A stretch of 64,000 nt of DNA from [Bacillus] selenitireducens MLS10. Its GTDB lineage: Bacteria; Bacillota; Bacilli; Bacillales; Salisediminibacteriaceae. How positions within the stretch are numbered: the stretch's first letter is position 1; each line of letters opens with the position of its first letter. The notes under the pieces were generated by a model. It saw only the letters and a list, made by a program, of their open reading frames with translations. It did not search any database and was not told where the DNA came from. Shown here one piece after another: positions 1-64,000 of this stretch. Where the stretch lies: contig NC_014219.1 of the NCBI RefSeq assembly GCF_000093085.1, positions 3,526,384 to 3,590,383 of the forward strand, given 5' to 3'. A program made the translations under genes and the position numbers.

Positions 1-243
1 GGCATTACGTACGATCGGTGTTCCCTCATGCACGACATACTGACCGTTGAAACTGATAAACGTCTCAATGCCGAGTTCCTTTCGTAACGATTCGAACATA
101 AACGGCGCACGCCCGGTTGCGATGCCGACAAAGTGACCGTCCTCCTTAAGCTGCATCACCGCCTGTTTCGTGGAGGCAGGGAGTGCCTTGTCGTGATCGA
201 GCAGTGTTCCGTCAATATCAAAGAAAATCGCTTTTTTATTCAT
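1..243 (-). CDS. HAD-superfamily (Cof-type) phosphatase, N-terminal fragment
   Basis: The first 81 codons of a gene running off the left edge. Translation begins MNKKAIFFDIDGTLLDHDK, so the HAD motif I DxDGT is at residues 9-13 (Asp9 nucleophile, Asp11 acid/base) just after the start. An ATGR motif near residues 42-45 and an FNGQY segment are typical of Cof-type sugar-phosphate or nucleotide phosphatases. The ATG at 243 has a purine-rich GGAAGAGGAAG just upstream. The substrate cannot be told, since the cap domain and motifs II-IV are outside the window. It diverges from metA. Confidence 0.85.
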   Translation of the reverse strand, partial: MNKKAIFFDIDGTLLDHDKALPASTKQAVMQLKEDGHFVGIATGRAPFMFESLRKELGIETFISFNGQYVVHEGTPIVRNA

Positions 244-355
244 CTTCCTCTTCCTTTCCATCCTTCTCATTCTCCAGTGAATTTTCTCACAAAAGGCGAT
301 TCGATGCAATCCTTCCTCCTGAGCGGCCTCACACAAATCGATTCAGCCTTAAGGA

Positions 356-383
356 TTGTAGTTTTTTTTGTAACTGTTATAAT
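356..383 (+). promoter_or_regulatory. Predicted sigma-A promoter of metA
   Basis: The -35 element is TTGTAG at 356-361, the spacer is 16 bp, and the -10 element TATAAT is at 378-383. The expected start near 390 leaves a leader of only about 40 nt before the metA ATG, too short for an S-box (SAM) riboswitch. Confidence 0.6.
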
Positions 384-431
384 TAAATTTAGCGAAAATT
401 CACACATTCCAGCCTTTAAGAGGTGATTCTG

Positions 432-1343
432 ATGCCAATCAACATTCCGAAAACCCTGCCCGCACGCGCTTTACTCGAAAAAGAAAACATCTTTATCATG
501 GACGATGAACGTGCCGTGACACAGGACATCCGTCCGTTAAATATTCTGATTCTTAACCTGATGCCGGATAAACAGACGACAGAAGGCCATATCCTCCGCC
601 TGTTGGGGAACACGCCCCTGCAGCTGAATATTACGTTTTTGAAGACGGCAACGTATCAGCCAAAGCACACGAGCAAATCCCATATGGAAAACTTTTACCA
701 GACATTCGATGAAGTGAAGGATAAAAAGTTCGACGGCCTGATCATTACCGGTGCCCCCATTGAACATCTCCAGTTCGAAGAGGTGTCCTATTGGGAAGAG
801 ATGGTCACGATCATGAACTGGGCGGAGAAGAACATCACGTCCACCCTTCATATCTGCTGGGGCGCGCAGGCAGCCCTCTATCATCACTTCGGCATTGATA
901 AATTCCCGTTGAAGGAGAAGTGCTCCGGCATTTTCCGCCACCGGATTTACAACAGCACCAATATCGAACTCCTGCGCGGCTTTGATGACGAGTTCATCGC
1001 CCCGCACTCCCGTTACACGAACGTCTCTGAGGAGGCCATTCATGAACACCCCGAGCTGATGCTTCTCGCATCCTCTCAGGAAGCGGGGCCGTTTCTCATG
1101 ATTTCAAAAGACGGACGCCACATCATGGCGACCGGACACCTTGAATATGAGACCGATACGCTGAAACAGGAATATGAACGGGACCTCGACCGGGGCCTCA
1201 CCGTCCGGATCCCGGCCCACTATTTTCCGGACAACAATCCCGACGAACAGCCGCTGAACCGCTGGCGCTCCCACGCGCATCTGCTGTTTTCCAACTGGCT
1301 CAATTATTACGTGTACCAGGCAACACCTTTTGAATGGCACTGA
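432..1343 (+). CDS. metA: Homoserine O-acetyltransferase (MetA family)
   Basis: MetA acylates the hydroxyl of L-homoserine, the first committed step from aspartate semialdehyde to methionine, in the cytoplasm. The 303-residue protein starts [11 protein letters not shown], the family's hallmark N-terminus. The ATG at 432 follows an AGAGGTGATT ribosome site; the GTG at 423 lies inside that site. The catalytic Cys is Cys142 in HICWGAQ; His236 and Glu238 lie in TGHLEYE. Glu111 (APIEHL) is the residue reported to favour acetyl-CoA over succinyl-CoA in Bacillus enzymes, so acetyltransferase activity is expected despite the historical name homoserine O-succinyltransferase. A sigma-A-like promoter lies just upstream. 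The amylase gene begins 31 nt downstream and may be cotranscribed. Confidence 0.95.
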
Positions 1344-1374
1344 CACAACCGCATACAAACAAGGAGGGTTCCCG

Positions 1375-2868
1375 ATGAACCGCAATCACACGATGCTTCA
1401 ATTTTTCGAATGGCATGTACCGAACCACGGCAAGCATTGGGAAGACCTCGCCATCATGGCTCACGAATTCAGCGTTCACGGCATTGATACCGTCTGGATC
1501 CCGCCGGCGTGCAAGGGCATGACCCAGGCAGATAACGGTTACGGGGTCTATGACCACTTTGACCTCGGCGAATTTGATCAAAAAGGCACGGTCCGAACAA
1601 AGTACGGCACTCGAAAAGAGCTCCTTCATGCCATGGATGTATGCCGAAAGGAAAACATTCAGGTCATCGCCGATGTTGTGATGAATCATAAAGCCGGCGC
1701 TGATGACACGGAACATTTCGAAGTGGTTGAAGTCGATCCCGAGAACCGCCATGAGGTGATCAGTGAGCCGTTTGAAATCGAAGGCTGGACACGTTTTAAT
1801 TTTAAAGGAAGAAAGAAGCAGTATTCCCCGTTTCAATGGGATTACCATCATTTCAACGGAACGGATTATGATGCTTCCGAAGACCGAACCGGCATCTTTC
1901 GGATCCTCGGCGACGGGAAGGACTGGAACGACCACGTTGATGATGAATTTGGCAATTACGACTACCTGATGTTCGCCAATATTGATTATCAGCACCCGAA
2001 TGTCCAGGAGGAGATGATTCACTGGGGGACCTGGTTTGCCAAAACCCTCGGATGCCAAGGTTACCGGCTCGATGCCATTAAACACATCAATGCCGCCTAC
2101 GTCTCCCGTTTCGTTCATGCCATGAAAGAGTCATTCGGTGAGGACTTCTATTTTGTCGGGGAGTTTTGGAATCCGGATCTTGAAGCGAAGCAGCGCTTTC
2201 TCGATCAAACGGACTTCACCATTCATCTCTTCGATGTCGCCCTTCACTACCGTTTCCATCAGGCGTCCATCGAGGGCCGTGATTTTGATTTACGGACCCT
2301 TTACGAAGGAACACTTGTTGCCACACACCCGACGCATGCCGTTACGTTTGTCGACAACCATGATTCCCAGCCCGGGGAGTCTCTGGAATCCTGGGTGGGA
2401 GACTGGTTTAAGCCCCTCGCCTACGCCCTGATCCTTCTTCGTGAGGATGGATTTCCGTGCGTGTTTTTCGGGGATTATTTCGGCATTCGCGGTGACGATC
2501 CGATCCCATCCAAAAAAGAACTCATCGATCCGCTCCTCGATGCCCGTTACTACCTCGCCTACGGCGAGCAGGAGGATTACTTCGATCATGCCAACACCGT
2601 CGGCTGGGTCCGGCACGGTGTGGAATCGTTCGATGGCTCCGGATGCGCCGTCGTGATCTCCACAGGCGACGACGGGTTTAAGGATATGAAGGTCCGTGAC
2701 ACACATGCCGGCAGCACCTGGATTGATGTCACCGGAAACCGTGACGATGAAGTGGTCATTGAAGAGGATGGGACAGGACGCTTTCCCGTCAATGGCGGGA
2801 GCGTCTCCGTCTGGGCACTGAAATCTTATGGCCTCAAACGGAAAGAAGCTGTCGAAGAAAGACGTTGA
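1375..2868 (+). CDS. Cytoplasmic alpha-amylase, GH13 family
   Basis: A 497-residue glycoside hydrolase that should cleave alpha-1,4-glucan bonds. The four GH13 signature regions are clear: I, ADVVMNH near residues 99-105; II, GYRLDAIKH with nucleophile Asp233; III, FVGEFW with acid/base Glu263; IV, FVDNHD with Asp330. The N-terminus MNRNHTMLQFFEW begins directly in the barrel with no signal peptide. The enzyme therefore probably acts inside the cell on imported maltodextrin or glycogen, unlike the secreted liquefying amylases it resembles (Bacillus licheniformis type). The ATG at 1375 follows AAGGAGGG. It ends in a small beta domain, with no carbohydrate-binding module. It sits alone after metA with no sugar transporter nearby, so its physiological substrate is unknown. 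Confidence 0.93.
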   Translation: MNRNHTMLQFFEWHVPNHGKHWEDLAIMAHEFSVHGIDTVWIPPACKGMTQADNGYGVYDHFDLGEFDQKGTVRTKYGTRKELLHAMDVCRKENIQVIADVVMNHKAGADDTEHFEVVEVDPENRHEVISEPFEIEGWTRFNFKGRKKQYSPFQWDYHHFNGTDYDASEDRTGIFRILGDGKDWNDHVDDEFGNYDYLMFANIDYQHPNVQEEMIHWGTWFAKTLGCQGYRLDAIKHINAAYVSRFVHAMKESFGEDFYFVGEFWNPDLEAKQRFLDQTDFTIHLFDVALHYRFHQASIEGRDFDLRTLYEGTLVATHPTHAVTFVDNHDSQPGESLESWVGDWFKPLAYALILLREDGFPCVFFGDYFGIRGDDPIPSKKELIDPLLDARYYLAYGEQEDYFDHANTVGWVRHGVESFDGSGCAVVISTGDDGFKDMKVRDTHAGSTWIDVTGNRDDEVVIEEDGTGRFPVNGGSVSVWALKSYGLKRKEAVEERR

Positions 2869-2888
2869 ACCGATCAGGCAAGTTGCTG

Positions 2889-2937
2889 AACAGGAAAAGG
2901 CCGACCCTTTCACATGAGGGTGCGGCCTTTTCCTGTT
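2889..2937. terminator. Bidirectional terminator between the amylase and aspartokinase genes
   Basis: Long inverted repeat: arms AACAGGAAAAGGCC and GGCCTTTTCCTGTT, with inner ACCCT/AGGGT pairing around a short loop. It separates convergent genes and could stop transcription from both sides. Confidence 0.75.
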
Positions 2938-2954
2938 CATATCGCTGTTTGTCA

Positions 2955-4310
2955 TCAGTCATTTGGAAAAAAAGCATGATAGAGGCTTTTTACAGCCAGA
3001 TTCGCGTCACGGTCATCCACACCAAACATCATACTCGTCTCCGAGGAGCCCTGATTAATCATTTTGATATTGACTCCTGCGTCTCCCAGGGCTGCCGTCG
3101 CCTTGGATGCGACTCCGACCGTGCGGGCCATGCCTTCCCCTACGACCATAACAAGTGCAAGGTTCCGTTCGATGCTGACATCCACCACGTCGAGTTCCTG
3201 ACGGATCCGGCTCAGAATGCGTTCCTCCTTGCCGTTTTGCACCTGGTGCTCCCGGAGGATGACAGACATGTTGTCGATCCCTGACGGCGTATGTTCAAAG
3301 GAGATGCCTTCGGTTTCAAGAATTTCAAGAAGACGGCGTCCAAAGCCGACCTGACGGTTCATGAGGTATTTCGTCAAATTGATACTGAGAAATCCTTTGT
3401 CACTCGCGATCCCCAAGACAGGCATCTTGTCCGGTACACGGTTGTCAACAATCATCGTACCCGGTGCTTCGGGGTGGTTTGTATTTTTGATGCAGACCGG
3501 TACCTTCTTCTCAACGACCGGCAGGAGTGCTTCGTCATGAAAGACGCCAAATCCCGAATACGCGAGCTCCCGCATTTCCCGGTACGTGATCTCCTTCATT
3601 TCATGGGGATTCTCCACGAGATTCGGATTAACGCTGTAAACGGAATCCACATCGGTAAAGTTCTCGTACAGAGACGCCTGCAGACCCGCTGCCACGATGG
3701 AACCCGTAATGTCGGAACCACCGCGCGGGAACGTCACGATGTTGTTTTCTTTTGAATAGCCGAAGAACCCCGGAATGACCAGCACTTCTTCACGTTCTCT
3801 CAGCCTGTACAGATGATCATAGGCCTCAGGGAGGATACGGGCATTCCCCGGTTCATCGGTCACAAGCATGCCTGCCTCGTCAGGACTCACATAGCTCGCC
3901 TTCGTCCCGAGCTTCGTCAAATAAGCCGCCATTACCTTGGCGTTCTCGTTTTCACCGCTCGACTTCAGTGCATCCATCAAACGGTCCTCATCGTGTTTAT
4001 ATGTCTCGATCCGTTCCGTAAGCTTCGTGCGGATATCCGACAGGACCGCTTCATCAAGACCAAGATACGTCACGATCGCCGTAAAGCGTTCCAACACGTC
4101 TTCAAAGGCTTCTGTATAGGCATCACCTGCGATAATCGTATTCGCTAGTGTGATAAGAAGATCCGTCGTCTTTATATCGTCCTCAAAACGTTTCCCCGGT
4201 GCAGAGACCACCACAACCCGCCGTTCCGGGTCTCCTGTCACGATCCGGGCCACTTTTTCAAACTGTTCGCCACTGGCTAATGAACTTCCGCCAAACTTCA
4301 CTACTTTCAT
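2955..4310 (-). CDS. thrD: Aspartate kinase (YclM/ThrD-type aspartokinase III)
   Basis: Phosphorylates L-aspartate to aspartyl-4-phosphate, the entry to the lysine, threonine, methionine and diaminopimelate branch. The 451-residue, single-polypeptide form matches B. subtilis aspartokinase III (about 454 aa) rather than the LysC form with an internal alpha/beta start. The kinase domain begins MKVVKFGGSSLASGEQF, the nucleotide-binding KFGGSS. A GGSD motif (FPRGGSDITGS) lies near residue 200. Two C-terminal ACT domains (about 315-385 and 390-451, with SINLTKYLMNRQVGF and MINQGSSETSMMFGV) should bind an allosteric amino acid. It is monocistronic, with its own promoter at 4356-4385 and a terminator shared with the amylase gene. 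No lysine riboswitch is present in the short leader. Confidence 0.93.
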   Translation of the reverse strand: MKVVKFGGSSLASGEQFEKVARIVTGDPERRVVVVSAPGKRFEDDIKTTDLLITLANTIIAGDAYTEAFEDVLERFTAIVTYLGLDEAVLSDIRTKLTERIETYKHDEDRLMDALKSSGENENAKVMAAYLTKLGTKASYVSPDEAGMLVTDEPGNARILPEAYDHLYRLREREEVLVIPGFFGYSKENNIVTFPRGGSDITGSIVAAGLQASLYENFTDVDSVYSVNPNLVENPHEMKEITYREMRELAYSGFGVFHDEALLPVVEKKVPVCIKNTNHPEAPGTMIVDNRVPDKMPVLGIASDKGFLSINLTKYLMNRQVGFGRRLLEILETEGISFEHTPSGIDNMSVILREHQVQNGKEERILSRIRQELDVVDVSIERNLALVMVVGEGMARTVGVASKATAALGDAGVNIKMINQGSSETSMMFGVDDRDANLAVKSLYHAFFPND

Positions 4311-4355
4311 TGCAAAATTCCTTTCCCTGCTGATAGCTTTTCAAATGTAAAATTC

Positions 4356-4385
4356 ATTATACAGGACATGTTCGCCATTGAGCAA
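4356..4385 (-). promoter_or_regulatory. Predicted sigma-A promoter of the aspartokinase gene
   Basis: On the minus strand, -35 TTGCTC (4380-4385), 18-bp spacer, and a perfect -10 TATAAT (4356-4361). The leader is about 40 nt, so no L-box riboswitch fits. Confidence 0.6.
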
Positions 4386-4450
4386 CGGTATTTCTCGATT
4401 TTTCTGAATTAATGACGTTTATATGCGGACAGGTGTCCACCCTGAATAGA

Positions 4451-4487
4451 TAAACACCCGACAGAATGAAATCTGCCGGGTGTTTAT
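4451..4487 (-). terminator. Terminator of the peptide-binding protein gene
   Basis: Hairpin with arms AAACACCCG and CGGGTGTTT, plus inner CAGA/TCTG pairing across a short loop. It begins 12 nt after the stop codon at 4499. The T-tract is weak. Confidence 0.65.
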
Positions 4488-4498
4488 CATCGAGCTGT

Positions 4499-6148
4499 TT
4501 ATTGAATTTCTACGTCCTGGATCATGTACAGGCCGTTTGGATGCTTCCAGAAGCCTTGTACTTCATCACGCAGACCTACGAGGTAGTTCTGGTGATACAG
4601 GTAAGACATTGGCGCTTCTTCAACGAGAATTTCCATTGCGTCTTCATACAGAGCGGCACGTACGTCCGGATCTGCTTCGCGACGGGCTTCGTCGAGGATT
4701 GCATCGAGTTCTTCATTTTCCATGAAAGAACGGTTACCCGGTGAACCAACCTGTGAAGAGTGGAACAGGGCATACATACCGTAGTCGGCATCAGCCGTTA
4801 CAGTCGTCCAGCCAAGGATGAACATGTCATGGTTACCTTCAGCCGTCTCATCAAGATACGCGCCCCACTCGAGGACTTCGATCTCAACATCTACACCGAT
4901 ATCTCCGAGCTGATCCTGTACAAGCTCAGCGATGTCCATACGTTCACGGCTGTCGTTTGTCCAGATCGTTGTGGAGAAACCATCTTCATAGCCTGCTTCT
5001 GCAAGAAGTTCCGCAGCCTGCTCCGGGTCGTAAGGAAGTCCTTCAACCTGATCGGAATAACCGAATACCTGTGGTCCGATTGGTCCAAGGGCAGGTTCGG
5101 CTGTACCGTCCATTACACCGAAGATAATGTCTTCTTTGTTAATCGCCATGGATACAGCCTGACGAACGAGCACGTCGTCAAATGGCTCAGCCTGCATGTT
5201 GAAGCCGATGTAAGCAAGGGAAAGTGATTCCTGCTGATAGAGGCTCGCGCCGTCCATGTTGTCAACCCGGCCAGTGTCGCTTGGTGATACCGGGTGAATA
5301 ATGTGTGCAGAACCTGTTTCAAGCTCACCGATACGCGTGAGGTCTTCAGGTACGACACGGAACGTGACAGAGTCGACGTTTGCATGGTCGCCCCAGTAAT
5401 CGTCGTTTCTTGTCAGGACGATGTTGTCACCTGGCGTCCAGCTTTCAAACTTGAAGAAACCAGTTCCAACCGGGTTGTCATTGATGTAGTCACCAGGCTG
5501 TCCGCCGTCTGCCATGGCTTCATAGTCTGCATCGATGACTTCCTGACTCATGATTGCCCCACCGGAGTGCGCAATATGTGCAGGAAGCGGTGCAAATGGA
5601 AATTCAGTCTGGAACTGAACCGTCAAGTCGTCTACAACAATGACTTCTTCGATCATGTCATACAGGAATGCACGCGGAGACGCAACATCCGGATCAAGGA
5701 CACGGTCAAAGTTTGCTTTAACGACATCTGCAGTCAGTTCAGAACCATCGTGGAACGTCACGCCTTCACGAAGCGTGAATTCCCAGAGATCGTCTTCAAC
5801 TGCTTCCCAGTCTGTTGCCAAAAGCGGCTCAAGATCGCCGTCTTCAGTTTGGGAAAGGAGCGGTTCATAGATGTTCACCTGGATGTTACTTGATGGCACA
5901 TCGTTTGATCCGTGCGCATCGAGTGAATCGGCGTCGGAAAGAACTGCGATCACCAGATCGTTGTCTCCTGCAGGAGCTGCCTCATCATCGCCTGCATCGT
6001 TGTTACCATTGTTATCCGCAGCATTGTTATTGTCTGCAGAATCATTGACTGTACCACCATCGTTGTCCGGCTCACTGGCACATGCAGTAAATGTCATTAC
6101 CGCTGCTGCAGAAAGTAAACCCGCTTTCAAAGTCTTGCTTCTAAACAT
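4499..6148 (-). CDS. Peptide ABC transporter substrate-binding lipoprotein (SBP_bac_5)
   Basis: Membrane-anchored receptor that should capture short peptides, or glutathione, for the divergently encoded permease and ATPases. The 549 residues start with a lipoprotein signal peptide and a lipobox TFTAC, the lipidated Cys at residue 23. An Asp/Asn-rich linker (about 25-60) follows, then a typical family 5 binding fold with NIYEPLL near the start and the TLREGVTFHDG signature. The mature protein is strongly acidic, in keeping with a salt- or alkali-adapted exported protein. The gene is separate from its partners (6550-10438), across a 400-bp regulatory spacer. Substrate assignment between oligopeptide, dipeptide, nickel-chelate and glutathione cannot be made from sequence. 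Confidence 0.9.
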   Translation of the reverse strand: MFRSKTLKAGLLSAAAVMTFTACASEPDNDGGTVNDSADNNNAADNNGNNDAGDDEAAPAGDNDLVIAVLSDADSLDAHGSNDVPSSNIQVNIYEPLLSQTEDGDLEPLLATDWEAVEDDLWEFTLREGVTFHDGSELTADVVKANFDRVLDPDVASPRAFLYDMIEEVIVVDDLTVQFQTEFPFAPLPAHIAHSGGAIMSQEVIDADYEAMADGGQPGDYINDNPVGTGFFKFESWTPGDNIVLTRNDDYWGDHANVDSVTFRVVPEDLTRIGELETGSAHIIHPVSPSDTGRVDNMDGASLYQQESLSLAYIGFNMQAEPFDDVLVRQAVSMAINKEDIIFGVMDGTAEPALGPIGPQVFGYSDQVEGLPYDPEQAAELLAEAGYEDGFSTTIWTNDSRERMDIAELVQDQLGDIGVDVEIEVLEWGAYLDETAEGNHDMFILGWTTVTADADYGMYALFHSSQVGSPGNRSFMENEELDAILDEARREADPDVRAALYEDAMEILVEEAPMSYLYHQNYLVGLRDEVQGFWKHPNGLYMIQDVEIQ

Positions 6149-6289
6149 GTTGTATCCCCCTTATTCTTAATGTAATAGATTTGTAACATGCTTAAGGAAC
6201 AATTTACACTATCTCAAAAAAAAACACAAGTAGAAATTATCTTAAAATTTTCACTTTTCTAATTTAGTAATGATCTGCGGACTGAAAAT

Positions 6290-6312
6290 AGTTGTCAGAC
6301 TATCTGACAACT
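6290..6312. promoter_or_regulatory. Perfect palindrome, candidate operator
   Basis: Arms AGTTGTCAGA and TCTGACAACT are exact reverse complements around the 3-nt spacer CTA. The site lies midway between the two divergent transcription units, about 140 bp upstream of both predicted promoter areas. The symmetry suits a dimeric repressor or activator (GntR/FCD-like spacing), but no regulator gene is adjacent, so the protein is unknown. Confidence 0.5.
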
Positions 6313-6428
6313 TACACTGCAAAGCGCTAAACCGTCTTGTTAATAATCAAACTTCCATAAAACTTTCCACCTTTTCTAATAAGAAGTTATCGTATGAAAA
6401 TAAATCGAAGTTTTTCCCCTCTCCCCCC

Positions 6429-6456
6429 TTGTCTTAAGCGGTTGTCATGGTATAAT
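6429..6456 (+). promoter_or_regulatory. Predicted sigma-A promoter of the peptide permease operon
   Basis: -35 TTGTCT (6429-6434), 16-bp spacer, perfect -10 TATAAT (6451-6456). The predicted start near 6463 gives a leader of about 87 nt containing the CodY-like box. Confidence 0.6.
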
Positions 6457-6480
6457 TTTTTTGTTACTCTTATGTGTTTT

Positions 6481-6495
6481 AATTTTTTGAAAATT
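6481..6495. promoter_or_regulatory. Candidate CodY box
   Basis: AATTTTTTGAAAATT matches the CodY consensus AATTTTCWGAAAATT at 14 of 15 positions. It sits about 20-30 bp downstream of the predicted start of the permease operon, a position where CodY would repress. Peptide transporters are classic CodY targets in Bacillus. Confidence 0.55.
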
Positions 6496-6549
6496 ACATC
6501 ACAAACTTTTGCCAAACTGTAAAAATAATATGAAAGTGAGGTTTTCATT

Positions 6550-7449
6550 ATGCCAGATACGTCATCTGTGAATCGTGCGTCGGTTGAGCCGAAAAAAATC
6601 AACCCGCAAATTGAGAATCTGAAATCAATGTGGCGTAAAATGAAGCAAAACAAACTGGCCATGGCCGGCCTGTACCTGATTATCTTCTTTATCGTAACAT
6701 CGATCTTCGGACCATTCCTGACATCGATGGATCCGACAAGCACAGAGGTACAAAACCGCCTCCAAACACCAAATGCCGATAACTGGTTCGGTACCGATCA
6801 CCAGGGACGGGATATTTTCACCCGGATTATCCACGGTATGTGGATTACACTCGGGATCGGCTTCAGCTCCGTTATTATGGGGATGATCGTCGGGGTCTTC
6901 ATCGGGATCATTGCCGGCTTCTATGGCGGAAAGATTGATACTGTTCTTATGAGGATCATGGATGTCTTCCTTGCGTTCCCAGGTATCCTTCTGGCACTCG
7001 GGATCGTTGCTATTCTCGGGGGAAGCATCTTTAACGTCGTCATCGCGATCGCCATCTTCTCCGTACCGGTATTTGCCCGTATCGTGAGAGGGTCAACCCT
7101 CGCTGTCAAGAAACTGGAGTACATCGATGCCGTACGGGCACTTGGTGCATCAGATGCACGCATCATATTTAAACATATCCTGCCTAACATTCTGTCACCC
7201 ATTATTGTGCAGGCCACGTTGTTCATCGCAACTGCCGTCCTGACAGCCAGTGGACTTTCCTTCCTTGGACTCGGCGCTCAACCGCCGACGCCGGAATGGG
7301 GCGCCATGCTTGCAGCCGGCCGTAACTATATGTGGGATTATCCGCATATCGCACTCTTCCCGGGTCTTGCCATCGTAAGCGTCGTTCTTGCCTTCAACCT
7401 GCTTGGTGACGGTCTCCGTGACGCACTTGATCCGAAAATCAAATCATAA
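6550..7449 (+). CDS. Peptide ABC transporter permease (DppC/OppC type)
   Basis: One of two membrane subunits forming the translocation channel. The 299-residue protein has the OppC N-terminal domain (about residues 25-75, one membrane helix, then a TEVQNRLQ / NWFGTDHQGRDIF segment) and five more membrane helices. The EAA-loop that contacts the ATPases is ALGASDARIIFKHILPN near residues 197-213. The start ATG at 6550 follows GTGAGGT. It is the first gene of the rightward operon; the DppB-type partner begins 15 nt after its stop. The order C then B is the reverse of E. coli dppBCDF. Confidence 0.92.
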   Translation: MPDTSSVNRASVEPKKINPQIENLKSMWRKMKQNKLAMAGLYLIIFFIVTSIFGPFLTSMDPTSTEVQNRLQTPNADNWFGTDHQGRDIFTRIIHGMWITLGIGFSSVIMGMIVGVFIGIIAGFYGGKIDTVLMRIMDVFLAFPGILLALGIVAILGGSIFNVVIAIAIFSVPVFARIVRGSTLAVKKLEYIDAVRALGASDARIIFKHILPNILSPIIVQATLFIATAVLTASGLSFLGLGAQPPTPEWGAMLAAGRNYMWDYPHIALFPGLAIVSVVLAFNLLGDGLRDALDPKIKS

Positions 7450-7464
7450 GAGAGGTGAACAACC

Positions 7465-8391
7465 ATGCTAGTCTATTCAATAAGACGTATCTTTCAAACC
7501 ATCCCCGTCCTGATCGGGGTTACACTCGTCGTCTTCCTGATGATGCACCTGATCCCGGGGGACCCGGCTCAGATCATCGCCGGTGAGCGGGCCGATCCGG
7601 AACAGGTCGAACAGCTCCGGGACCGTCTCGGACTGAATGATCCACTCTATATCCAGTATGGATCTTTTGTTACAGATGCAGCACAGGGAGACCTGGGAAA
7701 TTCCCTGCGGAACGGACGCCCTATTTCTTCGGAAATCTTTGATAACCGCATCTGGGTCACGCTCGAACTCGCCATCTACAGTACAATCCTCAGCGTTTTC
7801 ATGGGGATCATCGCAGGGGTCATCTCGGCAACGAGACGGGGCTCCTTTACCGACATGGGCATCATGGTGTTTGCATTGTTCGGGCTTTCCATGCCAAACT
7901 TCTGGCTCGGACTGATGCTCATTCAGTATCTGGCTTTGCCGCCGCTGCAGCTCTTTCCGGTTTCCGGCTGGGGGACACCTGAACAGATTGTGTTGCCCGT
8001 TATTACCCTTGGAACTGCCGGAGCTGCCATTATTGCGCGGATGACCCGTTCAAGCATGCTTGAAGTCATCAACCAGGACTATATCCGAACGGCACGTGCC
8101 AAAGGGGTCAAAGAGCGTTACGTCGTCTACAAACACGCGCTCCGTAATGCGCTCATCCCGGTTGTGACCGTCGTCGGTCTGCAGTTTGGTACGCTTCTTG
8201 GCGGAGCCGTACTGACAGAAACCGTCTTTTCGATTAACGGCCTCGGGCGCTATGTCGTCGACTCTATCGGCCGACGTGACTTCCCTGCTGTACAGGGTTC
8301 CGTTCTCGTCCTGGCCATGCTGTTTGTCTTCGTCAACTACCTCGTTGACATTTCGTATCGTGTACTCAATAAACGGATCGAACTGGATTAA
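7465..8391 (+). CDS. Peptide ABC transporter permease (DppB/OppB type)
   Basis: The second channel subunit, 308 residues. The N-terminal helix MLVYSIRRIFQTIPVLIGV and the following HLIPGDPAQIIAGERA and LGLNDPLYIQY segments are diagnostic for OppB/DppB. The EAA-loop is RTARAKGVKERYVVYKHALRN (about residues 208-228). Six membrane helices are predicted by eye. It has its own ribosome site (AGAGGTGAAC) and is followed by the ATPase genes with a 30-nt gap. Confidence 0.92.
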   Translation: MLVYSIRRIFQTIPVLIGVTLVVFLMMHLIPGDPAQIIAGERADPEQVEQLRDRLGLNDPLYIQYGSFVTDAAQGDLGNSLRNGRPISSEIFDNRIWVTLELAIYSTILSVFMGIIAGVISATRRGSFTDMGIMVFALFGLSMPNFWLGLMLIQYLALPPLQLFPVSGWGTPEQIVLPVITLGTAGAAIIARMTRSSMLEVINQDYIRTARAKGVKERYVVYKHALRNALIPVVTVVGLQFGTLLGGAVLTETVFSINGLGRYVVDSIGRRDFPAVQGSVLVLAMLFVFVNYLVDISYRVLNKRIELD

Positions 8392-8421
8392 CCGGTTTGC
8401 TGAAAGAAAGGTGGGAGAACC

Positions 8422-9450
8422 TTGGACGAAAAGAAAACCATTATCGCCGTCGAAGAGTTGCAAACTTCATTTTTCACTAGCAAGAGTGAAGTGAAAGCTG
8501 TCGATGGCGTGACATTTGATGTTCCCTCCGGAAATACCCTCGGCATCGTCGGGGAATCCGGATCCGGAAAAAGCATTACCTCCCTGTCCATCATGCGACT
8601 GATTGATGAGCCAGGGAAAATAAAAGGTGGAAAAATCATTTTCAACGGAGAGAATCTCCTCGATAAATCCGAAGCGCAAATGCGACAGATTCGCGGAAAC
8701 CAGATCTCGATGATCTTCCAGGAACCGATGACCTCCCTGAATCCGGTCTTCACCATTGGGGATCAGATCAGTGAAGCGGTCATGATCCACCAGAAGCTTT
8801 CTAAGAAAAAAGCGATGGAAAAATCACTCGAAATGCTCGAACTCGTTGGTATTCCATCACCAAAAGCCCGATTGAAGGCTTATCCGCATGAACTTTCAGG
8901 AGGTATGCGGCAGCGTGCGATGATCGCCATCGCGCTGTCATGCCGACCGGAACTGCTCATTGCCGATGAACCGACGACAGCTCTCGACGTGACCATACAG
9001 GCACAGATCTTAAGGCTGATTAATGACCTGCAGGAAGAGCTCGGCATGTCCGTCCTGCTCATTACCCACGACCTCGGCGTTGTGGCGGAAACCTGTGACT
9101 ATGTTGCCGTTATGTATGCCGGCAAGATTGTTGAATATGCAGACGTGAAGTCGCTGTTCAAAAATCCGCAGCATCCATACACCGTGGGGCTGTTAAAATC
9201 CCTGCCGCGTCATGACATCGACCAGGAATCCCTTGAAGTGATTAAAGGGATGGTACCGAAACCGGATGAACTGCCGGACGGTTGCCGCTTTGCTCCACGT
9301 TGTCCGTTCGCACGGGACATTTGCCATGAACGACTTCCTGAACTGAAAAATATCGATGACCAAAATCAAGTCCGCTGTTGGATTCATACCGACGAGTGGG
9401 ACGGGCCGGAGGTGAATGTCAAAGATGACTACGGAACTGCTCAAAGTTAA
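8422..9450 (+). CDS. Peptide ABC transporter ATP-binding protein (DppD/OppD type)
   Basis: Energises import together with the next gene product. The 342-residue ABC ATPase has Walker A GESGSGKS (about 47-54), signature LSGGMRQR (about 157-164), Walker B LLIADEP and the H-loop THDLG. The C-terminal oligopeptide/dipeptide extension carries the Cys motif [14 protein letters not shown], which in this family can bind an iron-sulfur cluster. The start is an unusual TTG at 8422, supported by the AAAGGTGGGAG ribosome site just upstream. The C-terminus overlaps the next gene by 35 nt, suggesting translational coupling. Confidence 0.92.
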
Positions 9451-10438
9451 TAACTTAAAACAGTACTTCCCGATCAAAGGGGGCGTGTTTGGCCGAACCG
9501 TCAATCACGTCAAGGCCGTCGATGACATTTCCTTTGCGATTAAAGAAGGGGAAACCCTCAGTATCGTCGGGGAATCCGGCTGCGGGAAATCAACGACAGG
9601 ACGGGCCATTCTCCGCCTCGAGGAACCGACAAGCGGGGAGATTGAATTTGACGGAAAGGACCTTCTCGCTCTTAACAAGCGTCAGATGCGGGAGATGCGA
9701 AAAGAACTCCAGATCATTTTCCAGGATCCTTATGCGTCCATCAATCCGCGTCAGACCGTCAGGCAGATTTTAAACGAAGCGATGCAGATTCAGAATGTCC
9801 TTCCTCCGGAAAAACGTGAAGATCGCATGATGGAACTGCTCGACATCGTTGGACTCGGTTCTCATCAGCTCGACCGCTTTCCGCACGAATTCAGTGGCGG
9901 ACAGCGCCAGCGCATCGGGATTGCCCGTGCCCTGTCTGTGGACCCGCGGCTGATTATCTGCGATGAATCAGTGTCAGCTCTCGACGTATCCATTCAGGCA
10001 CAGGTATTAAACCTGCTCAAACAACTGCAGCGGGATTTCAATCTGACCTACCTGTTTATCGCACACGACCTCGGTGTTGTGCGACATATCTCGGACCGGG
10101 TGATCGTGATGTATCTCGGAAAAATCGTGGAAGTTGCCGACAAAAAGTCGCTCTTCGACAATCCAAAACACCCGTATACAAAAACACTGCTTTCAGCCAT
10201 ACCATCTCCGGACCCTGAGGTTCAAAAGGAACAGATCATTCTGAAAGGCGATGTACCTTCACCAATTGATCCGCCGACAGGCTGCCGTTTTCACACGCGC
10301 TGTCCGTTTGCAACGGATAAATGCCGTGAAGAAGAGCCTGAACTCCGTACAACCGAGCAGGATATGATCGACGGTCACCAGGCCGCGTGTCACTACATTG
10401 AAGAAATCGAATCCGGTGAACACAAAGCCAACTATTAA
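9416..10438 (+). CDS. Peptide ABC transporter ATP-binding protein (DppF/OppF type)
   Basis: Partner ATPase, 340 residues, with Walker A GESGCGKS, signature [15 protein letters not shown], and Walker [16 protein letters not shown] in place of the usual DEP is a common DppF variant. The C-terminal [14 protein letters not shown] motif repeats the possible FeS-binding signature of its partner. The start is ambiguous: ATG 9416 is only 2-3 nt from GGAGGT, while ATG 9425 ([10 protein letters not shown]) is about 11 nt away and matches family N-termini. It is the last gene of the operon, before a shared terminator. Confidence 0.91.
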
Positions 10439-10443
10439 TCTGC

Positions 10444-10482
10444 AAACAACCCCTCCGGCACTGAGCCGGAGGGGTTGTTTTT
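10444..10482. terminator. Bidirectional terminator after the peptide transporter operon
   Basis: Strong hairpin with arms AACCCCTCCGGC and GCCGGAGGGGTT around loop ACTGA, with flanking AAAC/GTTTTT. It serves the rightward ATPase gene and the leftward CDP-alcohol phosphatidyltransferase gene. Confidence 0.85.
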
Positions 10483-10501
10483 GATCATAACAGGTTATTG
10501 A

Positions 10502-11098
10502 TTATTGATCCGCGTGTTTCCCTAAAATCACCTTTGCTTCAAAGAGGCGCTGCAACGACGTAATAATCTCCACCGCCAGGAAAATCAGACCGATCAGAAT
10601 CAGGTGATCGGTGAAGATAATCATAAGAGAAAAGAGAATAAAGCCTTCTGTCCGCTCAGCAAGACCGGACTGGTAATAAAAACTCTTCACACCCTGCTTC
10701 TCAGATACGGCACCGACCGTCAAAAAGATGGTCATGCAATAAATTATCGACACACTCAAAAGGAGAAGCACCCACATCGCATCCGGATAGCGGAATGCAA
10801 GACCGAGAATCACACTGATCTCAACGAGCCGGTCAAAACTTACATCAAGGACCGTTCCAAAAGACGACGGCTTTGTTTTTCTTGCCATCGTGCCGTCGAC
10901 CACATCGAGAAAACCTGAAAACCAGAGAACCAAAAGGGCAATCAGCGTCTGTTCAAAATAAACGAACAGCCCCGACGTCACCCCGATCAAAAAGGAAATG
11001 ACCGTTACGTTATTCGCCGTCAGTCCCCACTTCAAAAACGTATCTGCCGAAACATTCACAATCGGCTGCACATAGCGTCTCCCTCTCGTATCAAGCAT
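10502..11098 (-). CDS. CDP-alcohol phosphatidyltransferase family protein (YnjF-like)
   Basis: Integral membrane enzyme, 198 residues, with the CDP-OH-P transferase signature DGx2ARx8Gx3Dx3D, seen as DGTMARKTKPSSFGTVLDVSFD. These Asp residues bind the metal and CDP. It should transfer a phosphatidyl group from CDP-diacylglycerol to an alcohol or sugar acceptor, which is not known. It is not the housekeeping PgsA, which normally lies near cinA-recA. It is the last gene of a leftward operon, overlapping the ATPase gene by 8 nt. Its association with a YnjBCD-like transporter matches ynjF in E. coli, so it probably serves that conserved cluster rather than general lipid synthesis. Confidence 0.82.
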   Translation of the reverse strand: MLDTRGRRYVQPIVNVSADTFLKWGLTANNVTVISFLIGVTSGLFVYFEQTLIALLVLWFSGFLDVVDGTMARKTKPSSFGTVLDVSFDRLVEISVILGLAFRYPDAMWVLLLLSVSIIYCMTIFLTVGAVSEKQGVKSFYYQSGLAERTEGFILFSLMIIFTDHLILIGLIFLAVEIITSLQRLFEAKVILGKHADQ

Positions 11099-12056
11099 CT
11101 GTTACACGTCCCTTCTTCCGGACGAGGACGACCCTGTCCCCGTCGTAAAACGTCCGATCATCGTGAAGGACGATAGACTGCCGGATATCAGGCAAGTCAA
11201 CAAAGTAAAACTGCAGACCATACTTCATCATCGCATATTTCACCCGTCCCCCTTCAAGAACAGCGGGATCATTCGTCCGCTGATCATGCTCTTTTTCCAT
11301 CTGTACATCGCCTGCAGGAATAAAACCGCCGTGCAAAAAGATGCCCTCTGAGAACATCTCTGCCACTTCCCGGTTCTCCGGGTTGCGGTACACCTCTTCA
11401 GGAACACCAATCTGCTGGAACGTTCCGCCTTTCATAACGGCTACCTGATCACCCATCACCATCGCTTCTTCCCGGTCATGGGTCACGAACAGGGCCGTCA
11501 CACCTTCCTGTTTCAAAAAATCCCGGACCCAGGTACGAATGCTGACCCGGAGTTCGGGATCCAGACTCGAAAACGGTTCATCGAGCAAAATAAGGGCCGG
11601 GTTTAAAATCAGCGCCCTTGCGAGTGATACACGCTGCTGCTGACCGCCGGAGAGCTGATTCGGATACCGGTCCGCATAAGCCTCGAGATCCACTTTTTCG
11701 AGAAGCGCCATCCCTCTTCTAATCCGTTCATCCTTTTTCACTTTATCTTTTCCGTATTTCAGTCCGTACGTGATGTTTTCAAGGATCGTAAAATGAGGAA
11801 AGAGCAATGGCTGCTGAAACATCAGCACGACCGGCCGATGCTCGGCTTTGACTGTCGTCATATCCTCTCCCTGAATAAGGAGCTGCCCGTCCGTAAAGGA
11901 AGACAGGCCTGCAATCGAACGGAGCAGCGTGGACTTGCCGCAGCCGGAAGGACCAACAAGACTCACGATGCTTCCCTGTTCCACATTCATATTGATCCGG
12001 TGGAAGACTTCAGTTTCCCCGAACCGTTTTGATACATTCATCAGTTGCATGAGCAA
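11091..12056 (-). CDS. ABC transporter ATP-binding protein (YnjD-like)
   Basis: Cytoplasmic ATPase of a small-solute importer, 321 residues. It shows Walker A GPSGCGKST, Q-loop MFQQPLLFPHFT, signature LSGGQQQRVSLARAL, Walker B LILLDEPFSSLD and the H-loop VTHDREEA. A C-terminal extension of about 100 residues looks like a TOBE-type regulatory domain, as in PotA/FbpC/YnjD ATPases. The start is a TTG at 12056, 10 nt from AAAGGAG; the ATG at 12050 is spaced too far (16 nt). It lies 17 nt downstream of permease gene 12074-12874. Confidence 0.86.
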   Translation of the reverse strand: MLMQLMNVSKRFGETEVFHRINMNVEQGSIVSLVGPSGCGKSTLLRSIAGLSSFTDGQLLIQGEDMTTVKAEHRPVVLMFQQPLLFPHFTILENITYGLKYGKDKVKKDERIRRGMALLEKVDLEAYADRYPNQLSGGQQQRVSLARALILNPALILLDEPFSSLDPELRVSIRTWVRDFLKQEGVTALFVTHDREEAMVMGDQVAVMKGGTFQQIGVPEEVYRNPENREVAEMFSEGIFLHGGFIPAGDVQMEKEHDQRTNDPAVLEGGRVKYAMMKYGLQFYFVDLPDIRQSIVLHDDRTFYDGDRVVLVRKKGRVTDA

Positions 12057-12073
12057 ATGAAACCCGCTCCTTT

Positions 12074-12874
12074 CTATGGCCGCTGCAGAATTGTCATATA
12101 AAGACGGAGCAGCCCTTCAAATACAATCAGAAAGACGATTGGCAACAAGGCAAACAGGACTGAAAATCCTGCGACAACAGCGCCGTCACCGCTTGTGAAA
12201 TACGGATAATAGATCATCGGCAAGGTCATAATCCGACCGCCGCCGATAATCAGCGTCAGCACATACTGACTGAGGGAAATGACAAAGACGAGAACGGCCA
12301 TACTCCGGATACTCGGAATAATCTGCGGAACGAGCATCGTCCAAAAAAGCCGCCAACGGTTGACGCCCAAGGTGCTGCACTGTTCCTCCCAATCCGGGGA
12401 CAACCGGTCAAAACCGGCCTTCATCACCCTTACGGCATAGGGGATCGTCGGCATCAGATGAATCAGGATGACACCCGTTGCCGAATCAGCAAGCCCGAGC
12501 CGGATCATGGTCAAATGCATCCCCATGGCAATGGCAAGCACCGGAACGAGGATCGGCAGCATCAGGACTGCTTCGATAAACGGCTTTCCTCTGAAGCGGT
12601 AACGGCTTAACCCGTATGCCGCCGGGACAGCCAGCATAAAATTCAGGATCACGACAACGGTTGCGATAAAGATCGTGACCGCAATCGCCCAGATAATATC
12701 CGAATCCCTGAAGATCACTTCCCATGCGCGGAAGCTGATCGTTTCCGGATAGATGTCAGGCCATGACCAGCGAAAACTGATGCTCCTCGCTGTCATTAAC
12801 AGAAGTGGTGCCACAAAGATCAGAAACAGCACCAGAAACCAGAACACTTTCGATACGCGCCGGGGAATGTTCAT
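12074..12874 (-). CDS. ABC transporter permease, second half of a YnjC-like pair
   Basis: A 266-residue binding-protein-dependent permease with six likely membrane helices and the EAA-loop EEQCSTLGVNRWRLFWTMLV near residue 180. The ATG at 12874 follows AAGGGGGGAACAGCA and overlaps the stop of the upstream permease gene in an ATGA junction. An alternative upstream start (12901) would add 9 residues. As I recall, E. coli YnjC is a single 511-residue polypeptide with both permease halves fused; here the halves are separate genes. The substrate is unknown. Confidence 0.86.
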   Translation of the reverse strand: MNIPRRVSKVFWFLVLFLIFVAPLLLMTARSISFRWSWPDIYPETISFRAWEVIFRDSDIIWAIAVTIFIATVVVILNFMLAVPAAYGLSRYRFRGKPFIEAVLMLPILVPVLAIAMGMHLTMIRLGLADSATGVILIHLMPTIPYAVRVMKAGFDRLSPDWEEQCSTLGVNRWRLFWTMLVPQIIPSIRSMAVLVFVISLSQYVLTLIIGGGRIMTLPMIYYPYFTSGDGAVVAGFSVLFALLPIVFLIVFEGLLRLYMTILQRP

Positions 12875-13761
12875 TGCTGTTCCCCCCTTCTTGTCGCCCA
12901 TTTACTCTTCCACCTCGACGTAAAGCGGAGAACGAAAAAGGCCGACACGATGGCAAACAGTGAAATCAGCACCATCATCGCCTGTGCGAGGGGTCTGTTG
13001 ACCCAGGCAGACTGATAAAACCATTCATACGCAAGAATCGGCAGCATCTTTGGAAAAGTCACACCAAGAAGAGCCGGCACTTCAAAGGCACCGAGGACAA
13101 ACACAAACAGGATCAGGAACGTTTCCAGTGACACCGGGAATACCCAGGGGAATTCCACGGTCCGAAAGACGGTGAAGGAATTACCGCCCAGCGTCCGGCT
13201 CACGTCCTCATAGCGGAGATCCATCTCCTGATAGACCGGCAGCATCATAAGGAGTACAAACGGTATCTCTTTCCATACATACGTCAGGATCACCCCGATA
13301 TAGAGCGGATCGTTCACGAGAACCGGAAACTGACCGATCGAATCCAAGAGCCCGATTTGAAAAAAGAGTGACGAGAACCATCCTGTCGGCGCAAAAATAA
13401 TATAAATCAAGTAAGCCGCCACAAAGTGCGGAATAATCATCGGCAGCCAGGCGACAAATTTCCAGTGATCATAGCGGAACACCCGGATGAGACGCCTCGT
13501 CATCCAGATCCCGATCACCAGTGAAATCAGAGTCGAAGAAAAGGCGACCCAGACGCTGATCCCGAGAGACCGGAGGAAGCTCCCGTGAGCGAGAAGCGTC
13601 TGGTAATTTGCCCAGAAAGCGTCCCCCTCTTCCCGGGAGACGCTTCCCTGTGCTGCCTGAAAGAGGCCGTAACCGACAAAAAACGAAATGACGATCAATG
13701 CCGGTGAAACAAAACCAATCCCTTTCAGCCAGGACGGTACGGGTTTATTGGACAAGCTCAC
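12871..13761 (-). CDS. ABC transporter permease, first half of a YnjC-like pair
   Basis: Membrane subunit of about 296 residues. After a short N-terminus it has helix WLKGIGFVSPALIVISFFVG, a periplasm-facing segment with QGSVSREEGDAFWAN, then five helices and the EAA-loop YEDVSRTLGGNSFTVFRTVEFPW. The reading frame extends to an ATG at 13833 deep within the preceding gene. A GTG at 13761 (or TTG at 13755), overlapping the stop of the binding-protein gene by about 17 nt, is more plausible but lacks a strong ribosome site, so the start is tentative. Translational coupling to the binding protein is likely. Confidence 0.82.
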   Translation of the reverse strand: MSLSNKPVPSWLKGIGFVSPALIVISFFVGYGLFQAAQGSVSREEGDAFWANYQTLLAHGSFLRSLGISVWVAFSSTLISLVIGIWMTRRLIRVFRYDHWKFVAWLPMIIPHFVAAYLIYIIFAPTGWFSSLFFQIGLLDSIGQFPVLVNDPLYIGVILTYVWKEIPFVLLMMLPVYQEMDLRYEDVSRTLGGNSFTVFRTVEFPWVFPVSLETFLILFVFVLGAFEVPALLGVTFPKMLPILAYEWFYQSAWVNRPLAQAMMVLISLFAIVSAFFVLRFTSRWKSKWATRRGEQQ

Positions 13762-14953
13762 GTTCCCACTGCTCAATGACCCAGTCAAAATAACGGGAAT
13801 CGAGCTCAGGAAGGATGTCGTCCTGACTGACAAAAGCAGGACCGGTCAGCGCTTCCGCTTCCTCAAGCTGCTCCTCCGTTAACGCATCCGGGTTCAGCAC
13901 ATGGCCTTCTCCCCACATGGACGGGTCGAGTTTTTTGATTTGTGCCTCCGGTGACAGCATGAAGTTGATCGCAACGAGTGCCGCTTCAGGCTCTGTTGCA
14001 TTAAACGGAACGGACAGATAATGGGTATTCCCGATTGAGCCCGGTTCGAGGACGAGGGTCTCTGTATTTTCCGGGAAGATGCCGTCTTCGATCTTACTGA
14101 CAGCACGGTGTTCATTGAAGCCCATGGCAAAAGCGACTTCTCCGTCTGCGAACATCTGATCAAGCTGAGCGTTGGAATCCGGGTAGGTCTGCCCCTCTCT
14201 CCAAAGTGAGTCTTTGAATGAGCCGAGCACGTCCCATACTTCGGATCCATGCTCTTCAAGCCAGGCCTCATTGTATTCTGCGAGGTCAGCCGGATCGTCC
14301 GCCACATGGTACATCACATGCCGGACAAACGTATTACCCGTGAAATCATTGACATTCGGGTATGTGAATAACCCCGGGTTTTCAATGGACCATTCAATCA
14401 GTTCTTCAATGCTGCCTGGCATCTCATCCACGAGGTCCGGATTCGCCTGAATGGTGAACTGCACATTTCCCCACGGCGCTTCATGCCCTTCGATCGGTGT
14501 CCCTGTATCATAATTGACAAACGGCACGTCGGTTCCGATATACTCATGAACATTCGGTAAAATCTCAAGGAAGTCTCCGTACAGGAGATCGTTATCCTTG
14601 GCTGTTCGGAAATTCTCGGCATTGATCCATAGAAGGTCCGCACCGCCGTTCATTTCACCGGCCTCACGCTCGGTCATCAGTTTATTCAGAAAATCCGGCG
14701 CATCCATCGGATAACGGTTTAATGTCACATCGTATTCTTCAAGAAGACGGGGCGCGATGAAATCATCCATATACTGATTGATCCCGTCGTCTCCTCCCCA
14801 CATATAAATGCCGATTTCTTTCCCTTCGGCTTCACTTACAATCTCATCCCAGGAAGCGTCCTGCAACGTTTCCACTTCCACCTGCGGTTCCGCATCATCC
14901 CCGCATGCCGAAAGCATCGGGATCACCGCCGCCACTGTCAACCATTTCTTCAT
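13745..14953 (-). CDS. ABC transporter substrate-binding lipoprotein (YnjB family)
   Basis: Exported receptor of the 10.5-15 kb transporter, 402 residues, with a short signal and lipobox LSAC (Cys17). The segment ADLLWINAENFRTAKDNDLL, the EGHEAPWGNVQFT motif and the IYMWGGDDGINQYMD N-terminal region are the features I recognise from E. coli YnjB, a family of unassigned substrate placed among iron/thiamine/polyamine-type binding proteins. The mature protein is very acidic. It is the first gene of the leftward transporter operon. A terminator upstream (15127-15160) separates it from the redox gene set, so it probably has its own promoter in 14954-15126, though I could not define one. Confidence 0.86.
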   Translation of the reverse strand: MKKWLTVAAVIPMLSACGDDAEPQVEVETLQDASWDEIVSEAEGKEIGIYMWGGDDGINQYMDDFIAPRLLEEYDVTLNRYPMDAPDFLNKLMTEREAGEMNGGADLLWINAENFRTAKDNDLLYGDFLEILPNVHEYIGTDVPFVNYDTGTPIEGHEAPWGNVQFTIQANPDLVDEMPGSIEELIEWSIENPGLFTYPNVNDFTGNTFVRHVMYHVADDPADLAEYNEAWLEEHGSEVWDVLGSFKDSLWREGQTYPDSNAQLDQMFADGEVAFAMGFNEHRAVSKIEDGIFPENTETLVLEPGSIGNTHYLSVPFNATEPEAALVAINFMLSPEAQIKKLDPSMWGEGHVLNPDALTEEQLEEAEALTGPAFVSQDDILPELDSRYFDWVIEQWERELVQ

Positions 14954-15126
14954 TCTTCTTTCCCCTTTCAGCAGTTCTCAGTTGTGATTATTACCTGATA
15001 ACCTTTTTATTTCATCACTTATCATATCATTTATTGCTTGAATCCGCTGTATGCACTCTTACATTTTATTGACTAAGTTGTTAAATGAGCGTGAAATCAG
15101 CACGCGAACACAGATGGTATCGTTTG

Positions 15127-15160
15127 AAAAGAAAAGAGCGCTGGAAGGCTCCCAACGCTC
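15127..15160 (-). terminator. Terminator after the TVP38-type gene
   Basis: Hairpin GAGCG..TGG / CCC..CGCTC around loop AAGGCT. On the minus strand it is followed by TTTTCTTTTC. It lies 16 nt after the stop codon at 15176. Confidence 0.7.
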
Positions 15161-15175
15161 ATTCGGTCATTCTTA

Positions 15176-15874
15176 TCAAGACGTCTGCTTCAGCTCGTCC
15201 ATATCGATCCCCTTCTTCTTCGCCCAGATCTTTGGTACGAGAGAAAGCAAGAAGAGAATGATACCGGCTGCGGCAAACTGAAGAACCAGTGTCATCGATA
15301 CCCCTTCGCGGGCGATCTGACCGGCCATGAAGGCATAGATCATGGCACCTGGTGCCATTGTGATCCCCGAAACGATGGTGAACTTCCAGAAGCCAAGGCT
15401 TGTCAGTCCGTACACGTAGTTTTGCACGTTGTATGGGAACACCGGTACAAAGCGTGTCAGGATGAGGAAGCTGACGCCGTTTTCCTCAACCCCTTTGTCG
15501 ATTTTGTCAAAGATCGGATTCCCTTTGAACTTTTTCATGATCATGTCACGGGCAAGATACTTCGCCACAAGGAAAGCTGCCGCTGCCCCGAGGGTCGCAC
15601 CCATCAGTGACAGGATACCGCCGAGAACCGGACCGAATGCCACACCGCCGACGATCGGGAAGATCGCGCCCGGCAAGAGGAATACGGCAGAGGCCATAAA
15701 CACGAGGACGAAGATCACATAGCCCATCACACCGAACCCTTCAATAAACTCCTGCATTGCTGAAATACTCTGGATCTTTTCAAGTGCACCTGTCTGCCAT
15801 GCGATGGTGAAAACCAACGCGATGACTGCAACGAGACCGATCAGTTTCATTGCTGATTTATTTTTTGCGCTCAT
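15176..15874 (-). CDS. TVP38/TMEM64 (DedA-superfamily) membrane protein, YdjX-like
   Basis: A 232-residue inner membrane protein of the SNARE-associated (VTT) domain family. Helix 1 is at residues 9-28; the conserved re-entrant segment includes FLLPGAIFPIVGGVAFGPVLG (about 65-85) and the signature LTRFVPVFPYNVQNYVYGLT (about 140-160). Some DedA-superfamily members move lipids (undecaprenyl phosphate, phospholipid scrambling); others have been linked to selenite or ion uptake. Here it is the last gene of an operon with a rhodanese and redox proteins, the context of ydjX/ydjZ in E. coli, so a role in the sulfur-related cluster is likelier than general lipid recycling. Confidence 0.88.
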   Translation of the reverse strand: MSAKNKSAMKLIGLVAVIALVFTIAWQTGALEKIQSISAMQEFIEGFGVMGYVIFVLVFMASAVFLLPGAIFPIVGGVAFGPVLGGILSLMGATLGAAAAFLVAKYLARDMIMKKFKGNPIFDKIDKGVEENGVSFLILTRFVPVFPYNVQNYVYGLTSLGFWKFTIVSGITMAPGAMIYAFMAGQIAREGVSMTLVLQFAAAGIILFLLSLVPKIWAKKKGIDMDELKQTS

Positions 15875-15928
15875 ACGCTCATCTCCTTTAATGGGGTAAT
15901 ACGTGTATTAAATATTCTGAACTGTTGA

Positions 15929-16915
15929 TTAAAAATCACCGTTCTCAGTGCGGTCAATAACATCCTGGTTCTCAAGCTCATACGCTTCGTAAGACCATTC
16001 AATCCATGATCCGTCATAGTTCAGCACATCGTCATAACCAAGGCCATACGTCAGTAACAACCATGTGTAAGAAGAGCGGACACCGGACTGACAGTAAGGG
16101 ATGAGGGTTTCGCCACTCTCAATCATATCACCGTAAAGCGCTTCGAGTTCACTCATTGATACGGCCGTTCCGTCTTCTGCAACAGCTTCAGTCCAGTTAA
16201 TATATTCTGCACCTGCAATTTTACCAGGACCGAATGCGCCTGCAAGTGTTGTGCTGCCGTCTTCTTCATCGCCACCGCGGGTATCAATCAAAATGCCTTC
16301 CCCATCAACGGCTGCGATAACGTCTTCAAGTTCTGCGTTGAACGCTGCCGGATTATAATCAGGTGCCACATACTCGGTTTTTTCACGATCCCCAAGTTCA
16401 AGCGGGTTACCGGTATCGTAGCCCTGGCCGATCCAGGCATTGATTCCGCCGTCAAGGAAACGGACATCATCGTGTCCGAGCATTTTCAGCTGCCAGAAGA
16501 CGCGTGCCGAGTCGTGCTGTGCGTTCGCTGCATAGGTCACGACCGTCGTTTCCGGTGTGACACCGAAAGAGCTTAACAGTGCTTCCACTTCTTCTTTTTC
16601 ATTCGCCATACCATCGTATGGGTAAAGCTCCGTTCCGGAGTAATCAGGACGCCAGATTTCAAAGGAGCCCGGAATCGCGCCGCCTCTTTCACTCATTGTA
16701 CCAATCACGACAACATCTTCGTCTGTTTCCATCAGATCTTTCAGTTCGGTCGCTGTGATGAACGCTTCCGGAACGGCATATTCTGTAATTTTCTCCTGCT
16801 GTGCATCCATGTCCACTTCCTGTGCTTCAATACCGGTTACGGAAAAATAAACGATTACTGCAATGATGGCAACTGCTACTGTACTGAAGCCGGTGATTTT
16901 CCATTTTTTACTCAT
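15929..16915 (-). CDS. Membrane-anchored exported tandem rhodanese (YnjE-like sulfurtransferase)
   Basis: Sulfurtransferase of 328 residues with an N-terminal membrane segment (about residues 8-26) and no evident cleavage site or lipobox, so probably tethered outside the membrane. Two rhodanese domains are visible. In the first (about 50-170) the active-site loop reads YAANAQHDSAR, with Ala129 where the catalytic Cys should be, so it is inactive and structural. In the second (about 190-320) the loop is YCQSGVR with Cys275 intact. It should carry a persulfide sulfur from thiosulfate or a related donor. It lies between the HdrB-like gene (119-nt leader with two CRP/FNR-like sites) and the TVP38 gene, matching the ynjE association of E. 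coli. Confidence 0.88.
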   Translation of the reverse strand: MSKKWKITGFSTVAVAIIAVIVYFSVTGIEAQEVDMDAQQEKITEYAVPEAFITATELKDLMETDEDVVVIGTMSERGGAIPGSFEIWRPDYSGTELYPYDGMANEKEEVEALLSSFGVTPETTVVTYAANAQHDSARVFWQLKMLGHDDVRFLDGGINAWIGQGYDTGNPLELGDREKTEYVAPDYNPAAFNAELEDVIAAVDGEGILIDTRGGDEEDGSTTLAGAFGPGKIAGAEYINWTEAVAEDGTAVSMSELEALYGDMIESGETLIPYCQSGVRSSYTWLLLTYGLGYDDVLNYDGSWIEWSYEAYELENQDVIDRTENGDF

Positions 16916-16949
16916 GTAAAACGCCTCCTTTAATAGTTGGGTAGTCTTT

Positions 16950-16983
16950 TATGATGAACGTCACACTTGTTAAAATATTCACA
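16950..16983. promoter_or_regulatory. Tandem CRP/FNR-type half-palindromes upstream of the rhodanese gene
   Basis: Two adjacent 16-bp sites: 16950-16965 reads TATGATGAACGTCACA and 16968-16983 reads TGTTAAAATATTCACA. Each matches TGTGA-N6-TCACA at 9 of 10 fixed positions. Their centres are 18 bp apart and lie about 40-65 bp upstream of the rhodanese start codon. Confidence 0.45.
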
Positions 16984-16999
16984 TAGAATTTCTTTTTCC

Positions 17000-17028
17000 A
17001 GGCACCCATCCCCTTGACGGGTGCCTGA
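17000..17028 (-). other. Stem-loop between the HdrB-like and rhodanese genes
   Basis: Perfect 9-bp arms CAGGCACCC and GGGTGCCTG around an 11-nt loop, 6 nt after the stop at 17035. On the minus strand it is followed by GAAAAAG rather than a T-tract, so it is a poor intrinsic terminator. It could stabilise or process the upstream mRNA, or stop transcription with a factor. Confidence 0.5.
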
Positions 17029-17034
17029 TGACAA

Positions 17035-17823
17035 TCAGTTTTTGACGACTTGCTTGACGATCCGCTTCGACTTGTAGCGGTTAATCCATGCTCCTGCCGG
17101 TTTTGACAAGACGTCTTCCGGCGGGGCTGTATCCGAATGAACAACCGGTCCCCAGAGAAGATCAAGGATGTGGAAGGCTTTCTTGCCGACCTTCATCATC
17201 GACGCTCTGCAAGCGGCGCAGTATACAACAACGTGATCTGTTGTGAAATCATCCGCACGGCGCTGCATGACGCGTGTGGCAAGGTCCGGATTCGCAGGGA
17301 CAATCATGCCACCAAAGCCGCAACAGCGTGCATTTTCTCTTGAATGTTCCGATTCTTCCACCCGGTAACCGAGCTCTTTCAAAACCCAGCGGACACCGTC
17401 CTGAAGCTCTTTTTCATAACGGGTCGAACAGGAATCGTGAATCCCGAAGACGACATCGCTGTCTTTCGCTTTCCCGCGGAGTTCTTCAGGAATGCCGATT
17501 TTCGGAAGAAGTGTCCAGAGAGACTCTGCCTTTGTGGTTTCACTCGTTTCGTTGATTGTTTTATAGCAGTTTTGACAGGCCACGATGATCGTATCGATTC
17601 CGATGTCATCCATGTCCTGCTGCAGGCCGGCAAAACGCTCCTTGAACTTCTCTTCCTGTCCCAGCGCCTTCGTCCCTTTTCCACAGCATTTCTGCACGCC
17701 ACCCAGATCCGGGTAAACGGTCTTCAGATATTCCATCGTCTTTTTCACGCCATCCGGTGTATAGGATGGCAGTGAACATCCTGGCATGAACCCTTTTCGT
17801 TCGGCAGTTACAGTCATGGTCAT
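17035..17823 (-). CDS. HdrB-like (Fe-S)-binding protein with two CCG domains
   Basis: A soluble 262-residue protein with two full cysteine-rich CCG motifs: Cys16, Cys46-Cys47, Cys83/Cys86 and Cys132, Cys167-Cys168 (CCGFGG), Cys202/Cys205. This is the arrangement of heterodisulfide reductase subunit B, which uses such motifs for noncubane [4Fe-4S] clusters that cleave disulfides; GlpC and LutA/LldE are other relatives. Its ATG overlaps the stop of the FAD oxidoreductase gene in an ATGA junction, so the two are almost certainly coupled in translation and function. I infer that it receives electrons from that flavoprotein and reduces a disulfide, persulfide or sulfur-oxyanion substrate. The substrate is unknown. 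Confidence 0.85.
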   Translation of the reverse strand: MTMTVTAERKGFMPGCSLPSYTPDGVKKTMEYLKTVYPDLGGVQKCCGKGTKALGQEEKFKERFAGLQQDMDDIGIDTIIVACQNCYKTINETSETTKAESLWTLLPKIGIPEELRGKAKDSDVVFGIHDSCSTRYEKELQDGVRWVLKELGYRVEESEHSRENARCCGFGGMIVPANPDLATRVMQRRADDFTTDHVVVYCAACRASMMKVGKKAFHILDLLWGPVVHSDTAPPEDVLSKPAGAWINRYKSKRIVKQVVKN

Positions 17824-19604
17824 CTGCCTCCTTTTGCTTTAGTCGTAAACAGTTTGGAGAAACCGAGTTTCTGGTGCATCTCGATCGCTTTATGGCCTTC
17901 CATCGGTGACTTCCCATCATTGGCAAGGATGAAATCCTTACGCATCGCCATGAACGTCTCCCCAATCGGATAGTCGTTCGGACATACATGGGAACAGCCG
18001 CCGCACACATTACAGGAATATGGGACGATTGGCTCGATGCCGTCTTTAGCGAGAAACTCACCGAAGATATCTTGCGGACATTCGCCGAAGTCGTTCATCA
18101 TCAGGCATTCATCCATACAGAGCTTGCACTCACACTGGAGACAGCGGCCTGCTTCTTGCTGAGCCTGGGCATCGGTATAACCGAGATCCACCGCTTTGAA
18201 GTCGCGCTTACGCTCGTCTGCCGGACGGTGGTTACCTGACGTTCTCGGCAGGTTTTCAGTGCCTTTCGGGAGCGGCACATTGAGTGTTGTTTCGAAGCTG
18301 TATTCATATTTCAGGTTTCTTGCCTCTGTCAGATCCACCTGGTTCAAGAAACGGTCCACGCTCTTCGCGGCTTTCTGACCGTAGGCCATTGCCTGAACGA
18401 CGATCGCCGTACCTGCTGCATCTCCTGCAACGAAGACGTTCGGTACGCTTGTTGACAGGGTTTCTTTGTCGACGACGTAGCGTCCGCCGCCACCCTGTGC
18501 GACCATGCCTTCTGTCAGATCCTGAACGCGCTGTCCGGTTGCAAAAACAACCGTATCCACTTCGATTTCTTTGCGCTCATCACCGAAGCTCGGTGCAAAG
18601 TTGCCATCCTCATCAAAGACTGACAGGACATTCTTCAGAACCATTCCGCGAACGCGGCCGTTCTCATCTTTCAAAATTTCTTCAGTGGCCCAGCTGTTCA
18701 GGAACATGACGTCTTCTTCCTGTGACTCAACGATTTCCTGTTCACTTGCCGGGAGCTGTTCAAGGCTCTCAAGGCTGATGAGGCTGACCTCGTCTGCGCC
18801 AATTCTCCAGGAGGAGCGTGCACAGTCCATCGCCACATCCCCACCGCCGATGACGGCGATTTTCTTACCTGCCGCTTTTGAAGCATGTGTCAGGCTGATT
18901 TCTTTCAGGTAGTCCACTGCGTGCATCACACCTTCAGCATCGGCTCCTGCTACAGGAGGCATTCCGCCGAGATGGGCGCCGTTTGCGATGATGACGGCAT
19001 CGAAGTCTTGTTGCAGGGATTCGAAGCTGATGTCTTTTCCGACTTCAACCCCCATTCGGAACTTGACGCCAAGATCTTCGAGGTAGCTGTATTCGAAGTC
19101 GATGACTTCTCTCGGGAGTCTGTACTCCGGAATCCCGACTCTCATCATGCCGCCGACCACTTCAAGCTTTTCATAGATGACGACGTCGTGTCCGGCTTTT
19201 CTCAGATCAATGGCGGACTGGGCACCTGCCGGCCCTGCACCGATGATGGCCACTTTCTTCCCTGTAGAGCCCTTCACCTGAATATCCCACTTTGTCTTGT
19301 CATCTGCCTTCTCTGCTGCGTAGCGTTTCAGAGCTGCCACGGATAAGGCTTCATTGAACTCGGTGTTTCGTCTGCAGTCTGTTTCACACGGGTGTGCACA
19401 GATCCGGCCGAGTGTGTTTGGAAGGAATAACTTTTCCCGAATCGTCTCGAGAGCCCCTTCCACATCACCTTCACCAATCTGTCGAATGTATTTCTTCACA
19501 TCCGTGTGCATGGGACAGGCTGCGGTACAAAATGCTTCTTCATGACCCATACAACCGTCCGTAATGGATTTCGCGTTATCGTAAATTGATTGTCTGAATT
19601 CCAT
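17820..19604 (-). CDS. FeS/FAD NAD(P)-dependent oxidoreductase (GltD/DPYD-like)
   Basis: A 594-residue electron-transfer flavoprotein related to the small subunit of glutamate synthase and the N-terminal half of dihydropyrimidine dehydrogenase. The N-terminal helical FeS domain has Cys18, Cys26, Cys30, Cys69, Cys73 and Cys77. The FAD-binding GAGPAG is at 122-127, the NAD(P)-binding GGGDVAMD near 252-259, and the second FAD motif VFVAGDAAG near 395. An unusual C-terminal extension has about eight further cysteines (RCLQCECKLCMDEC and CNVCGGCSHVCP), enough for two [4Fe-4S] clusters. No glutamate synthase large subunit is nearby; instead it is fused in operon with the HdrB-like protein. It is the first gene of the operon; ATG 19604 follows AAGGAGAGGTG. 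Confidence 0.88.
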   Translation of the reverse strand: MEFRQSIYDNAKSITDGCMGHEEAFCTAACPMHTDVKKYIRQIGEGDVEGALETIREKLFLPNTLGRICAHPCETDCRRNTEFNEALSVAALKRYAAEKADDKTKWDIQVKGSTGKKVAIIGAGPAGAQSAIDLRKAGHDVVIYEKLEVVGGMMRVGIPEYRLPREVIDFEYSYLEDLGVKFRMGVEVGKDISFESLQQDFDAVIIANGAHLGGMPPVAGADAEGVMHAVDYLKEISLTHASKAAGKKIAVIGGGDVAMDCARSSWRIGADEVSLISLESLEQLPASEQEIVESQEEDVMFLNSWATEEILKDENGRVRGMVLKNVLSVFDEDGNFAPSFGDERKEIEVDTVVFATGQRVQDLTEGMVAQGGGGRYVVDKETLSTSVPNVFVAGDAAGTAIVVQAMAYGQKAAKSVDRFLNQVDLTEARNLKYEYSFETTLNVPLPKGTENLPRTSGNHRPADERKRDFKAVDLGYTDAQAQQEAGRCLQCECKLCMDECLMMNDFGECPQDIFGEFLAKDGIEPIVPYSCNVCGGCSHVCPNDYPIGETFMAMRKDFILANDGKSPMEGHKAIEMHQKLGFSKLFTTKAKGGR

Positions 19605-19625
19605 TGTTGATCACCTCTCCTTTTT

Positions 19626-19641
19626 TGTGACTCTATTCACA
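19626..19641. promoter_or_regulatory. Perfect CRP/FNR-family palindrome
   Basis: TGTGACTCTATTCACA fits TGTGA-N6-TCACA exactly, the site class used by Bacillus Fnr and other CRP/FNR proteins. It ends 22 nt before the ATG of the FeS/FAD oxidoreductase gene, immediately next to the ribosome site. That position suits repression or roadblock better than class II activation. Confidence 0.5.
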
Positions 19642-19912
19642 TAACAAATGTAAATGAAAGCTAACGGCCCGATCATGCGATGTTAGCAGATGCTCACTCA
19701 TTCACATGGTTTGTTAAAATTAGAAGCAGCACTCTCTCCCTCTGCTTATTTACATCTTATCATCGCTCAAGCCTTCTGGGGCGCGATATTTTGAACAGAT
19801 GGTGACGGATATATAGACAATTTTCAACACAATCTAAACATATAAACTTAGTATGTTTTAAACTGAAACACCTCTACGACGGTGGATAACGCTTACATTT
19901 TAAGCTTTCCGA

Positions 19913-19942
19913 AAAAAACAGATGGCGGATATCCACCATCTG
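19913..19942 (-). terminator. Terminator of azoR
   Basis: On the minus strand, ACAGATGG and CCATCTGT arms (8 bp, with further GGATATCC symmetry in the loop) are followed by seven T residues. It starts 15 nt after the azoR stop. Confidence 0.88.
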
Positions 19943-19957
19943 TCTCACTCATTCATT

Positions 19958-20575
19958 CTATTCTGTATCAGTCCATTCATTCGCGATTTCGGATAAGCGT
20001 TTTTTTGCCTCTTCCGTCCGTTCTCCGATCTGATCCGGATACGTGCTCGTTCCTTCCACCCGGACAAGCTCATAATGAGAGATGCCGATCAGCTTCATCA
20101 TCAGCCGCAAATAAGAATCACCGTGCTCAAACGAAGCCAGCGGTCCTGATGAATAAATGCCCCCGGTGCTCTGAATATGCAGGACCTCTTTGTCTTTCAT
20201 CAGGCCTTCAATCCCCTGTTCGCCGAACTCAAACGTATGACCGGGCACGATGATTCTGTCTATATAGGCCTTGACCTGTGGCGGAAAGCTCATATTCCAA
20301 AGCGGTGTCACAAAGACAATCCGCTCCGCCTGCTTAAATGTTGCGACGTGCGGATTTTCAAGGGCCCCGATTTCATTCTCAGTAAGCGGGCGTTGCCTCT
20401 CCCACATACTGAGTTCCTCACGCGTCGGAAGCGGGAAGTCGGTTTCGAACAGATCGAGCACTTTCACCTCGACGGCCGGGTTGTACGCTTTCAGTTCCCT
20501 GAGAAAATGCATCCCGAGCGTTAAGCTGACCGATTCCTCCTCGGGTTTACGGTTTGCGGTTATCAGTAAAATCAC
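19958..20575 (-). CDS. azoR: FMN-dependent NADH-azoreductase
   Basis: Flavodoxin-fold quinone/azo reductase, 205 residues, using NADH and FMN for two-electron reduction of quinones and azo compounds, thought to protect against electrophile (quinone) stress. Family motifs are TPLWNMSFPPQVKAYIDRI (about 90-108) and the FMN-contacting STGGIYSSGP (about 135-145). The ATG overlaps the stop of the upstream GGDEF gene by 4 nt, so the two are translationally coupled, an unusual pairing. A strong terminator follows. Confidence 0.92.
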   Translation of the reverse strand: MILLITANRKPEEESVSLTLGMHFLRELKAYNPAVEVKVLDLFETDFPLPTREELSMWERQRPLTENEIGALENPHVATFKQAERIVFVTPLWNMSFPPQVKAYIDRIIVPGHTFEFGEQGIEGLMKDKEVLHIQSTGGIYSSGPLASFEHGDSYLRLMMKLIGISHYELVRVEGTSTYPDQIGERTEEAKKRLSEIANEWTDTE

Positions 20576-22158
20576 TTTGCATCCTCCTGCTCGTTATCCT
20601 GTTTACAGCTGTCCCGGTGGCAGACTACCTGATTTCGGCCGTTTTCTTTTGCCAGATACATCGCCTCATCTGCCTGACGGTAGACCGTTTCAAAATCCGG
20701 TGCATCGGCAGAGATTTCCGTCACTCCTGTGCTCACAGGTGTAAAAATCCGTTCTTTATCCGTTGTCACATAAGGATTATCCCGAAGATAGTCCTGGAAC
20801 ATCCGGGCTTTCTCAACGGCTGCATCACACGTAAGTGGCAGATATACACCGAACTCTTCCCCTCCGATGCGCCCGCAAAACCCGTCACGGAAGAACGACT
20901 CAAGCAGTGAGGCGAAATGTCTGAGCACATGATCCCCTGTCTGATGACCATAGGTATCATTGACACGTTTGAAATGATCCAGATCGAGAAGCAGAAGGCT
21001 GCCTGAACCATGATCCTGTTCATGGCGTTTCTGATACAGATCAATAAAATGGCGACGATTCGCAATCCCCGTCAGATAATCCTCTGTTGCCTGTCTGATC
21101 AGATCATCCTCATAACGTTTATGGGCCGTGATATCATTGATTATCACAAGTGTCGCCTCATCTCCTGATCGTGAACGGGCAATGGGAAACGAGCGGACCT
21201 CCAGATGCATAATGGTCCGGTCCGGTTCAAGGACCATTTCCCGCTCGGTATTTGCCCGCACTCGTTTTCGCATCGCATCGTGAAATGCCGGGTCTTCCTC
21301 AAGCCAGGCTGACACCACATCCTCTTCCCCGTTCTCCATATCGCTTCCTGCCCAACGACCGAGCCAATCTGAGGCGGCATGGTTCATTTCCAAAAGCCGG
21401 TATTGCCGATCAAAAATGAGCACGCCTTCTTTCATGGCATCAAAAATCCGATCCTTCGCCACCGGCCAAATGACCAGCAGATTAAACCGGTAATAAAGAA
21501 TAAAGAGCAGGATCGCCATAATCGAAAAACCGAAACCCATCTGGCCCGGAAGCGTCGCGGGTATAAGCGGTACCGCAATAATATTTAACAACGGGATCAG
21601 ATAAGTAATAAACATCAGTAAATGCTGCGCGCGGTTTACAGGGGAATCCTGAATCAGATTCTGCAACATGATGCCGCCACTGATGACGGCAACCCCAATC
21701 GGATAGATGCTGAGAATGAATCCGAGCGTCGTCTGTTCGACCTGGATTTGCGTCAGTCCCCATAACGTCTGAATGCTGCTCTCTATTCTGAACAAACCGT
21801 GATACTCATCACTGAAGATCAGCCCCGTAAAAAACAGGCAAGGCACGGACAAAAGCGCCATCCACGCAACGGTTCTTACGGAATCATAACCCGAATATTC
21901 TCTCGCAAGCCCGAATAGTACAATCGGTGTGAAAAAGAGCGGAATTTGCTGCAGATTCCGTAACAGGAGCATCGCCCATTCTTCCGTCACAAAGAGCTCG
22001 AGTGCAACCAACATCAAAAGGACGCCGGCCAAGCTGAGAATCAGGCTCAAATAGTTGCGGCCATACGTCCTCGGAGGACGGATAAGCGGAATGATCAATC
22101 CAAGTGACAGAAGGCCAACCAGGAACAGATAATACGGATACGGATGCACCCACTGCAT
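20572..22158 (-). CDS. Membrane diguanylate cyclase (7TM, PAS, GGDEF)
   Basis: A c-di-GMP synthase of about 528 residues. The N-terminal ~220 residues form seven hydrophobic helices of the histidine-kinase-type 7TM input domain. A PAS domain follows (about 225-345, with AMKEGVLIFDRQYRLLEMN). Then comes a C-terminal GGDEF domain with the active-site GGEEF and the DYLTGIANRR start motif. The usual RxxD inhibitory site five residues upstream is absent (RDGF), so product inhibition through this site is unlikely. The frame extends to 22287, but ATG 22158 has AAAGGTG about 9 nt upstream and starts directly before helix 1. It is coupled by ATGA overlap to azoR, hinting that its input is a redox or electrophile signal. 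Confidence 0.88.
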   Translation of the reverse strand: MQWVHPYPYYLFLVGLLSLGLIIPLIRPPRTYGRNYLSLILSLAGVLLMLVALELFVTEEWAMLLLRNLQQIPLFFTPIVLFGLAREYSGYDSVRTVAWMALLSVPCLFFTGLIFSDEYHGLFRIESSIQTLWGLTQIQVEQTTLGFILSIYPIGVAVISGGIMLQNLIQDSPVNRAQHLLMFITYLIPLLNIIAVPLIPATLPGQMGFGFSIMAILLFILYYRFNLLVIWPVAKDRIFDAMKEGVLIFDRQYRLLEMNHAASDWLGRWAGSDMENGEEDVVSAWLEEDPAFHDAMRKRVRANTEREMVLEPDRTIMHLEVRSFPIARSRSGDEATLVIINDITAHKRYEDDLIRQATEDYLTGIANRRHFIDLYQKRHEQDHGSGSLLLLDLDHFKRVNDTYGHQTGDHVLRHFASLLESFFRDGFCGRIGGEEFGVYLPLTCDAAVEKARMFQDYLRDNPYVTTDKERIFTPVSTGVTEISADAPDFETVYRQADEAMYLAKENGRNQVVCHRDSCKQDNEQEDAK

Positions 22159-22312
22159 ACGACTCAACACCTTTACGAGAGAGATGGCTTTGTTGCAAGA
22201 TTCGAATCTTTCTGTCATTATACCTGATTTTTCAAAGCAGAACAGATGATTTACATAATATTTACCGGGTATTTTTAATTCAGTCATTCAGGCTGTACGC
22301 CTTCATTTATGT

Positions 22313-22347
22313 AAAAAAGCCTGCAGCACCAAGCGGTCACTGCAGAC
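22313..22347 (-). terminator. Terminator of the des-desK-desR operon
   Basis: On the minus strand, GTCTGCAG and CTGCAGGC arms with inner ACC/GGT pairing are followed by TTTTTT. It lies 6 nt beyond the desR stop codon at 22353. Confidence 0.75.
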
Positions 22348-22352
22348 AACGG

Positions 22353-22952
22353 TCAAAAGTGCCAGCCTTTTTGCTGATACACTTTGATGGCTTCAATTCG
22401 ATTATCCACCTCGAGTTTATCAAGGATCGTGGAGATATAGTTGCGTACCGTTCCATTCGTCAGAAACAGTGTCTCGGCAATCAGTTTCGTACTCATGCCT
22501 TCTGCCATCAGCTTCATCACTTCTTTTTCCCTCTCTGTGAGGGGATTCTCAGAGCGGTACACTTCATCAATCAGTTCCGGTGCAAAAATACGCCGTCCCT
22601 GCATGATTTGCCGAATCGCTTCTGCAAGCTCTTCACTCGGGCTGTCTTTAAGCATATAGCCGTCAACACCAACGGACATGGCTTTTTGGAAGTACCCCGA
22701 GCGCGCAAAGGTTGTCAGGATCAGGATCTTACAAGGATCATCCTTCAACAGTTCTGCAGCATCGAGTCCATTCATCTCCGGCATCTCAATATCCATGATG
22801 CAAATATCCGGCTTCTCTTTTTTCACCGCTTCAACGGCTTCTTTGCCATTGTTCACCGTACCGATGACGTCGATGTCATCTTCCAAGTCAAGAAGTGATG
22901 CCAATGCACCGAGAAGCATTTTCTGATCCTCAGCGATAAGCAGTCTCGTCAT
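22353..22952 (-). CDS. desR: Two-component response regulator DesR
   Basis: NarL/LuxR-type regulator of 199 residues: a receiver domain with acidic pocket Glu8/Asp9 and phospho-acceptor Asp54 (MDIEMPEM), then a helix-turn-helix (about 137-199) containing LTEREKEVMKLMAEGMSTK. In B. subtilis, phosphorylated DesR activates the desaturase gene after a cold-induced drop in membrane fluidity. Here it overlaps desK by 23 nt and is the last gene of des-desK-desR, the same order as B. subtilis. A candidate operator lies upstream of des. Confidence 0.94.
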   Translation of the reverse strand: MTRLLIAEDQKMLLGALASLLDLEDDIDVIGTVNNGKEAVEAVKKEKPDICIMDIEMPEMNGLDAAELLKDDPCKILILTTFARSGYFQKAMSVGVDGYMLKDSPSEELAEAIRQIMQGRRIFAPELIDEVYRSENPLTEREKEVMKLMAEGMSTKLIAETLFLTNGTVRNYISTILDKLEVDNRIEAIKVYQQKGWHF

Positions 22953-24078
22953 GCCCGTTGCCCCCCTCCTGGTTCAATTGAACAATCGGGATTGTCATCG
23001 TAAGCGCCGTCCCCTGTTCAGACACGATCTCAAGTGTTCCGTTTATGAACTGAAGACGCTCTTTGATCCCGGAAATACCCCCGCCATAGCGGAACTTTTC
23101 CATAGGCATCCCCTTACCGTCGTCCTCAATCCGAATGATCAGCTTTTCGTCATGTGTGGCAATCGAAATCCTGCACTCTGATGCCTGGCTGTGTTTGACG
23201 ATGTTCGTCACTGCTTCTTTGACGCACATGCTGACGACATGATCAATCCTCGCCAGGTTTTCCGGCAACTCTCTTTCCCCGGAAACCGTCAGTCCTATTC
23301 CCGCTGCATCCAACAGCTGGGTGACGCGCTCCATTTCTTCTTTCAGCTTACTTCGCCTCATATCCGCCACCAGTTCCCGAAGTTCTTTTAACGCCGTTCT
23401 GGCGGTTTGCTGGACTTCTTTTATCTCGGCTTCGGCTTTATGGTGATCTTTCATGATCAGTTTACCTGCAAGATCACTTTTGATGCCAATCATCGACAGT
23501 TTTTGACCGAGGGTATCGTGCAGATCCCTTGAGATCCGCTCCCGCTCCTCGAGTTTAATCAAATCGGCAATCTTCTGATTTGCAAAGGCAAGCTCATCTT
23601 CAAGCTTCTCTTCCTTCAGCTTACTGTACGTATTCACCGGCAGTAAAATCACCGCAATCGTGCTGAGTAAAAGAAACGGCAGCTGAATCTGCAGAATCTC
23701 GAAAGTGATAAACGCATAGTAGCTCGTGATGACCTTCAGCGGGATCAGGATGGAATAGAAGGTGATAAAGGCCGGTTTCTTGGCCAGCTGACCGACAAAA
23801 TAAGCGATCAGCAGATAAAAATACACATAGCCGAACAGAATCCCCATAATCGTTGAAATCCCGAGCTGAATCCCGAGACCGACATAGATCATCCAGCCTT
23901 TGGAAGAAAACGAGAGTACATAGCTGAGGAAGAAACCAAGAACGAGAAGAACGCCGGAAACCCCTTCCAATACGGCAGGGGTTTGAAAGATAAAATAGAA
24001 AGGAAGGATGGACAAAAACATCCAGATATACGGACTAAGTCCGGTCGTTTGCCTGAAGCGTTGCTGGAATTTGCCCAT
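22930..24078 (-). CDS. desK: Membrane thermosensor histidine kinase DesK
   Basis: Sensor of membrane thickness and fluidity, about 382 residues. Five hydrophobic helices (about 18-150), a coiled linker (SKLKEEKLEDELAFANQKI), and a HisKA_3 dimerisation helix with phospho-acceptor His187 (RDLHDTLGQ), almost the same position as His188 in B. subtilis DesK. The C-terminal HATPase domain has DDGKGMP. The longer frame starts at 24108, but ATG 24078 follows AAAGGATG and its MGKFQQRF..GLSPYIW N-terminus matches B. subtilis DesK. It begins about 30 nt after the desaturase stop. Confidence 0.93.
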   Translation of the reverse strand: MGKFQQRFRQTTGLSPYIWMFLSILPFYFIFQTPAVLEGVSGVLLVLGFFLSYVLSFSSKGWMIYVGLGIQLGISTIMGILFGYVYFYLLIAYFVGQLAKKPAFITFYSILIPLKVITSYYAFITFEILQIQLPFLLLSTIAVILLPVNTYSKLKEEKLEDELAFANQKIADLIKLEERERISRDLHDTLGQKLSMIGIKSDLAGKLIMKDHHKAEAEIKEVQQTARTALKELRELVADMRRSKLKEEMERVTQLLDAAGIGLTVSGERELPENLARIDHVVSMCVKEAVTNIVKHSQASECRISIATHDEKLIIRIEDDGKGMPMEKFRYGGGISGIKERLQFINGTLEIVSEQGTALTMTIPIVQLNQEGGNGHDETAYR

Positions 24079-24109
24079 CTGTCTCATCCTTTCGTTCATC
24101 ATTCGCATA

Positions 24110-25132
24110 TTACGAGGCCGTCTGGGCGGTGGCCCGTGTCCGTTTTTTCGCCTCTTTATACGTAATAAATTCTTTATTGTCCTCGTCCCAAAGCCGGTAC
24201 TTCAGTGATTTAAGGCTTGTGGCAAGCGTGATCTTCGTCGCGTGCTGCAATGGTGGTGTTGCTTCGTGTGCTTCCGGCAGCTTGTAGTTTGGGACTCTCG
24301 GACTGAGGTGGTGCACATGATGGTAGCCGATGTTTCCTGTCAGCCACTGCAATACCTTGGGCAGTTCATAGAAGGAGCTGCCGTCAATGGCTGCGTGCAC
24401 ATAGCTCCACTCTTCATCATGTTCAAAATATGTCTCTTCAAACTGGTGCTGCACGTAAAACAGCCAAATCCCGAGAGAACCCGCAAGCCAGGCAATGGGT
24501 CCCTGAATCAAAAGGAACGACTGCCAGCCAAGGAGAAGCATCATACCGGCATAGAAGCCTGCAATCAGAAGGTTCGTTACGTGGGTATTGATCCGTTCTT
24601 TACGGCGTGCCTGTTTCACATTAAAGCGGTATTGAATGAAGAACACGGCGATCGGCCCGATACCGAGCATCATCACCGGATTCCGGTACACACGGTAACT
24701 GAGACGTTTCAGCCAGTGGGCCTCTTCGTATTCGTCAACGGTCATGATCCACATATCACCGGTACCCCGCTTGTCGAGGTTGCTGCTTGAAGCATGGTGC
24801 GCATTATGTGTGTTCTTCCACTGTTCATAAGGAACGTGGGTCAGTGCACCTGTTATGGTTCCCATTATATCATTAGCACGGCGGCTTTTGAAAAAAGACT
24901 GGTGACAGCAGTCATGAAAAATGATGAAGGTCCGTACAAGAAATCCCGCTGCCAGGATCATAAAGGGTACAGCAAGCCAGTAAGACACGGACAGACTGAG
25001 ATAAGCAAGGGTCCACAGCAGGGCGTATGGAACAAGCGTATTCAATATCTGTTTCAGGCTCGTCTGTTCATCGGTGACTTCAAAAGGTTTCATGGCTTTT
25101 TTCAATTCCTGGATCTTCGGATGTTGACTCAT
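24110..25132 (-). CDS. des: Acyl-lipid fatty acid desaturase Des
   Basis: Integral membrane di-iron enzyme (340 residues) that introduces a double bond into acyl chains of membrane lipids at low temperature. The three histidine boxes are present: HDCCHQ (about 73-78), HNAHH (about 108-113) and HHVHH (about 271-276). At least four hydrophobic helices fall between and around the boxes. First gene of the des-desK-desR unit; electrons presumably come from ferredoxin or flavodoxin. The upstream 110 bp contain a perfect palindrome likely to be a DesR site. Confidence 0.94.
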   Translation of the reverse strand: MSQHPKIQELKKAMKPFEVTDEQTSLKQILNTLVPYALLWTLAYLSLSVSYWLAVPFMILAAGFLVRTFIIFHDCCHQSFFKSRRANDIMGTITGALTHVPYEQWKNTHNAHHASSSNLDKRGTGDMWIMTVDEYEEAHWLKRLSYRVYRNPVMMLGIGPIAVFFIQYRFNVKQARRKERINTHVTNLLIAGFYAGMMLLLGWQSFLLIQGPIAWLAGSLGIWLFYVQHQFEETYFEHDEEWSYVHAAIDGSSFYELPKVLQWLTGNIGYHHVHHLSPRVPNYKLPEAHEATPPLQHATKITLATSLKSLKYRLWDEDNKEFITYKEAKKRTRATAQTAS

Positions 25133-25221
25133 AGTGGGGCCTCCTTATGTCGTTCTTACTTATTACACTAAGAGTAACCCCTATAAGCATGTTGTATAAG
25201 TCATAACCGTCAGAACTGATA

Positions 25222-25237
25222 TATGACAAATGTCATA
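25222..25237. promoter_or_regulatory. Candidate DesR operator upstream of des
   Basis: TATGACAAATGTCATA is a perfect 7-bp inverted repeat around AA, about 90 bp upstream of the des start. A further AAGTCATAA half-site lies near 25199-25205. Placement upstream of a cold-induced gene controlled by the adjacent regulator suggests DesR binding; the exact DesR consensus was not checked. Confidence 0.45.
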
Positions 25238-25244
25238 AGATACG

Positions 25245-26072
25245 TCAGGCGTTGGCCCGTTTGAAACTGATCGTCGCGAAGAACACAAGGACCGCGGCAA
25301 AGGCTGCGATGAAGAGAATCTCCTCAAAGATCGTCACCTGCCGGCCGAAGACTTCTATATTCAATCCCATCGCCTCAATGACGACAGGAGAAAGCTCTGA
25401 CGTGTCGATCATCAGCTTCTTCATGACATCAACCCCGTATGTGACGGGATTGATCTTCACGATGACGTCCATCCACGCCGGCATGTTGCTCACCGGAAAG
25501 AGGGCGCCGGACAGAAAGATCATCGGCATGACGAGGATCTGCACCGTCATCTGAAAGCCCTGCGTGGATCGGATGATACTCGCAAACAGCAGGCCCAGTC
25601 CCGACAGGGCCGCCCCGAAGAGGAACATAAACGGGATGACCTGCAGGAGGTTCATGATTCCGTATGACAGACCGAGAAACGGAATGAGCAAGAACAGAAT
25701 GATGCCCTGAATCGTGGCGACCGTTGCCGCACCAAGCATCTTGCCGATCGCGATACTCACCCGCGAAATCGGAGACACAAGAATCTCTTTCATATAGCCT
25801 TTATCCTTGTCCTCAATCACCGACATCGCAGAGAAGACCGACGTCATCAGGAGCGTCATCGCCACAATCCCCGGGAAGACGAACTCCACGTAGTTGAAGC
25901 TGGCTGTTCCGTCCGGCATATTGCCCATCATCATCGTCTCCATCGTGCCGCTCATCCCGCCGCCGAAGATCAGTAAAAACAGAATCGGCATCGTAAAGGA
26001 GCCAAACAGACGGGCCTTATCCCGGAAAAACTTCATCAGATCGCGCTGCCAGATCGCAATAATCCCTTCCAT
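25245..26072 (-). CDS. ABC-2 type exporter permease
   Basis: A 275-residue membrane subunit with six helices, of the DrrB/NodJ (ABC-2) class. The cytosolic N-terminus WQRDLMKFFRDKARLFG and the conserved VIEDKDKGYMKEILVSPISR coupling segment (about 85-105) are typical; an NPVTYGVD motif lies near residue 213. It works with the adjacent ATPase to export a drug, lipid or other hydrophobic compound. The substrate is unknown. It begins 2 nt after the ATPase stop and ends just before the des promoter region. Confidence 0.88.
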   Translation of the reverse strand: MEGIIAIWQRDLMKFFRDKARLFGSFTMPILFLLIFGGGMSGTMETMMMGNMPDGTASFNYVEFVFPGIVAMTLLMTSVFSAMSVIEDKDKGYMKEILVSPISRVSIAIGKMLGAATVATIQGIILFLLIPFLGLSYGIMNLLQVIPFMFLFGAALSGLGLLFASIIRSTQGFQMTVQILVMPMIFLSGALFPVSNMPAWMDVIVKINPVTYGVDVMKKLMIDTSELSPVVIEAMGLNIEVFGRQVTIFEEILFIAAFAAVLVFFATISFKRANA

Positions 26073-26074
26073 AA

Positions 26075-27019
26075 TCAGCTCTCCTCTCCTGATGCCGCTT
26101 CACTGATTTTGCGGCCGGTAAAAGCCAAAAACACATCGTTCAGCGTCGGTTTCCGGATGTTGAGACGTGTTACCGGCGGCGTCAGTGTCTTGATGAAGTC
26201 CGAAATAAACGCATCGCTGTTGGCGACCTTCAGATGAATGACGTCCCCCTCGACAGTGACTTCCGCACCTTCAACATGCGCATCGATTTCGTCCATCGCA
26301 AGGGCGTTATCCGTCGTGGACAGTTCAATGATGTCACCGCCAAGCTGATTCTTAAGGGCGGTCGGCGTATCGATGGCGATAATCTCGCCCTGATCCATAA
26401 TCGCAACCCGGTCACTGATCTCCGCTTCGTCCAGGTAATGGGTCGTCAAAAACATCGTTATGCCCTCTTTTTCTTTGAGCTTCAGAATATATTCCCACAG
26501 ATGTGCCCGCGTCTGCGGATCGAGCCCCACCGTCGGTTCATCGAGAAAGAGCACTTTCGGATAATGCAGAAGCCCTCTGGCGATTTCCAATCGGCGCTTC
26601 ATACCGCCGGAATATGTTTCCGCACGCTTGTTCTGAACATCGATCAGGTCGACGATCTCAAGCACTTCCTGAATCCGTCCGTGGCGCTTTTCTTTTGGCA
26701 CCCGGTAAAAGCGGCAGTGAAGCATCAGGTTTTCATACCCCGTCAGCTTCTGATCCAGGGTGTTTTCCTGAAAGATAATGCCGATACTCGCCCGGACGCT
26801 GTCTTTTTCTTTTTTCACGTTGAAACCGTTAATCTCAATCGATCCCGAAGTCGGTTTCAGCATCGTACAGATCATGTTGATTGTTGTACTTTTCCCCGCC
26901 CCGTTCGGACCGAGAAAACCGAAGATCTCTCCTTCTTCAACGTCGAAGCTGATCTGTTTCACGGCTTCCTTGTCTTTATACTGTTTCGTCAGTTCTTTGA
27001 CGGATATGATTGACGTCAT
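26075..27019 (-). CDS. ABC-2 exporter ATP-binding protein (DrrA type)
   Basis: ABC ATPase of 314 residues with Walker A GPNGAGKST (about 38-46), signature YSGGMKRRLEIARGL, Walker B VLFLDEPTVGLD and H-loop TTHYLDEA. The C-terminal domain of about 90 residues is characteristic of DrrA-like daunorubicin-resistance ATPases. It is the first gene of a two-gene operon, with a 187-nt spacer to the next gene upstream. Confidence 0.9.
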   Translation of the reverse strand: MTSIISVKELTKQYKDKEAVKQISFDVEEGEIFGFLGPNGAGKSTTINMICTMLKPTSGSIEINGFNVKKEKDSVRASIGIIFQENTLDQKLTGYENLMLHCRFYRVPKEKRHGRIQEVLEIVDLIDVQNKRAETYSGGMKRRLEIARGLLHYPKVLFLDEPTVGLDPQTRAHLWEYILKLKEKEGITMFLTTHYLDEAEISDRVAIMDQGEIIAIDTPTALKNQLGGDIIELSTTDNALAMDEIDAHVEGAEVTVEGDVIHLKVANSDAFISDFIKTLTPPVTRLNIRKPTLNDVFLAFTGRKISEAASGEES

Positions 27020-27205
27020 AACAGGTGTCCTCCATGTAATGAATGGTTGTGTATGTCTATTATGGCGGCACCGTCAGTCAATGTCCAAGAGAACGACAGC
27101 AAGCCTCAGCGAAACGTGCCTTCGGCTCCGTTACAGAGCTTTTCGGTACGGTTCGGAATGAGGCCGAGTCGGGTATGTTCAGCTGGCTGCACCATGATTG
27201 CCTTG

Positions 27206-29053
27206 TCAGGACCTGGACGTTTTGACTGTGTTTTTCCCGCTTCTTTTCGCCTGATACAGAGCCGCATCCGCCTGTTCAAGCAGTTTCTCCGGAGAATGCA
27301 GATCGCGGGCTTGAAGAACTGCTACGCCTGCACTGACTGTTAACCGGTTTTGAACATCCGACTGTTCGTGGGGAATCGCTGCTTCTTCCACCCTTTTCCG
27401 AATCTGTTCTGCGAGTGCATAAGTCTCGGCTTCTGAAGCCTCTTTTACCAACACCGCAAATTCTTCACCGCCGTACCGGTAGACCTCTGCCGAATCTTCT
27501 TCTTTGATCACCTGTTTAAAAAGCGTCGCAACTTCTTTCAGACAGTCGTCTCCCTGCAGATGACCGTAAAAATCATTATAATTTTTGTAGTTATCAATAT
27601 CGAGCATGACCAACCCGAGTTTCCCATTTTCGTCCATTGTCTCTTTAACCACGGTGATCAGATCTTCATCAAACATCCGCCGGTTAGGCAGGCCCGTCAG
27701 GCCGTCCAGCTCGGATAAGGTCTTCAGATGCTTCATCGTATCATTCAGTTCTTCCGTTCTTCTTGCCACTTCATCCTCGAGATGCTCCTGCCATTTTTGC
27801 TGTTCTTCTGAGAGCTGTTCAATCTCTTCGTATGCGGAGAATGTCCGCATGGAGATGATCGCCACCTGTCCGAAAATCATAAACAGCAAGCCGACCGGAG
27901 CCATATCAACAGAATCAACAAGACGCAAATGGTGAAGCATGTCATTCACCACAGTGACGGCAAATACCCCAAACAGCGCAAGGGTCATACCCGCACCCTG
28001 TTTTCTGTCGAGAGCTGCTTTGATGATGATCATAAATCCATAGAGAAAGAGAGCCCCGGTATACATCTGATAATAAGGCAGGCTCTCGGAGAAGACCGAA
28101 ACCGGCGTCAGAATAACAAACAGCGCAAATAAACCGCTGATTCCGGCGAGCGTATAGGTCACTCGGCCACTCCCGTAGACCTTATACATATGATAGAGAA
28201 ACAGAAGAAAAATTCCACCTCCGGCATAAAACGAAACATATTCCAGGTGAATCCCGAGCTCCCAGCTGAAATGAGGAAAAAGTTGATACAGCATCCTCTC
28301 CCCGGTCAAAGACACACGTACCGCAATCATTACACAGAACAGGCTAAAATACAGATTGGCCCGATCCTTCCTTCTTAACAAAAAGATGATAAAATGATGA
28401 ACCGCAGCTAACATCAGTGCACCAATCATCATGATTTCTATATACAGCGATGCCTGTTGGACCGTTCGGACATCTTCATAGAGGCCGAATTCGATCGCGT
28501 TGTGCGGTCCCCCTTCCCGGTGATGGAAATTGGACACCTGAATAACCATTTCAAGAGTGGTACTCTTCGCTGTATACTGAATCATCGCAGGAGCGATCCA
28601 TGGGACTTCTTCTGCTTCGCTGCCAACATTTCCCTGCTTATGTATCAGATCACCGTTGATCCAGAGCACATAGCTGGCTGTAATATCCGGTATGTATAAG
28701 CCGAGACTCTTTCCGACTGCCTCCTCAGGAATTCGAATCTCCTTGAAATACGTTGCGTATCCTTTGCTGCTGTAGTTACCCGTATCCGTCCAATAGCCCC
28801 ATGTGTCGAGGTGTTCCGCATGGCCGATTCTTTCTTTTACCTCTTCCGGCATTAGCAGTTCTTCCCAAAAAAACAGCCAGTCATCCTGCAAGGCGTGGAC
28901 AGTGTTCCCTTCAAAATCAAGCTTCTCTTCCGTGTTATTGGAGTAATCGCCCGCCATCATCGTACCAGGACCGGAAAACATCAAAACAGACAGCACAATA
29001 AGAAAGGCCGCCAATCTAACCGTGATGAAACGGCAGCGTCTTGACTGTACCAT
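27206..29053 (-). CDS. 7TMR-DISM receptor diguanylate cyclase
   Basis: A 615-residue membrane receptor. Signal-like helix (about 10-33), then an extracellular jelly-roll sensory domain (7TMR-DISMED2-like, about 50-205, with NDWLFFWEEL-type opening and SKGYATYFKEI). Seven membrane helices follow (about 205-400), then a coiled coil (about 405-450) and a GGDEF domain with intact GGEEF. The GGDEF start SELDGLTGLPNRRMF is canonical. The extracellular domain class often binds carbohydrates or other small ligands, so this is probably a ligand-gated c-di-GMP synthase. The start ATG 29053 follows AAGGGGGGGAG. It is a single-gene unit. Confidence 0.88.
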   Translation of the reverse strand: MVQSRRCRFITVRLAAFLIVLSVLMFSGPGTMMAGDYSNNTEEKLDFEGNTVHALQDDWLFFWEELLMPEEVKERIGHAEHLDTWGYWTDTGNYSSKGYATYFKEIRIPEEAVGKSLGLYIPDITASYVLWINGDLIHKQGNVGSEAEEVPWIAPAMIQYTAKSTTLEMVIQVSNFHHREGGPHNAIEFGLYEDVRTVQQASLYIEIMMIGALMLAAVHHFIIFLLRRKDRANLYFSLFCVMIAVRVSLTGERMLYQLFPHFSWELGIHLEYVSFYAGGGIFLLFLYHMYKVYGSGRVTYTLAGISGLFALFVILTPVSVFSESLPYYQMYTGALFLYGFMIIIKAALDRKQGAGMTLALFGVFAVTVVNDMLHHLRLVDSVDMAPVGLLFMIFGQVAIISMRTFSAYEEIEQLSEEQQKWQEHLEDEVARRTEELNDTMKHLKTLSELDGLTGLPNRRMFDEDLITVVKETMDENGKLGLVMLDIDNYKNYNDFYGHLQGDDCLKEVATLFKQVIKEEDSAEVYRYGGEEFAVLVKEASEAETYALAEQIRKRVEEAAIPHEQSDVQNRLTVSAGVAVLQARDLHSPEKLLEQADAALYQAKRSGKNTVKTSRS

Positions 29054-29178
29054 TGTGCTCCCCCCCTTTCCGAACTACGACTTTTGACCATATTGTACCA
29101 TTGAACCTACATAAAAACAGGACTATTATTGAATTTCACGGTAATGACACAAACAAATTAGCGTCCTGTTTTCGTAAT

Positions 29179-29212
29179 AAGGAACCGTATGCACGGCAGC
29201 ATACGGTTCCTT
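29179..29212 (-). terminator. Terminator of mqo
   Basis: Perfect 14-bp arms AAGGAACCGTATGC and GCATACGGTTCCTT around a 6-nt loop, 12 nt after the mqo stop. The T-tract on the minus strand is short. Confidence 0.8.
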
Positions 29213-29224
29213 GAGTTGATTCAT

Positions 29225-30742
29225 TTACGATTGTACTTCTGTGCGGACCGGTTCCTCATGCTCCGTCAAGCCAAGACTTTCTTCAGTCTCCCTGAATATC
29301 TCATCAAACAGTTCAGGGTGATCGGAGAGTTTGAGTCCGTAAGAGGGAACCATCTCACGAATCTTCTCTTCCCATTCCGGCAGCCGTTCCGGGAAGCACT
29401 GTTCAAGGACCTGCAGCATCACATGCACCGTCGTCGATGCCCCGGGTGATGCCCCGAGGAGAGCGGCGACAGAACCGTCCTCTGAGGTGATGACCTCTGT
29501 GCCGAACCGCAGGGTCCCCTTGCCTTCTTCCTCGGTATCCTTGATGACCTGAACCCGCTGCCCGGCGGTGACGAGCTTCCAGTCTTCCGATTTCGCATGT
29601 GGGATAAAGGCCTGCAGCTCCTTCATCCGCTGCTTTTTCGTCAACAGCACCTGTTCAATCAGATACTTCGTCAATGGCATTTCCTTTGCCCCTGCCGCAA
29701 GCATCGTAAAGAGGTTATCCTGCCTGATTGATGTCAGGAGATCGAGATTCGATCCCTCTTTCAGAAACTTCGGCGAAAATCCGGCGAATGGACCAAAGAG
29801 GAGAGCCTTCTTTCCGTCGATATACCTCGTATCGAGGTGCGGCACGGACATCGGCGGTGCGCCGACTTTTGCCTTCCCGTACACTTTGGCATGATGTTGC
29901 TCGATGACCCCCCGGTTTGTGCAGACCATAAACTGGCCGCTTACAGGGAAACCGCCGATCTGTTTCGATTCTGGAATACCGGTTTTCTGAAGGAGGTGCA
30001 GACTCCCTCCCCCGGCACCGATAAACACAAACCGCGCCCGGTACGTCTCCTGATGACGGGTAGCCAAATTCCGGACATTGACGTTCCATGTCCCGTCCGG
30101 ATTCTGATAGAGGTCGTCCACGCTGTGATTGTAATGAACAGACGTGCCGTCCTCTTGAAGATTCGTCATCATCCGTCTCGTCAGTTCCCCGAAGTTAATA
30201 TCCGTCCCATAATCAATCTTCGTCGCGGCGACGGGCTCACCCGGCTCCCTGCCTTTCATCATGAGCGGAAACCAACTTTTCAGTTCGTCATGATCCGTGG
30301 AAAATGCCATCTCCTTAAACAGTGGATGAAACAGCATCGCCTCATAGCGATTCCGTAAATAATCCACACCGTCCTGGCCCTGCACAAAACTGATGTGCGG
30401 AATCCGTCTGATGAAGCGCTCCGGAGCGGTAAGCCGTCCCTGTCTCACCAGATACGACCAGAACTGCCGCGACAGCTGAAACTGCTCATTGACGTTTACT
30501 GCCTTCCCCGTCTCCACACTGCCATCCCCGCGCTCCGGGGTATAGTTCAACTCACACAGGGCCGAATGACCCGTGCCTGCATTGTTCCATTCGTTCGAGC
30601 TTTCTTTTGCCGCACCATCGAGTTTTTCGAAGACCTGAATCTCCCACTCCGGTTGTAACTCACGGATCATCGTTCCAAGGGTCGCACTCATGACGCCTGC
30701 ACCAATCAACACAACATCTGTCTTCTTTTGGTTTGCTGTCAT
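29225..30742 (-). CDS. mqo: Malate:quinone oxidoreductase
   Basis: FAD-dependent peripheral membrane enzyme (about 505 residues) that oxidises malate to oxaloacetate and passes electrons to the quinone pool, bypassing NAD-linked malate dehydrogenase. It has the dinucleotide-binding [14 protein letters not shown] at the N-terminus, the family block [20 protein letters not shown] (about 51-70) and a C-terminal [19 protein letters not shown] 30742 is 8 nt from AGGA; an ATG at 30751 is in frame but overlaps the ribosome site. Monocistronic, with a strong hairpin downstream. It sits apart from other TCA genes. Confidence 0.95.
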
Positions 30743-30986
30743 CTCAATCATCCTATTCTCTGCGTATTCGTCACTTCTCGATGCTCACTGTTTCACTATT
30801 CTGAAAATGAGGAATAATAAGGCATTGGATACTATGCTCACTGAATCATTTGCTCTATTGTACCACCATTCACATAAAAATAAAACGTTTTCACCTGTGT
30901 GTATAGTGTTAATTTACCCTGGTGTTTATTTATGATAATGTAAATAGAAAGATGACTTTATTCATAAAAAGAAAGGTGGAAACCGA

Positions 30987-31537
30987 ATGAATGAGCCTAA
31001 CAGCCGTACCATTGTCCATCCGGAACCGGGGAAGAAATCACGTTTTTAAAAACAAGTGAGGAAACCGAAGGCAGTTATGAGTACATCGAAGTCTTTTTAC
31101 CTCCCGGAGGCGAAGGCCCGCCCCTTCATTACCAAGGCAAATTTGAGGAGACTTTCAGAACCCTGGAGGGAAAGCTGCAAATCAACCTGAAAGAAGATAA
31201 AAAAATCCTTCTCCCGGCTGATGATGAACTGACCATCCCAAAAGAGACCTATCATCAGTTTGTCAACGGATCTTCCGAAGAACCGGTCCGCTTTACCGTG
31301 ACACTCACTCCGGCCCATCACTTCGAGACATCGATGCGGATCATCTATGGCCTGATTGCAGACGGACAGGTCAATCCAGACGGTACTTTCAAAAATCCGC
31401 TTCACATGGCTGTTGCCCTCGACATGCAGGATACCCGCATCCTTGGCATGGAAGGCCTGGAACCGCTGGCAAAAGAAGCGTACGACAAAAAAATCGATCA
31501 GGACCTGATCGATACGTACATCACGAAAAACCGCTGA
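30987..31537 (+). pseudogene. Cupin-domain protein with a single-base frameshift
   Basis: From ATG 30987 the frame reads MNEPNSRTIVHPEPGKKSRF and stops. If one G is added to the GGGG run near 31023-31034, the reading continues PGEEITFLKTSEETEGSYEYI and stays open to the TGA at 31535-31537, giving a protein of about 183 residues. The downstream part has the cupin metal-site pattern (PLHYQGKFEETFRTLEG, then TYHQFVNGS). An AGAAAGGTGG ribosome site precedes the ATG. So either a recent inactivating mutation or a sequencing error in a homopolymer. The downstream frame is well conserved in coding character, arguing that the damage is new. Function unknown; cupins of this size bind small molecules or act as dioxygenases/isomerases. 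Confidence 0.8.
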
Positions 31538-31542
31538 TTCAT

Positions 31543-32409
31543 TTAACTGCCCGTTTTACTTAAAAGCGTCACCGTCACCAGAATGATCCCCATACCGATC
31601 AGTTCAAGCACGGAGAGGGACTGGCCGATTACCGCCGCTCCAAATGCAGACGCCGTTACCGGTTCGACCATCGCCACCATCGAGGCGGTGGTCGGTGCCG
31701 TATAGCGAATCCCGTAAAGATACAGGATAAAGGACAGCCCGGCACCCAAGACACCAATCAGAATGAACAACAGGGCATCCTCCGTATACCAGACACGAAC
31801 GGCTTCCCCGTGATCAATCAGGAAAAAGACGATCACACTGAACGAGAAGAACGCCAACGTCAGTGCAGTCTGGGGTCGGCCGGTGAGAACTGCATTCTTA
31901 AAGCCGAAGATAAAGACCGCATAAGATAATCCGGCACCAAGACCCGCCAAAAGACCAAAGACAGACACGGACATCGCATCCGGACTCCAGGATCCTGTAA
32001 GCAGCACGATCCCCAAAAGCACAAGCCCGATGCAGACCCCTTTCAGCCAGGTTGCCCGCTCATAGCCTGCCATTACAGAGATAAGCAGCACCATCGCAGG
32101 TGCCGTATACATAAGCGTCGCCGCGACCGCAATGGCTGCCGCTTCAATGCTGAGGTAATAGAGGGTGAAATTCCCCGCGACACCGATGCCCGCAAGGACA
32201 GACCAGAAGAAAAAGCGGGAATCGCGGTTCTTGTTATACCTGAACTGAACCAAAAACCAGACAAAGAAAAACAGAAAGCCGGTCACCCCGCGATAAAACG
32301 AAATCAGGACAGGGTCCCAGCCCCGTTCCATCAAAATATCTGCGATGCCTCCGCTGAGTCCCCAAAACAATGCCGCCAGGATCACGTAAGAAACACCTGT
32401 TATTCGCAT
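31543..32409 (-). CDS. EamA/DMT-family transporter
   Basis: A 288-residue drug/metabolite transporter with ten hydrophobic helices in two EamA repeats (about 8-135 and 148-285). The first repeat opens with AALFWGLSGGIAD and the second ends APTTASMVAMVEPVTASAFG, both typical. The likely function is export of amino acids or metabolites; the substrate cannot be predicted. ATG 32409 is 6 nt from AGGAGG. It converges with the damaged cupin gene, the two stops only 5 nt apart. Confidence 0.88.
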   Translation of the reverse strand: MRITGVSYVILAALFWGLSGGIADILMERGWDPVLISFYRGVTGFLFFFVWFLVQFRYNKNRDSRFFFWSVLAGIGVAGNFTLYYLSIEAAAIAVAATLMYTAPAMVLLISVMAGYERATWLKGVCIGLVLLGIVLLTGSWSPDAMSVSVFGLLAGLGAGLSYAVFIFGFKNAVLTGRPQTALTLAFFSFSVIVFFLIDHGEAVRVWYTEDALLFILIGVLGAGLSFILYLYGIRYTAPTTASMVAMVEPVTASAFGAAVIGQSLSVLELIGMGIILVTVTLLSKTGS

Positions 32410-32571
32410 CATCCACCTCCTGTCATCATGCTCCGTTTTCCAAACTTACCAAACGCGCTGACTTTGTTCGATATCATTCTCCACAGGGCTCATTCCTTCA
32501 TGGTCCTTTTCTTTAAACGTATGATTTTCTCATAAGAAATAACAATTTAATGACAAAATTCATTATAAAAG

Positions 32572-32607
32572 AAACCCTTTGAACATGTGCTTTGCTCAAA
32601 GGGTTTT
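32572..32607 (-). terminator. Terminator of the epimerase gene
   Basis: On the minus strand, AAACCCTTTGA and TCAAAGGGTTT arms around a 13-nt loop, followed by CTTTTAT. It begins 20 nt after the stop codon at 32627. Confidence 0.75.
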
Positions 32608-32626
32608 GCGACAGGTTATCGGTCTT

Positions 32627-33475
32627 TTATTGAGTGACGTAGTCCCGCCACTTATGCTCCGGCTGCCAGTTTAAGAGCCGCTTTGCCTTGTCATTTTTGA
32701 GGAGCGCCTCATAGCCGGAGATGTCTGATTTAAATGTTGTGACATTAGGAAAGCACGTTTCCATCAGCGTTTTGCTTTCGATCGCCATACTCGTGTCATC
32801 TGCCCCGATATTCAGTGCCACCGATCCGAGGCCGTCTGTTTCCACAGCCAGGCGATACGCCGTTGCCGCGTCCCTGGTATCAATATAGCTCCAAAGAATC
32901 GGTTTGCGCTGTTCCGGATCGTGAATGAATCCCGGGAAGTTCGCATACATCTCCGGCGCGATCACATTGCCGAGACGGAAGGAGACAACCTGCATACCGG
33001 TGCGCTGATGGATCATATCCGCCGTCTTTTCATTCACGACTTTGGATAATCCGTAGCTGTCTTCCGGCCGCTGCGGATGCTCTTCATCCATCGGCACATA
33101 CAGCGGTTCAAGGCCCTGCTTCGAAAAACAGATCCCGTAAGACGATTCACTCGAAGAGATCACCGCTTTTTTAATGCCGAGATTTCCCGCTGCCTCGAGG
33201 ATATTGTACGTTGACATCACATTATTCTCAAACGTCACTTCATTCGGATGAGAATACGCGACGGGAATCGCCGCGATATGTACGACCGCATCTGCCCCTG
33301 CAAGCACCCCGTGCACCTGCCCCAAATCAGTAAGATCGGTAATTACCGTTTTACATAACGCTTCTTTCGGATGCTTCACATCCGCATTGACCACCTCGTA
33401 CCCGTGATCGAGAAATTCCTGAATCACGGCCGGGCCAAGCAACCCGCTGCCTCCTGTTACAACCACTTTTCCCAT
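32627..33475 (-). CDS. NAD-dependent epimerase/dehydratase family protein
   Basis: Extended short-chain dehydrogenase of 282 residues. Rossmann motif TGGSGLLG is at residues 7-14, a SSSESSYG strand carries the catalytic Ser, and the catalytic pair is YGLSK (Tyr-x3-Lys, about 141-145). It acts on a nucleotide-sugar or similar substrate, unidentified. The strand VFSFRLGNVIAPEMY and the DTRDAATAYRLA helix suit UDP-glucose 4-epimerase-like folds. Two adjacent ATGs (33478, 33475) follow AGGAGG; the second has better spacing. Single-gene unit with its own terminator. Confidence 0.85.
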   Translation of the reverse strand: MGKVVVTGGSGLLGPAVIQEFLDHGYEVVNADVKHPKEALCKTVITDLTDLGQVHGVLAGADAVVHIAAIPVAYSHPNEVTFENNVMSTYNILEAAGNLGIKKAVISSSESSYGICFSKQGLEPLYVPMDEEHPQRPEDSYGLSKVVNEKTADMIHQRTGMQVVSFRLGNVIAPEMYANFPGFIHDPEQRKPILWSYIDTRDAATAYRLAVETDGLGSVALNIGADDTSMAIESKTLMETCFPNVTTFKSDISGYEALLKNDKAKRLLNWQPEHKWRDYVTQ

Positions 33476-33573
33476 CATAACGCCTCCTGTTTAATCGGTA
33501 CTGCACTTTGTTCACCTGCTGAACTAAGCATAGGAGATTCGAGGACCTGATGCAACGGATCTGCCCGGGAATT

Positions 33574-33602
33574 TTGATTCTCAGCGTAAACTGCGGTATA
33601 TT
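33574..33602 (+). promoter_or_regulatory. Predicted sigma-A promoter of rluF
   Basis: -35 TTGATT (33574-33579), 17-bp spacer, -10 TATATT (33597-33602), about 35 nt of leader before ATG 33644. Confidence 0.55.
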
Positions 33603-33643
33603 CGAGTCACAGATTCGAAAACTGAACTTTAAATAAGGTTGTG

Positions 33644-34357
33644 ATGAACGTGCGAATCAATAAATATGTCAGTGAAACAGGCAAAACGTCAAGGAGAGGT
33701 GCCGATAAATTAATCCAGGAAGGCAAAGTCACGATCAACGGTAAACCGGCCCAGCTCGGGGATCAGGTCGAACCCGGCGACGATGTCATCGTGAACGGCG
33801 AGCCGGTGCACATCGTCAAAGAGAATGTGTATATTGCATTAAACAAACCCGTTGGAATCACGAGTACAACCGAACGAAAAGTCAAAGGGAACATCATTGA
33901 CCTCGTCAATCATCCCCTCCGCATCTTCCATATCGGACGGCTCGACAAAGACTCCGAAGGACTGATCCTCCTGACCAATGACGGGGATATTGTCAATGAG
34001 ATCCTCCGTGCGGAAAATAAACATGAAAAAGAATACATCGTCACCGTAAACAAACCGATCACCCCCGAGTTTCTCAAGCAGATGTCAGAAGGTGTGGATA
34101 TACTCGACACAACGACACTGCCCTGCAAGGTAAAAAAACTCTCAAAATACGAATTCAACATTACGTTAACCCAGGGGTTGAACCGCCAGATCCGAAGGAT
34201 GTGTGACGCACTCGGGTATGACGTTCAGCGGCTTCTGAGAACCCGGATTATGAATATCCATCTCGGGAAGCTCCCACCCGGCCAATGGCGGGACCTGTCA
34301 AAAAAAGAACGGACACAGTTATTTACAGATTTGAACTATGAACCGAGGAAGCAATGA
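33644..34357 (+). CDS. rluF: 23S rRNA pseudouridine synthase RluF-type
   Basis: Converts a uridine in 23S rRNA (U2604 in E. coli RluF) to pseudouridine. The 237-residue protein has an N-terminal S4 RNA-binding domain (about 2-60, with [20 protein letters not shown]) and a RsuA/RluB/E/F catalytic domain. The catalytic Asp is in [19 protein letters not shown] (about residues 97-115), and the [20 protein letters not shown] motif (about 170-190) is a family hallmark. ATG 33644 follows AAGGTTGTG. It is one of few rightward genes in this half and stands alone. Confidence 0.92.
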
Positions 34358-34379
34358 GGATAGAGAACGAACAAAAATA

Positions 34380-34409
34380 AAGCGTCCTGCTCTTTTGAGC
34401 TGGACGCTT
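34380..34409. terminator. Bidirectional terminator between rluF and rlmH
   Basis: Arms AAGCGTCC and GGACGCTT with inner GCTC/GAGC pairing around TTTT. T-rich DNA follows on both strands (TTATTTTTG leftward, CCTTTCG rightward). Confidence 0.8.
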
Positions 34410-34426
34410 CCTTTCGTTGACCGCTA

Positions 34427-34906
34427 TTATTTGTGGTACGGTTCCCCTTTCTGTATTTTAAACGCCCTGTAGATCTGCTCGAGGAGAATCAGCTTCATCA
34501 GCTGGTGCGGAAAGGTCATTTTTGAAAAAGAGATCTTCTCGTCTGCCCGCTTCAATACGTCCTGACTGAGGCCGTTCGACCCGCCGATCACGAAAGCGAT
34601 CTGACTTTTCCCGTGCAGCACCAGGTGATCAAGCTCCGCTGCAAACGCCTCGGAGGTGCGCTGCTTTCCCTGTATATCCAGAACGAATACCGTCTGATCC
34701 GTCTTGATCTTCTGGAGGATTTTATTTCCCTCTTTTTCTTTGATCAGCTCGATGTCTTTCTCGCTCAAATGATCCGGGGCCTGTTCGTCATTGATTTCAA
34801 TCTGCTGCAGCTTACAGTAGCGTCCAAGCCGCTTTTCAAATTCCGCAATCCCCAGTTTTAAGTATTTATCTTTAATCTTTCCCACACTGATAACCGTGAT
34901 CTGCAT
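34427..34906 (-). CDS. rlmH: 23S rRNA (pseudouridine1915-N3)-methyltransferase RlmH
   Basis: SPOUT-class methyltransferase of exactly 159 residues, the standard family length, that methylates pseudouridine 1915 in helix 69 of 23S rRNA on assembled 70S ribosomes. Trefoil-knot SAM-binding motifs: [10 protein letters not shown] (about 102-111) and the C-terminal [31 protein letters not shown] 34906 with AAGGA 9 nt upstream gives the canonical [12 protein letters not shown] start. Equivalent to B. subtilis yydA. Directly upstream lies a dense DnaA-box cluster, as I recall is also the case in B. subtilis. Confidence 0.96.
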
Positions 34907-34974
34907 GATCATCATTCCTTTCGTTTCTCATCCACTCCCATTTTACCATAATTCGCAGTCGCACCCCTCTGCAT

Positions 34975-35170
34975 TGTGGATAACCCCCTTCTTCAACAGT
35001 TTATCCACAGAAGTTATCCACATATACACATAACAAAGCACGGGTTCCTCACTGAATAGCGCTTTTCTCTCTCCATGGATCTGTGGATATTCACAAAGGA
35101 AAGATAAGAGCACTCTTTCCCCTGTCAACAAAAATGTGGATAACCCCTGGTTACCCACAGGTTATCCACA
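34975..35170. promoter_or_regulatory. DnaA-box cluster upstream of rlmH
   Basis: Perfect DnaA boxes (TTATCCACA or its complement) at 34975-34983, 35001-35009, 35014-35022, 35135-35143 and 35162-35170, plus near-matches at 35082-35090 (TGTGGATAT) and 35151-35159 (TTACCCACA). That is seven in under 200 bp, and another perfect copy lies at 35408-35416. Mixed orientation and irregular spacing suggest a DnaA-titrating or DnaA-regulated locus rather than oriC, as neither dnaA nor dnaN is adjacent. Confidence 0.85.
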
Positions 35171-35182
35171 CTTTCATCCACG

Positions 35183-35362
35183 TTATTTGACTGGCCGTTC
35201 CACTTTATGAGTGGCCTGCTGTAAACACATAAAACAGCGCACATCCCCGTGGGCCCCGTCAATCAGCTTCTCAATGTCCGGCGGAAGACCGCCATCTTCA
35301 AGGGATTCTTCAATCGCCTCATCCAGATGTTCATCACAACAGTACGTAATCACTTCTGTCAT
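35183..35362 (-). CDS. Small CxxH/CxxC protein
   Basis: A 59-residue protein beginning MTEVITYCCDEHLDEAI. It has a CxxH pair (Cys9, His12) and a CxxC pair (Cys43, Cys46 in RCFMC), the layout of a compact zinc-binding fold. Bacillus genomes carry a family of this name between rlmH and the htrA/wal genes, the position seen here. The start ATG 35362 follows GAAGGA. Function is unknown. It is easily missed because of its size. It lies between the DnaA-box cluster and htrA, transcribed leftward. Confidence 0.85.
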   Translation of the reverse strand: MTEVITYCCDEHLDEAIEESLEDGGLPPDIEKLIDGAHGDVRCFMCLQQATHKVERPVK

Positions 35363-35498
35363 TCCTTCCTTTACAGCATCTGTTCGTTATCACCAGATCA
35401 GCTGCAGTTATCCACACTCTCCTAATGCCATCTTCTTCACGTGCACGGAGAAGCAGTGGACAACCTCTGTTACCCACTGCTTGTTCTCACTCATCCTG

Positions 35499-36746
35499 TC
35501 AGAAGACCTGTCTTTCAAGGATGAGCTCCGTCGTGTTTTCTTCTCCGTCTCTGAAATACGTGATCGTCATCGTGTCCCCGATATCGACTTCCGTATACAG
35601 ATAACGCCTCAAGTCATTGGCATCTTTAATTTCGGTGTCATCCATCATTTTGATGACATCCCCTTCACGAAGACCCGCCTCATCTGCGGGGCTGCCTGGC
35701 TCGACTGCTTCAATATACACACCGCCGGCAAAGTCTTCCGGGAGACCGAGGGCGTCCTGCCAGTAAAAGCTCGGGATTTCCTGCAAGGAACGGAGAACGA
35801 TCCCCATCTGCGGACGCTGCACTTCCCCGTATTCCTCAAGATCCTGAATCACCGGAACCACAACGGATGTCGGTATGGCGAATCCGATCCCTTCAACAGC
35901 GTTTTGTGCGATCTTCATGGAATTGATACCGATGACTTCCCCCTGAATATTTAAGAGGGCGCCACCGCTGTTTCCCGGATTGATGGCCGCATCCGTCTGA
36001 ATGACTTCTGCGTTCCAATCCGTCTGTCCGTTTCCTGTCAGATCCACCGGAAGGCTTCGTTCAACGGCACTGATAATACCGAGGGTCACCGTTCCTTCAA
36101 AAGACAGCGGGTTCCCGATAGCAATGGCAGGTTCACCTGCCTGAAGCTGATCTGAATCACCAAAATCAGCCACCGTATCGACTTTATCCGCATCGATGGT
36201 CAAAACAGCTAGATCCGTCAGGACGTCTTCACCGACGAGCTCTGCCGGAACCCGGGACCCGTCAGTCAGGGTCACATCGACCTCGCTCTGTCCAACAGCA
36301 GCCCCTTCCACAACGTGCTGATTGGTCACGATATAAGCATGGTTCTCGGTGATCTTGTACACGACACCGGAGCCGGTACCTTCACCACCTGGGCTCATAA
36401 ATCCTGAGGACTCCTGCATGTTCACAACACCGACAACCGCATCTGATACACGATCAACCGCGTTAATCACTTCTGAACTCGTCTCGAGCTGAATCGATGA
36501 CGTCTGTTCCACATCCTCCGGACTCAAACCGCCATCCTGATCTCCTGCGATCTCCTGATTAGCCGGCGTATCGTCATTGCCTGCAGACAGCCAGCCGGTC
36601 TGTTCGAGGTACGGTGCTCCAAACAAAATCAGCAGTGCGCCTAAAACGGCACCAAAAAAGCCTGCAACCGCCGTCTTCCCGCGGCCGGATTTATTTCTGT
36701 CATGACGGGATTCCGGGCGCGGTGCATGATCATCATAATAGCCCAT
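35499..36746 (-). CDS. htrA: HtrA-type trypsin-like serine protease (HtrC/YycK position)
   Basis: Membrane-anchored, surface-exposed protease-chaperone of about 415 residues for quality control of exported proteins. A charged N-terminus (about 1-28, DDHAPRPESRHDRNKSGRGK) is followed by a single membrane helix (about 29-47), an acidic linker, the trypsin-like domain and one PDZ domain (about 310-410). The catalytic triad is His in TNQHVVEG, Asp in TDLAVLTID and Ser in GNSGGAL. The frame runs to 36824, but ATG 36746 after AAGGAGGGG gives the proper N-terminus. An intrinsic terminator hairpin ends only 24 nt before this start, leaving no room for a separate promoter. Confidence 0.93.
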   Translation of the reverse strand: MGYYDDHAPRPESRHDRNKSGRGKTAVAGFFGAVLGALLILFGAPYLEQTGWLSAGNDDTPANQEIAGDQDGGLSPEDVEQTSSIQLETSSEVINAVDRVSDAVVGVVNMQESSGFMSPGGEGTGSGVVYKITENHAYIVTNQHVVEGAAVGQSEVDVTLTDGSRVPAELVGEDVLTDLAVLTIDADKVDTVADFGDSDQLQAGEPAIAIGNPLSFEGTVTLGIISAVERSLPVDLTGNGQTDWNAEVIQTDAAINPGNSGGALLNIQGEVIGINSMKIAQNAVEGIGFAIPTSVVVPVIQDLEEYGEVQRPQMGIVLRSLQEIPSFYWQDALGLPEDFAGGVYIEAVEPGSPADEAGLREGDVIKMMDDTEIKDANDLRRYLYTEVDIGDTMTITYFRDGEENTTELILERQVF

Positions 36747-36770
36747 ATTTAACCCCTCCTTCATTATTTT

Positions 36771-36812
36771 AAAAAAAGATCCTCCATACAGCCATTTTAC
36801 TGCGGGAGGATC
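36771..36812 (-). terminator. Terminator-like hairpin in the htrA leader
   Basis: On the minus strand, GATCCTCC and GGAGGATC arms around a 19-nt loop are followed directly by seven T residues, a textbook intrinsic terminator. It lies between walJ and htrA, with its T-tract about 11 nt from the htrA ribosome site, so htrA may depend on readthrough. Confidence 0.8.
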
Positions 36813-36886
36813 GTGATCGTCCATTACGATGATGGGCTTACAACAATTTTATGCCCTGTTAATAGAGTATCCCATAATTCTGACGG

Positions 36887-37681
36887 TCAAACCACTTTTA
36901 ACGGGGTCGGTTCATATGGATCTGTATCAAAGAGCCTGATCGAATCACCGACGGGTCGGTCGTATTGCTGCAGGGTCTGTTCCACCGTCATCCGTGCAAG
37001 GTCCTTCATATTATTATCAAGGCTCAAATGCGCCAGATAGACATCCGTCGGTTCTTCACCGATGATTTCGTGCAAAGCAACACCGGCATCCACATTGGAC
37101 ACATGTCCCTCATCGCCAAGGATACGGCGCTTAACGCTCCACGGATATCGGCCCATCCGCAGCATTTCTGTATCATGATTCGATTCGAAAATCAGCTTAT
37201 TCGCCGACCTCGCCATCCCGGCCATTCGGTCACTGACATAGCCGGTATCCGTCAAAATCGTCAGCTTCCTCTTCCCGTGCATGAATGAGAAGAACATCGG
37301 GTCCGCAGCATCATGACTGACACCGAATGATTCTATATCGAGATCGCCGAAAGCCAGGCGCTCATCGCGCTGAAAATGGAACTTCTGCTCCGGACTGATT
37401 TTGCCGAGCATCCCGTCCATCGCGAGCCAGGTCTTCTCATTGGCGTAAATCGGCAGACTGTATTTTCTTGCCAGGACACCGGCGCCTTTAATATGATCGC
37501 TGTGTTCGTGACTGATGAGAAGAGCATCCACATCAGACAGACTCCGTCCGATCCGGCTCATCGCAGCCTCGATTTTTTTGCCGCTCAGGCCGGCGTCTAT
37601 CAGCACCCGTTTCTCCCCGGTTTCCACATAGATTGCATTACCTGTACTGCCGCTTGCCAGTACGCTGAACTGCATCGTCAT
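36887..37681 (-). CDS. walJ: Metallo-beta-lactamase-fold nuclease WalJ (YycJ)
   Basis: MBL-fold phosphodiesterase/exonuclease of about 264 residues. The metal-binding motif is SHEHSDH (His-x-His-x-Asp-His, about 56-62), with later His residues in GVSHDA, SNHD and LAHLS. WalJ/YycJ is the last gene of the wal operon in many Bacillota, where it has been linked to coordination of replication with division and to DNA repair. ATG 37681 ([15 protein letters not shown]) is preferred over ATG 37693, which overlaps the walI stop. It is followed by the terminator at 36771-36812. Confidence 0.92.
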
Positions 37682-37689
37682 ACCTGTCA

Positions 37690-38481
37690 TCACTCCAACG
37701 GTTGTATCATCTGAATATCACCTTTTTGTGCATCGACAAAAAAGTACTGGTTATTGGCGAGTATGCGCCATACCGGCACATACACCTGAAAATCCGCCTC
37801 TTCTTCCTGAAGCAGACTGTAATAGCCGAGTTCCGCTTCCTCAATGACCGTATTAACAACAATATGCTGCTTATTCATCAGCCGCTCAATGACCTTCATC
37901 GGAGACAACAGCTCCTGATCCCTGCCCTGATCGTTTACGTTTAATGCCCGCTGCTCATAGGACTCCACAGCAAAGTCTTCGTTCACATTCAGAATCAGGT
38001 GGAAATTGCCGCGATCGTACTCGTCTATTTTACGTCCTTCGTGCGTCTGATACAAGCCGATGATCTGTTCATCCTCCACATACTCCGCAATGGCATATCG
38101 CTCGCCCTGGTATACATACTGCTGTAAGAAGGCATTCACACTCGCTGTTAAGTTCGCATCGACGAGTTTATACGGTGAATCGAGTTCGGAAAACAGCGTC
38201 ATGTCGTCAATAAGCTCCGGGCTCTGCCTGGTCAGTTCACCGGAATTGATCGCACCAACCATGATCCTCGGCGTCGCCGTCAAAGGACCCGCCTCGACGA
38301 CCCGTTCAGGATCATCCACAAGGACCTCGATGCGGTTTGATTCGATCCGTTCCGGCAGGGTCTCTTCACTGAGAATCCCCATATGGCTGCCGGTTACCTT
38401 CGTATACAGCTGGGTGCCGAGAAAAATGTTCAGCATCAGAAATGTAATGATGAAGATCGTCTTCGTTTTACTCCAGTCCAA
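37690..38481 (-). CDS. walI: WalRK regulatory protein WalI (YycI)
   Basis: Bitopic membrane protein of 263 residues that, with WalH, binds and restrains (or in Staphylococcus stimulates) the WalK kinase. The N-terminus [22 protein letters not shown] is a signal-anchor, and the rest is extracellular, with the YycI-type domain ending [20 protein letters not shown]. It overlaps walH by 14 nt, tight coupling. The extracellular part is Glu/Asp-rich. Confidence 0.92.
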
Positions 38482-39829
38482 TGGTCATCCCTCCTGATGG
38501 TTCCGGCGTCAGATTCTCAAGCTCCATCCAGCGCCCACGAACCTCTGCGTACCAGACCGGTTCAAAGATGGCAAAAGACCGGTGACGGTTCATCTGATAG
38601 CCGAGCCGTATATCTGTCACTTCACTCAGCTGAAAGGTTTCATACTCTTCAATCTGATTGAACAGCTGCATACTCCCCTGAAGCTCGACCGCCGCTTCCG
38701 TCTCAAACGGTTCATCGGCAAGCTGAAACAAAGGACGTGTGTATTCGGTAAACTGTGATCCGCTGCGCCTCAGCCGGTACATGAAATGATCCTCAGACGG
38801 AACGTTTCCGGACAGCACGGGCAGCTGATTGACATGCAGCCGGAAGGAGACATCCTCATGATCATTGCCTGCATTCGTCCCGTTCCAATAATACTGATCT
38901 GTCCAACCCGAATGACCGTTAACATACTGCCTGGCGCCATCAATTACCGATGGCGTGACCTGATCCGTTCGCTCAAAGCTTTCAGGCTGTCTGAACTCAA
39001 GCAGCATCTCTCCGTCAACAATATCAAGCATCCGGTTCCCATCCGTATACGAACGCCGCTCAGAATCCTGATAATAATTTTTGACAAATTCCGGATCTGC
39101 GAACAGAACCTGACGGAATGACTGCACCGGCAAATCGATCGTCTCATACGTAACCCGCTCCATCAGGAAACTGTCCGATGGCAAATAGCGTACGTTCTGA
39201 AACTCATCATTCTCACTCTCTGTAAATACAAATCGCTCTGCACGAAGACGCTGTTCCTCACTGCCTTCTGCGATCAACTCTTCGAGGAGACCAAGCCCCA
39301 TATCGGTATCGGTCTCATAGACGGTCTCCTCATTCATATCCACAAATTGCGCCACCACATCCGACCCGATTCTTGACGGATTCTCAACGATCCTCATCCG
39401 ATCAAGTCCTGAAAATGGCAGACTGTCATCTTCGAAATCCAAAACGTCATACACAATATCAGCTGGCAGCGGTTCCTGAAAGACCACCTCGAGTCCCGTA
39501 AACCGGTGATCCGGATGGGGGGCGAGGTTCCCTGCACGTTCGGTCACATAATGAAACTCTGTATCCATGATTTCCTCCAGAATTCCTTCATAGAGACCGT
39601 TGCCTGCGAGAAGTAAGTCCACGTCGTCCTCTTGATGAGCGAGAATCTCCCTTGGGAAGATCAGCTCAAACAATGACCGGCTCTCACCTATGTCTTCGAT
39701 CTCAATATAAGACCCCGATGGATCGTCCAACGTTTCGTATTCAGGCTGATAGGTCCACAAAAACCATGTCAGCACCATACTGGTAATGATCATCATAAAC
39801 AGCACAACCGTTTTGATCCATTCAATCAT
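38468..39829 (-). CDS. walH: WalRK regulatory protein WalH (YycH)
   Basis: Bitopic membrane protein of 453 residues, partner of WalI in controlling WalK through membrane-helix contacts. A single N-terminal membrane helix (about 7-25, WIKTVVLFMMIITSMVLTW) is followed by a large extracellular part of the YycH fold. This part is strongly acidic, unlike the more neutral homologues I know. It overlaps walK by 8 nt and walI by 14 nt, so the whole wal operon is translationally coupled. Confidence 0.92.
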   Translation of the reverse strand: MIEWIKTVVLFMMIITSMVLTWFLWTYQPEYETLDDPSGSYIEIEDIGESRSLFELIFPREILAHQEDDVDLLLAGNGLYEGILEEIMDTEFHYVTERAGNLAPHPDHRFTGLEVVFQEPLPADIVYDVLDFEDDSLPFSGLDRMRIVENPSRIGSDVVAQFVDMNEETVYETDTDMGLGLLEELIAEGSEEQRLRAERFVFTESENDEFQNVRYLPSDSFLMERVTYETIDLPVQSFRQVLFADPEFVKNYYQDSERRSYTDGNRMLDIVDGEMLLEFRQPESFERTDQVTPSVIDGARQYVNGHSGWTDQYYWNGTNAGNDHEDVSFRLHVNQLPVLSGNVPSEDHFMYRLRRSGSQFTEYTRPLFQLADEPFETEAAVELQGSMQLFNQIEEYETFQLSEVTDIRLGYQMNRHRSFAIFEPVWYAEVRGRWMELENLTPEPSGGMTIGLE

Positions 39830-41648
39830 CTGTCATCACCGCCTCGTGATTCACCGGTAAACTGAAGAAAAAGGTCGTCCCTTTCCCCCAGTCACTGGAT
39901 ACCCAAATATGTCCTCCGTGAACTTCCACAATTTCTTTGGCAATGGCAAGGCCGAGTCCGGTTCCGCCAAGGCTTCTTGATCGGGCTTTATCCACGCGGT
40001 AAAACCGGTCGAAGACGTGGGGGAGGTTCTCTTTCGGTATCCCGACACCTTCGTCTTTGACACTCACAATCAGCCGCTCTTTTTCCTGTTTCAGCGTGAT
40101 CGTGATCACCCCGCCCTCCGGCGAGTATTTCACGGCATTCGATACCATATTGTCAAGCAACTGCACGAGCTTGTCCCGATCACCCATGACGGAAAGCGGA
40201 ACATCCGGCAGCCTGCGTCTGAACTGGATGTTTTCCTGTTTATTCGACATCTCAAAGCGGTCGATGACGTGATGAATCATGTTGACGATATTCACTTCCG
40301 CCATCAGCATATGATCATCCCGCGCATCCATTTTCGACAGCTGCAGGAGGTCATTGACGAGCCGGATCATGCGGTCTGTTTCATTCGACGTCACCTGCAG
40401 AAACTGCGGAGCCACATCCGAATCATTCACAGCTCCGTCAAGAAGCGCCTCGAGGTAACTCTTCATCGACGTAAGCGGTGTCCGCAGTTCGTGAGACACA
40501 TTGGCAACAAACTCTCGTCGCTCCTGTTCAATGCGCTCCTGCTCCGTCACATCATGCAATACGGCGATTAAACCGTTTTTACGCCCGTTTTCTTTTTCAA
40601 TGACAGAGAAATTGGCCTCAAGAATCAGTTCTTCATCATGATGTTCAAAATCAAGGAGAATCGGATCATCCATGTTATAAAGGTCGGAGAGTTTCATGAA
40701 ATGCGCGAGATTCAGCATCCCGACCAGGTCATAGCCAATCGCCTCTTCCTGTGAATAACCCGTCAGTTCTTCCGCCCGACGGTTCATGAGAATGATCTGC
40801 CCTTCCCGGTCCGTCGCGATAACGCCGTCTGTCATATGCGTCAATACTGAACTGAGCTTTCGCCGTTCCCCTTCTGTCGTTGCATGTGCTTCTTCAAGTT
40901 TATTCGTCAATTCGTTAAAGGTTGCGGACAGCTGACCAATTTCATCATCACCGTACACCTCAACATTTTGAGAGAAATCCCCTTTACCGAGAAAGTCCGC
41001 CTGACGCCGCATCTCCACAATCGGACGCGTAATCGTCCTCGACAAAAAGATCCCGAGTGCCGCCGTCAGAACAAGCGAAATCATCGTACCTGTCAATAGA
41101 ATCTGATTCGTCTGTGCCATCTGCTCGTAGATCTCTTCCATTGAAGCCTCGATATAAATGGCGCCGACCACCTGATTTTCCTCCGTCTCAACAGGGACTG
41201 CGAGTACACGGGTCCGGTGTCCTGTGTTCTCATTCCGGAGCACCGCTTCTTCCGTTGAGCCGCCTAAAGCACGGATAATCCGGAAGTTCGTCGTTCGCTG
41301 GCCGATGTAGATATCCTCTTCAGGGTTAGTCACGGTAACGACGTTGCTGAACTGGTCAACAACCCTGGCCTGCGCATTTTCCATATTAAACAGCTCACCG
41401 AGTACATTATCCGTCCGTACACGGAGAGACTGTTCCTCTTCATCCTCATCCCGGCTCATTTCCTGCTGGACGTTATACGCAAGCAGATTGGCCCGCTCAT
41501 CGAGCGTTTCATAAAAATTCTCCACAAGCTGATCTTCAAGCTGCTGGGTAAAATAAACCCCGATCACCTGCATGGCAATAAGAATCAACAACACATAAAT
41601 CGTCACGATTTTGACGTGGATCGATTTAAACAGTCGAAATGGACCCAT
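39822..41648 (-). CDS. walK: Cell-wall sensor histidine kinase WalK (YycG)
   Basis: Essential sensor kinase of 608 residues. Order: membrane helix 1 (about 12-33), extracellular Cache-like domain (34-182), helix 2 (183-203), HAMP (204-256), PAS (about 262-370), HisKA with phospho-acceptor His386 (NVSHELRTP), HATPase. The cytoplasmic PAS keeps four residues that correspond to the metal ligands reported for S. aureus WalK: His271, Asp274, His365 and Glu369, so zinc control of activity may be conserved. The frame extends to 41690, but ATG 41648 after AGGAGGGCTGAT gives the normal MGPFRLFKSIHVK start. It begins next to the walR stop (TGATATG). Confidence 0.95.
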   Translation of the reverse strand: MGPFRLFKSIHVKIVTIYVLLILIAMQVIGVYFTQQLEDQLVENFYETLDERANLLAYNVQQEMSRDEDEEEQSLRVRTDNVLGELFNMENAQARVVDQFSNVVTVTNPEEDIYIGQRTTNFRIIRALGGSTEEAVLRNENTGHRTRVLAVPVETEENQVVGAIYIEASMEEIYEQMAQTNQILLTGTMISLVLTAALGIFLSRTITRPIVEMRRQADFLGKGDFSQNVEVYGDDEIGQLSATFNELTNKLEEAHATTEGERRKLSSVLTHMTDGVIATDREGQIILMNRRAEELTGYSQEEAIGYDLVGMLNLAHFMKLSDLYNMDDPILLDFEHHDEELILEANFSVIEKENGRKNGLIAVLHDVTEQERIEQERREFVANVSHELRTPLTSMKSYLEALLDGAVNDSDVAPQFLQVTSNETDRMIRLVNDLLQLSKMDARDDHMLMAEVNIVNMIHHVIDRFEMSNKQENIQFRRRLPDVPLSVMGDRDKLVQLLDNMVSNAVKYSPEGGVITITLKQEKERLIVSVKDEGVGIPKENLPHVFDRFYRVDKARSRSLGGTGLGLAIAKEIVEVHGGHIWVSSDWGKGTTFFFSLPVNHEAVMTDD

Positions 41649-41649
41649 A

Positions 41650-42360
41650 TCAGCCCTCCTGATCAGGCTGCCTGAAATAGTAACCGACACCTCGTCTTGT
41701 TACAATCCATAACGGACTTGACGGATTGTCCTCGACTTTCTCTCTCAGTCTTCGGACCGTCACGTCAACCGTGCGGACATCACCAAAATAATCGTAGCCC
41801 CACACGGCCTGCAATAAATGTTCGCGGGTCATCACCTGACCGATATGACGGGCCAGATAATGGATCAGTTCGAATTCACGATGCGTCAATTCAATGGCCT
41901 CTCCCCGCTTCGTCACGAGATAGGCATCCGGCTGAATCGACAGAACACCGACATCAATATTCTTTGTCCCTGTTTCCGAGTCTTCCGCCGAACGCTGATT
42001 ACGCCGGAGATTCGCCTTGACTCTCGCTACAAGCTCACGGGTGCTGAACGGCTTGGTGACATAATCATCGGCCCCGAGCTCGAGACCGAGTACTTTATCA
42101 ATTTCCGAATCTTTTGCGGTGAGCATAATGATCGGCATATCATGTTCTTTTCTGACTTCGCGGCATACTTCCATCCCGTCCCGGTAAGGAAGCATAATAT
42201 CGAGAAGAATCAATGCAGGAACGTGTTTCTTCGCCTTCTCAACGGCTTCGTTGCCGTCATAGGCAACCATGACATCAAAGCCTTCTTTTTCAAGACCGAA
42301 TTTCAATATATCTGCAATTGGTTTTTCATCATCAACCACTAAGATGAGCTGTTTTTCCAT
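41650..42360 (-). CDS. walR: Cell-wall response regulator WalR (YycF)
   Basis: Essential OmpR/PhoB-type response regulator, 236 residues. The receiver has acidic residues Asp10/Asp11, phospho-acceptor Asp54 ([12 protein letters not shown]) and Lys of VTKPFS. The C-terminal winged helix includes [28 protein letters not shown]-type recognition residues (about 195-225). It controls peptidoglycan hydrolases and wall turnover. First gene of walRKHIJ. A 17-bp element in its promoter region is repeated exactly before the M23 endopeptidase gene upstream. Confidence 0.96.
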
Positions 42361-42396
42361 CGTCTCGACACCCCTTCATCTTGTCATTTGTCCTTT

Positions 42397-42413
42397 TCAT
42401 TCTATCACAGATC
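42397..42413 (-). promoter_or_regulatory. 17-bp shared promoter element before walR
   Basis: GATCTGTGATAGAATGA (minus strand) contains a -10-like TAGAAT. The same 17 bases recur upstream of the M23 endopeptidase gene at 44008-44024. Possible -35s are TTCAAA (16-bp spacer) or TTGTTC (19-bp spacer). Confidence 0.5.
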
Positions 42414-42480
42414 GCGCTTCTTTGAACAAAACGGGAGGAACTCCCATCGTCTTTGACGGTTTGAAATTGCGCTTATTCAC

Positions 42481-42515
42481 TAAAAAAGAAAAGCCCTCAC
42501 TAAGGAGAGCTTTTC
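42481..42515 (-). terminator. Terminator of the M23 endopeptidase gene
   Basis: On the minus strand, GAAAAGC and GCTTTTC arms with inner CTC/GAG pairing (one mismatch) are followed by TTTTTT. It separates this gene from the walR promoter. Confidence 0.8.
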
Positions 42516-42525
42516 TGCATCATGA

Positions 42526-43956
42526 TCAGCGTAAGTAGTTCATTGGATTTTGATGGCTGCCGCCCTGAATCACTTCAAAGTGCAGGTGAATCCCGGATGA
42601 TCGGCCGGTGGTCCCCATCACACCGATCTGGCGTCCCTTTCCAACCGTTTGACCGGTACTCACATGAATGTCCCTTAAATGGGCGTAAACGGTCTCCATA
42701 CCGTTGTTGTGATTAATGCGTACGGTATAGCCATAGCCGTTTTCCCAGCCTGCTGAAGAGACGACACCGTTATCGGCCGCATAGATCTCATAGCTCGAAG
42801 GCCGGGCAATGTCGATTCCGTTGTGCATACGGCCGTTCCTCATGCCAAATTGACTGGATACGTATCCGCCTGATGCCGGCCAGATCAAGTCACCCGTTCC
42901 TCTTGAGGATGATGTTTTCGTACCATGCACGACGATTCGGTCTTCTGCTTCCTGAATTATTTCCTCGGAAATAATTTCGCGTTCCTGGACCTGACCGTTC
43001 ACATAAACGACCTTTTCTTCCACTTCTTTTTTCCCGTCACTGCCGCTCTGACGAACGGTGGATTCACCTTTCCACATCTCGTCATCTTTTTCTGTGACGG
43101 TCTCGTGCGTCATTGTCTGTTCACTCTTTGTCACCTTTTCAACGAGAACATTCAGATAAGGAACAGGGACGGTCACATGTAATTCCTGTCCGATCTGAAG
43201 TACGGTGTTTTCCCCGATACCCTCATTAATGGCTATCAGCTCTTCCGTACTCAAATCATGATCACTGGCGATGGTCCCAAGGACATCCCCTTCATCCACT
43301 TCATAAATGTCCTGTTCCAGTGTCCCTTCAAGGAGAACCGTAATCAGGTCATCGACCTCGAGAATCTCGTCTGCCTCTGCGAGTCCCTCTGACCAGGTGA
43401 CTTCTTCATCAAAAGAAAGCTCAGTCAGCACCGAGTCTCCTTCACTGAGAGTAAGCGCTTCATCCCGGTCGATCCATTCTTCATACTCTTCAAGATCCTC
43501 TTCATCAACAAAACGGAGGAATATCTCCCGTTCGATGTCATCCGGCTTTTTATCTGCACTCACATAGCCAATGGTTTCATCGTTGACCATCAGTCCCCGT
43601 GCATCGACCTGGACGGAAGCGCGTTCTTCCAGCAAGTCCAACACATCCTGATCGGAACCTCTCAGTTCGAAGACCAGTTCAGGAATCAGCTCCACTTCTT
43701 CAGACAGCCGATATGTAAAACGCTCATCGTTATTTTCCGCTTCTGCGAGTTTGTTTTCTATGTATGACGTTATCAGATCCTCATCCTGAACAGCGCCAAG
43801 CCGCTCGTCTCCATAATACACATGATAAATTTCATCCATCTCGAATTCACCAAAATTGTTGTCTTCCGAAAATACCAACCCCGGTATAAACAGCGCCATA
43901 AAAAGAAGCCCTGCCATTGAGATCGTTATTTTACGGAAAATGAATGTTTGTCCCAT
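42526..43956 (-). CDS. Exported M23 endopeptidase with LysM and G5 domains
   Basis: Cell-wall hydrolase of 476 residues. A signal peptide (about 8-31, ending FIPGLVFSE) is followed by an acidic N-terminal region (35-210), a LysM domain (about 222-268, YEVDEGDVLGTIASDHDLS), a G5 domain (about 270-350) and a C-terminal LytM/M23 domain. The zinc ligands are His/Asp of MHNGIDIA and His of LHLHFEV. It should cut peptide crosslinks of peptidoglycan, with LysM and G5 anchoring to the wall. It sits immediately upstream of walRK in the same direction, with its own terminator. A 17-bp motif shared with the walR promoter suggests co-regulation. Confidence 0.92.
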   Translation of the reverse strand: MGQTFIFRKITISMAGLLFMALFIPGLVFSEDNNFGEFEMDEIYHVYYGDERLGAVQDEDLITSYIENKLAEAENNDERFTYRLSEEVELIPELVFELRGSDQDVLDLLEERASVQVDARGLMVNDETIGYVSADKKPDDIEREIFLRFVDEEDLEEYEEWIDRDEALTLSEGDSVLTELSFDEEVTWSEGLAEADEILEVDDLITVLLEGTLEQDIYEVDEGDVLGTIASDHDLSTEELIAINEGIGENTVLQIGQELHVTVPVPYLNVLVEKVTKSEQTMTHETVTEKDDEMWKGESTVRQSGSDGKKEVEEKVVYVNGQVQEREIISEEIIQEAEDRIVVHGTKTSSSRGTGDLIWPASGGYVSSQFGMRNGRMHNGIDIARPSSYEIYAADNGVVSSAGWENGYGYTVRINHNNGMETVYAHLRDIHVSTGQTVGKGRQIGVMGTTGRSSGIHLHFEVIQGGSHQNPMNYLR

Positions 43957-44007
43957 AGCATGTCATTCTCCTTTTTCATATCTGTTTTCTTTTGTTTATA
44001 GCCTCTG

Positions 44008-44024
44008 TCATTCTATCACAGATC
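44008..44024 (-). promoter_or_regulatory. 17-bp shared promoter element before the M23 gene
   Basis: Exact copy (minus strand GATCTGTGATAGAATGA) of the element upstream of walR. A -10-like TAGAAT and a possible -35 TGACCT (18-bp spacer) suggest the core of a promoter about 55-70 bp before the start codon. Confidence 0.5.
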
Positions 44025-44215
44025 ATCCTGTATAGGTCATTCATCACGGAAAAGTAAACAAACTGTAGTCTGATCGTTACTCATTCGACATTTTTCCACA
44101 TCAATCCCGTCATATCCGCATTTTGGGCATGATTCGTTTGTTACAGACGTATTACAAAAAACAATAATCCCAATAATTACCACATTCATCATGAAGCCAT
44201 TTATCAGACAACAAA

Positions 44216-44241
44216 AAACCACTCATTCAAAATGAGTGGTG
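44216..44241 (-). terminator. Terminator of the tRNA operon
   Basis: On the minus strand, ACCACTCATTTTGAATGAGTGGT folds into a 10-bp stem and is followed by TTTTTTG, 12 nt after the tRNA-Thr 3' end. Confidence 0.9.
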
Positions 44242-44253
44242 AACTTCTATACA

Positions 44254-44329
<76 letters not shown>

Positions 44330-44334
44330 ACAAG

Positions 44335-44410
<76 letters not shown>

Positions 44411-44419
44411 TTATTTAAA

Positions 44420-44495
44420 TGGCGGTCCCGACCGGGATCGAACCGGCGATCTCCTGCGTGACAGGCAGGCATGTTAACCGCTACACCACGGGACC
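44420..44495 (-). tRNA. tRNA-Asp (anticodon GTC)
   Basis: A 76-nt cloverleaf with acceptor GGTCCCG/CGGGACC, anticodon loop CTGTCAC (GTC), T-loop GGTTCGATCCC and CCA encoded. Confidence 0.96.
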
Positions 44496-44533
44496 TTGTT
44501 AATCGTTCACATAACTTATGTAAAAAATAAAAT

Positions 44534-44610
<77 letters not shown>

Positions 44611-44683
44611 GCAATATAAAAATTAAGCGGCCAACAAAATATATGTTACTTGATTTCAATGAAGAAGTCAAGATAAATTTAGT

Positions 44684-44758
44684 TGGTGACCCGTACGGGA
44701 TTCGAACCCGTGTTACCGCCGTGAAAGGGCGGTGTCTTAACCACTTGACCAACGGGCC
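44684..44758 (-). tRNA. tRNA-Glu (anticodon TTC)
   Basis: A 75-nt cloverleaf with acceptor GGCCCGT/ACGGGTC, anticodon loop CTTTCAC (TTC), T-loop GGTTCGAATCC and CCA encoded. Confidence 0.96.
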
Positions 44759-44772
44759 ACAAAAAGAAAACA

Positions 44773-44848
44773 TGGTGAGCCATGAAGGACTCGAACCTTC
44801 GACCCTCTGATTAAAAGTCAGATGCTCTACCAACTGAGCTAATGGCTC
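44773..44848 (-). tRNA. tRNA-Lys (anticodon TTT)
   Basis: A 76-nt cloverleaf with acceptor GAGCCAT/ATGGCTC, anticodon loop CTTTTAA (TTT), T-loop GGTTCGAGTCC and CCA encoded. First tRNA of the operon, 30 nt from the predicted promoter. Confidence 0.96.
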
Positions 44849-44879
44849 TCAAGGGAAAATCTTTTTAGCGACAAGATTG

Positions 44880-44908
44880 ATAATATCATGTGTGCATGCA
44901 AAAGGCAA
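44880..44908 (-). promoter_or_regulatory. Predicted sigma-A promoter of the tRNA operon
   Basis: On the minus strand, -35 TTGCCT (44903-44908), 17-bp spacer, -10 TATTAT (44880-44885). Confidence 0.65.
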
Positions 44909-44973
44909 TAGCCATTTGCAATCTTTTTGTACTTTCAGTGTAACTCAAAAACCGTTCTTTTGACAAGGTAAAA

Positions 44974-45001
44974 TCCCGGAAGCCTGTCAAGGCTTCCGGG
45001 A
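44974..45001 (-). terminator. Terminator of purA
   Basis: Perfect 11-bp arms TCCCGGAAGCC and GGCTTCCGGGA around a 6-nt loop, followed by TTTTACC on the minus strand, 34 nt after the purA stop. Confidence 0.88.
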
Positions 45002-45035
45002 CATGTACAGGGTCGGTTTTTTGAATCCATTCCGC

Positions 45036-46325
45036 TCAGGAGCTGAAGACGCCCCGGACCAGATTTGTCTGGTTGCGGTCAGGACCCACAGAAAACATCG
45101 ACAGCGGGATCCCCGTCAGCTGGGAAATACGTTCAACATAATAAATGGCGTTTCGCGGTAAATCATGCAGGGACTTGATGCCGGTAATATCCTCATCCCA
45201 GCCCGGCATTTCTTCATAAACAGGCTCACATTCTGCAAGTTTCTTCAAACTTGCAGGAAATTCTTCGATGATCTCACCCTTGTATTTATAAGCCGTACAG
45301 ATCTTCAGTGTCTTGATCCCTGTCAGAACATCAATACTGTTCAGTGACAGGTCCGTAATGCCGCTCACACGGCGTGCATGACGGACGACGACGCTGTCAA
45401 ACCAGCCGACACGGCGCGGTCGGCCAGTGGTGGTTCCGTATTCCCGGCCCACTTCACGGATCTGTTCCCCGATCTCATTATCAAGCTCTGTCGGGAATGG
45501 TCCATCTCCGACACGGGTTGTATACGCCTTCGACACACCCACAACGTGATTGATCCTTGAAGGGCCGACTCCGGATCCGATCGTTACCCCACCGGCAATC
45601 GGATTCGATGATGTGACAAAGGGATAGGTTCCCTGATCGATATCAAGCATGACACCCTGTGCTCCTTCAAAAAGGACGCGCTTGCCATCATCAAGATGAT
45701 CGTTCAGGACAACGGACGTATCACAGACATACTTCTCGAACTGTTGCCCGTATTCGTAATATTCCTCAAGAATCTCCTCAAGATCGAATCCTTCTGTGTC
45801 ATACAGTTTCTCAAGAATCCGGTTCTTCTCCCGTAAATTCACTTCCAGCTTCTCCCGGAACACGTCTTTATCCATGAGATCACAGATCCGTATACCGACA
45901 CGGGCTGCTTTATCCATGTATGCCGGGCCGATGCCTTTTCGTGTTGTTCCGATTTTATTTACGCCTTTACTGTCTTCTTCCATGGCATCCAGCTTCAGAT
46001 GATAAGGCAGGATCACGTGTGCGCGATTGGAAATCATCAGATTATCCGTACTCACATTGCGGTCATGCAGATATTTCAGTTCTGTCACAAGTGCCTTTGG
46101 ATCAATAACCATGCCATTTCCGATGACACACCGTTTTTCCGGATAAAAGATACCTGATGGGATCAGGTGCAATTTATACGTCGTATCATTGAAGACAATG
46201 GTATGTCCGGCATTGTTTCCGCCCTGATACCTTGCAATGACTTCTGCCTGTTCGGACAGATAATCGGTGATCTTTCCTTTTCCTTCGTCCCCCCACTGGG
46301 TTCCTACAACTACTACTGATGGCAT
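45036..46325 (-). CDS. purA: Adenylosuccinate synthetase
   Basis: Joins IMP and aspartate with GTP hydrolysis to adenylosuccinate, the first step from IMP to AMP. The 429-residue protein has the N-terminal GTP-binding [11 protein letters not shown] (about 8-18) with the catalytic Asp, the IMP-binding [10 protein letters not shown] (about 127-136) and the C-terminal [13 protein letters not shown] 46325 ([13 protein letters not shown]) is preferred over GTG 46334, which lies in the ribosome site. The upstream region carries two inverted PurR boxes and a good promoter, so PurR control is likely. Confidence 0.96.
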
Positions 46326-46375
46326 ACGTGCCACACCTCCGCTGGATGTTTAATCATTTTCCTTTAACCATCGTC

Positions 46376-46404
46376 AGTTTATCAGCAATTGAATTGTCAG
46401 TCAA
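46376..46404 (-). promoter_or_regulatory. Predicted sigma-A promoter of purA
   Basis: On the minus strand, -35 TTGACT (46399-46404), 17-bp spacer, -10 TAAACT (46376-46381). It lies just downstream of the PurR boxes. Confidence 0.6.
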
Positions 46405-46407
46405 TAT

Positions 46408-46452
46408 ATTTCCGAACATTAAGAACGCCAAATCATTTTAGTGTTCGTTTTT
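46408..46452. promoter_or_regulatory. Paired PurR boxes of purA
   Basis: 46408-46420 (plus strand ATTTCCGAACATT) fits the Bacillus PurBox AWWWCCGAACWWT fully. 46440-46452 (minus strand AAAAACGAACACT) fits with two differences. The two face each other with 19 bp between, close to the normal arrangement for PurR on pur control regions. Confidence 0.7.
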
Positions 46453-46457
46453 TGCGT

Positions 46458-47819
46458 TTACGCTCCAGGCGGCATATTGCTCTCATCATGACGCCGTTCC
46501 AAGTTGACAAACTTGTTGTAGTGTTTGACGAAAGCCAGTTCAACGGTGCCTACAGGTCCGTTACGCTGCTTGGCAATGATGATTTCGATCGTATCCTTAT
46601 TTTCTGATTCCTGATCATAATAATCATCACGATACAGAAACGCCACAATATCCGCATCCTGCTCAATACTGCCGGACTCCCGGATATCCGACATCATCGG
46701 GCGCTTATCCTGTCTCGACTCCACCCCACGGGAAAGCTGGGAAAGCGCGATAACCGGGACTTCGAGTTCACGCGCCAGCCCTTTCAGCTCACGGGAAATT
46801 TCGGACACTTCCTGCTGGCGTCCTTCGCTCGAACGGGCATCTCCGGAAATCAGCTGCAAGTAGTCGATCATGATCATCCCGAGTCCGCGTTCCTGTTTCA
46901 GTTTCCGGCATTTCGAACGAATCTCCTTCACTTTGATGCCCGGGGTGTCATCGATATAGATCCCCGCTTTCGACAAGCTCCCCATCGCCATCGTCAGACG
47001 CTGCCAGTCATCGTCTTCAAGTCTTCCGGTACGAAGCCGCTGCGCATCAATGTTGCCTTCCGCACAGAGCATACGCATGACGAGCTGATCCGCGCCCATC
47101 TCAAGACTGAAGATCGCAACGTTCTCATCGGTTTTCGTGGCTACGTTTTGAGAGATATTCAATGCAAAAGCGGTCTTCCCCACGGAAGGACGCGCAGCCA
47201 CAATGATCAGATCACTGCGCTGAAAACCGGCTGTAACACGGTCAAGCTCGGTGAATCCCGTCGGAATCCCCGTCACTTCCCCTTGTTGATGCTGCAGGGT
47301 TTCAATTTTATCAAAGGCTTCCACCAGGACGTCCTTGATTTCGATAAATTCACCTGCATTCTTCTTTTGGGCGACCTCAAGGATACGACGTTCCGCATCA
47401 CTTAGCAGAATATCCACTTCTTCATTGGCTTCAAAGCCTTCAGTGGCTATGCTTGTCGCCGTTCGGATCAGACGTCTCAGCAGAGATTTCTCTTCGACAA
47501 TGCGCACGTAGTAGCGGACGTTTGCAGCTGTCGGAACCGCGTTGGCCAGATCCGTCAGAAAGGATACGCCTCCTGCTTCTTCGAGCCATTCACGCCGGTG
47601 CATTTCATCCGTCACGGTAATGATGTCAATCGGTTCATCGCGGTCGTGAAGATCCATCATGACCGTGAAAATCCGCTGGTGCACCCCTCTGTAGAAATCT
47701 TCCGGTACGATGTTATCCGCAGCCGCGATCATGGCATCCCGATCCAGGAATACGGCACCAAGAACGGCCTGTTCAGCCTCAAGACTGTGCGGGGGTGTGC
47801 GATCGCTGTAAGTATCCAT
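46458..47819 (-). CDS. dnaB: Replicative DNA helicase (DnaB; DnaC in B. subtilis)
   Basis: Hexameric 5'-3' helicase of the replication fork, 453 residues. N-terminal DnaB domain (about 1-115) starts PPHSLEAEQAVLGA; the RecA-like ATPase has Walker A ARPSVGKTAFALN (about 213-225), Walker B MIMIDYLQLI and the QLSRGVESR arginine-region. ATG 47819 follows GGAGGG; an upstream ATG at 47834 is out of place in the ribosome site. It follows rplI in the same direction, separated by a hairpin (47853-47891). Confidence 0.96.
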   Translation of the reverse strand: MDTYSDRTPPHSLEAEQAVLGAVFLDRDAMIAAADNIVPEDFYRGVHQRIFTVMMDLHDRDEPIDIITVTDEMHRREWLEEAGGVSFLTDLANAVPTAANVRYYVRIVEEKSLLRRLIRTATSIATEGFEANEEVDILLSDAERRILEVAQKKNAGEFIEIKDVLVEAFDKIETLQHQQGEVTGIPTGFTELDRVTAGFQRSDLIIVAARPSVGKTAFALNISQNVATKTDENVAIFSLEMGADQLVMRMLCAEGNIDAQRLRTGRLEDDDWQRLTMAMGSLSKAGIYIDDTPGIKVKEIRSKCRKLKQERGLGMIMIDYLQLISGDARSSEGRQQEVSEISRELKGLARELEVPVIALSQLSRGVESRQDKRPMMSDIRESGSIEQDADIVAFLYRDDYYDQESENKDTIEIIIAKQRNGPVGTVELAFVKHYNKFVNLERRHDESNMPPGA

Positions 47820-47852
47820 GTTGCGTCCCTCCATTTACTCTGCCTGTAAAAC

Positions 47853-47891
47853 AGACCACCTGATCCCTGCGTCGAGGTTCTCAGATGGTCT
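47853..47891 (-). terminator. Terminator-like hairpin between rplI and dnaB
   Basis: Arms AGACCACCTGA and TCAGATGGTCT (one mismatch) around a loop of about 17 nt, followed on the minus strand by GTTTTAC. Probably a partial terminator that tunes helicase relative to ribosomal protein synthesis. Confidence 0.6.
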
Positions 47892-47900
47892 CTCTGTTAA

Positions 47901-48344
47901 TCAGGCTTCTTTTACGTGTACTTTCACAGTTGCCGTGACGTCCGAATGAATTTTCACATTTACATTTGTGTAACCGAGACTTCTGATTGGATCATCCATC
48001 TCAATTTTCCGTTTGTCAATTTTGTATCCCGCTTTTTTGAGCTCTTCGGCAATCTGCTTGTTTGTTACGGCTCCGAACAGACGGCCACCGTCTCCTGCTT
48101 TTGCAGAGAGTTCAACGCTCATGTCTTCAAGTTCTTTTTTCATCTTCTTCGCGTCTTCAAGCTCCTGCTGTGCCTGTTTTTCTTCGCTTTCTTTCTTTTT
48201 TTCAAGGGACTTTATGTTTCCTTTACTCGCCTCTACCGCGAGATTATGCTTAAACAGATAGTTTCGGGCATACCCTTCCGGTACCTCCTTCACTTCTCCT
48301 TTTTTCCCTTTTCCTTTAACGTCCTTCAGTAAGATCACTTTCAT
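47901..48344 (-). CDS. rplI: 50S ribosomal protein L9
   Basis: Ribosomal protein of 147 residues. The N-terminal 23S rRNA-binding domain has the signature [20 protein letters not shown] (about 10-29), then a long connecting helix (about 42-75, rich in Lys/Glu) and a C-terminal domain. Its ATG overlaps the gdpP stop by 4 nt, so it is translationally coupled, as in other Bacillus genomes. Confidence 0.97.
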
Positions 48345-50314
48345 GTTGCATCCCCTCCGTCATTAAAGTATTCATCTATCTTCTCTTTCAGAAGCATTTC
48401 CACTTCTTCGATCGTATCCGCTTCAATCTGAGTTGCCGCATTGGTCAAATGACCGCCGCCATCGAGGCTCTCCATGATCACCTGCACATTCACATCCCCG
48501 AGGGATCGGGCGCTGACGCTGACTCGGCCATCCTTCAGTTTCGACAGTACAAACGAAGCGACAACATCATTCATCGTCAACAGTGTATCGGCAGCCTGGG
48601 CGACAATGACCTGATTGTAACTCGCATCAGTTGCACCCTTTGCAATGGCCATGCCGTTACTGTAAATATATGCATTCTCAACAAGTTTTGCCCGCTTGAC
48701 GTATTCTGCAAGGTCTTCTTTAAGAAGTTTCTGCACAAGAACCGTATCCGCCCCGCGGCTCCGCAAATAAGACGCCGCATCGAACGTTCTCGCACCTGTG
48801 CGGATCGCAAAACTTTTCGTATCGACAATAATCCCGGCAAGAAGCGCAGTCGATTCAAGTACACCGAGCTTCGGATTTTTGTGCTGGTATTCCAAGAGCT
48901 CTGTCACAAGCTCTGCGGTAGACGAAGCATAAGGCTCCATGTAGACGAGCACGGCGTCGTTGATAAACTCCTCGCCACGGCGGTGATGATCAATCACGAT
49001 GGTCCGCTCCACCTCATCAATCAGGCGGGGTGACACCACCAGGGACGGCTTATGGGTATCCACCACTACAAGAAGCGTATCTGATGTCGCATGTTCACTC
49101 GCTTCAGAAGGGGTAATGAACCTTGACCAGAGGTGTTCATTTCCTTCCATTTCCCCGAGCAGTTTCTTAATATTATGATTCATATCCTCCGGATCGATGA
49201 CGATAAAGGCTTCTTTCCCATTCGTTTCCGCAATTTTCGTCACACCGATGGCCGAACCGATCGAATCCATATCCGGGTTTTTATGACCCATCACATAAAC
49301 CTGGTCACTCTCTTTGATGAAGTCACGGATGGCATGGGAAATGACCCTCGCCCGGACCCGGGTCCGTTTTTCCACTGCGTTTGTTTTTCCGCCGTAAAAA
49401 CGCACTTTCCCCTGTTTTTCTTTAATCGCAACCTGATCCCCGCCGCGTCCGAGTGCCAAATCAAGGCTCGACTGCGCAAGAGCGCCCAGTTCGCGTAAAC
49501 TCTCTTCTCCGCTGCCGATCCCGACACTGAGGGTGAGGGTCACTTTTTCTTCACCGGTCCGTTCCCTGATTTCATCAAGCAGCGTAAAGCGGTTTTCTTC
49601 AAGGCTCTCGAGCGTCTCTTCGGTCATAATGGCAATAAACCGATCCGAAGAAGTCCTGCGTATGAGGATATCATTAGTTTTTGCCCATTTATTCAGACTG
49701 TCCGTCACATGAGACAAAAGCCTGCTGCGAACCTGATCATCAAGGCCCTGGGTCACCTCATCGAGATTATCAAGAAAAATCAGACCGATGACCGTTTTGT
49801 CCATTTCATAAAGGAATTTATATTCAAACTCCTCACTGGCGTCAAAGAAATACAACAATCTTTCATCCGGATAATGGACAACCCGAAAATCACGGCCTTT
49901 AATATCCGTATGTATTTCTTTTTCCTGTTCATCAACTTCCTTATGCAGCTCTTCAGACATGTGTTTCAATGGGCTGCCAATAAGCTGTTCATTGATCAGC
50001 GCATTCATGAACGGATTGCTCCACTGAATCGTCCGTTCTTCATTGTAAAGAAGAATCCCGACCGGCAACCGTGTTACCGCCTCTTCCCCCGCTTTGTTAA
50101 TTCTGTAGGAGAGGGTCGAAATATACTCCGATAAATCATGTTCAAATTCCGTCTTTGCCCGGATCGTCAGAGCAATGATGGTTGCCACCGCTATAAATGC
50201 CAGAATGCCCAGCTGCCACTGGTAAAATGTCAGAATCCCTGACAGTATCGAAGCAATTGTAACAAGTGCGACAACGTGATAGCCATGCCATCGTTTCAAT
50301 AAAAAGTTTGGCAT
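48341..50314 (-). CDS. gdpP: Cyclic-di-AMP phosphodiesterase GdpP (YybT)
   Basis: Membrane phosphodiesterase of 657 residues that degrades c-di-AMP, the second messenger for potassium and osmotic balance. Two N-terminal helices (about 10-53) are followed by a PAS domain (about 80-150), a degenerate GGDEF domain (about 170-300; SSDRF replaces GGDEF) and the catalytic DHH/DHHA1 module. The DHH motifs include [12 protein letters not shown] (about 345-356), VVDTH and IDHHRR, and the DHHA1 domain [11 protein letters not shown]. It lies between yybS and rplI, the usual order. Confidence 0.95.
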
Positions 50315-50326
50315 TATTCACATCTC

Positions 50327-51259
50327 CTAATCGGTTCCTCGCATTCGCTTACGCAGGTTAAAACCTAAATCAATTATACCTAATATTCGAATCAGTTGCA
50401 GAAAAATCGGCAAAAGGAATACAAGAAATAATACAAGGAACGGCCAAATCACTGACTTTCTCTTGTGATGAAAATAGTAAAAGACAACGGCCATTCCCTG
50501 AATGGCCACAATCAGCTGCAGAGCCGGAAGGGCATTCTGAACCGCCAGATACACTGGCGAGCCCGGTTCAAAGCCAACGAACCCCAGCATCAGAACAACA
50601 AGGTAATACCAGATAAACACCTGTGGGAAGCCCCATTCCCGAAAAGGTGGAAAACCGGGGACCTCATTGGCGCCCTTCCTGAGAATATGAGCCGCAAGAA
50701 CCTGCACCAAAAGTGCATATGTGACGCTGATCATCACCATCACCACAGGGGCGATAACGCTGAAATACTCGATCGATGCCCGCATGTCTTCCACGACCAG
50801 ACCATCTGCAGGATCCACCATGTCAAGTATTGCTTCCGAGGTGTCCACTGATTCGAGCATGGCATTCTGAAACGCCTGCACAGGATCGATATTCAAAAAG
50901 AGATTTGTTGCCACATACAGGAGGACAACACCGGCCGTAACACTGAGGCCTGCGGCTTTCAGGACCAGAAAAGCCGGGGCTTCTTTATTAAATAAATACC
51001 CAATCAGGATACCGGGTATGGCAAAAAGGATCGTAAAGACGATCGAAAACGGCCCTAACAGAAAAGAAAGCAACAACGATGAAACCAGTGCAGCAATGGT
51101 TCCCTGCTTCCAGCCGTGATGATAACTCAGCCACATAAGCGGCATCGGAATGAACAGGGCTATTATCAGTCCGATCACCGGAAAAAACAGAACAATCGCC
51201 ATTAAGATCAAATATGTAACAAGCGCTTTTATCGTATCTCTCCATAATGGTGAATCCAT
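50327..51259 (-). CDS. yybS: DUF2232 membrane protein YybS
   Basis: A 310-residue integral membrane protein with about eight hydrophobic helices. Family DUF2232 (YybS); no catalytic motif is visible. Some members resemble S components of ECF transporters, but no ECF ATPase is close. Position between rpsR and gdpP is conserved in Bacillus. Its function is unknown. It begins about 90 nt after the rpsR stop and just after a strong terminator. Confidence 0.88.
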   Translation of the reverse strand: MDSPLWRDTIKALVTYLILMAIVLFFPVIGLIIALFIPMPLMWLSYHHGWKQGTIAALVSSLLLSFLLGPFSIVFTILFAIPGILIGYLFNKEAPAFLVLKAAGLSVTAGVVLLYVATNLFLNIDPVQAFQNAMLESVDTSEAILDMVDPADGLVVEDMRASIEYFSVIAPVVMVMISVTYALLVQVLAAHILRKGANEVPGFPPFREWGFPQVFIWYYLVVLMLGFVGFEPGSPVYLAVQNALPALQLIVAIQGMAVVFYYFHHKRKSVIWPFLVLFLVFLLPIFLQLIRILGIIDLGFNLRKRMRGTD

Positions 51260-51313
51260 AGGCTATCCTCTGCTTTCGTTAAGATATCGATGATACCGCC
51301 TATCCATCGTATT

Positions 51314-51346
51314 AAAAAACCCTCCTGCTGACAAGCGGGAGGGTTT
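51314..51346 (-). terminator. Terminator of the rpsF-ssb-rpsR operon
   Basis: On the minus strand, AAACCCTCC and GGAGGGTTT arms with inner GCT/AGC pairing around GTCA-type loop, then TTTTTTAA. It starts 7 nt after the rpsR stop. Confidence 0.9.
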
Positions 51347-51352
51347 GTATCA

Positions 51353-51580
51353 TCAGTCTGTTACAAATGGAAGCAATGCCATTGTACGGGAGCGTTTAAC
51401 CGCGCGCGTCAATTGGCGCTGATACTTCGCAGATGTTCCTGTTACTCGGCGTGGAAGAATCTTACCACGCTCGGAGATGAACTTCTTCAGAAGATCGGTG
51501 TCTTTGTAGTCAATCTTTGTGATTTTGTTAACAGTGAAGTAACAAACCTTACGACGTTTTGGTCGACCTCGACGTGCCAT
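51353..51580 (-). CDS. rpsR: 30S ribosomal protein S18
   Basis: A 75-residue ribosomal protein, highly basic, of the usual length. It contains [17 protein letters not shown] and ends [10 protein letters not shown]. It forms a complex with S6 on the platform of the small subunit. Last gene of rpsF-ssb-rpsR, with AGGAGGG ribosome site and a terminator directly after the stop. Confidence 0.97.
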
Positions 51581-51636
51581 GTATATCCCTCCTTCTTTAT
51601 TATTGGCCCATTCAAGCGGTGAACGGTGCCTCTTGA

Positions 51637-52173
51637 TCAGAACGGCAGATCATCATCGTTGATATCGATCGGTTTTCCATCACTGGCAAACGGATCGTTA
51701 TCAGGCTGTGGTGATGACTGGCCCTGATTTCCGGAATAACCCTGATTTTGATTTTGGTACTGGTTCGGAGCTGATTGCTGTTGACCGTAACCTGCAGGCT
51801 GTTCATTTTGCGGTGCATACCGCTGCTGACCACCCTGTCCGCCGCCGGAGGAGCCTTTCGGTTCAAGGAACTGAACACTCTCTCCAACCACTTCTGTCAC
51901 GAAAACCCGTCGTCCTTCATTATTTTCATAATTTCTGGTCTGAATTCGTCCATCAACGCCTGCAAGACTTCCTTTATTAAGGAAATTCGCCACGTTTTCA
52001 GCTTGCTTTCGCCAAACAACAATATTGATGAAATCGGCTTCTCTCTCTCCCTGCTGGTTTGAGAAAGGACGATTCACAGCAAGGGTGAAGGACGTTACCG
52101 CCACACCGTTCGCTGTATAACGCAGTTCAGGATCTTTTGTTAAACGTCCCACCAGGACGACACGGTTAATCAT
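51637..52173 (-). CDS. ssb: Single-stranded DNA-binding protein
   Basis: SSB of 178 residues that protects ssDNA and recruits replication and repair partners. OB-fold (about 1-105, [18 protein letters not shown] and [14 protein letters not shown]), a Gly/Gln/Asn-rich flexible linker (about 108-168), and the conserved acidic C-terminal tip DDDLPF that binds partners. Placed between rpsF and rpsR, as in other Bacillota. Confidence 0.97.
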
Positions 52174-52229
52174 TCAGATTCCTCCTGACCAAATTCAGGT
52201 TTCCCTGTCTGTATTCTATACGTATTGCA

Positions 52230-52517
52230 TCAGTCGTCTTCACGAACGATGATCGAACGAAGAATGTTATCATTGATTGAGCTTAAACGGTTAAACTCAT
52301 CCAATGCGTCTTTGTTCGCATTCAATTGAATAAGTACGTAGAATCCGTCTGTGAAATCTTCGATTTCGTAAGCAAGACGTCTTTTACCCATCTCCTTCGT
52401 TTCAGTCAACTCTGCGCCGTTGTTCGTCAGGATCGTGTTGAAACGCTCAACTGTCTCTTTGACAGCCTGCTCTTCAAGATCAGGACGTACAATGTACATG
52501 ATTTCATATTTGCGCAT
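52230..52517 (-). CDS. rpsF: 30S ribosomal protein S6
   Basis: A 95-residue ribosomal protein of standard length, with [15 protein letters not shown] at the N-terminus and [17 protein letters not shown] at about 45-60. First gene of the S6-SSB-S18 operon. A promoter (52605-52633) and a leader of about 80 nt lie upstream; in Bacillus such leaders bind the S6-S18 complex for feedback control. Confidence 0.97.
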
Positions 52518-52598
52518 GTTCTGTCACCTCCTTTTGGACTTGGCCCTTTCCGTAGTGGAAGAGAGCAAGGAGCAAATCATCTTTCCAAATGCTCGCAA
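52518..52598 (-). promoter_or_regulatory. Leader of the rpsF operon, candidate S6-S18 regulatory RNA
   Basis: About 80 nt between the predicted transcription start and rpsF. It can form a stem GAGCA/TGCTC (upstream part) and a CTTTCC-type stem around CCACTACGG near 52548-52562. S6:S18 leader motifs are known in this position in many bacteria, but I could not align the consensus confidently. Confidence 0.35.
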
Positions 52599-52604
52599 GA
52601 TATA

Positions 52605-52633
52605 ATTATAGCAGACGAACACCCTTCATACAA
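52605..52633 (-). promoter_or_regulatory. Predicted sigma-A promoter of the rpsF operon
   Basis: On the minus strand, -35 TTGTAT (52628-52633), 17-bp spacer, perfect -10 TATAAT (52605-52610). Confidence 0.7.
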
Positions 52634-52681
52634 GCCTTTTTTAGAGATTCTCAAACAGCCGGTGTTGACTGATCGTTATAT

Positions 52682-52720
52682 AAAAAATCCCCGCCAGGCT
52701 GGATGAGCCCGGGCAGGGAT
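52682..52720 (-). terminator. Terminator of ychF
   Basis: An imperfect GC-rich stem (ATCCC..GCCxGG / CC..GGC.GGGAT) followed by six T residues on the minus strand, 25 nt after the ychF stop. Confidence 0.78.
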
Positions 52721-52744
52721 ATGCGTGTATAGTGTGTCTTACTC

Positions 52745-53845
52745 TTACACGTTGAAACGGAAATGCACAACATCGCCGTCTTTCATGACATAGTCTTTAC
52801 CTTCAAGTCGCACGTTACCTGCTTCTTTCGCAGCATTCATTGATCCTGCATCTGTCAGATCCTCGTAGGAAACCACTTCTGCACGGATAAATCCGCGTTC
52901 AAAGTCGGTATGGATAACACCGGCAGCCTGCGGTGCTTTTGTGCCTCTGCGAATCGTCCACGCACGCACTTCCTGTTTCCCTGCGGTGAAGAACGTGTCA
53001 AGACCCAGAAGATTATAGGCCGCCTTAATCAACTGATCGAGTCCGGATTCAGCGATCCCGAGATCATCAAGGAACTCCTGTTTCTCTTCCCCTTCAAGTT
53101 CAGCGATCTCTTCTTCGATCTTGGCTGAAATGACGATGACTTCAGAATTTTCTTCCTCAGCAAAGGCACGGACTTTCTGCACGTGTTCATTGCCGTCAAT
53201 GTCAAGAATTTCATCTTCCCCCACATTCGCCACATACAGCACCGGTTTCATCGTGAGCAGATGCATCCCATGAACAAGTTTGGCCTGTTCTTTTGTGAAG
53301 TCAATGCTTCGCGCAGGCTTCTCGTCTTCAAATGCTTCTCTGAGTTTAACCAGGACATCATATTCAAATACGGCATCCTTGTCTTTTTGACGAGCCATTT
53401 TTTCGACTTTTCCGATACGCTTCTCGACAGATTCCATATCAGCAAGAATGAGTTCCAGGTTAATGACCTGAATATCACGGATTGGATCAACACTCCCGGA
53501 TACATGGGTAATGTTATCATCAGAAAAACAGCGAACAACATGCGAAATCGCATCGACCTGACGTATATGTGACAAAAACTGATTTCCCAGTCCTTCCCCT
53601 TTACTTGCACCTTCAACAATTCCCGCAATATCCGTGAATTCAAAAGCCGTAGGCACCGTTTTATCCGGCACGACCATTTGTGTCAGTTTATCAAGTCGAG
53701 GATCAGGTACTTCCACAATGCCGACATTCGGATCGATTGTACAGAACGGATAGTTTGCTGATTCCGCTCCTGCCTGTGTAATTGCATTAAATAATGTTGA
53801 TTTACCCACGTTTGGCAAACCGACAATTCCAGTAGTTAAAGCCAT
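52745..53845 (-). CDS. ychF: Redox-regulated ATPase YchF (Obg family)
   Basis: A 366-residue TRAFAC-class P-loop protein that prefers ATP over GTP and binds ribosomes, with links to oxidative-stress control. G1 is GLPNVGKST (about 8-16), the switch region NYPFCTIDPNVG (about 31-42), G3 DIAGIVEGASKGEGLGN, and the altered G4 NVGE (about 205) that explains ATP use. It ends in a TGS domain. It lies upstream of the S6 operon, as in B. subtilis. Confidence 0.96.
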   Translation of the reverse strand: MALTTGIVGLPNVGKSTLFNAITQAGAESANYPFCTIDPNVGIVEVPDPRLDKLTQMVVPDKTVPTAFEFTDIAGIVEGASKGEGLGNQFLSHIRQVDAISHVVRCFSDDNITHVSGSVDPIRDIQVINLELILADMESVEKRIGKVEKMARQKDKDAVFEYDVLVKLREAFEDEKPARSIDFTKEQAKLVHGMHLLTMKPVLYVANVGEDEILDIDGNEHVQKVRAFAEEENSEVIVISAKIEEEIAELEGEEKQEFLDDLGIAESGLDQLIKAAYNLLGLDTFFTAGKQEVRAWTIRRGTKAPQAAGVIHTDFERGFIRAEVVSYEDLTDAGSMNAAKEAGNVRLEGKDYVMKDGDVVHFRFNV

Positions 53846-53931
53846 GTATATTCGACTCCCTTATCTCATTTCATTTTCCGTTCCAATTTACCTTCTATAG
53901 TATAGGGGGTTTGCTGACGGATTACAATGTT

Positions 53932-54129
53932 TCATTTTTCCGCCTTCGCGATCACCCGCTTCATTTTTTTACTGAAGTCTTTCCTTGGGATCATGACGCT
54001 GTGCTTGCAGCCATTACACTTGATCCTGATATCCATCCCCATTCGGATAATCGTCCATTCATTCGTTCCACATGGATGAGCTTTCTTCATTTCCACAACA
54101 TCATGAAGTTCAAATTCTTTGTCAGCCAT
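53932..54129 (-). CDS. DUF951 small protein (YyzM-like)
   Basis: A 65-residue protein with motif VVEMKKAHPCG (about 10-20) and a CxxC-type IKCNGC (about 36-41), together a compact zinc-ribbon-like unit. DUF951 proteins occur next to ychF across Bacillota; the function is unknown, perhaps nucleic-acid binding. The start ATG 54129 follows a GAAAGGGG ribosome site. Confidence 0.9.
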   Translation of the reverse strand: MADKEFELHDVVEMKKAHPCGTNEWTIIRMGMDIRIKCNGCKHSVMIPRKDFSKKMKRVIAKAEK

Positions 54130-54163
54130 CATTTTTCCCCTTTCTGTTCGCCTGAATTCTTAT

Positions 54164-54874
54164 CTAAAGAGGCCACCATTCAATCATCATCACAAACAGA
54201 ACAGCAATCACAATGCCCGGAAGGAGATTGGCAACCCTGATCTTTTCAATTCCCAAGAGGTTTAATCCGATCGCCATGATCATGATCCCGCCTACCGCAG
54301 TGATTTCCGCAATCATCGCGTCCAAAAGCGCCTCCGGAATAATCTGTATAATCCACGTCGCCATTAAAGCAATGCTGCCCTGATAAAGAACGACAGGTAT
54401 CGCTGAAAACATGACACCGATGCCCATAGCCGCTGCAAAGACAATCGACGAAAAGCCATCTAGCATCGATTTTGTAAGTAATACCGAATGATCCTGTCTG
54501 AATCCACTGTCGAGAGCTCCAATGATTGCCATGGCGCCAACGACAAAAAGCAGTGTTGCGGCAACAAAGCCTTCGGCAAATCGGCCGTCTCCTCCATATT
54601 TCTTCATGCGGTTTTCCATCATTGCTCCCACATGATTTAACTTTCCTTCAAGTTGAAAACGTTCGCCAATGACCGCTCCGATTGCGAGGCTCAGGATCAC
54701 GATCAGAAACTGTTGACCTTCAAGGGCCATCGTGAAACCGAGCACAATGACGGCCAGGCCAATGGCCTTCATAACCGTTTCCTGCATGGATGCAGAAAAT
54801 CCTTTTATTTTGACTCCGAGCCAGGCCCCCATCACGATGGCCAGCCCGTTGACGATCGTACCGAATAACACCAT
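54164..54874 (-). CDS. DUF554 membrane protein
   Basis: A 236-residue protein with about seven hydrophobic helices, opening LFGTIVNGLAIVMGAWLG and containing the family block GAMAIIGALDSGF (about 115-128). DUF554 members (B. subtilis YdfK) are presumed transporters with no proven substrate. It lies between the DUF951 gene and the cysteine desulfurase-like gene, with short spacers. Confidence 0.87.
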   Translation of the reverse strand: MVLFGTIVNGLAIVMGAWLGVKIKGFSASMQETVMKAIGLAVIVLGFTMALEGQQFLIVILSLAIGAVIGERFQLEGKLNHVGAMMENRMKKYGGDGRFAEGFVAATLLFVVGAMAIIGALDSGFRQDHSVLLTKSMLDGFSSIVFAAAMGIGVMFSAIPVVLYQGSIALMATWIIQIIPEALLDAMIAEITAVGGIMIMAIGLNLLGIEKIRVANLLPGIVIAVLFVMMIEWWPL

Positions 54875-54883
54875 ATGCGTCCC

Positions 54884-56035
54884 CTATTCCAGCATGTGCT
54901 CCATTATTTCTTGCAGTGCTCTAATAAAGTCATCGATTTCTTCCATTGTATTATATAAACCAAAACTGACTCTCAGAAGACCGTGTTCTGATGTATTCAA
55001 ATATTCATGCACGAGCGGTGAACAGTGCAAGCCAGCTCTTACAGCAATATTGTAATGGTCATCAAGAATCATGGCGAGTTCATGACTGTTTAACGGTGAA
55101 GTTTTGATCGATACAACGCCAAGTCGCTTATAGCCATTCAATGGTTCAACAGCTTCAAGACCCGGTACTTCTTTCAGTTCAGATACCAAATATTTCGCCA
55201 AACCTTCTTCATGACTCGAAATTCGTTCATAGCCCTGTTCATCCACGGCTTCAATCCCTTTTAACAGTCCGGCGATGCCCGGTGTATTCATCGTGCCACT
55301 CTCCATCGCATGTGGCCATTCTTCCGGTTGACTTTTCAGTTCCGATTCTGTTCCTGTGCCTCCCAGGATAAGAGGGGTCAGCTTCATACCATCCCCTGCA
55401 ATCATCACGCCTGTTCCCTGAGGTCCCAAAAGTCCTTTATGCCCCGGGAATGCGAGGAAGTCAATATGATCCTCTTTCATGGAAATCGGAAGGATACCGG
55501 CTGTTTGAGACGCATCCACTGCAAACGCAGCGTCACTGTCCCTAAGTAATTCCCCAATTTCCCGGATCGGAAGAATTTCACCGGTTACATTCGATCCGTG
55601 GGTCACCATCACGAGTCTGGTCCTCTCATTCATTGCTTCTTCGATCAGGTCCCGCCAATTCTCGCCTTCTTTCGGTGCGATGACCGACACATCAACGCCC
55701 TTCTCTTTTTTCAGTTTCTCTACGGGTCTGCTGACGGAATTATGTTCAAACACCGTCATGATCAAATGATCCCCCTTTTCAAACAAGAACCCCTGAAGGA
55801 TTTGATTTAATCCCTGTGTGGCATTCATGGAGAAAACGACCCGTTCTTTGGAAGGCGCATCAAACATATCCCGTAAAGCTGTTCGTGCCTGATCGATGAC
55901 TTCACCCGCTTGTCTTGATAGCCCGTGGCCACCCCTTCCAGGATTCGCACCGTAGTCCGTAAGAGCTTTCGTTACCGCGGTGACGACGGATTCAGGTTTT
56001 GGAAAACTCGACGCTGCATGATCAAAATAGATCAT
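54884..56035 (-). CDS. Class V aminotransferase / cysteine desulfurase-like protein
   Basis: PLP enzyme of 383 residues. It opens MIYFDHAASSFPKPESV; the PLP lysine is in DFLAFPGHKGLLGPQG (about 188-203). The segment AGLHCSPLVHEYLNT near residue 330 supplies a Cys at the position used by group II (CsdA/SufS-type) desulfurases, in a longer loop typical of the EF2568 subfamily. It probably releases sulfur from cysteine or a related substrate, but no SUF/ISC partner is adjacent. ATG 56035 follows AGGTG by 6 nt; a GTG at 56044 is less likely. Confidence 0.85.
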   Translation of the reverse strand: MIYFDHAASSFPKPESVVTAVTKALTDYGANPGRGGHGLSRQAGEVIDQARTALRDMFDAPSKERVVFSMNATQGLNQILQGFLFEKGDHLIMTVFEHNSVSRPVEKLKKEKGVDVSVIAPKEGENWRDLIEEAMNERTRLVMVTHGSNVTGEILPIREIGELLRDSDAAFAVDASQTAGILPISMKEDHIDFLAFPGHKGLLGPQGTGVMIAGDGMKLTPLILGGTGTESELKSQPEEWPHAMESGTMNTPGIAGLLKGIEAVDEQGYERISSHEEGLAKYLVSELKEVPGLEAVEPLNGYKRLGVVSIKTSPLNSHELAMILDDHYNIAVRAGLHCSPLVHEYLNTSEHGLLRVSFGLYNTMEEIDDFIRALQEIMEHMLE

Positions 56036-56122
56036 GGTATACACCTGCCTGTCATTCAGATTCTGTATGTCCCTGAGATCATTGTCTCGAAGAAAAGAGC
56101 GGAGGAGTTTACCCTCTCGCCC

Positions 56123-56995
56123 TTAAATCTCCTCTTCTGCTTCTTCAGCAGACATCAGTCGAAGAATACGTTGTAAATCATCGTCGTCAAAAAAATCAAT
56201 TTCAATTTTACTCTTTTTCTTTCCCGGTTTGATCGTCACGTTTGTACCGAAATACGATTTCAGGAATGCTTCCCGATCTTTAAGATACACATCCAGGGCG
56301 GGTTTCCCTTTGGATGTTTCACGTGAAACATTTTCGTTCATGTCGTGAATCACAGATTCTAGATGTCTCACGCTCCATTGTTCTTTGATAGTTTTTTGCA
56401 GAAGCGGTGACAGTTTCTTGTCTTCTTTCAAACCGAGTAATGCTCTGGCATGTCCGGTTGAAATTTTTTCTTCCTGCAAATATTGTTGAACGATTTGCGG
56501 GGCTTGCAACAGTCGTAAATAATTGGCGATATGAGGTCTGCTTTTCCCCAGTTTAACGGATAGCTGATCCTGGGTTAAAGATAAATGCTCCATTAATTTT
56601 TTATAAGCTTTTGCTTCTTCAAGCGGATTGAGATCTTCTCTTTGCAAGTTCTCAATCAGAGCCAGTTCCATCATTTCATCGTCCGTCAGTTCGCGGACAA
56701 TAGCGGGGACTGAATCGAGTTTAGCAGCTTTTGCAGCCCGATAACGCCGCTCACCTACAACGATTTCATAACCTTTTATACTCTTGCGAACAACAAGAGG
56801 CTGGAGGATTCCATGCTGCTCGATCGATTGTCTCAACTCATCGATAGCCTCATCGTCAAAATGCTTTCGCGGCTGATACGGATTGGGACGCAAGTCTTTG
56901 ATCTTGATGTTCTGAGCGCCCTGAGAATCAGACTCCTCATATCGCTCCGAGTCGGGGAAAAATGCGCCAATTCCTTTACCCAGTCCTTTACCCAT
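56123..56995 (-). CDS. parB: Chromosome partition protein ParB (Spo0J)
   Basis: A 290-residue CTPase that binds parS and spreads on origin-proximal DNA to load SMC and segregate origins. N-terminal ParB/CTP domain with the GERRYRAAK motif (about 88-96), central helix-turn-helix with LSVKLGKSRPHIANYLRLL (about 145-163), and a short C-terminal dimerisation region. Start ATG 56995 (MGKGLGKGIGAFF) with AAGGAAGT upstream; overlaps the parA stop by 8 nt. A perfect parS site lies inside the gene. Confidence 0.95.
   Translation of the reverse strand: MGKGLGKGIGAFFPDSERYEESDSQGAQNIKIKDLRPNPYQPRKHFDDEAIDELRQSIEQHGILQPLVVRKSIKGYEIVVGERRYRAAKAAKLDSVPAIVRELTDDEMMELALIENLQREDLNPLEEAKAYKKLMEHLSLTQDQLSVKLGKSRPHIANYLRLLQAPQIVQQYLQEEKISTGHARALLGLKEDKKLSPLLQKTIKEQWSVRHLESVIHDMNENVSRETSKGKPALDVYLKDREAFLKSYFGTNVTIKPGKKKSKIEIDFFDDDDLQRILRLMSAEEAEEEI
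56315..56330. other. parS site within parB
   Basis: TGTTTCACGTGAAACA, a perfect 16-bp palindrome and exact match to the Bacillus parS consensus. It lies within parB, as parS does in spo0J of B. subtilis. Confidence 0.96.
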
Positions 56996-57749
56996 GTGCA
57001 ATCACTTCCTTTGCGAGATCAATATACACCTCAGCACCTCGGGATCGGGCGTCATAAGAAATGATGGATTCCCCATGACTTGGTGCCTCACTTAAGCGAA
57101 CATTCCTTGGTATAATCGTTGAAAAGACTTTTTCATGAAAATATTTCTTCACCTCTTCAATTACCTGAATTCCGAGATTCGTTCGGGCATCAAACATTGT
57201 CAAAAGTACGCCTTCGATCTCCAGATCATGATTGAGATGCTTTTGAACAAGTCGGACCGTATTCAAAAGCTGACTCAAACCTTCAAGGGCATAGTACTCA
57301 CATTGAACAGGAATAAGTACGCTATTAGCCGCTGTCAGGGAATTCAGCGTCAACAATCCAAGAGACGGTGGACAGTCAATGATAATGAAATCATACTCAT
57401 CACGTATCGACTCAATCGCATTTTTCAGACGCACCTCTCTGGAAATCGTAGGTACGAGTTCAATCTCAGCCCCTGCAAGCTGAATCGTTGATGGCACTAT
57501 GTACAAATGTTCCGTATTTGTAGGTAAAATAATATCCTTCACATCGGAATCCTCAACAAGAATATTATAAATGCATTCATCGACGTCTCCTTTTTCGATC
57601 CCGATTCCACTCGTTGTGTTTCCCTGCGGATCAATATCAATGATGAGCACTTTTTTTCCTTCATAAGCAAGTCCTGCACTCAGGTTGACGGCTGTGGTTG
57701 TCTTTCCGACACCGCCTTTTTGGTTTGCGATTGCGATTACTCTTCCCAC
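56988..57749 (-). CDS. parA: Chromosome partition ATPase ParA (Soj)
   Basis: A 253-residue deviant Walker-type ATPase that oscillates on the nucleoid, moves origins and regulates DnaA. Walker A KGGVGKTTT (about 11-19) with the signature Lys, DIDPQGN (about 37-43), and the switch II DCPPSLG. The frame begins at GTG 57758, but GTG 57749 (MGRVIAIANQ) with AGGTG upstream reproduces the 253-aa length of B. subtilis Soj. Overlaps parB by 8 nt; they form an operon. Confidence 0.94.
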   Translation of the reverse strand: MGRVIAIANQKGGVGKTTTAVNLSAGLAYEGKKVLIIDIDPQGNTTSGIGIEKGDVDECIYNILVEDSDVKDIILPTNTEHLYIVPSTIQLAGAEIELVPTISREVRLKNAIESIRDEYDFIIIDCPPSLGLLTLNSLTAANSVLIPVQCEYYALEGLSQLLNTVRLVQKHLNHDLEIEGVLLTMFDARTNLGIQVIEEVKKYFHEKVFSTIIPRNVRLSEAPSHGESIISYDARSRGAEVYIDLAKEVIAHG

Positions 57750-57867
57750 TGGTTTCACCTGCCTGTCTTTATATTGTTCGCTCTGTTACCTGTTTTCAGT
57801 TTACCATGATTTCATTCAATCTCCTATTTCAAGAACACAACAATTTCTGTTTATTAAACAAATCGAA

Positions 57868-57897
57868 TAAAAAGCCATTCCCACGCTCAGGAACGGC
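57868..57897 (-). terminator. Terminator of noc
   Basis: On the minus strand, GCCGTTCC and GGAATGGC arms around a 9-nt loop followed by TTTTTATT, 21 nt after the noc stop. Confidence 0.75.
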
Positions 57898-57917
57898 CCA
57901 TCCTTGATGCTGATCAT

Positions 57918-58778
57918 TCATTTTTTAGGTATTCGAATCGTAAACTGATAATAATCGTCGTGTTCTTCTTCGTCCGTATCAATGGATAACCCGGTTTGAG
58001 AAACCATATCAACCGATTGCCGAATGGTATTCATCGCCAAGCGAGTGTCTTTCGAGACACTTTTCACTTTTGGTCTTTTCTTTTTTTCAGGCTTATGCAG
58101 CGCTTTTTTTACGGCTTCTTCTGTTTGTTTCACATTCCATTCTTTTTCGATCACAGAAACCAGAATTTTCACCTGCGCCGTTTCTTCTTTTACCGATAAC
58201 AACGCTCTCGCATGCCGTTCGGTTATTTTCCGTTGTTTCAACGCTTCCTGCACTTCACCGCTGAGTTGCAGGAGCCTCAGTTTATTGGCAACCGTTGACT
58301 GCCCCTTCCCGAGTCGCTGGGCGAGGCTTTCCTGAGTTAATCCGTGCAGTTCCAACAGTTTTTGATAAGCGGCTGCTTCTTCAATCGATGTTAATTCTTC
58401 ACGTTGAAGATTTTCTATTAACGCTACAGATGCTGTTTTTGTATCGTTCATTTCTTTAACAACAGCCGGTACCGTTTCCCACCCCAGTGTTTGAACGGCA
58501 CGCCAACGCCTTTCTCCCGCGATGATTTCATAGTGATCATCACGCTTTCGGACGATAATCGGTTGAATCATGCCATGTGTATGAAGCGTTTCTGCCAGTT
58601 CTTCGATTTTATCTTCGTTAAACACCGTGCGCGGTTGGAATGGATTTGGAACGATATCATTGACTTGAATCCGTTCCACTTCTTCTCGCTCATCAATCAG
58701 CGCATCTTCCACCTTCTCTTCATCTGAATCTTGTTGTTGATCATCCAGACCGAGCCATTTAGAAAATGATTGTTTCAA
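57918..58778 (-). CDS. noc: Nucleoid occlusion protein Noc
   Basis: ParB paralogue of 286 residues that binds NBS sites and blocks division over the nucleoid. The N-terminal amphipathic helix MKQSFSKWLGL is the membrane-targeting helix seen in Bacillus Noc. The CTP domain has GERRWRAVQ (about 87-95), and the helix-turn-helix LAQRLGKGQSTVANKLRLL. Located between parA and rsmG as in B. subtilis. A perfect parS lies just upstream in the 205-nt spacer. Confidence 0.94.
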   Translation of the reverse strand: MKQSFSKWLGLDDQQQDSDEEKVEDALIDEREEVERIQVNDIVPNPFQPRTVFNEDKIEELAETLHTHGMIQPIIVRKRDDHYEIIAGERRWRAVQTLGWETVPAVVKEMNDTKTASVALIENLQREELTSIEEAAAYQKLLELHGLTQESLAQRLGKGQSTVANKLRLLQLSGEVQEALKQRKITERHARALLSVKEETAQVKILVSVIEKEWNVKQTEEAVKKALHKPEKKKRPKVKSVSKDTRLAMNTIRQSVDMVSQTGLSIDTDEEEHDDYYQFTIRIPKK

Positions 58779-58818
58779 GGGAGCACCACCTTCACAAAAC
58801 GTTCATTGACCTCTTAAA

Positions 58819-58834
58819 TGTTTCACGTGAAACA
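58819..58834. other. parS site upstream of noc
   Basis: TGTTTCACGTGAAACA, identical to the site in parB, 2.5 kb away, in the noc-rsmG intergenic region. It may also place noc under ParB influence. Confidence 0.95.
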
Positions 58835-58983
58835 TTCTGGTTATCGCCTTCACTTTCATTACCCTAATACAGTATACGTCAACTGAGCGATTTCATCTAC
58901 CGAACATAATGAAAAATTTGATCTGCCTGATTCATTATCCTCCTGACCCGAGCATTTATGCAACGGACAATCGGGTCTCACTG

Positions 58984-59697
58984 TTATATCGGTTCTTTAT
59001 TTGGTGTCCCGGGTTTTCTGGGATATTTCTTCGGCGTATTGCTAATTTTATCGATCAGCAGCATCACACGATCCCCATCATCCCCAGGTAATGCAAAAGT
59101 AAATGATTGTTTGAGTTTGCCACCAAGAGCCTGAATAGCTTTTTTGGATTCAGCAAGTTCCTCCATTCCCTGCGAACCTTTCATGGCAAGGAAAATTCCC
59201 CCTGACTTCACGAACGGCATACACAGTTCTGTCAATACAGGCATACGGGCAACCGCTCTTGAAATCGCCAAGTCAAATCTGTCACGGTACTCTGACATCC
59301 GCCCTGCTTCCTCTGCGCGACTGTGAATCGCCTGAACACCGGAAAGTGACAGTGCATCTGATAAGGCATGAAGAAACGTAATGCGCTTGTTTAATGAGTC
59401 AATGATCGTAACCTCAAGATGAGGAAACACAATTTTTATGGGAATCGAAGGGAAACCCGCACCTGCCCCCACATCCACAACGGACGTTGCTTTCGAAAAA
59501 TCAACAAATTCACAGGCTGTGATGGAATCATAAAAATGCTTCAAGTACACATCCTCTTTATCCGTAATGGCCGTCAGGTTCATTCTCGTATTCCAATCGA
59601 CAAGCAAATGATAATAAGCATCGAACTGACGCATTTGTTCATCCGTCAGTTCAATGCCTTTCTTTCGTAAGGCTTCTTTAAACTCCTGTTCTGTCAT
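58984..59697 (-). CDS. rsmG: 16S rRNA (guanine527-N7)-methyltransferase RsmG (GidB)
   Basis: A 237-residue SAM-dependent methyltransferase that modifies G527 of 16S rRNA; its loss gives low-level streptomycin resistance in other bacteria. The SAM-binding VVDVGAGAGFPSIPIKIVFP (about 69-88) is a GidB hallmark, and LAISRAVARMPVL follows (about 139-151). Upstream gene mnmG ends 18 nt before this start, so the two are probably cotranscribed. Confidence 0.95.
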   Translation of the reverse strand: MTEQEFKEALRKKGIELTDEQMRQFDAYYHLLVDWNTRMNLTAITDKEDVYLKHFYDSITACEFVDFSKATSVVDVGAGAGFPSIPIKIVFPHLEVTIIDSLNKRITFLHALSDALSLSGVQAIHSRAEEAGRMSEYRDRFDLAISRAVARMPVLTELCMPFVKSGGIFLAMKGSQGMEELAESKKAIQALGGKLKQSFTFALPGDDGDRVMLLIDKISNTPKKYPRKPGTPNKEPI

Positions 59698-59715
59698 GAT
59701 CGCAGCTCCCCGCCT

Positions 59716-61602
59716 TTAAGAATTCGTCCCCTGCAAACGTCCCTGTTCGAGATACACGAGTAAGACCGAAATATCCGATGGGTTCACTCCTGATACTCTC
59801 GACGCCTGGCCGACAGAAATCGGTCTGACCTCATTGAGTTTTTGTCTTGCTTCAATGGCAAGACCATTGATTGAGAGATAGTCAATGTCTTCAGGAATCT
59901 TTCTGTTTTCCATCTTCAGTGAACGCTCCACCTGTTCAAGCTGTTTGGCAATATATCCTTCATACTTGATTTGAATCTCAACCTGTTCTTTAACGTCATC
60001 TGTCAGAACGGTTTCTGCAGGTACCAGGGCATCAACAAGGCTGTATGACAATTCCGGACGTTTAATCAGCACATCCGCACTCATCGCCTCTTTAAGCGGC
60101 GATGCTCCGAGATCCTCAAGCACCTGATTGTTTTCAGGGGTCGCCTTGATAATGGCCTTTCGAAGGCGTTTGATCTCTTTTGCAATCTCGGCTTTTTTCT
60201 GTTCAAAGCCCTCGAAACGATTCTGATTCACCAGACCAATCTCATAACCTTTTTCCGTCAGACGAAGATCTGCATTGTCATGACGGAGCAAAAGGCGGAA
60301 TTCAGCACGTGACGTCAACAGACGGTAAGGTTCATTCGTCCCCTTCGTAACGAGGTCATCAATCAGGACGCCAATATAAGCTTCAGAACGATCCAGTATC
60401 AATGGTTCTTTTTCCTGAACCTTCAGCGCTGCATTAATCCCTGCCATCAGACCCTGTCCGGCAGCCTCTTCATAGCCGCTCGTTCCATTGATTTGTCCGG
60501 CTGTAAACAACCCGGAGATCCGCTTCGTTTCGAGACTCGGCCAAAGCTGTGTCGGTACAATGGCATCATATTCAATCGCATACCCGGGTCTCATCATCCG
60601 AACGGACTCCAATCCGGGTACCGTTTTCAGGATTTCATGCTGGACATCCTCAGGAAGACTTGTCGAAAGCCCCTGCACATACACTTCCTGAGTATTTCGT
60701 CCCTCCGGCTCAAGAAAAATCTGATGACGAGGCTTGTCGTTAAACCGGACGATTTTGTCTTCAATTGACGGGCAGTACCGCGGACCTGTTCCTTCGATCA
60801 TCCCCGAATACATCGGAGAACGATGCAAGTTCGCATTGATCAGTTCATGCGTCTCCGGGCTCGTATAAGTCAGCCAGCACGGCAACTGATCTGTTATAAA
60901 GGCTGTCGTCTCATATGAGAAAGCACGAGGTTCTTCATCTCCAGGCTGAATCTCCGTCTGACTGTAATCAATGGAATGCCCATTAACCCGCGGAGGTGTT
61001 CCCGTCTTAAAACGGACCATCTCAAAACCGAGTTCTTTCATATGATGGGATAAATTCACCGAAGGCTGCATGTTATTCGGACCACTCTCATACGACAGTT
61101 CACCGATAATCACTTTCCCTCTCAGATACGTACCGGTTGTAATAATGACAGAATCCGCTTCGTAACGTGCTCCTGTCTGCGTAATCACACCTTTTACCTG
61201 ATCATCTTCCACAATGAGTTCTTCGACCATTCCCTGCCTGAGCAGAAGGTTATCCGTATCTTCAATGACTTTTTTCATTTCATGTTGATACATAAATTTA
61301 TCTGCCTGCGCACGAAGAGCCCTTACAGCCGGGCCTTTTCCTGTGTTCAACATCCGCATCTGGATATGCGTCTTGTCAATGTTTCGTGCCATTTCCCCGC
61401 CGAGGGCATCGATTTCACGAACAACAATGCCTTTGGCCGGTCCGCCTACAGACGGGTTGCACGGCATGAACGCAACAGCATCCAGGTTCAATGTCAGCAT
61501 CAGCGTGTTCGCACCCATTCGTGCAGAAGCAAGTCCTGCTTCAACACCTGCATGTCCCGCACCGACGACGATGACATCAAATTTACCTCCAAAATAACTC
61601 AC
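59716..61602 (-). CDS. mnmG: tRNA uridine-5-carboxymethylaminomethyl synthase MnmG (GidA)
   Basis: FAD enzyme of 628 residues that, with MnmE, builds the cmnm5 group on wobble U34 of certain tRNAs. FAD-binding [17 protein letters not shown] (about 14-30) and the conserved [24 protein letters not shown] (about 45-68) are present, as is the KTGTPPRV and the C-terminal helical MnmE-binding domain. Standard length. Lies between mnmE (109 nt upstream) and rsmG. Confidence 0.96.
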
Positions 61603-61711
61603 AATAAAATCCTCCTTTTAACGTTCATCTGCCAAGATCCACTAAGAGAACTGGTGATCCCTGCAGACATCCTGCAATCCAACGCTGAACACAAACATTC
61701 ACGTTTCCTTG

Positions 61712-63088
61712 TTATTTCCCTAAACAGAACTGGGAGAAGAGCTGATCGATCAGGCTCTCATGGACACTGTCACCGATCACTTCACCAAGCAGCTCCCAGG
61801 CTTTTGTAATATCAATCTGGACCATATCAACCGGCATCCCTGTTTCCACAGCCATCAGTGCTTCATCAATGGATCGTTTCGCCTGATTCAATAAAGCAAT
61901 ATGTCTGGAATTTGAGACGTAGGATAAATCACCGGAATCAAGATCTCCTTCGAAAAACAGATCGCGAATGGCTTCCTCGAGTTCGTCTACTCCCTCATCT
62001 TTCAATAAAGAAGTGGTGACAACTGGATGCTGACCTGCCAACTGGTTGACTTCCTTCATATCAATCTGTCCGTCAAGATCCCGTTTGTTCACTATCACAA
62101 TGGTATCCTGATCTTTGACAAGCTCAAACAGTTCTCTGTCCGAATCCGTCAACGGTTCATTATAGTTTACAACAAAGAGAATCAGCTCTGCATCTATCAT
62201 GACCTGTCTGGACCGCTCGACACCAAGCCGTTCCACCACATCTTCCGTTTCACGAATGCCGGCCGTATCGAGAAGCTTGAGCGGCACTCCCCGAATATTC
62301 ACGTACTCTTCGATGACATCCCGCGTCGTTCCCGGAATTTCCGTCACAATGGCTTTGTTTTCATGCACCAGGCTGTTTAAGAGCGACGATTTCCCCACAT
62401 TCGGTCTTCCTACTATAACGGTGGAAAGCCCTTCTCGCAAGATCTTCCCCTGTTCGGCTGTCGTTAACAGCCTGTCAATTTCCTGTTTGACATACGTCGA
62501 CTTTTCCCTGAGCAAATCAAGGGTCACTTCTTCTGCATCATATTCAGGGTAATCGATATTCACTTCCACAGAAGCAACGGTCTCTAAAAGCGCCTGCCGA
62601 AGGGTCTGGATCCGATTTGATAATTTCCCTTCCACCTGTTTCATCGCCACATTCATTGCACGATCCGTCTTCGCCTGAATCAGATCCATGACCGCTTCAG
62701 CCTGGGACAGATCAATCCGCCCATTCAAAAATGCGCGCTTTGTGAATTCTCCAGGTTCCGCCAGACGTGCCCCCTCATTCAAAATAAGCTGCAGGACCCG
62801 ATTCACACTCGTCAATCCGCCGTGACAGTTGACTTCAATCATGTCTTCTTTCGTGTACGTTTTCGGCGCCCGCAAAACCGACACCATGACTTCTTCAATA
62901 ATCTGTCCGTCTTCCGGATTTATCAGATGACCATAATTAATTGTATGACTCGCCACTTCCTGTAAAGGAACGGCACCTTTATATAAACGATCCGCCAGTT
63001 CAACGGCTTTCGGACCACTGATTCTGACAATACCAATGGCTCCCTCTCCCATTGGGGTTGAGATCGCGGAAATTGTATCCATATCCAT
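61712..63088 (-). CDS. mnmE: tRNA modification GTPase MnmE (TrmE)
   Basis: Potassium-dependent GTPase of 458 residues, partner of MnmG. N-terminal tetrahydrofolate-binding domain (about 1-120), helical domain, and an inserted G domain (about 220-380) with Walker [11 protein letters not shown] (about 229-238), GTTRD (G2), DTAGI (G3) and NKRD (G4). The C-terminal CLGK Cys motif is the active-site cysteine conserved in the family. It is the last gene before the DnaA-box-rich spacer to jag. Confidence 0.96.
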
Positions 63089-63412
63089 TAAAGAGTCCTC
63101 CTCTTTGATTCGTTCACTGCTTCACTTATCCACAGCTGTCATCGTTCAATCGAAACTGATACCAATTAAACAGATTAACACAGTTCACACATTATGAAAA
63201 GCATCCACATGTGGATAGCTGAAATCAGTGACCGTCATAATCGTAAACTGTGGATAACCGTCCGCAGGATGGATATCCACAGCCCATTATGATATGAAAG
63301 GCACCCAGCACGGTCCAGGTTGCATGTATCCGTGTTAATCATTTCTATAATAAAGCCTAAAAAAAAGAACCCCTGGCCATCATTCAGCCAAGAGTTCTTC
63401 TGCTGTTCTTAT
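63089..63412. promoter_or_regulatory. mnmE-jag spacer with a DnaA-box cluster
   Basis: 324 nt without a gene. Perfect DnaA boxes TTATCCACA lie at 63126-63134 and TGTGGATAA at 63249-63257; near-matches are at 63201-63209 (GCATCCACA), 63210-63218 (TGTGGATAG) and 63273-63281 (ATATCCACA). The jag terminator is at 63358-63398. In B. subtilis the corresponding jag-trmE spacer is, as I recall, one of the DnaA-binding regions outside oriC. Confidence 0.8.
63358..63398 (-). terminator. Terminator of jag
   Basis: On the minus strand, AGAAC and GTTCT arms with inner TGGC/GCCA pairing (internal mismatches), followed by eight T residues, 14 nt after the jag stop. Confidence 0.8.
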
Positions 63413-64000
63413 TCAGGATTCATTCGGTACGACAACGATCCGACGATGCGGTTCTCTGCCTTCAGAATAAGTGGATACTGTATGAATATGCTGCAAAGCC
63501 GTATGAATGATCTTACGTTCATGAGCATTCATCGGTTCAAGCTTCACTTCGCGGCCTGTACGGACTGCTTTCTCACTGAGACGCTTTGCCAACGTTTCGA
63601 GGGCTTCACGCCGACGGTCCCGGTATCCTTCCGCATCCAGATAAAACTTCATATAGTTATCAGACTGTCTGTTTGCGACAAGATTAACGAGATACTGGAG
63701 AGAATCAAGCGTTTGACCGCGTTTGCCGATCAACACGCCTATTTCTGCGCCCGAAATCGTCAAATACATGCCTTCTTTACGCTCTTCTGCCTCCACACTT
63801 GCGGTAATGCCCATTTTATCGATCGTGTCACGGAGAAACACCAGCGCCTCTTTTAACGGGTCCGGCTTTAAACGGACTTCAACCAGTGCCGGCTTATTGC
63901 CAAGGAACCCGAGAAACCCTTTCTCGGGTTCCTCGAGGACCGTGTAATCCACCTGTTCCGCAGTCACTTCCAATCGGTCAAGACCATTTTGCACAGCTTC
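63413..64000 (-). CDS. jag: RNA-binding protein Jag (KhpB/EloR), 5' part missing
   Basis: The C-terminal 195 codons, with the start beyond the right edge. It shows the end of the Jag N-terminal domain (EKGFLGFLGNKPALVEV), a KH-II RNA-binding domain (about 80-140 of the fragment, GVLIGKRGQTLDSLQYLVNL) and a C-terminal R3H domain (REPHRRIVVVP). Jag acts with KhpA in RNA binding linked to cell elongation and usually follows yidC (spoIIIJ), rnpA and rpmH next to dnaA, so these and oriC should lie right of the window. Confidence 0.95.
   Translation of the reverse strand, partial: EAVQNGLDRLEVTAEQVDYTVLEEPEKGFLGFLGNKPALVEVRLKPDPLKEALVFLRDTIDKMGITASVEAEERKEGMYLTISGAEIGVLIGKRGQTLDSLQYLVNLVANRQSDNYMKFYLDAEGYRDRRREALETLAKRLSEKAVRTGREVKLEPMNAHERKIIHTALQHIHTVSTYSEGREPHRRIVVVPNES

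Follow-up and report, generated by a model that had tools for sequence, protein, structure and literature searches.

Gene content of the locus

The window, a stretch of 64,000 nucleotides from [Bacillus] selenitireducens MLS10, contains a conserved nine-gene neighbourhood (10502-19604) headed by a pair of redox genes, and the features of this region are the following.

19626..19641, no strand assigned: palindrome TGTGA-N6-TCACA, resembling an operator of Fnr/Rex/CRP type
17820..19604, minus strand: flavoprotein gene, 594 aa; Pfam Fer4_20, Pyr_redox_2 and Fer4_17
17820..17823, minus strand: ATGA overlap of the flavoprotein stop and the CCG gene start, translational coupling
17035..17823, minus strand: CCG protein gene, 262 aa, presumed catalytic or electron-exit subunit; Pfam CCG in 2 stretches
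15929..16915, minus strand: two-domain rhodanese with N-terminal membrane anchor and a single Cys275 in the active loop CQSGVR; Pfam Rhodanese x2
15176..15874, minus strand: VTT-domain (TVP38/DedA superfamily) membrane protein, YdjX-like; Pfam VTT_dom
15136..15160, minus strand: stem-loop resembling a terminator, placed between the VTT and ABC genes, with an 11-pair stem and a T-rich tail (a consensus match only)
13745..14953, minus strand: ABC solute-binding lipoprotein, YnjB subfamily; NF008633 386.5 bits, cut-off 203
12871..13833, minus strand: ABC permease 1, overlapping the YnjB gene by 89 nt as called and probably starting downstream of the listed TTG; Pfam BPD_transp_1
12074..12901, minus strand: ABC permease 2, YnjC-like half; Pfam BPD_transp_1
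11091..12056, minus strand: ABC ATPase, YnjD-like; Pfam ABC_tran
10502..11098, minus strand: CDP-alcohol phosphatidyltransferase family membrane protein, YnjF-like; Pfam CDP-OH_P_transf

Both redox genes lie on the minus strand where the initial annotation had placed them, with the overlap of 4 nt (ATGA) that it described, and both have good ribosome-binding sites (AAAAAGGAGAGGTGATC; AAAAGGAGGCAG). The upstream palindrome is the sole exact match to its pattern in the 64 kb (0.07 expected), and it recurs exactly upstream of the orthologous gene at loci L009, L010, L012 and L026 and with one mismatch at L011. Its short distance from the flavoprotein ATG, a mere 22-37 bp, would suit a repressor (Rex, for example) at least as well as an Fnr activator.

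The membrane-anchored rhodanese, the YdjX-type VTT protein, the YnjB-C-C-D ABC importer and YnjF recur as a set in Bacilli, Clostridia, Fusobacteriota and Vibrionaceae. In 41 of 41 cassette rhodaneses the N-terminus is hydrophobic and the CxxxxR loop intact, and the window rhodanese matches TST-type structures. Pairwise distances of the CCG protein correlate with those of the rhodanese (0.84) and the VTT protein (0.85); YnjB distances do not track those of the CCG protein (0.006), and a PDB sequence search for the YnjB ligand gave no match. In lineages without YnjF, TIGR04282/TIGR04283 genes scoring above cut-off, an APH-type kinase and a nucleoside hydrolase are found instead, and at L025 SsuA-like ABC genes adjoin the redox pair.

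The flavoprotein and the CCG protein

The flavoprotein comprises a GltD-like Fe-S domain (aa ~12-103), an FAD/NAD(P) Rossmann region (aa ~116-420) and an HdrC-like dicluster domain (aa ~480-560). The N-terminal Fe-S domain had been described as containing six cysteines, and exactly six are present (18, 26, 30, 69, 73 and 77), while the C-terminus holds ten (488, 491, 493, 496, 500, 509, 531, 534, 537 and 541) rather than the eight or so initially reported; in 15 relatives every one of these is invariant apart from 509, which comes close. This Cys-rich C-terminus is an HdrC-like dicluster domain, which is found N-terminal of the CCG protein in L034/L035 and as a separate ORF of 129 aa in L076. 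The initial annotation had the pair acting without HdrA or HdrC: a GltD-type flavoprotein does replace HdrA, but an HdrC-like dicluster is present, fused to the flavoprotein. Membership of the GltD family as an NAD(P)H module is upheld, the nearest solved relatives being NfnABC, StnABC, NfnL and GltD, with scores below the cut-offs of the GltD models themselves (TIGR01316, 299 versus 471.75; TIGR01318, 253 versus 483). Where aligned NADP-linked homologs have YRR, the flavoprotein has an invariant L278-E279, which suggests that it may use NADH and narrows in that direction the NAD(P)H donor originally proposed. Because the GltD domain is missing from some cassettes (L034, L035, L073-L076), NADH would not always be the donor.

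The CCG protein carries two full CCG motifs at the very positions first assigned to them (Cys 16/46/47/83/86 and 132/167/168/202/205); these are its sole cysteines, they are invariant in 16 relatives, and two such motifs arose in only 5 of 20,000 composition shuffles. The spacing is C-29-CC-35-CxxC and C-34-CC-33-CxxC, that of usual HdrB-type motifs being slightly longer. An AF2 model (pLDDT 88, pTM 0.86) matches the folds of LutA (Z 18.7), EtfD (Z 16.8) and HdrB (Z 16.5); further matches to racemase and LacI-like folds were judged to reflect a common alpha/beta arrangement and were set aside. In the CCG tree, where long branches are present, the protein and NF045663 form their own clade (99/97), and the HdrB clade stands apart (100/99). 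The HdrB membership suggested earlier is not supported, since the protein falls outside a well-supported HdrB clade and its fold is about equally that of LutA, EtfD and HdrB. A grouping with LutA/GlpC had been named beforehand as a result that would speak against the proposal; no grouping with LutA, GlpC or GlcF is seen in the tree, where their rows are long-branched and not firmly placed. Judged by its sequence, the CCG protein is neither a true HdrB nor a LutA/GlpC, but a member of the clade that it shares with NF045663.

That the two proteins constitute one functional unit, as had been proposed, is borne out by natural fusions, by translational coupling and by a correlation of 0.89 between GltD and CCG pairwise distances (permutation maximum 0.37). 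They match consecutive parts of one family model, NF045663, natural fusions of 840-888 aa occur in the same cassette in Propionigenium and Clostridia, and in most split copies the GltD-HdrC and CCG genes adjoin or overlap by a few bases. As the split genes are nested among natural GltD-HdrC-CCG fusions in the CCG tree (with support of 93-94% only), the window pair seems to be one GltD-HdrC-CCG polypeptide divided between two genes. An AF2 model of the L032 fusion (pTM 0.60, domain placement unreliable) was dropped as evidence on the interface, and a fold search with it listed the GltD part only. Formation of a flavoprotein-CCG complex is well supported, and the labels 'reductase' and 'disulfide/persulfide' express the substrate and direction that we infer for it.

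Sulfur-linked neighbours, proposed mechanism and rival explanations

It had been suggested that the neighbouring rhodanese indicates sulfur chemistry. The rhodanese is real and the sulfur context is supported, but it extends well beyond a single gene of this kind. TsuA/YedE-family half-transporters linked to cassettes, a rhodanese-CsoR fusion that adjoins the Propionigenium cassette, and a divergent Vibrio two-component pair with TtrS/TtrR as best model matches (363 of 750 and 211 of 290 in Vibrionaceae, both below cut-off) suggest that the chemistry involves sulfane sulfur or related chalcogens.

The reading that we tentatively prefer, with a confidence a little short of even, is that of an NADH-linked, split GltD-HdrC-CCG oxidoreductase which reduces S-S bonds and serves the rhodanese/VTT/YnjB cassette. 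It builds on the observed architecture, the invariance of the cofactor cysteines, the natural fusions, the inheritance linked with that of the rhodanese and the VTT protein and the recurrence in multiple phyla; cofactor occupancy, NADH specificity, chemical substrate and reductive direction would be as we infer them in the following scheme. In a cytosolic complex of the flavoprotein and the CCG protein, NADH would reduce the FAD of the GltD-like domain, from which electrons would travel via the N-terminal Fe-S clusters and the HdrC-like domain, with its two [4Fe-4S] clusters, to a pair of clusters bound by the CCG motifs; there an S-S bond (in a persulfide, a mixed disulfide or another sulfane sulfur species) would be reduced. 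The membrane-anchored, extracytoplasmic rhodanese would take up or pass on sulfane sulfur, and the VTT protein and the YnjB-type ABC importer would carry substrate across the membrane. It is possible, if doubtful, that rhodanese, VTT protein and dedicated ABC importer feed an HdrA-free NADH:S-S oxidoreductase with CCG clusters, supplying it with sulfane sulfur or with some metabolite that contains sulfur; the E. coli cluster would then be a derived form of the cassette that has lost the redox enzyme.

CCG proteins serve non-disulfide chemistry too, and the folds of LutA and EtfD match as well as that of HdrB. The same complex might run in reverse or use another acceptor, oxidizing thiols to a disulfide or persulfide with reduction of NAD+, or linking NADH by electron transfer to some other part of the cassette, such as a membrane carrier, an option that we regard as unlikely. 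Precedents are provided by the CCG proteins of LutABC, EtfD, TfrB and the sulfur-oxidising Hdr-like system, the thiol-oxidising TfrB is among the nearest characterised models, and some cassettes have no flavoprotein; moreover, NF045663 fusions adjoin a molybdenum-hydroxylase-like gene, so that GltD-HdrC-CCG modules may serve as electron carriers of general use. However, the cassette tables contain no recurrent cytochrome or quinone-binding partner, and a reductive role under anaerobic conditions agrees better with the link of the E. coli homologs to FNR (PMC3688515).

It appears improbable that oxyanions of selenium or tellurium, or the adducts of these with sulfur, are what the cassette imports or reduces. 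Salisediminibacterium selenitireducens MLS10 is a selenite respirer, the names given to YedE-family transporters refer to selenium as often as to thiosulfate, and cassette rhodaneses match the ExtH selenite/tellurite model weakly, although with scores far below cut-off. On the other hand, ordinary Vibrio and Salipaludibacillus are among the carriers, a selenium survey of Anaerobacillus makes no mention of rhodanese or TVP38, and SelD is lacking in the three Vibrionaceae carriers searched, so that selenium assimilation is not required. Selenophosphate dependence was rejected, SelD being present in 32/35 carriers and 25/35 hand-picked, roughly matched non-carriers, with one carrier possibly counted twice (G184 and G694 have the same SelD places). 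Decidedly improbable is a role of the redox pair in making or remodelling a modified lipid or sugar, for which an ABC-imported alcohol or sugar would be attached by YnjF (or by TIGR04282/TIGR04283 proteins and the kinase) and thiolated by the sulfur genes: the YnjF catalytic motif is intact in 32 of 32 relatives (32 loci), and the substitutes for YnjF described above would suit such a role, but CCG and YnjF distances correlate weakly (0.36), we know of no lipid product of the cassette, and ArsS (TIGR04167), the arsenosugar hallmark, is absent from all 35 carriers. The arsenosugar route, prompted by the TIGR04282/TIGR04283 genes, was discarded on this last result. Coupling to the AsrABC sulfite reductase was discarded too, AsrC being present in 5/35 carriers and also in 4/35 non-carriers.

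Comparison with known systems

The E. coli cluster ydjXYZ-ynjABCDEF likewise brings together a homologous VTT protein (YdjX, 40% identity to that of the window), YnjB (38%), YnjC (matched in one half by ABC permease 2), YnjD (35%), YnjF (28%) and a rhodanese. It differs in having no flavoprotein or CCG gene and in possessing YdjY, YdjZ and YnjA; YdjY and YnjA were not found among the window cassette genes, and YdjY is present in L034. The operon is FNR-activated (PMC3688515), and its rhodanese YnjE acts poorly on both thiosulfate and 3-mercaptopyruvate (PMC10215317). The cluster is without an assigned function, and the literature found on ynjBCD/ydjXYZ comprised only regulation and rhodanese papers. 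The link with a redox enzyme that recurs and with sulfur-responsive regulators would give this anaerobically induced orphan cluster a testable function. Sulfane sulfur would also provide a biochemical context for a member of the VTT/DedA family, whose proteins are mostly discussed as lipid transporters.

Like TtrSR and ThsSR, the Vibrionaceae cassette sensors combine a PhnD-like sensor kinase with a FixJ/LuxR-type regulator, divergent from the cassette; their low scores set them apart from TtrSR itself, and the window has no such sensors. It has been proven that this sensor class includes thiosulfate and tetrathionate sensors (PMC5408782). With NfnL/StnB/NfnA and GltD the flavoprotein has the Fer4_20 plus FAD/NAD(P) architecture in common, but it differs in its HdrC-like C-terminus, in the Leu-Glu in place of YRR and in its CCG partner, the partners of the former being glutamate synthase or hydrogenase-type subunits.

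NF045663 proteins (pyridine nucleotide-disulfide oxidoreductase/dicluster-binding protein, diclust_near_Sec) share both the GltD-HdrC-CCG order and the CCG clade with the window pair, whereas they are single chains of ~780 aa adjoining a molybdenum-hydroxylase-like gene of ~908 aa, without rhodanese/VTT/Ynj genes. The cut-off of this model (530 bits) is not reached by the CCG protein (206.6), the flavoprotein (251.2) or the Propionigenium fusion (514.6). LutA, GlpC, GlcF and EtfD have the same two-CCG fold as the CCG protein, yet their tree position and partners differ. To our knowledge, CoM/CoB is not to be expected in cassette-bearing bacteria. HdrABC, HdrDE and TfrB contain, like the window pair, dicluster (HdrC-like) and two-CCG (HdrB-like) modules, and HdrC-CCG fusions occur among the cassette relatives as in TfrB and HdrD; in contrast to HdrABC and HdrDE, the CCG protein lies outside the HdrB clade, and a GltD-type flavoprotein stands where HdrABC has HdrA, which suggests that an HdrC-HdrB pair can be driven by such a flavoprotein, in forms that exist in nature both split and fused.

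The flavoprotein and its CCG partner

The pair consists of two genes joined by an ATGA overlap, each with a clear ribosome-binding site before it, and its coordinates, strand and overlap agree with the initial annotation:

17820-19604, minus strand: flavoprotein gene, 594 aa; Pfam Fer4_20, Pyr_redox_2 and Fer4_17
17035-17823, minus strand: CCG protein gene, 262 aa; Pfam CCG, two stretches

The ten CCG cysteines of the 262-aa protein were placed correctly. The flavoprotein has six N-terminal cysteines as stated, and its C-terminal part holds ten rather than "about eight". In alignments of 15-16 relatives, drawn from Bacilli, Clostridia, Fusobacteriota and Vibrionaceae, the cysteines of both proteins are invariant, Cys509 nearly so. 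Shuffling the CCG protein 20,000 times produced two such motifs in only 5 cases.

The proposal that both proteins form one unit is supported by natural fusions, a shared family model and co-inheritance. They match consecutive parts of the NCBIfam model NF045663, a single GltD-HdrC-CCG chain, and single-chain versions of 840-888 aa lie within the same cassette neighbourhood in Propionigenium maris (locus L032) and several Clostridia (L071, L072, L088-L093). GltD and CCG pairwise distances correlate at 0.89 over 42 loci (permutation maximum 0.37), a value inflated by organism relatedness. On genetic grounds, a complex of the two proteins is strongly supported. Because split copies lie inside a grade of fused ones in the CCG tree (supports 93/95 and 94/88), the phylogeny suggests fission of an ancestral fusion with translational coupling retained.

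The module had been described as lacking HdrC, but the flavoprotein C-terminus (CKLCMDECLMMNDF...YSCNVCGGCSHVCPND...AIEMHQKLGFSKLF) is an HdrC-like dicluster domain. A like domain is fused N-terminal to the CCG protein in Sporosalibacterium (L034) and Alkaliphilus (L035), two loci where no GltD-type gene was found, and forms a separate 129-aa ORF adjoining the CCG gene in L076. The unit therefore comprises GltD-like flavoprotein, HdrC-like and HdrB-like parts, with gene boundaries that vary by lineage.

Affinities and proposed electron path

The predicted structure of the CCG protein (pLDDT 88, pTM 0.86) matches LutA at Z 18.7, EtfD at 16.8 and HdrB at 16.5 and 15.7, and this modelled fold does not separate the three. 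In a maximum-likelihood tree the protein, HdrC-CCG proteins and NF045663 form one clade (99/97) outside the HdrB clade (100/99), contrary to the HdrB kinship suggested earlier. A LutA/GlpC affiliation had been named as an outcome that would count against the module; the clade also stands outside the LutA/GlpC/GlcF/HdrD-like group, with long outgroup branches whose exact order is unsure. The nearest characterised models are LdhH and TfrB, ahead of HdrB and LutA. The CCG protein is not an HdrB family member, and it may work in an HdrB-like manner.

The closest solved relatives of the flavoprotein are the NfnABC/StnABC/NfnL/GltD group, which carry YRR in the second Rossmann fold (e.g. VTIIYRRTIDEMPA); in GltD-type enzymes this motif grips the NADP phosphate. 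The flavoprotein reads VSLISLESLEQLPA, and since its L278-E279, invariant in 15 of 15 relatives, stands where YRR is in the solved relatives, NADH is the predicted donor. The earlier NAD(P)H claim stands in its GltD-family kinship and can be narrowed to probable use of NADH.

Electrons would pass from NADH to FAD in the GltD-like domain, then through the flavoprotein Fe-S clusters, the HdrC-like pair among them, to the CCG subunit, which would reduce an S-S bond in a substrate delivered by the rhodanese/VTT/ABC portion of the cassette. The path to the CCG subunit follows from the families involved; substrate and direction we infer. The main rival, itself plausible, is that the complex runs in reverse or serves another electron partner, and it draws on the NF045663 relatives: true fusions (L058:5132-7855, L061:10349-13075) adjoin a protein of ~908 aa resembling [2Fe-2S]/molybdenum hydroxylases, so that the GltD-HdrC-CCG module also has a second, unrelated partner.

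Cassette context and possible substrate

The neighbouring rhodanese noted initially is real, and the context is far wider: across 28 loci and 40 further regions the recurring companions are rhodanese, VTT-domain protein, YnjB solute-binding protein, permease(s), ATPase and CDP-alcohol phosphatidyltransferase. The pair is real and well conserved, and this context is of greater interest than the two genes alone. The cassette is patchy, its CCG gene occurring in 7 of 299 genomes of the order. A terminator-like stem-loop parts flavoprotein-CCG-rhodanese-VTT from the ABC genes, in agreement with the distance data, in which CCG tracks rhodanese (0.84) and VTT (0.85) and not YnjB (0.006). One further signal precedes the operon:

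19626-19641, no strand: palindrome TGTGA-N6-TCACA, just upstream of the operon start; only copy in 64 kb, 0.07 expected

Four other Bacilli loci keep it before the orthologous gene, and a fifth has it with one mismatch. It lies too near the ATG to be a typical Fnr activator site and could be a Rex-type operator.

Several local features accompany the cassette. The permease ORF listed at 12871-13833 has a TTG start inside the YnjB gene (89-nt overlap), and its real start is probably further downstream. One protein of L032 (8832-10376) joins a rhodanese to a VTT (TVP38-like) membrane domain, a direct link between these families. Three clostridial loci without the rest of the cassette (L020, L025, L028) carry upstream of the flavoprotein, at ~5.4-6.1 kb, a conserved 110-120-aa protein with no NCBIfam match. 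The "arsenosugar" glycosyltransferases TIGR04283 and TIGR04282, together with a kinase of the APH type and in most cases a nucleoside hydrolase, lie in the cassettes of L032 (11476-14684), L074, L075, L077 and L090, all without YnjF, and this set and YnjF look mutually exclusive.

As to substrate, each of the 41 cassette rhodaneses examined carries a hydrophobic segment at its N-terminus and keeps the CxxxxR loop intact, and for that reason they are probably active enzymes located outside the cytoplasm. The E. coli protein YnjE is periplasmic and poor with thiosulfate and 3-mercaptopyruvate (PMC10215317). Vibrionaceae cassettes carry a divergent two-component pair whose best models, at scores under cut-off, are TtrS and TtrR, a sensor class with members proven to detect thiosulfate and tetrathionate (PMC5408782). 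Fused-type clostridial cassettes (L071, L072, L088-L093) hold paired half-size transporter genes of the YedE/TsuA family, which takes its names from selenium or thiosulfate. Immediately before the Propionigenium cassette (L032:3485-4108), a rhodanese-CsoR-family repressor fusion, with cysteines present and the usual second-site histidine absent as judged by eye, looks like a sulfane-sulfur sensor, and in L025 the pair adjoins sulfonate-type ABC genes. Taken together, these clues make sulfane sulfur, or a chalcogen compound of similar chemistry, the favoured candidate; the sulfur chemistry proposed earlier gains context, and the persulfide or disulfide substrate itself stays inferential.

Three other roles were rejected, with control sets that were only roughly matched. 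The absence of ArsS from all 35 carriers searched speaks against arsenosugar synthesis, the equal rarity of AsrC in carriers and non-carriers against Asr-type sulfite reduction, and the lack of SelD in the three Vibrionaceae carriers searched against selenophosphate metabolism.

Relation to ydjXYZ-ynjABCDEF

By direct comparison, the cassette genes have E. coli K-12 counterparts in YdjX, YnjB, YnjC, YnjD, YnjE (the rhodanese) and YnjF; the cassette YnjB is a family member by curated cut-off, and in L034 YdjY and a YdjZ-like protein adjoin the HdrC-CCG gene. A literature search for the function of E. coli ydjXYZ-ynjABCDEF found none; ydjXYZ-ynjABCD and ynjE are directly activated by FNR (PMC3688515). 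Set within this cassette, the redox pair is a variant of the known CCG/HdrCB kind.
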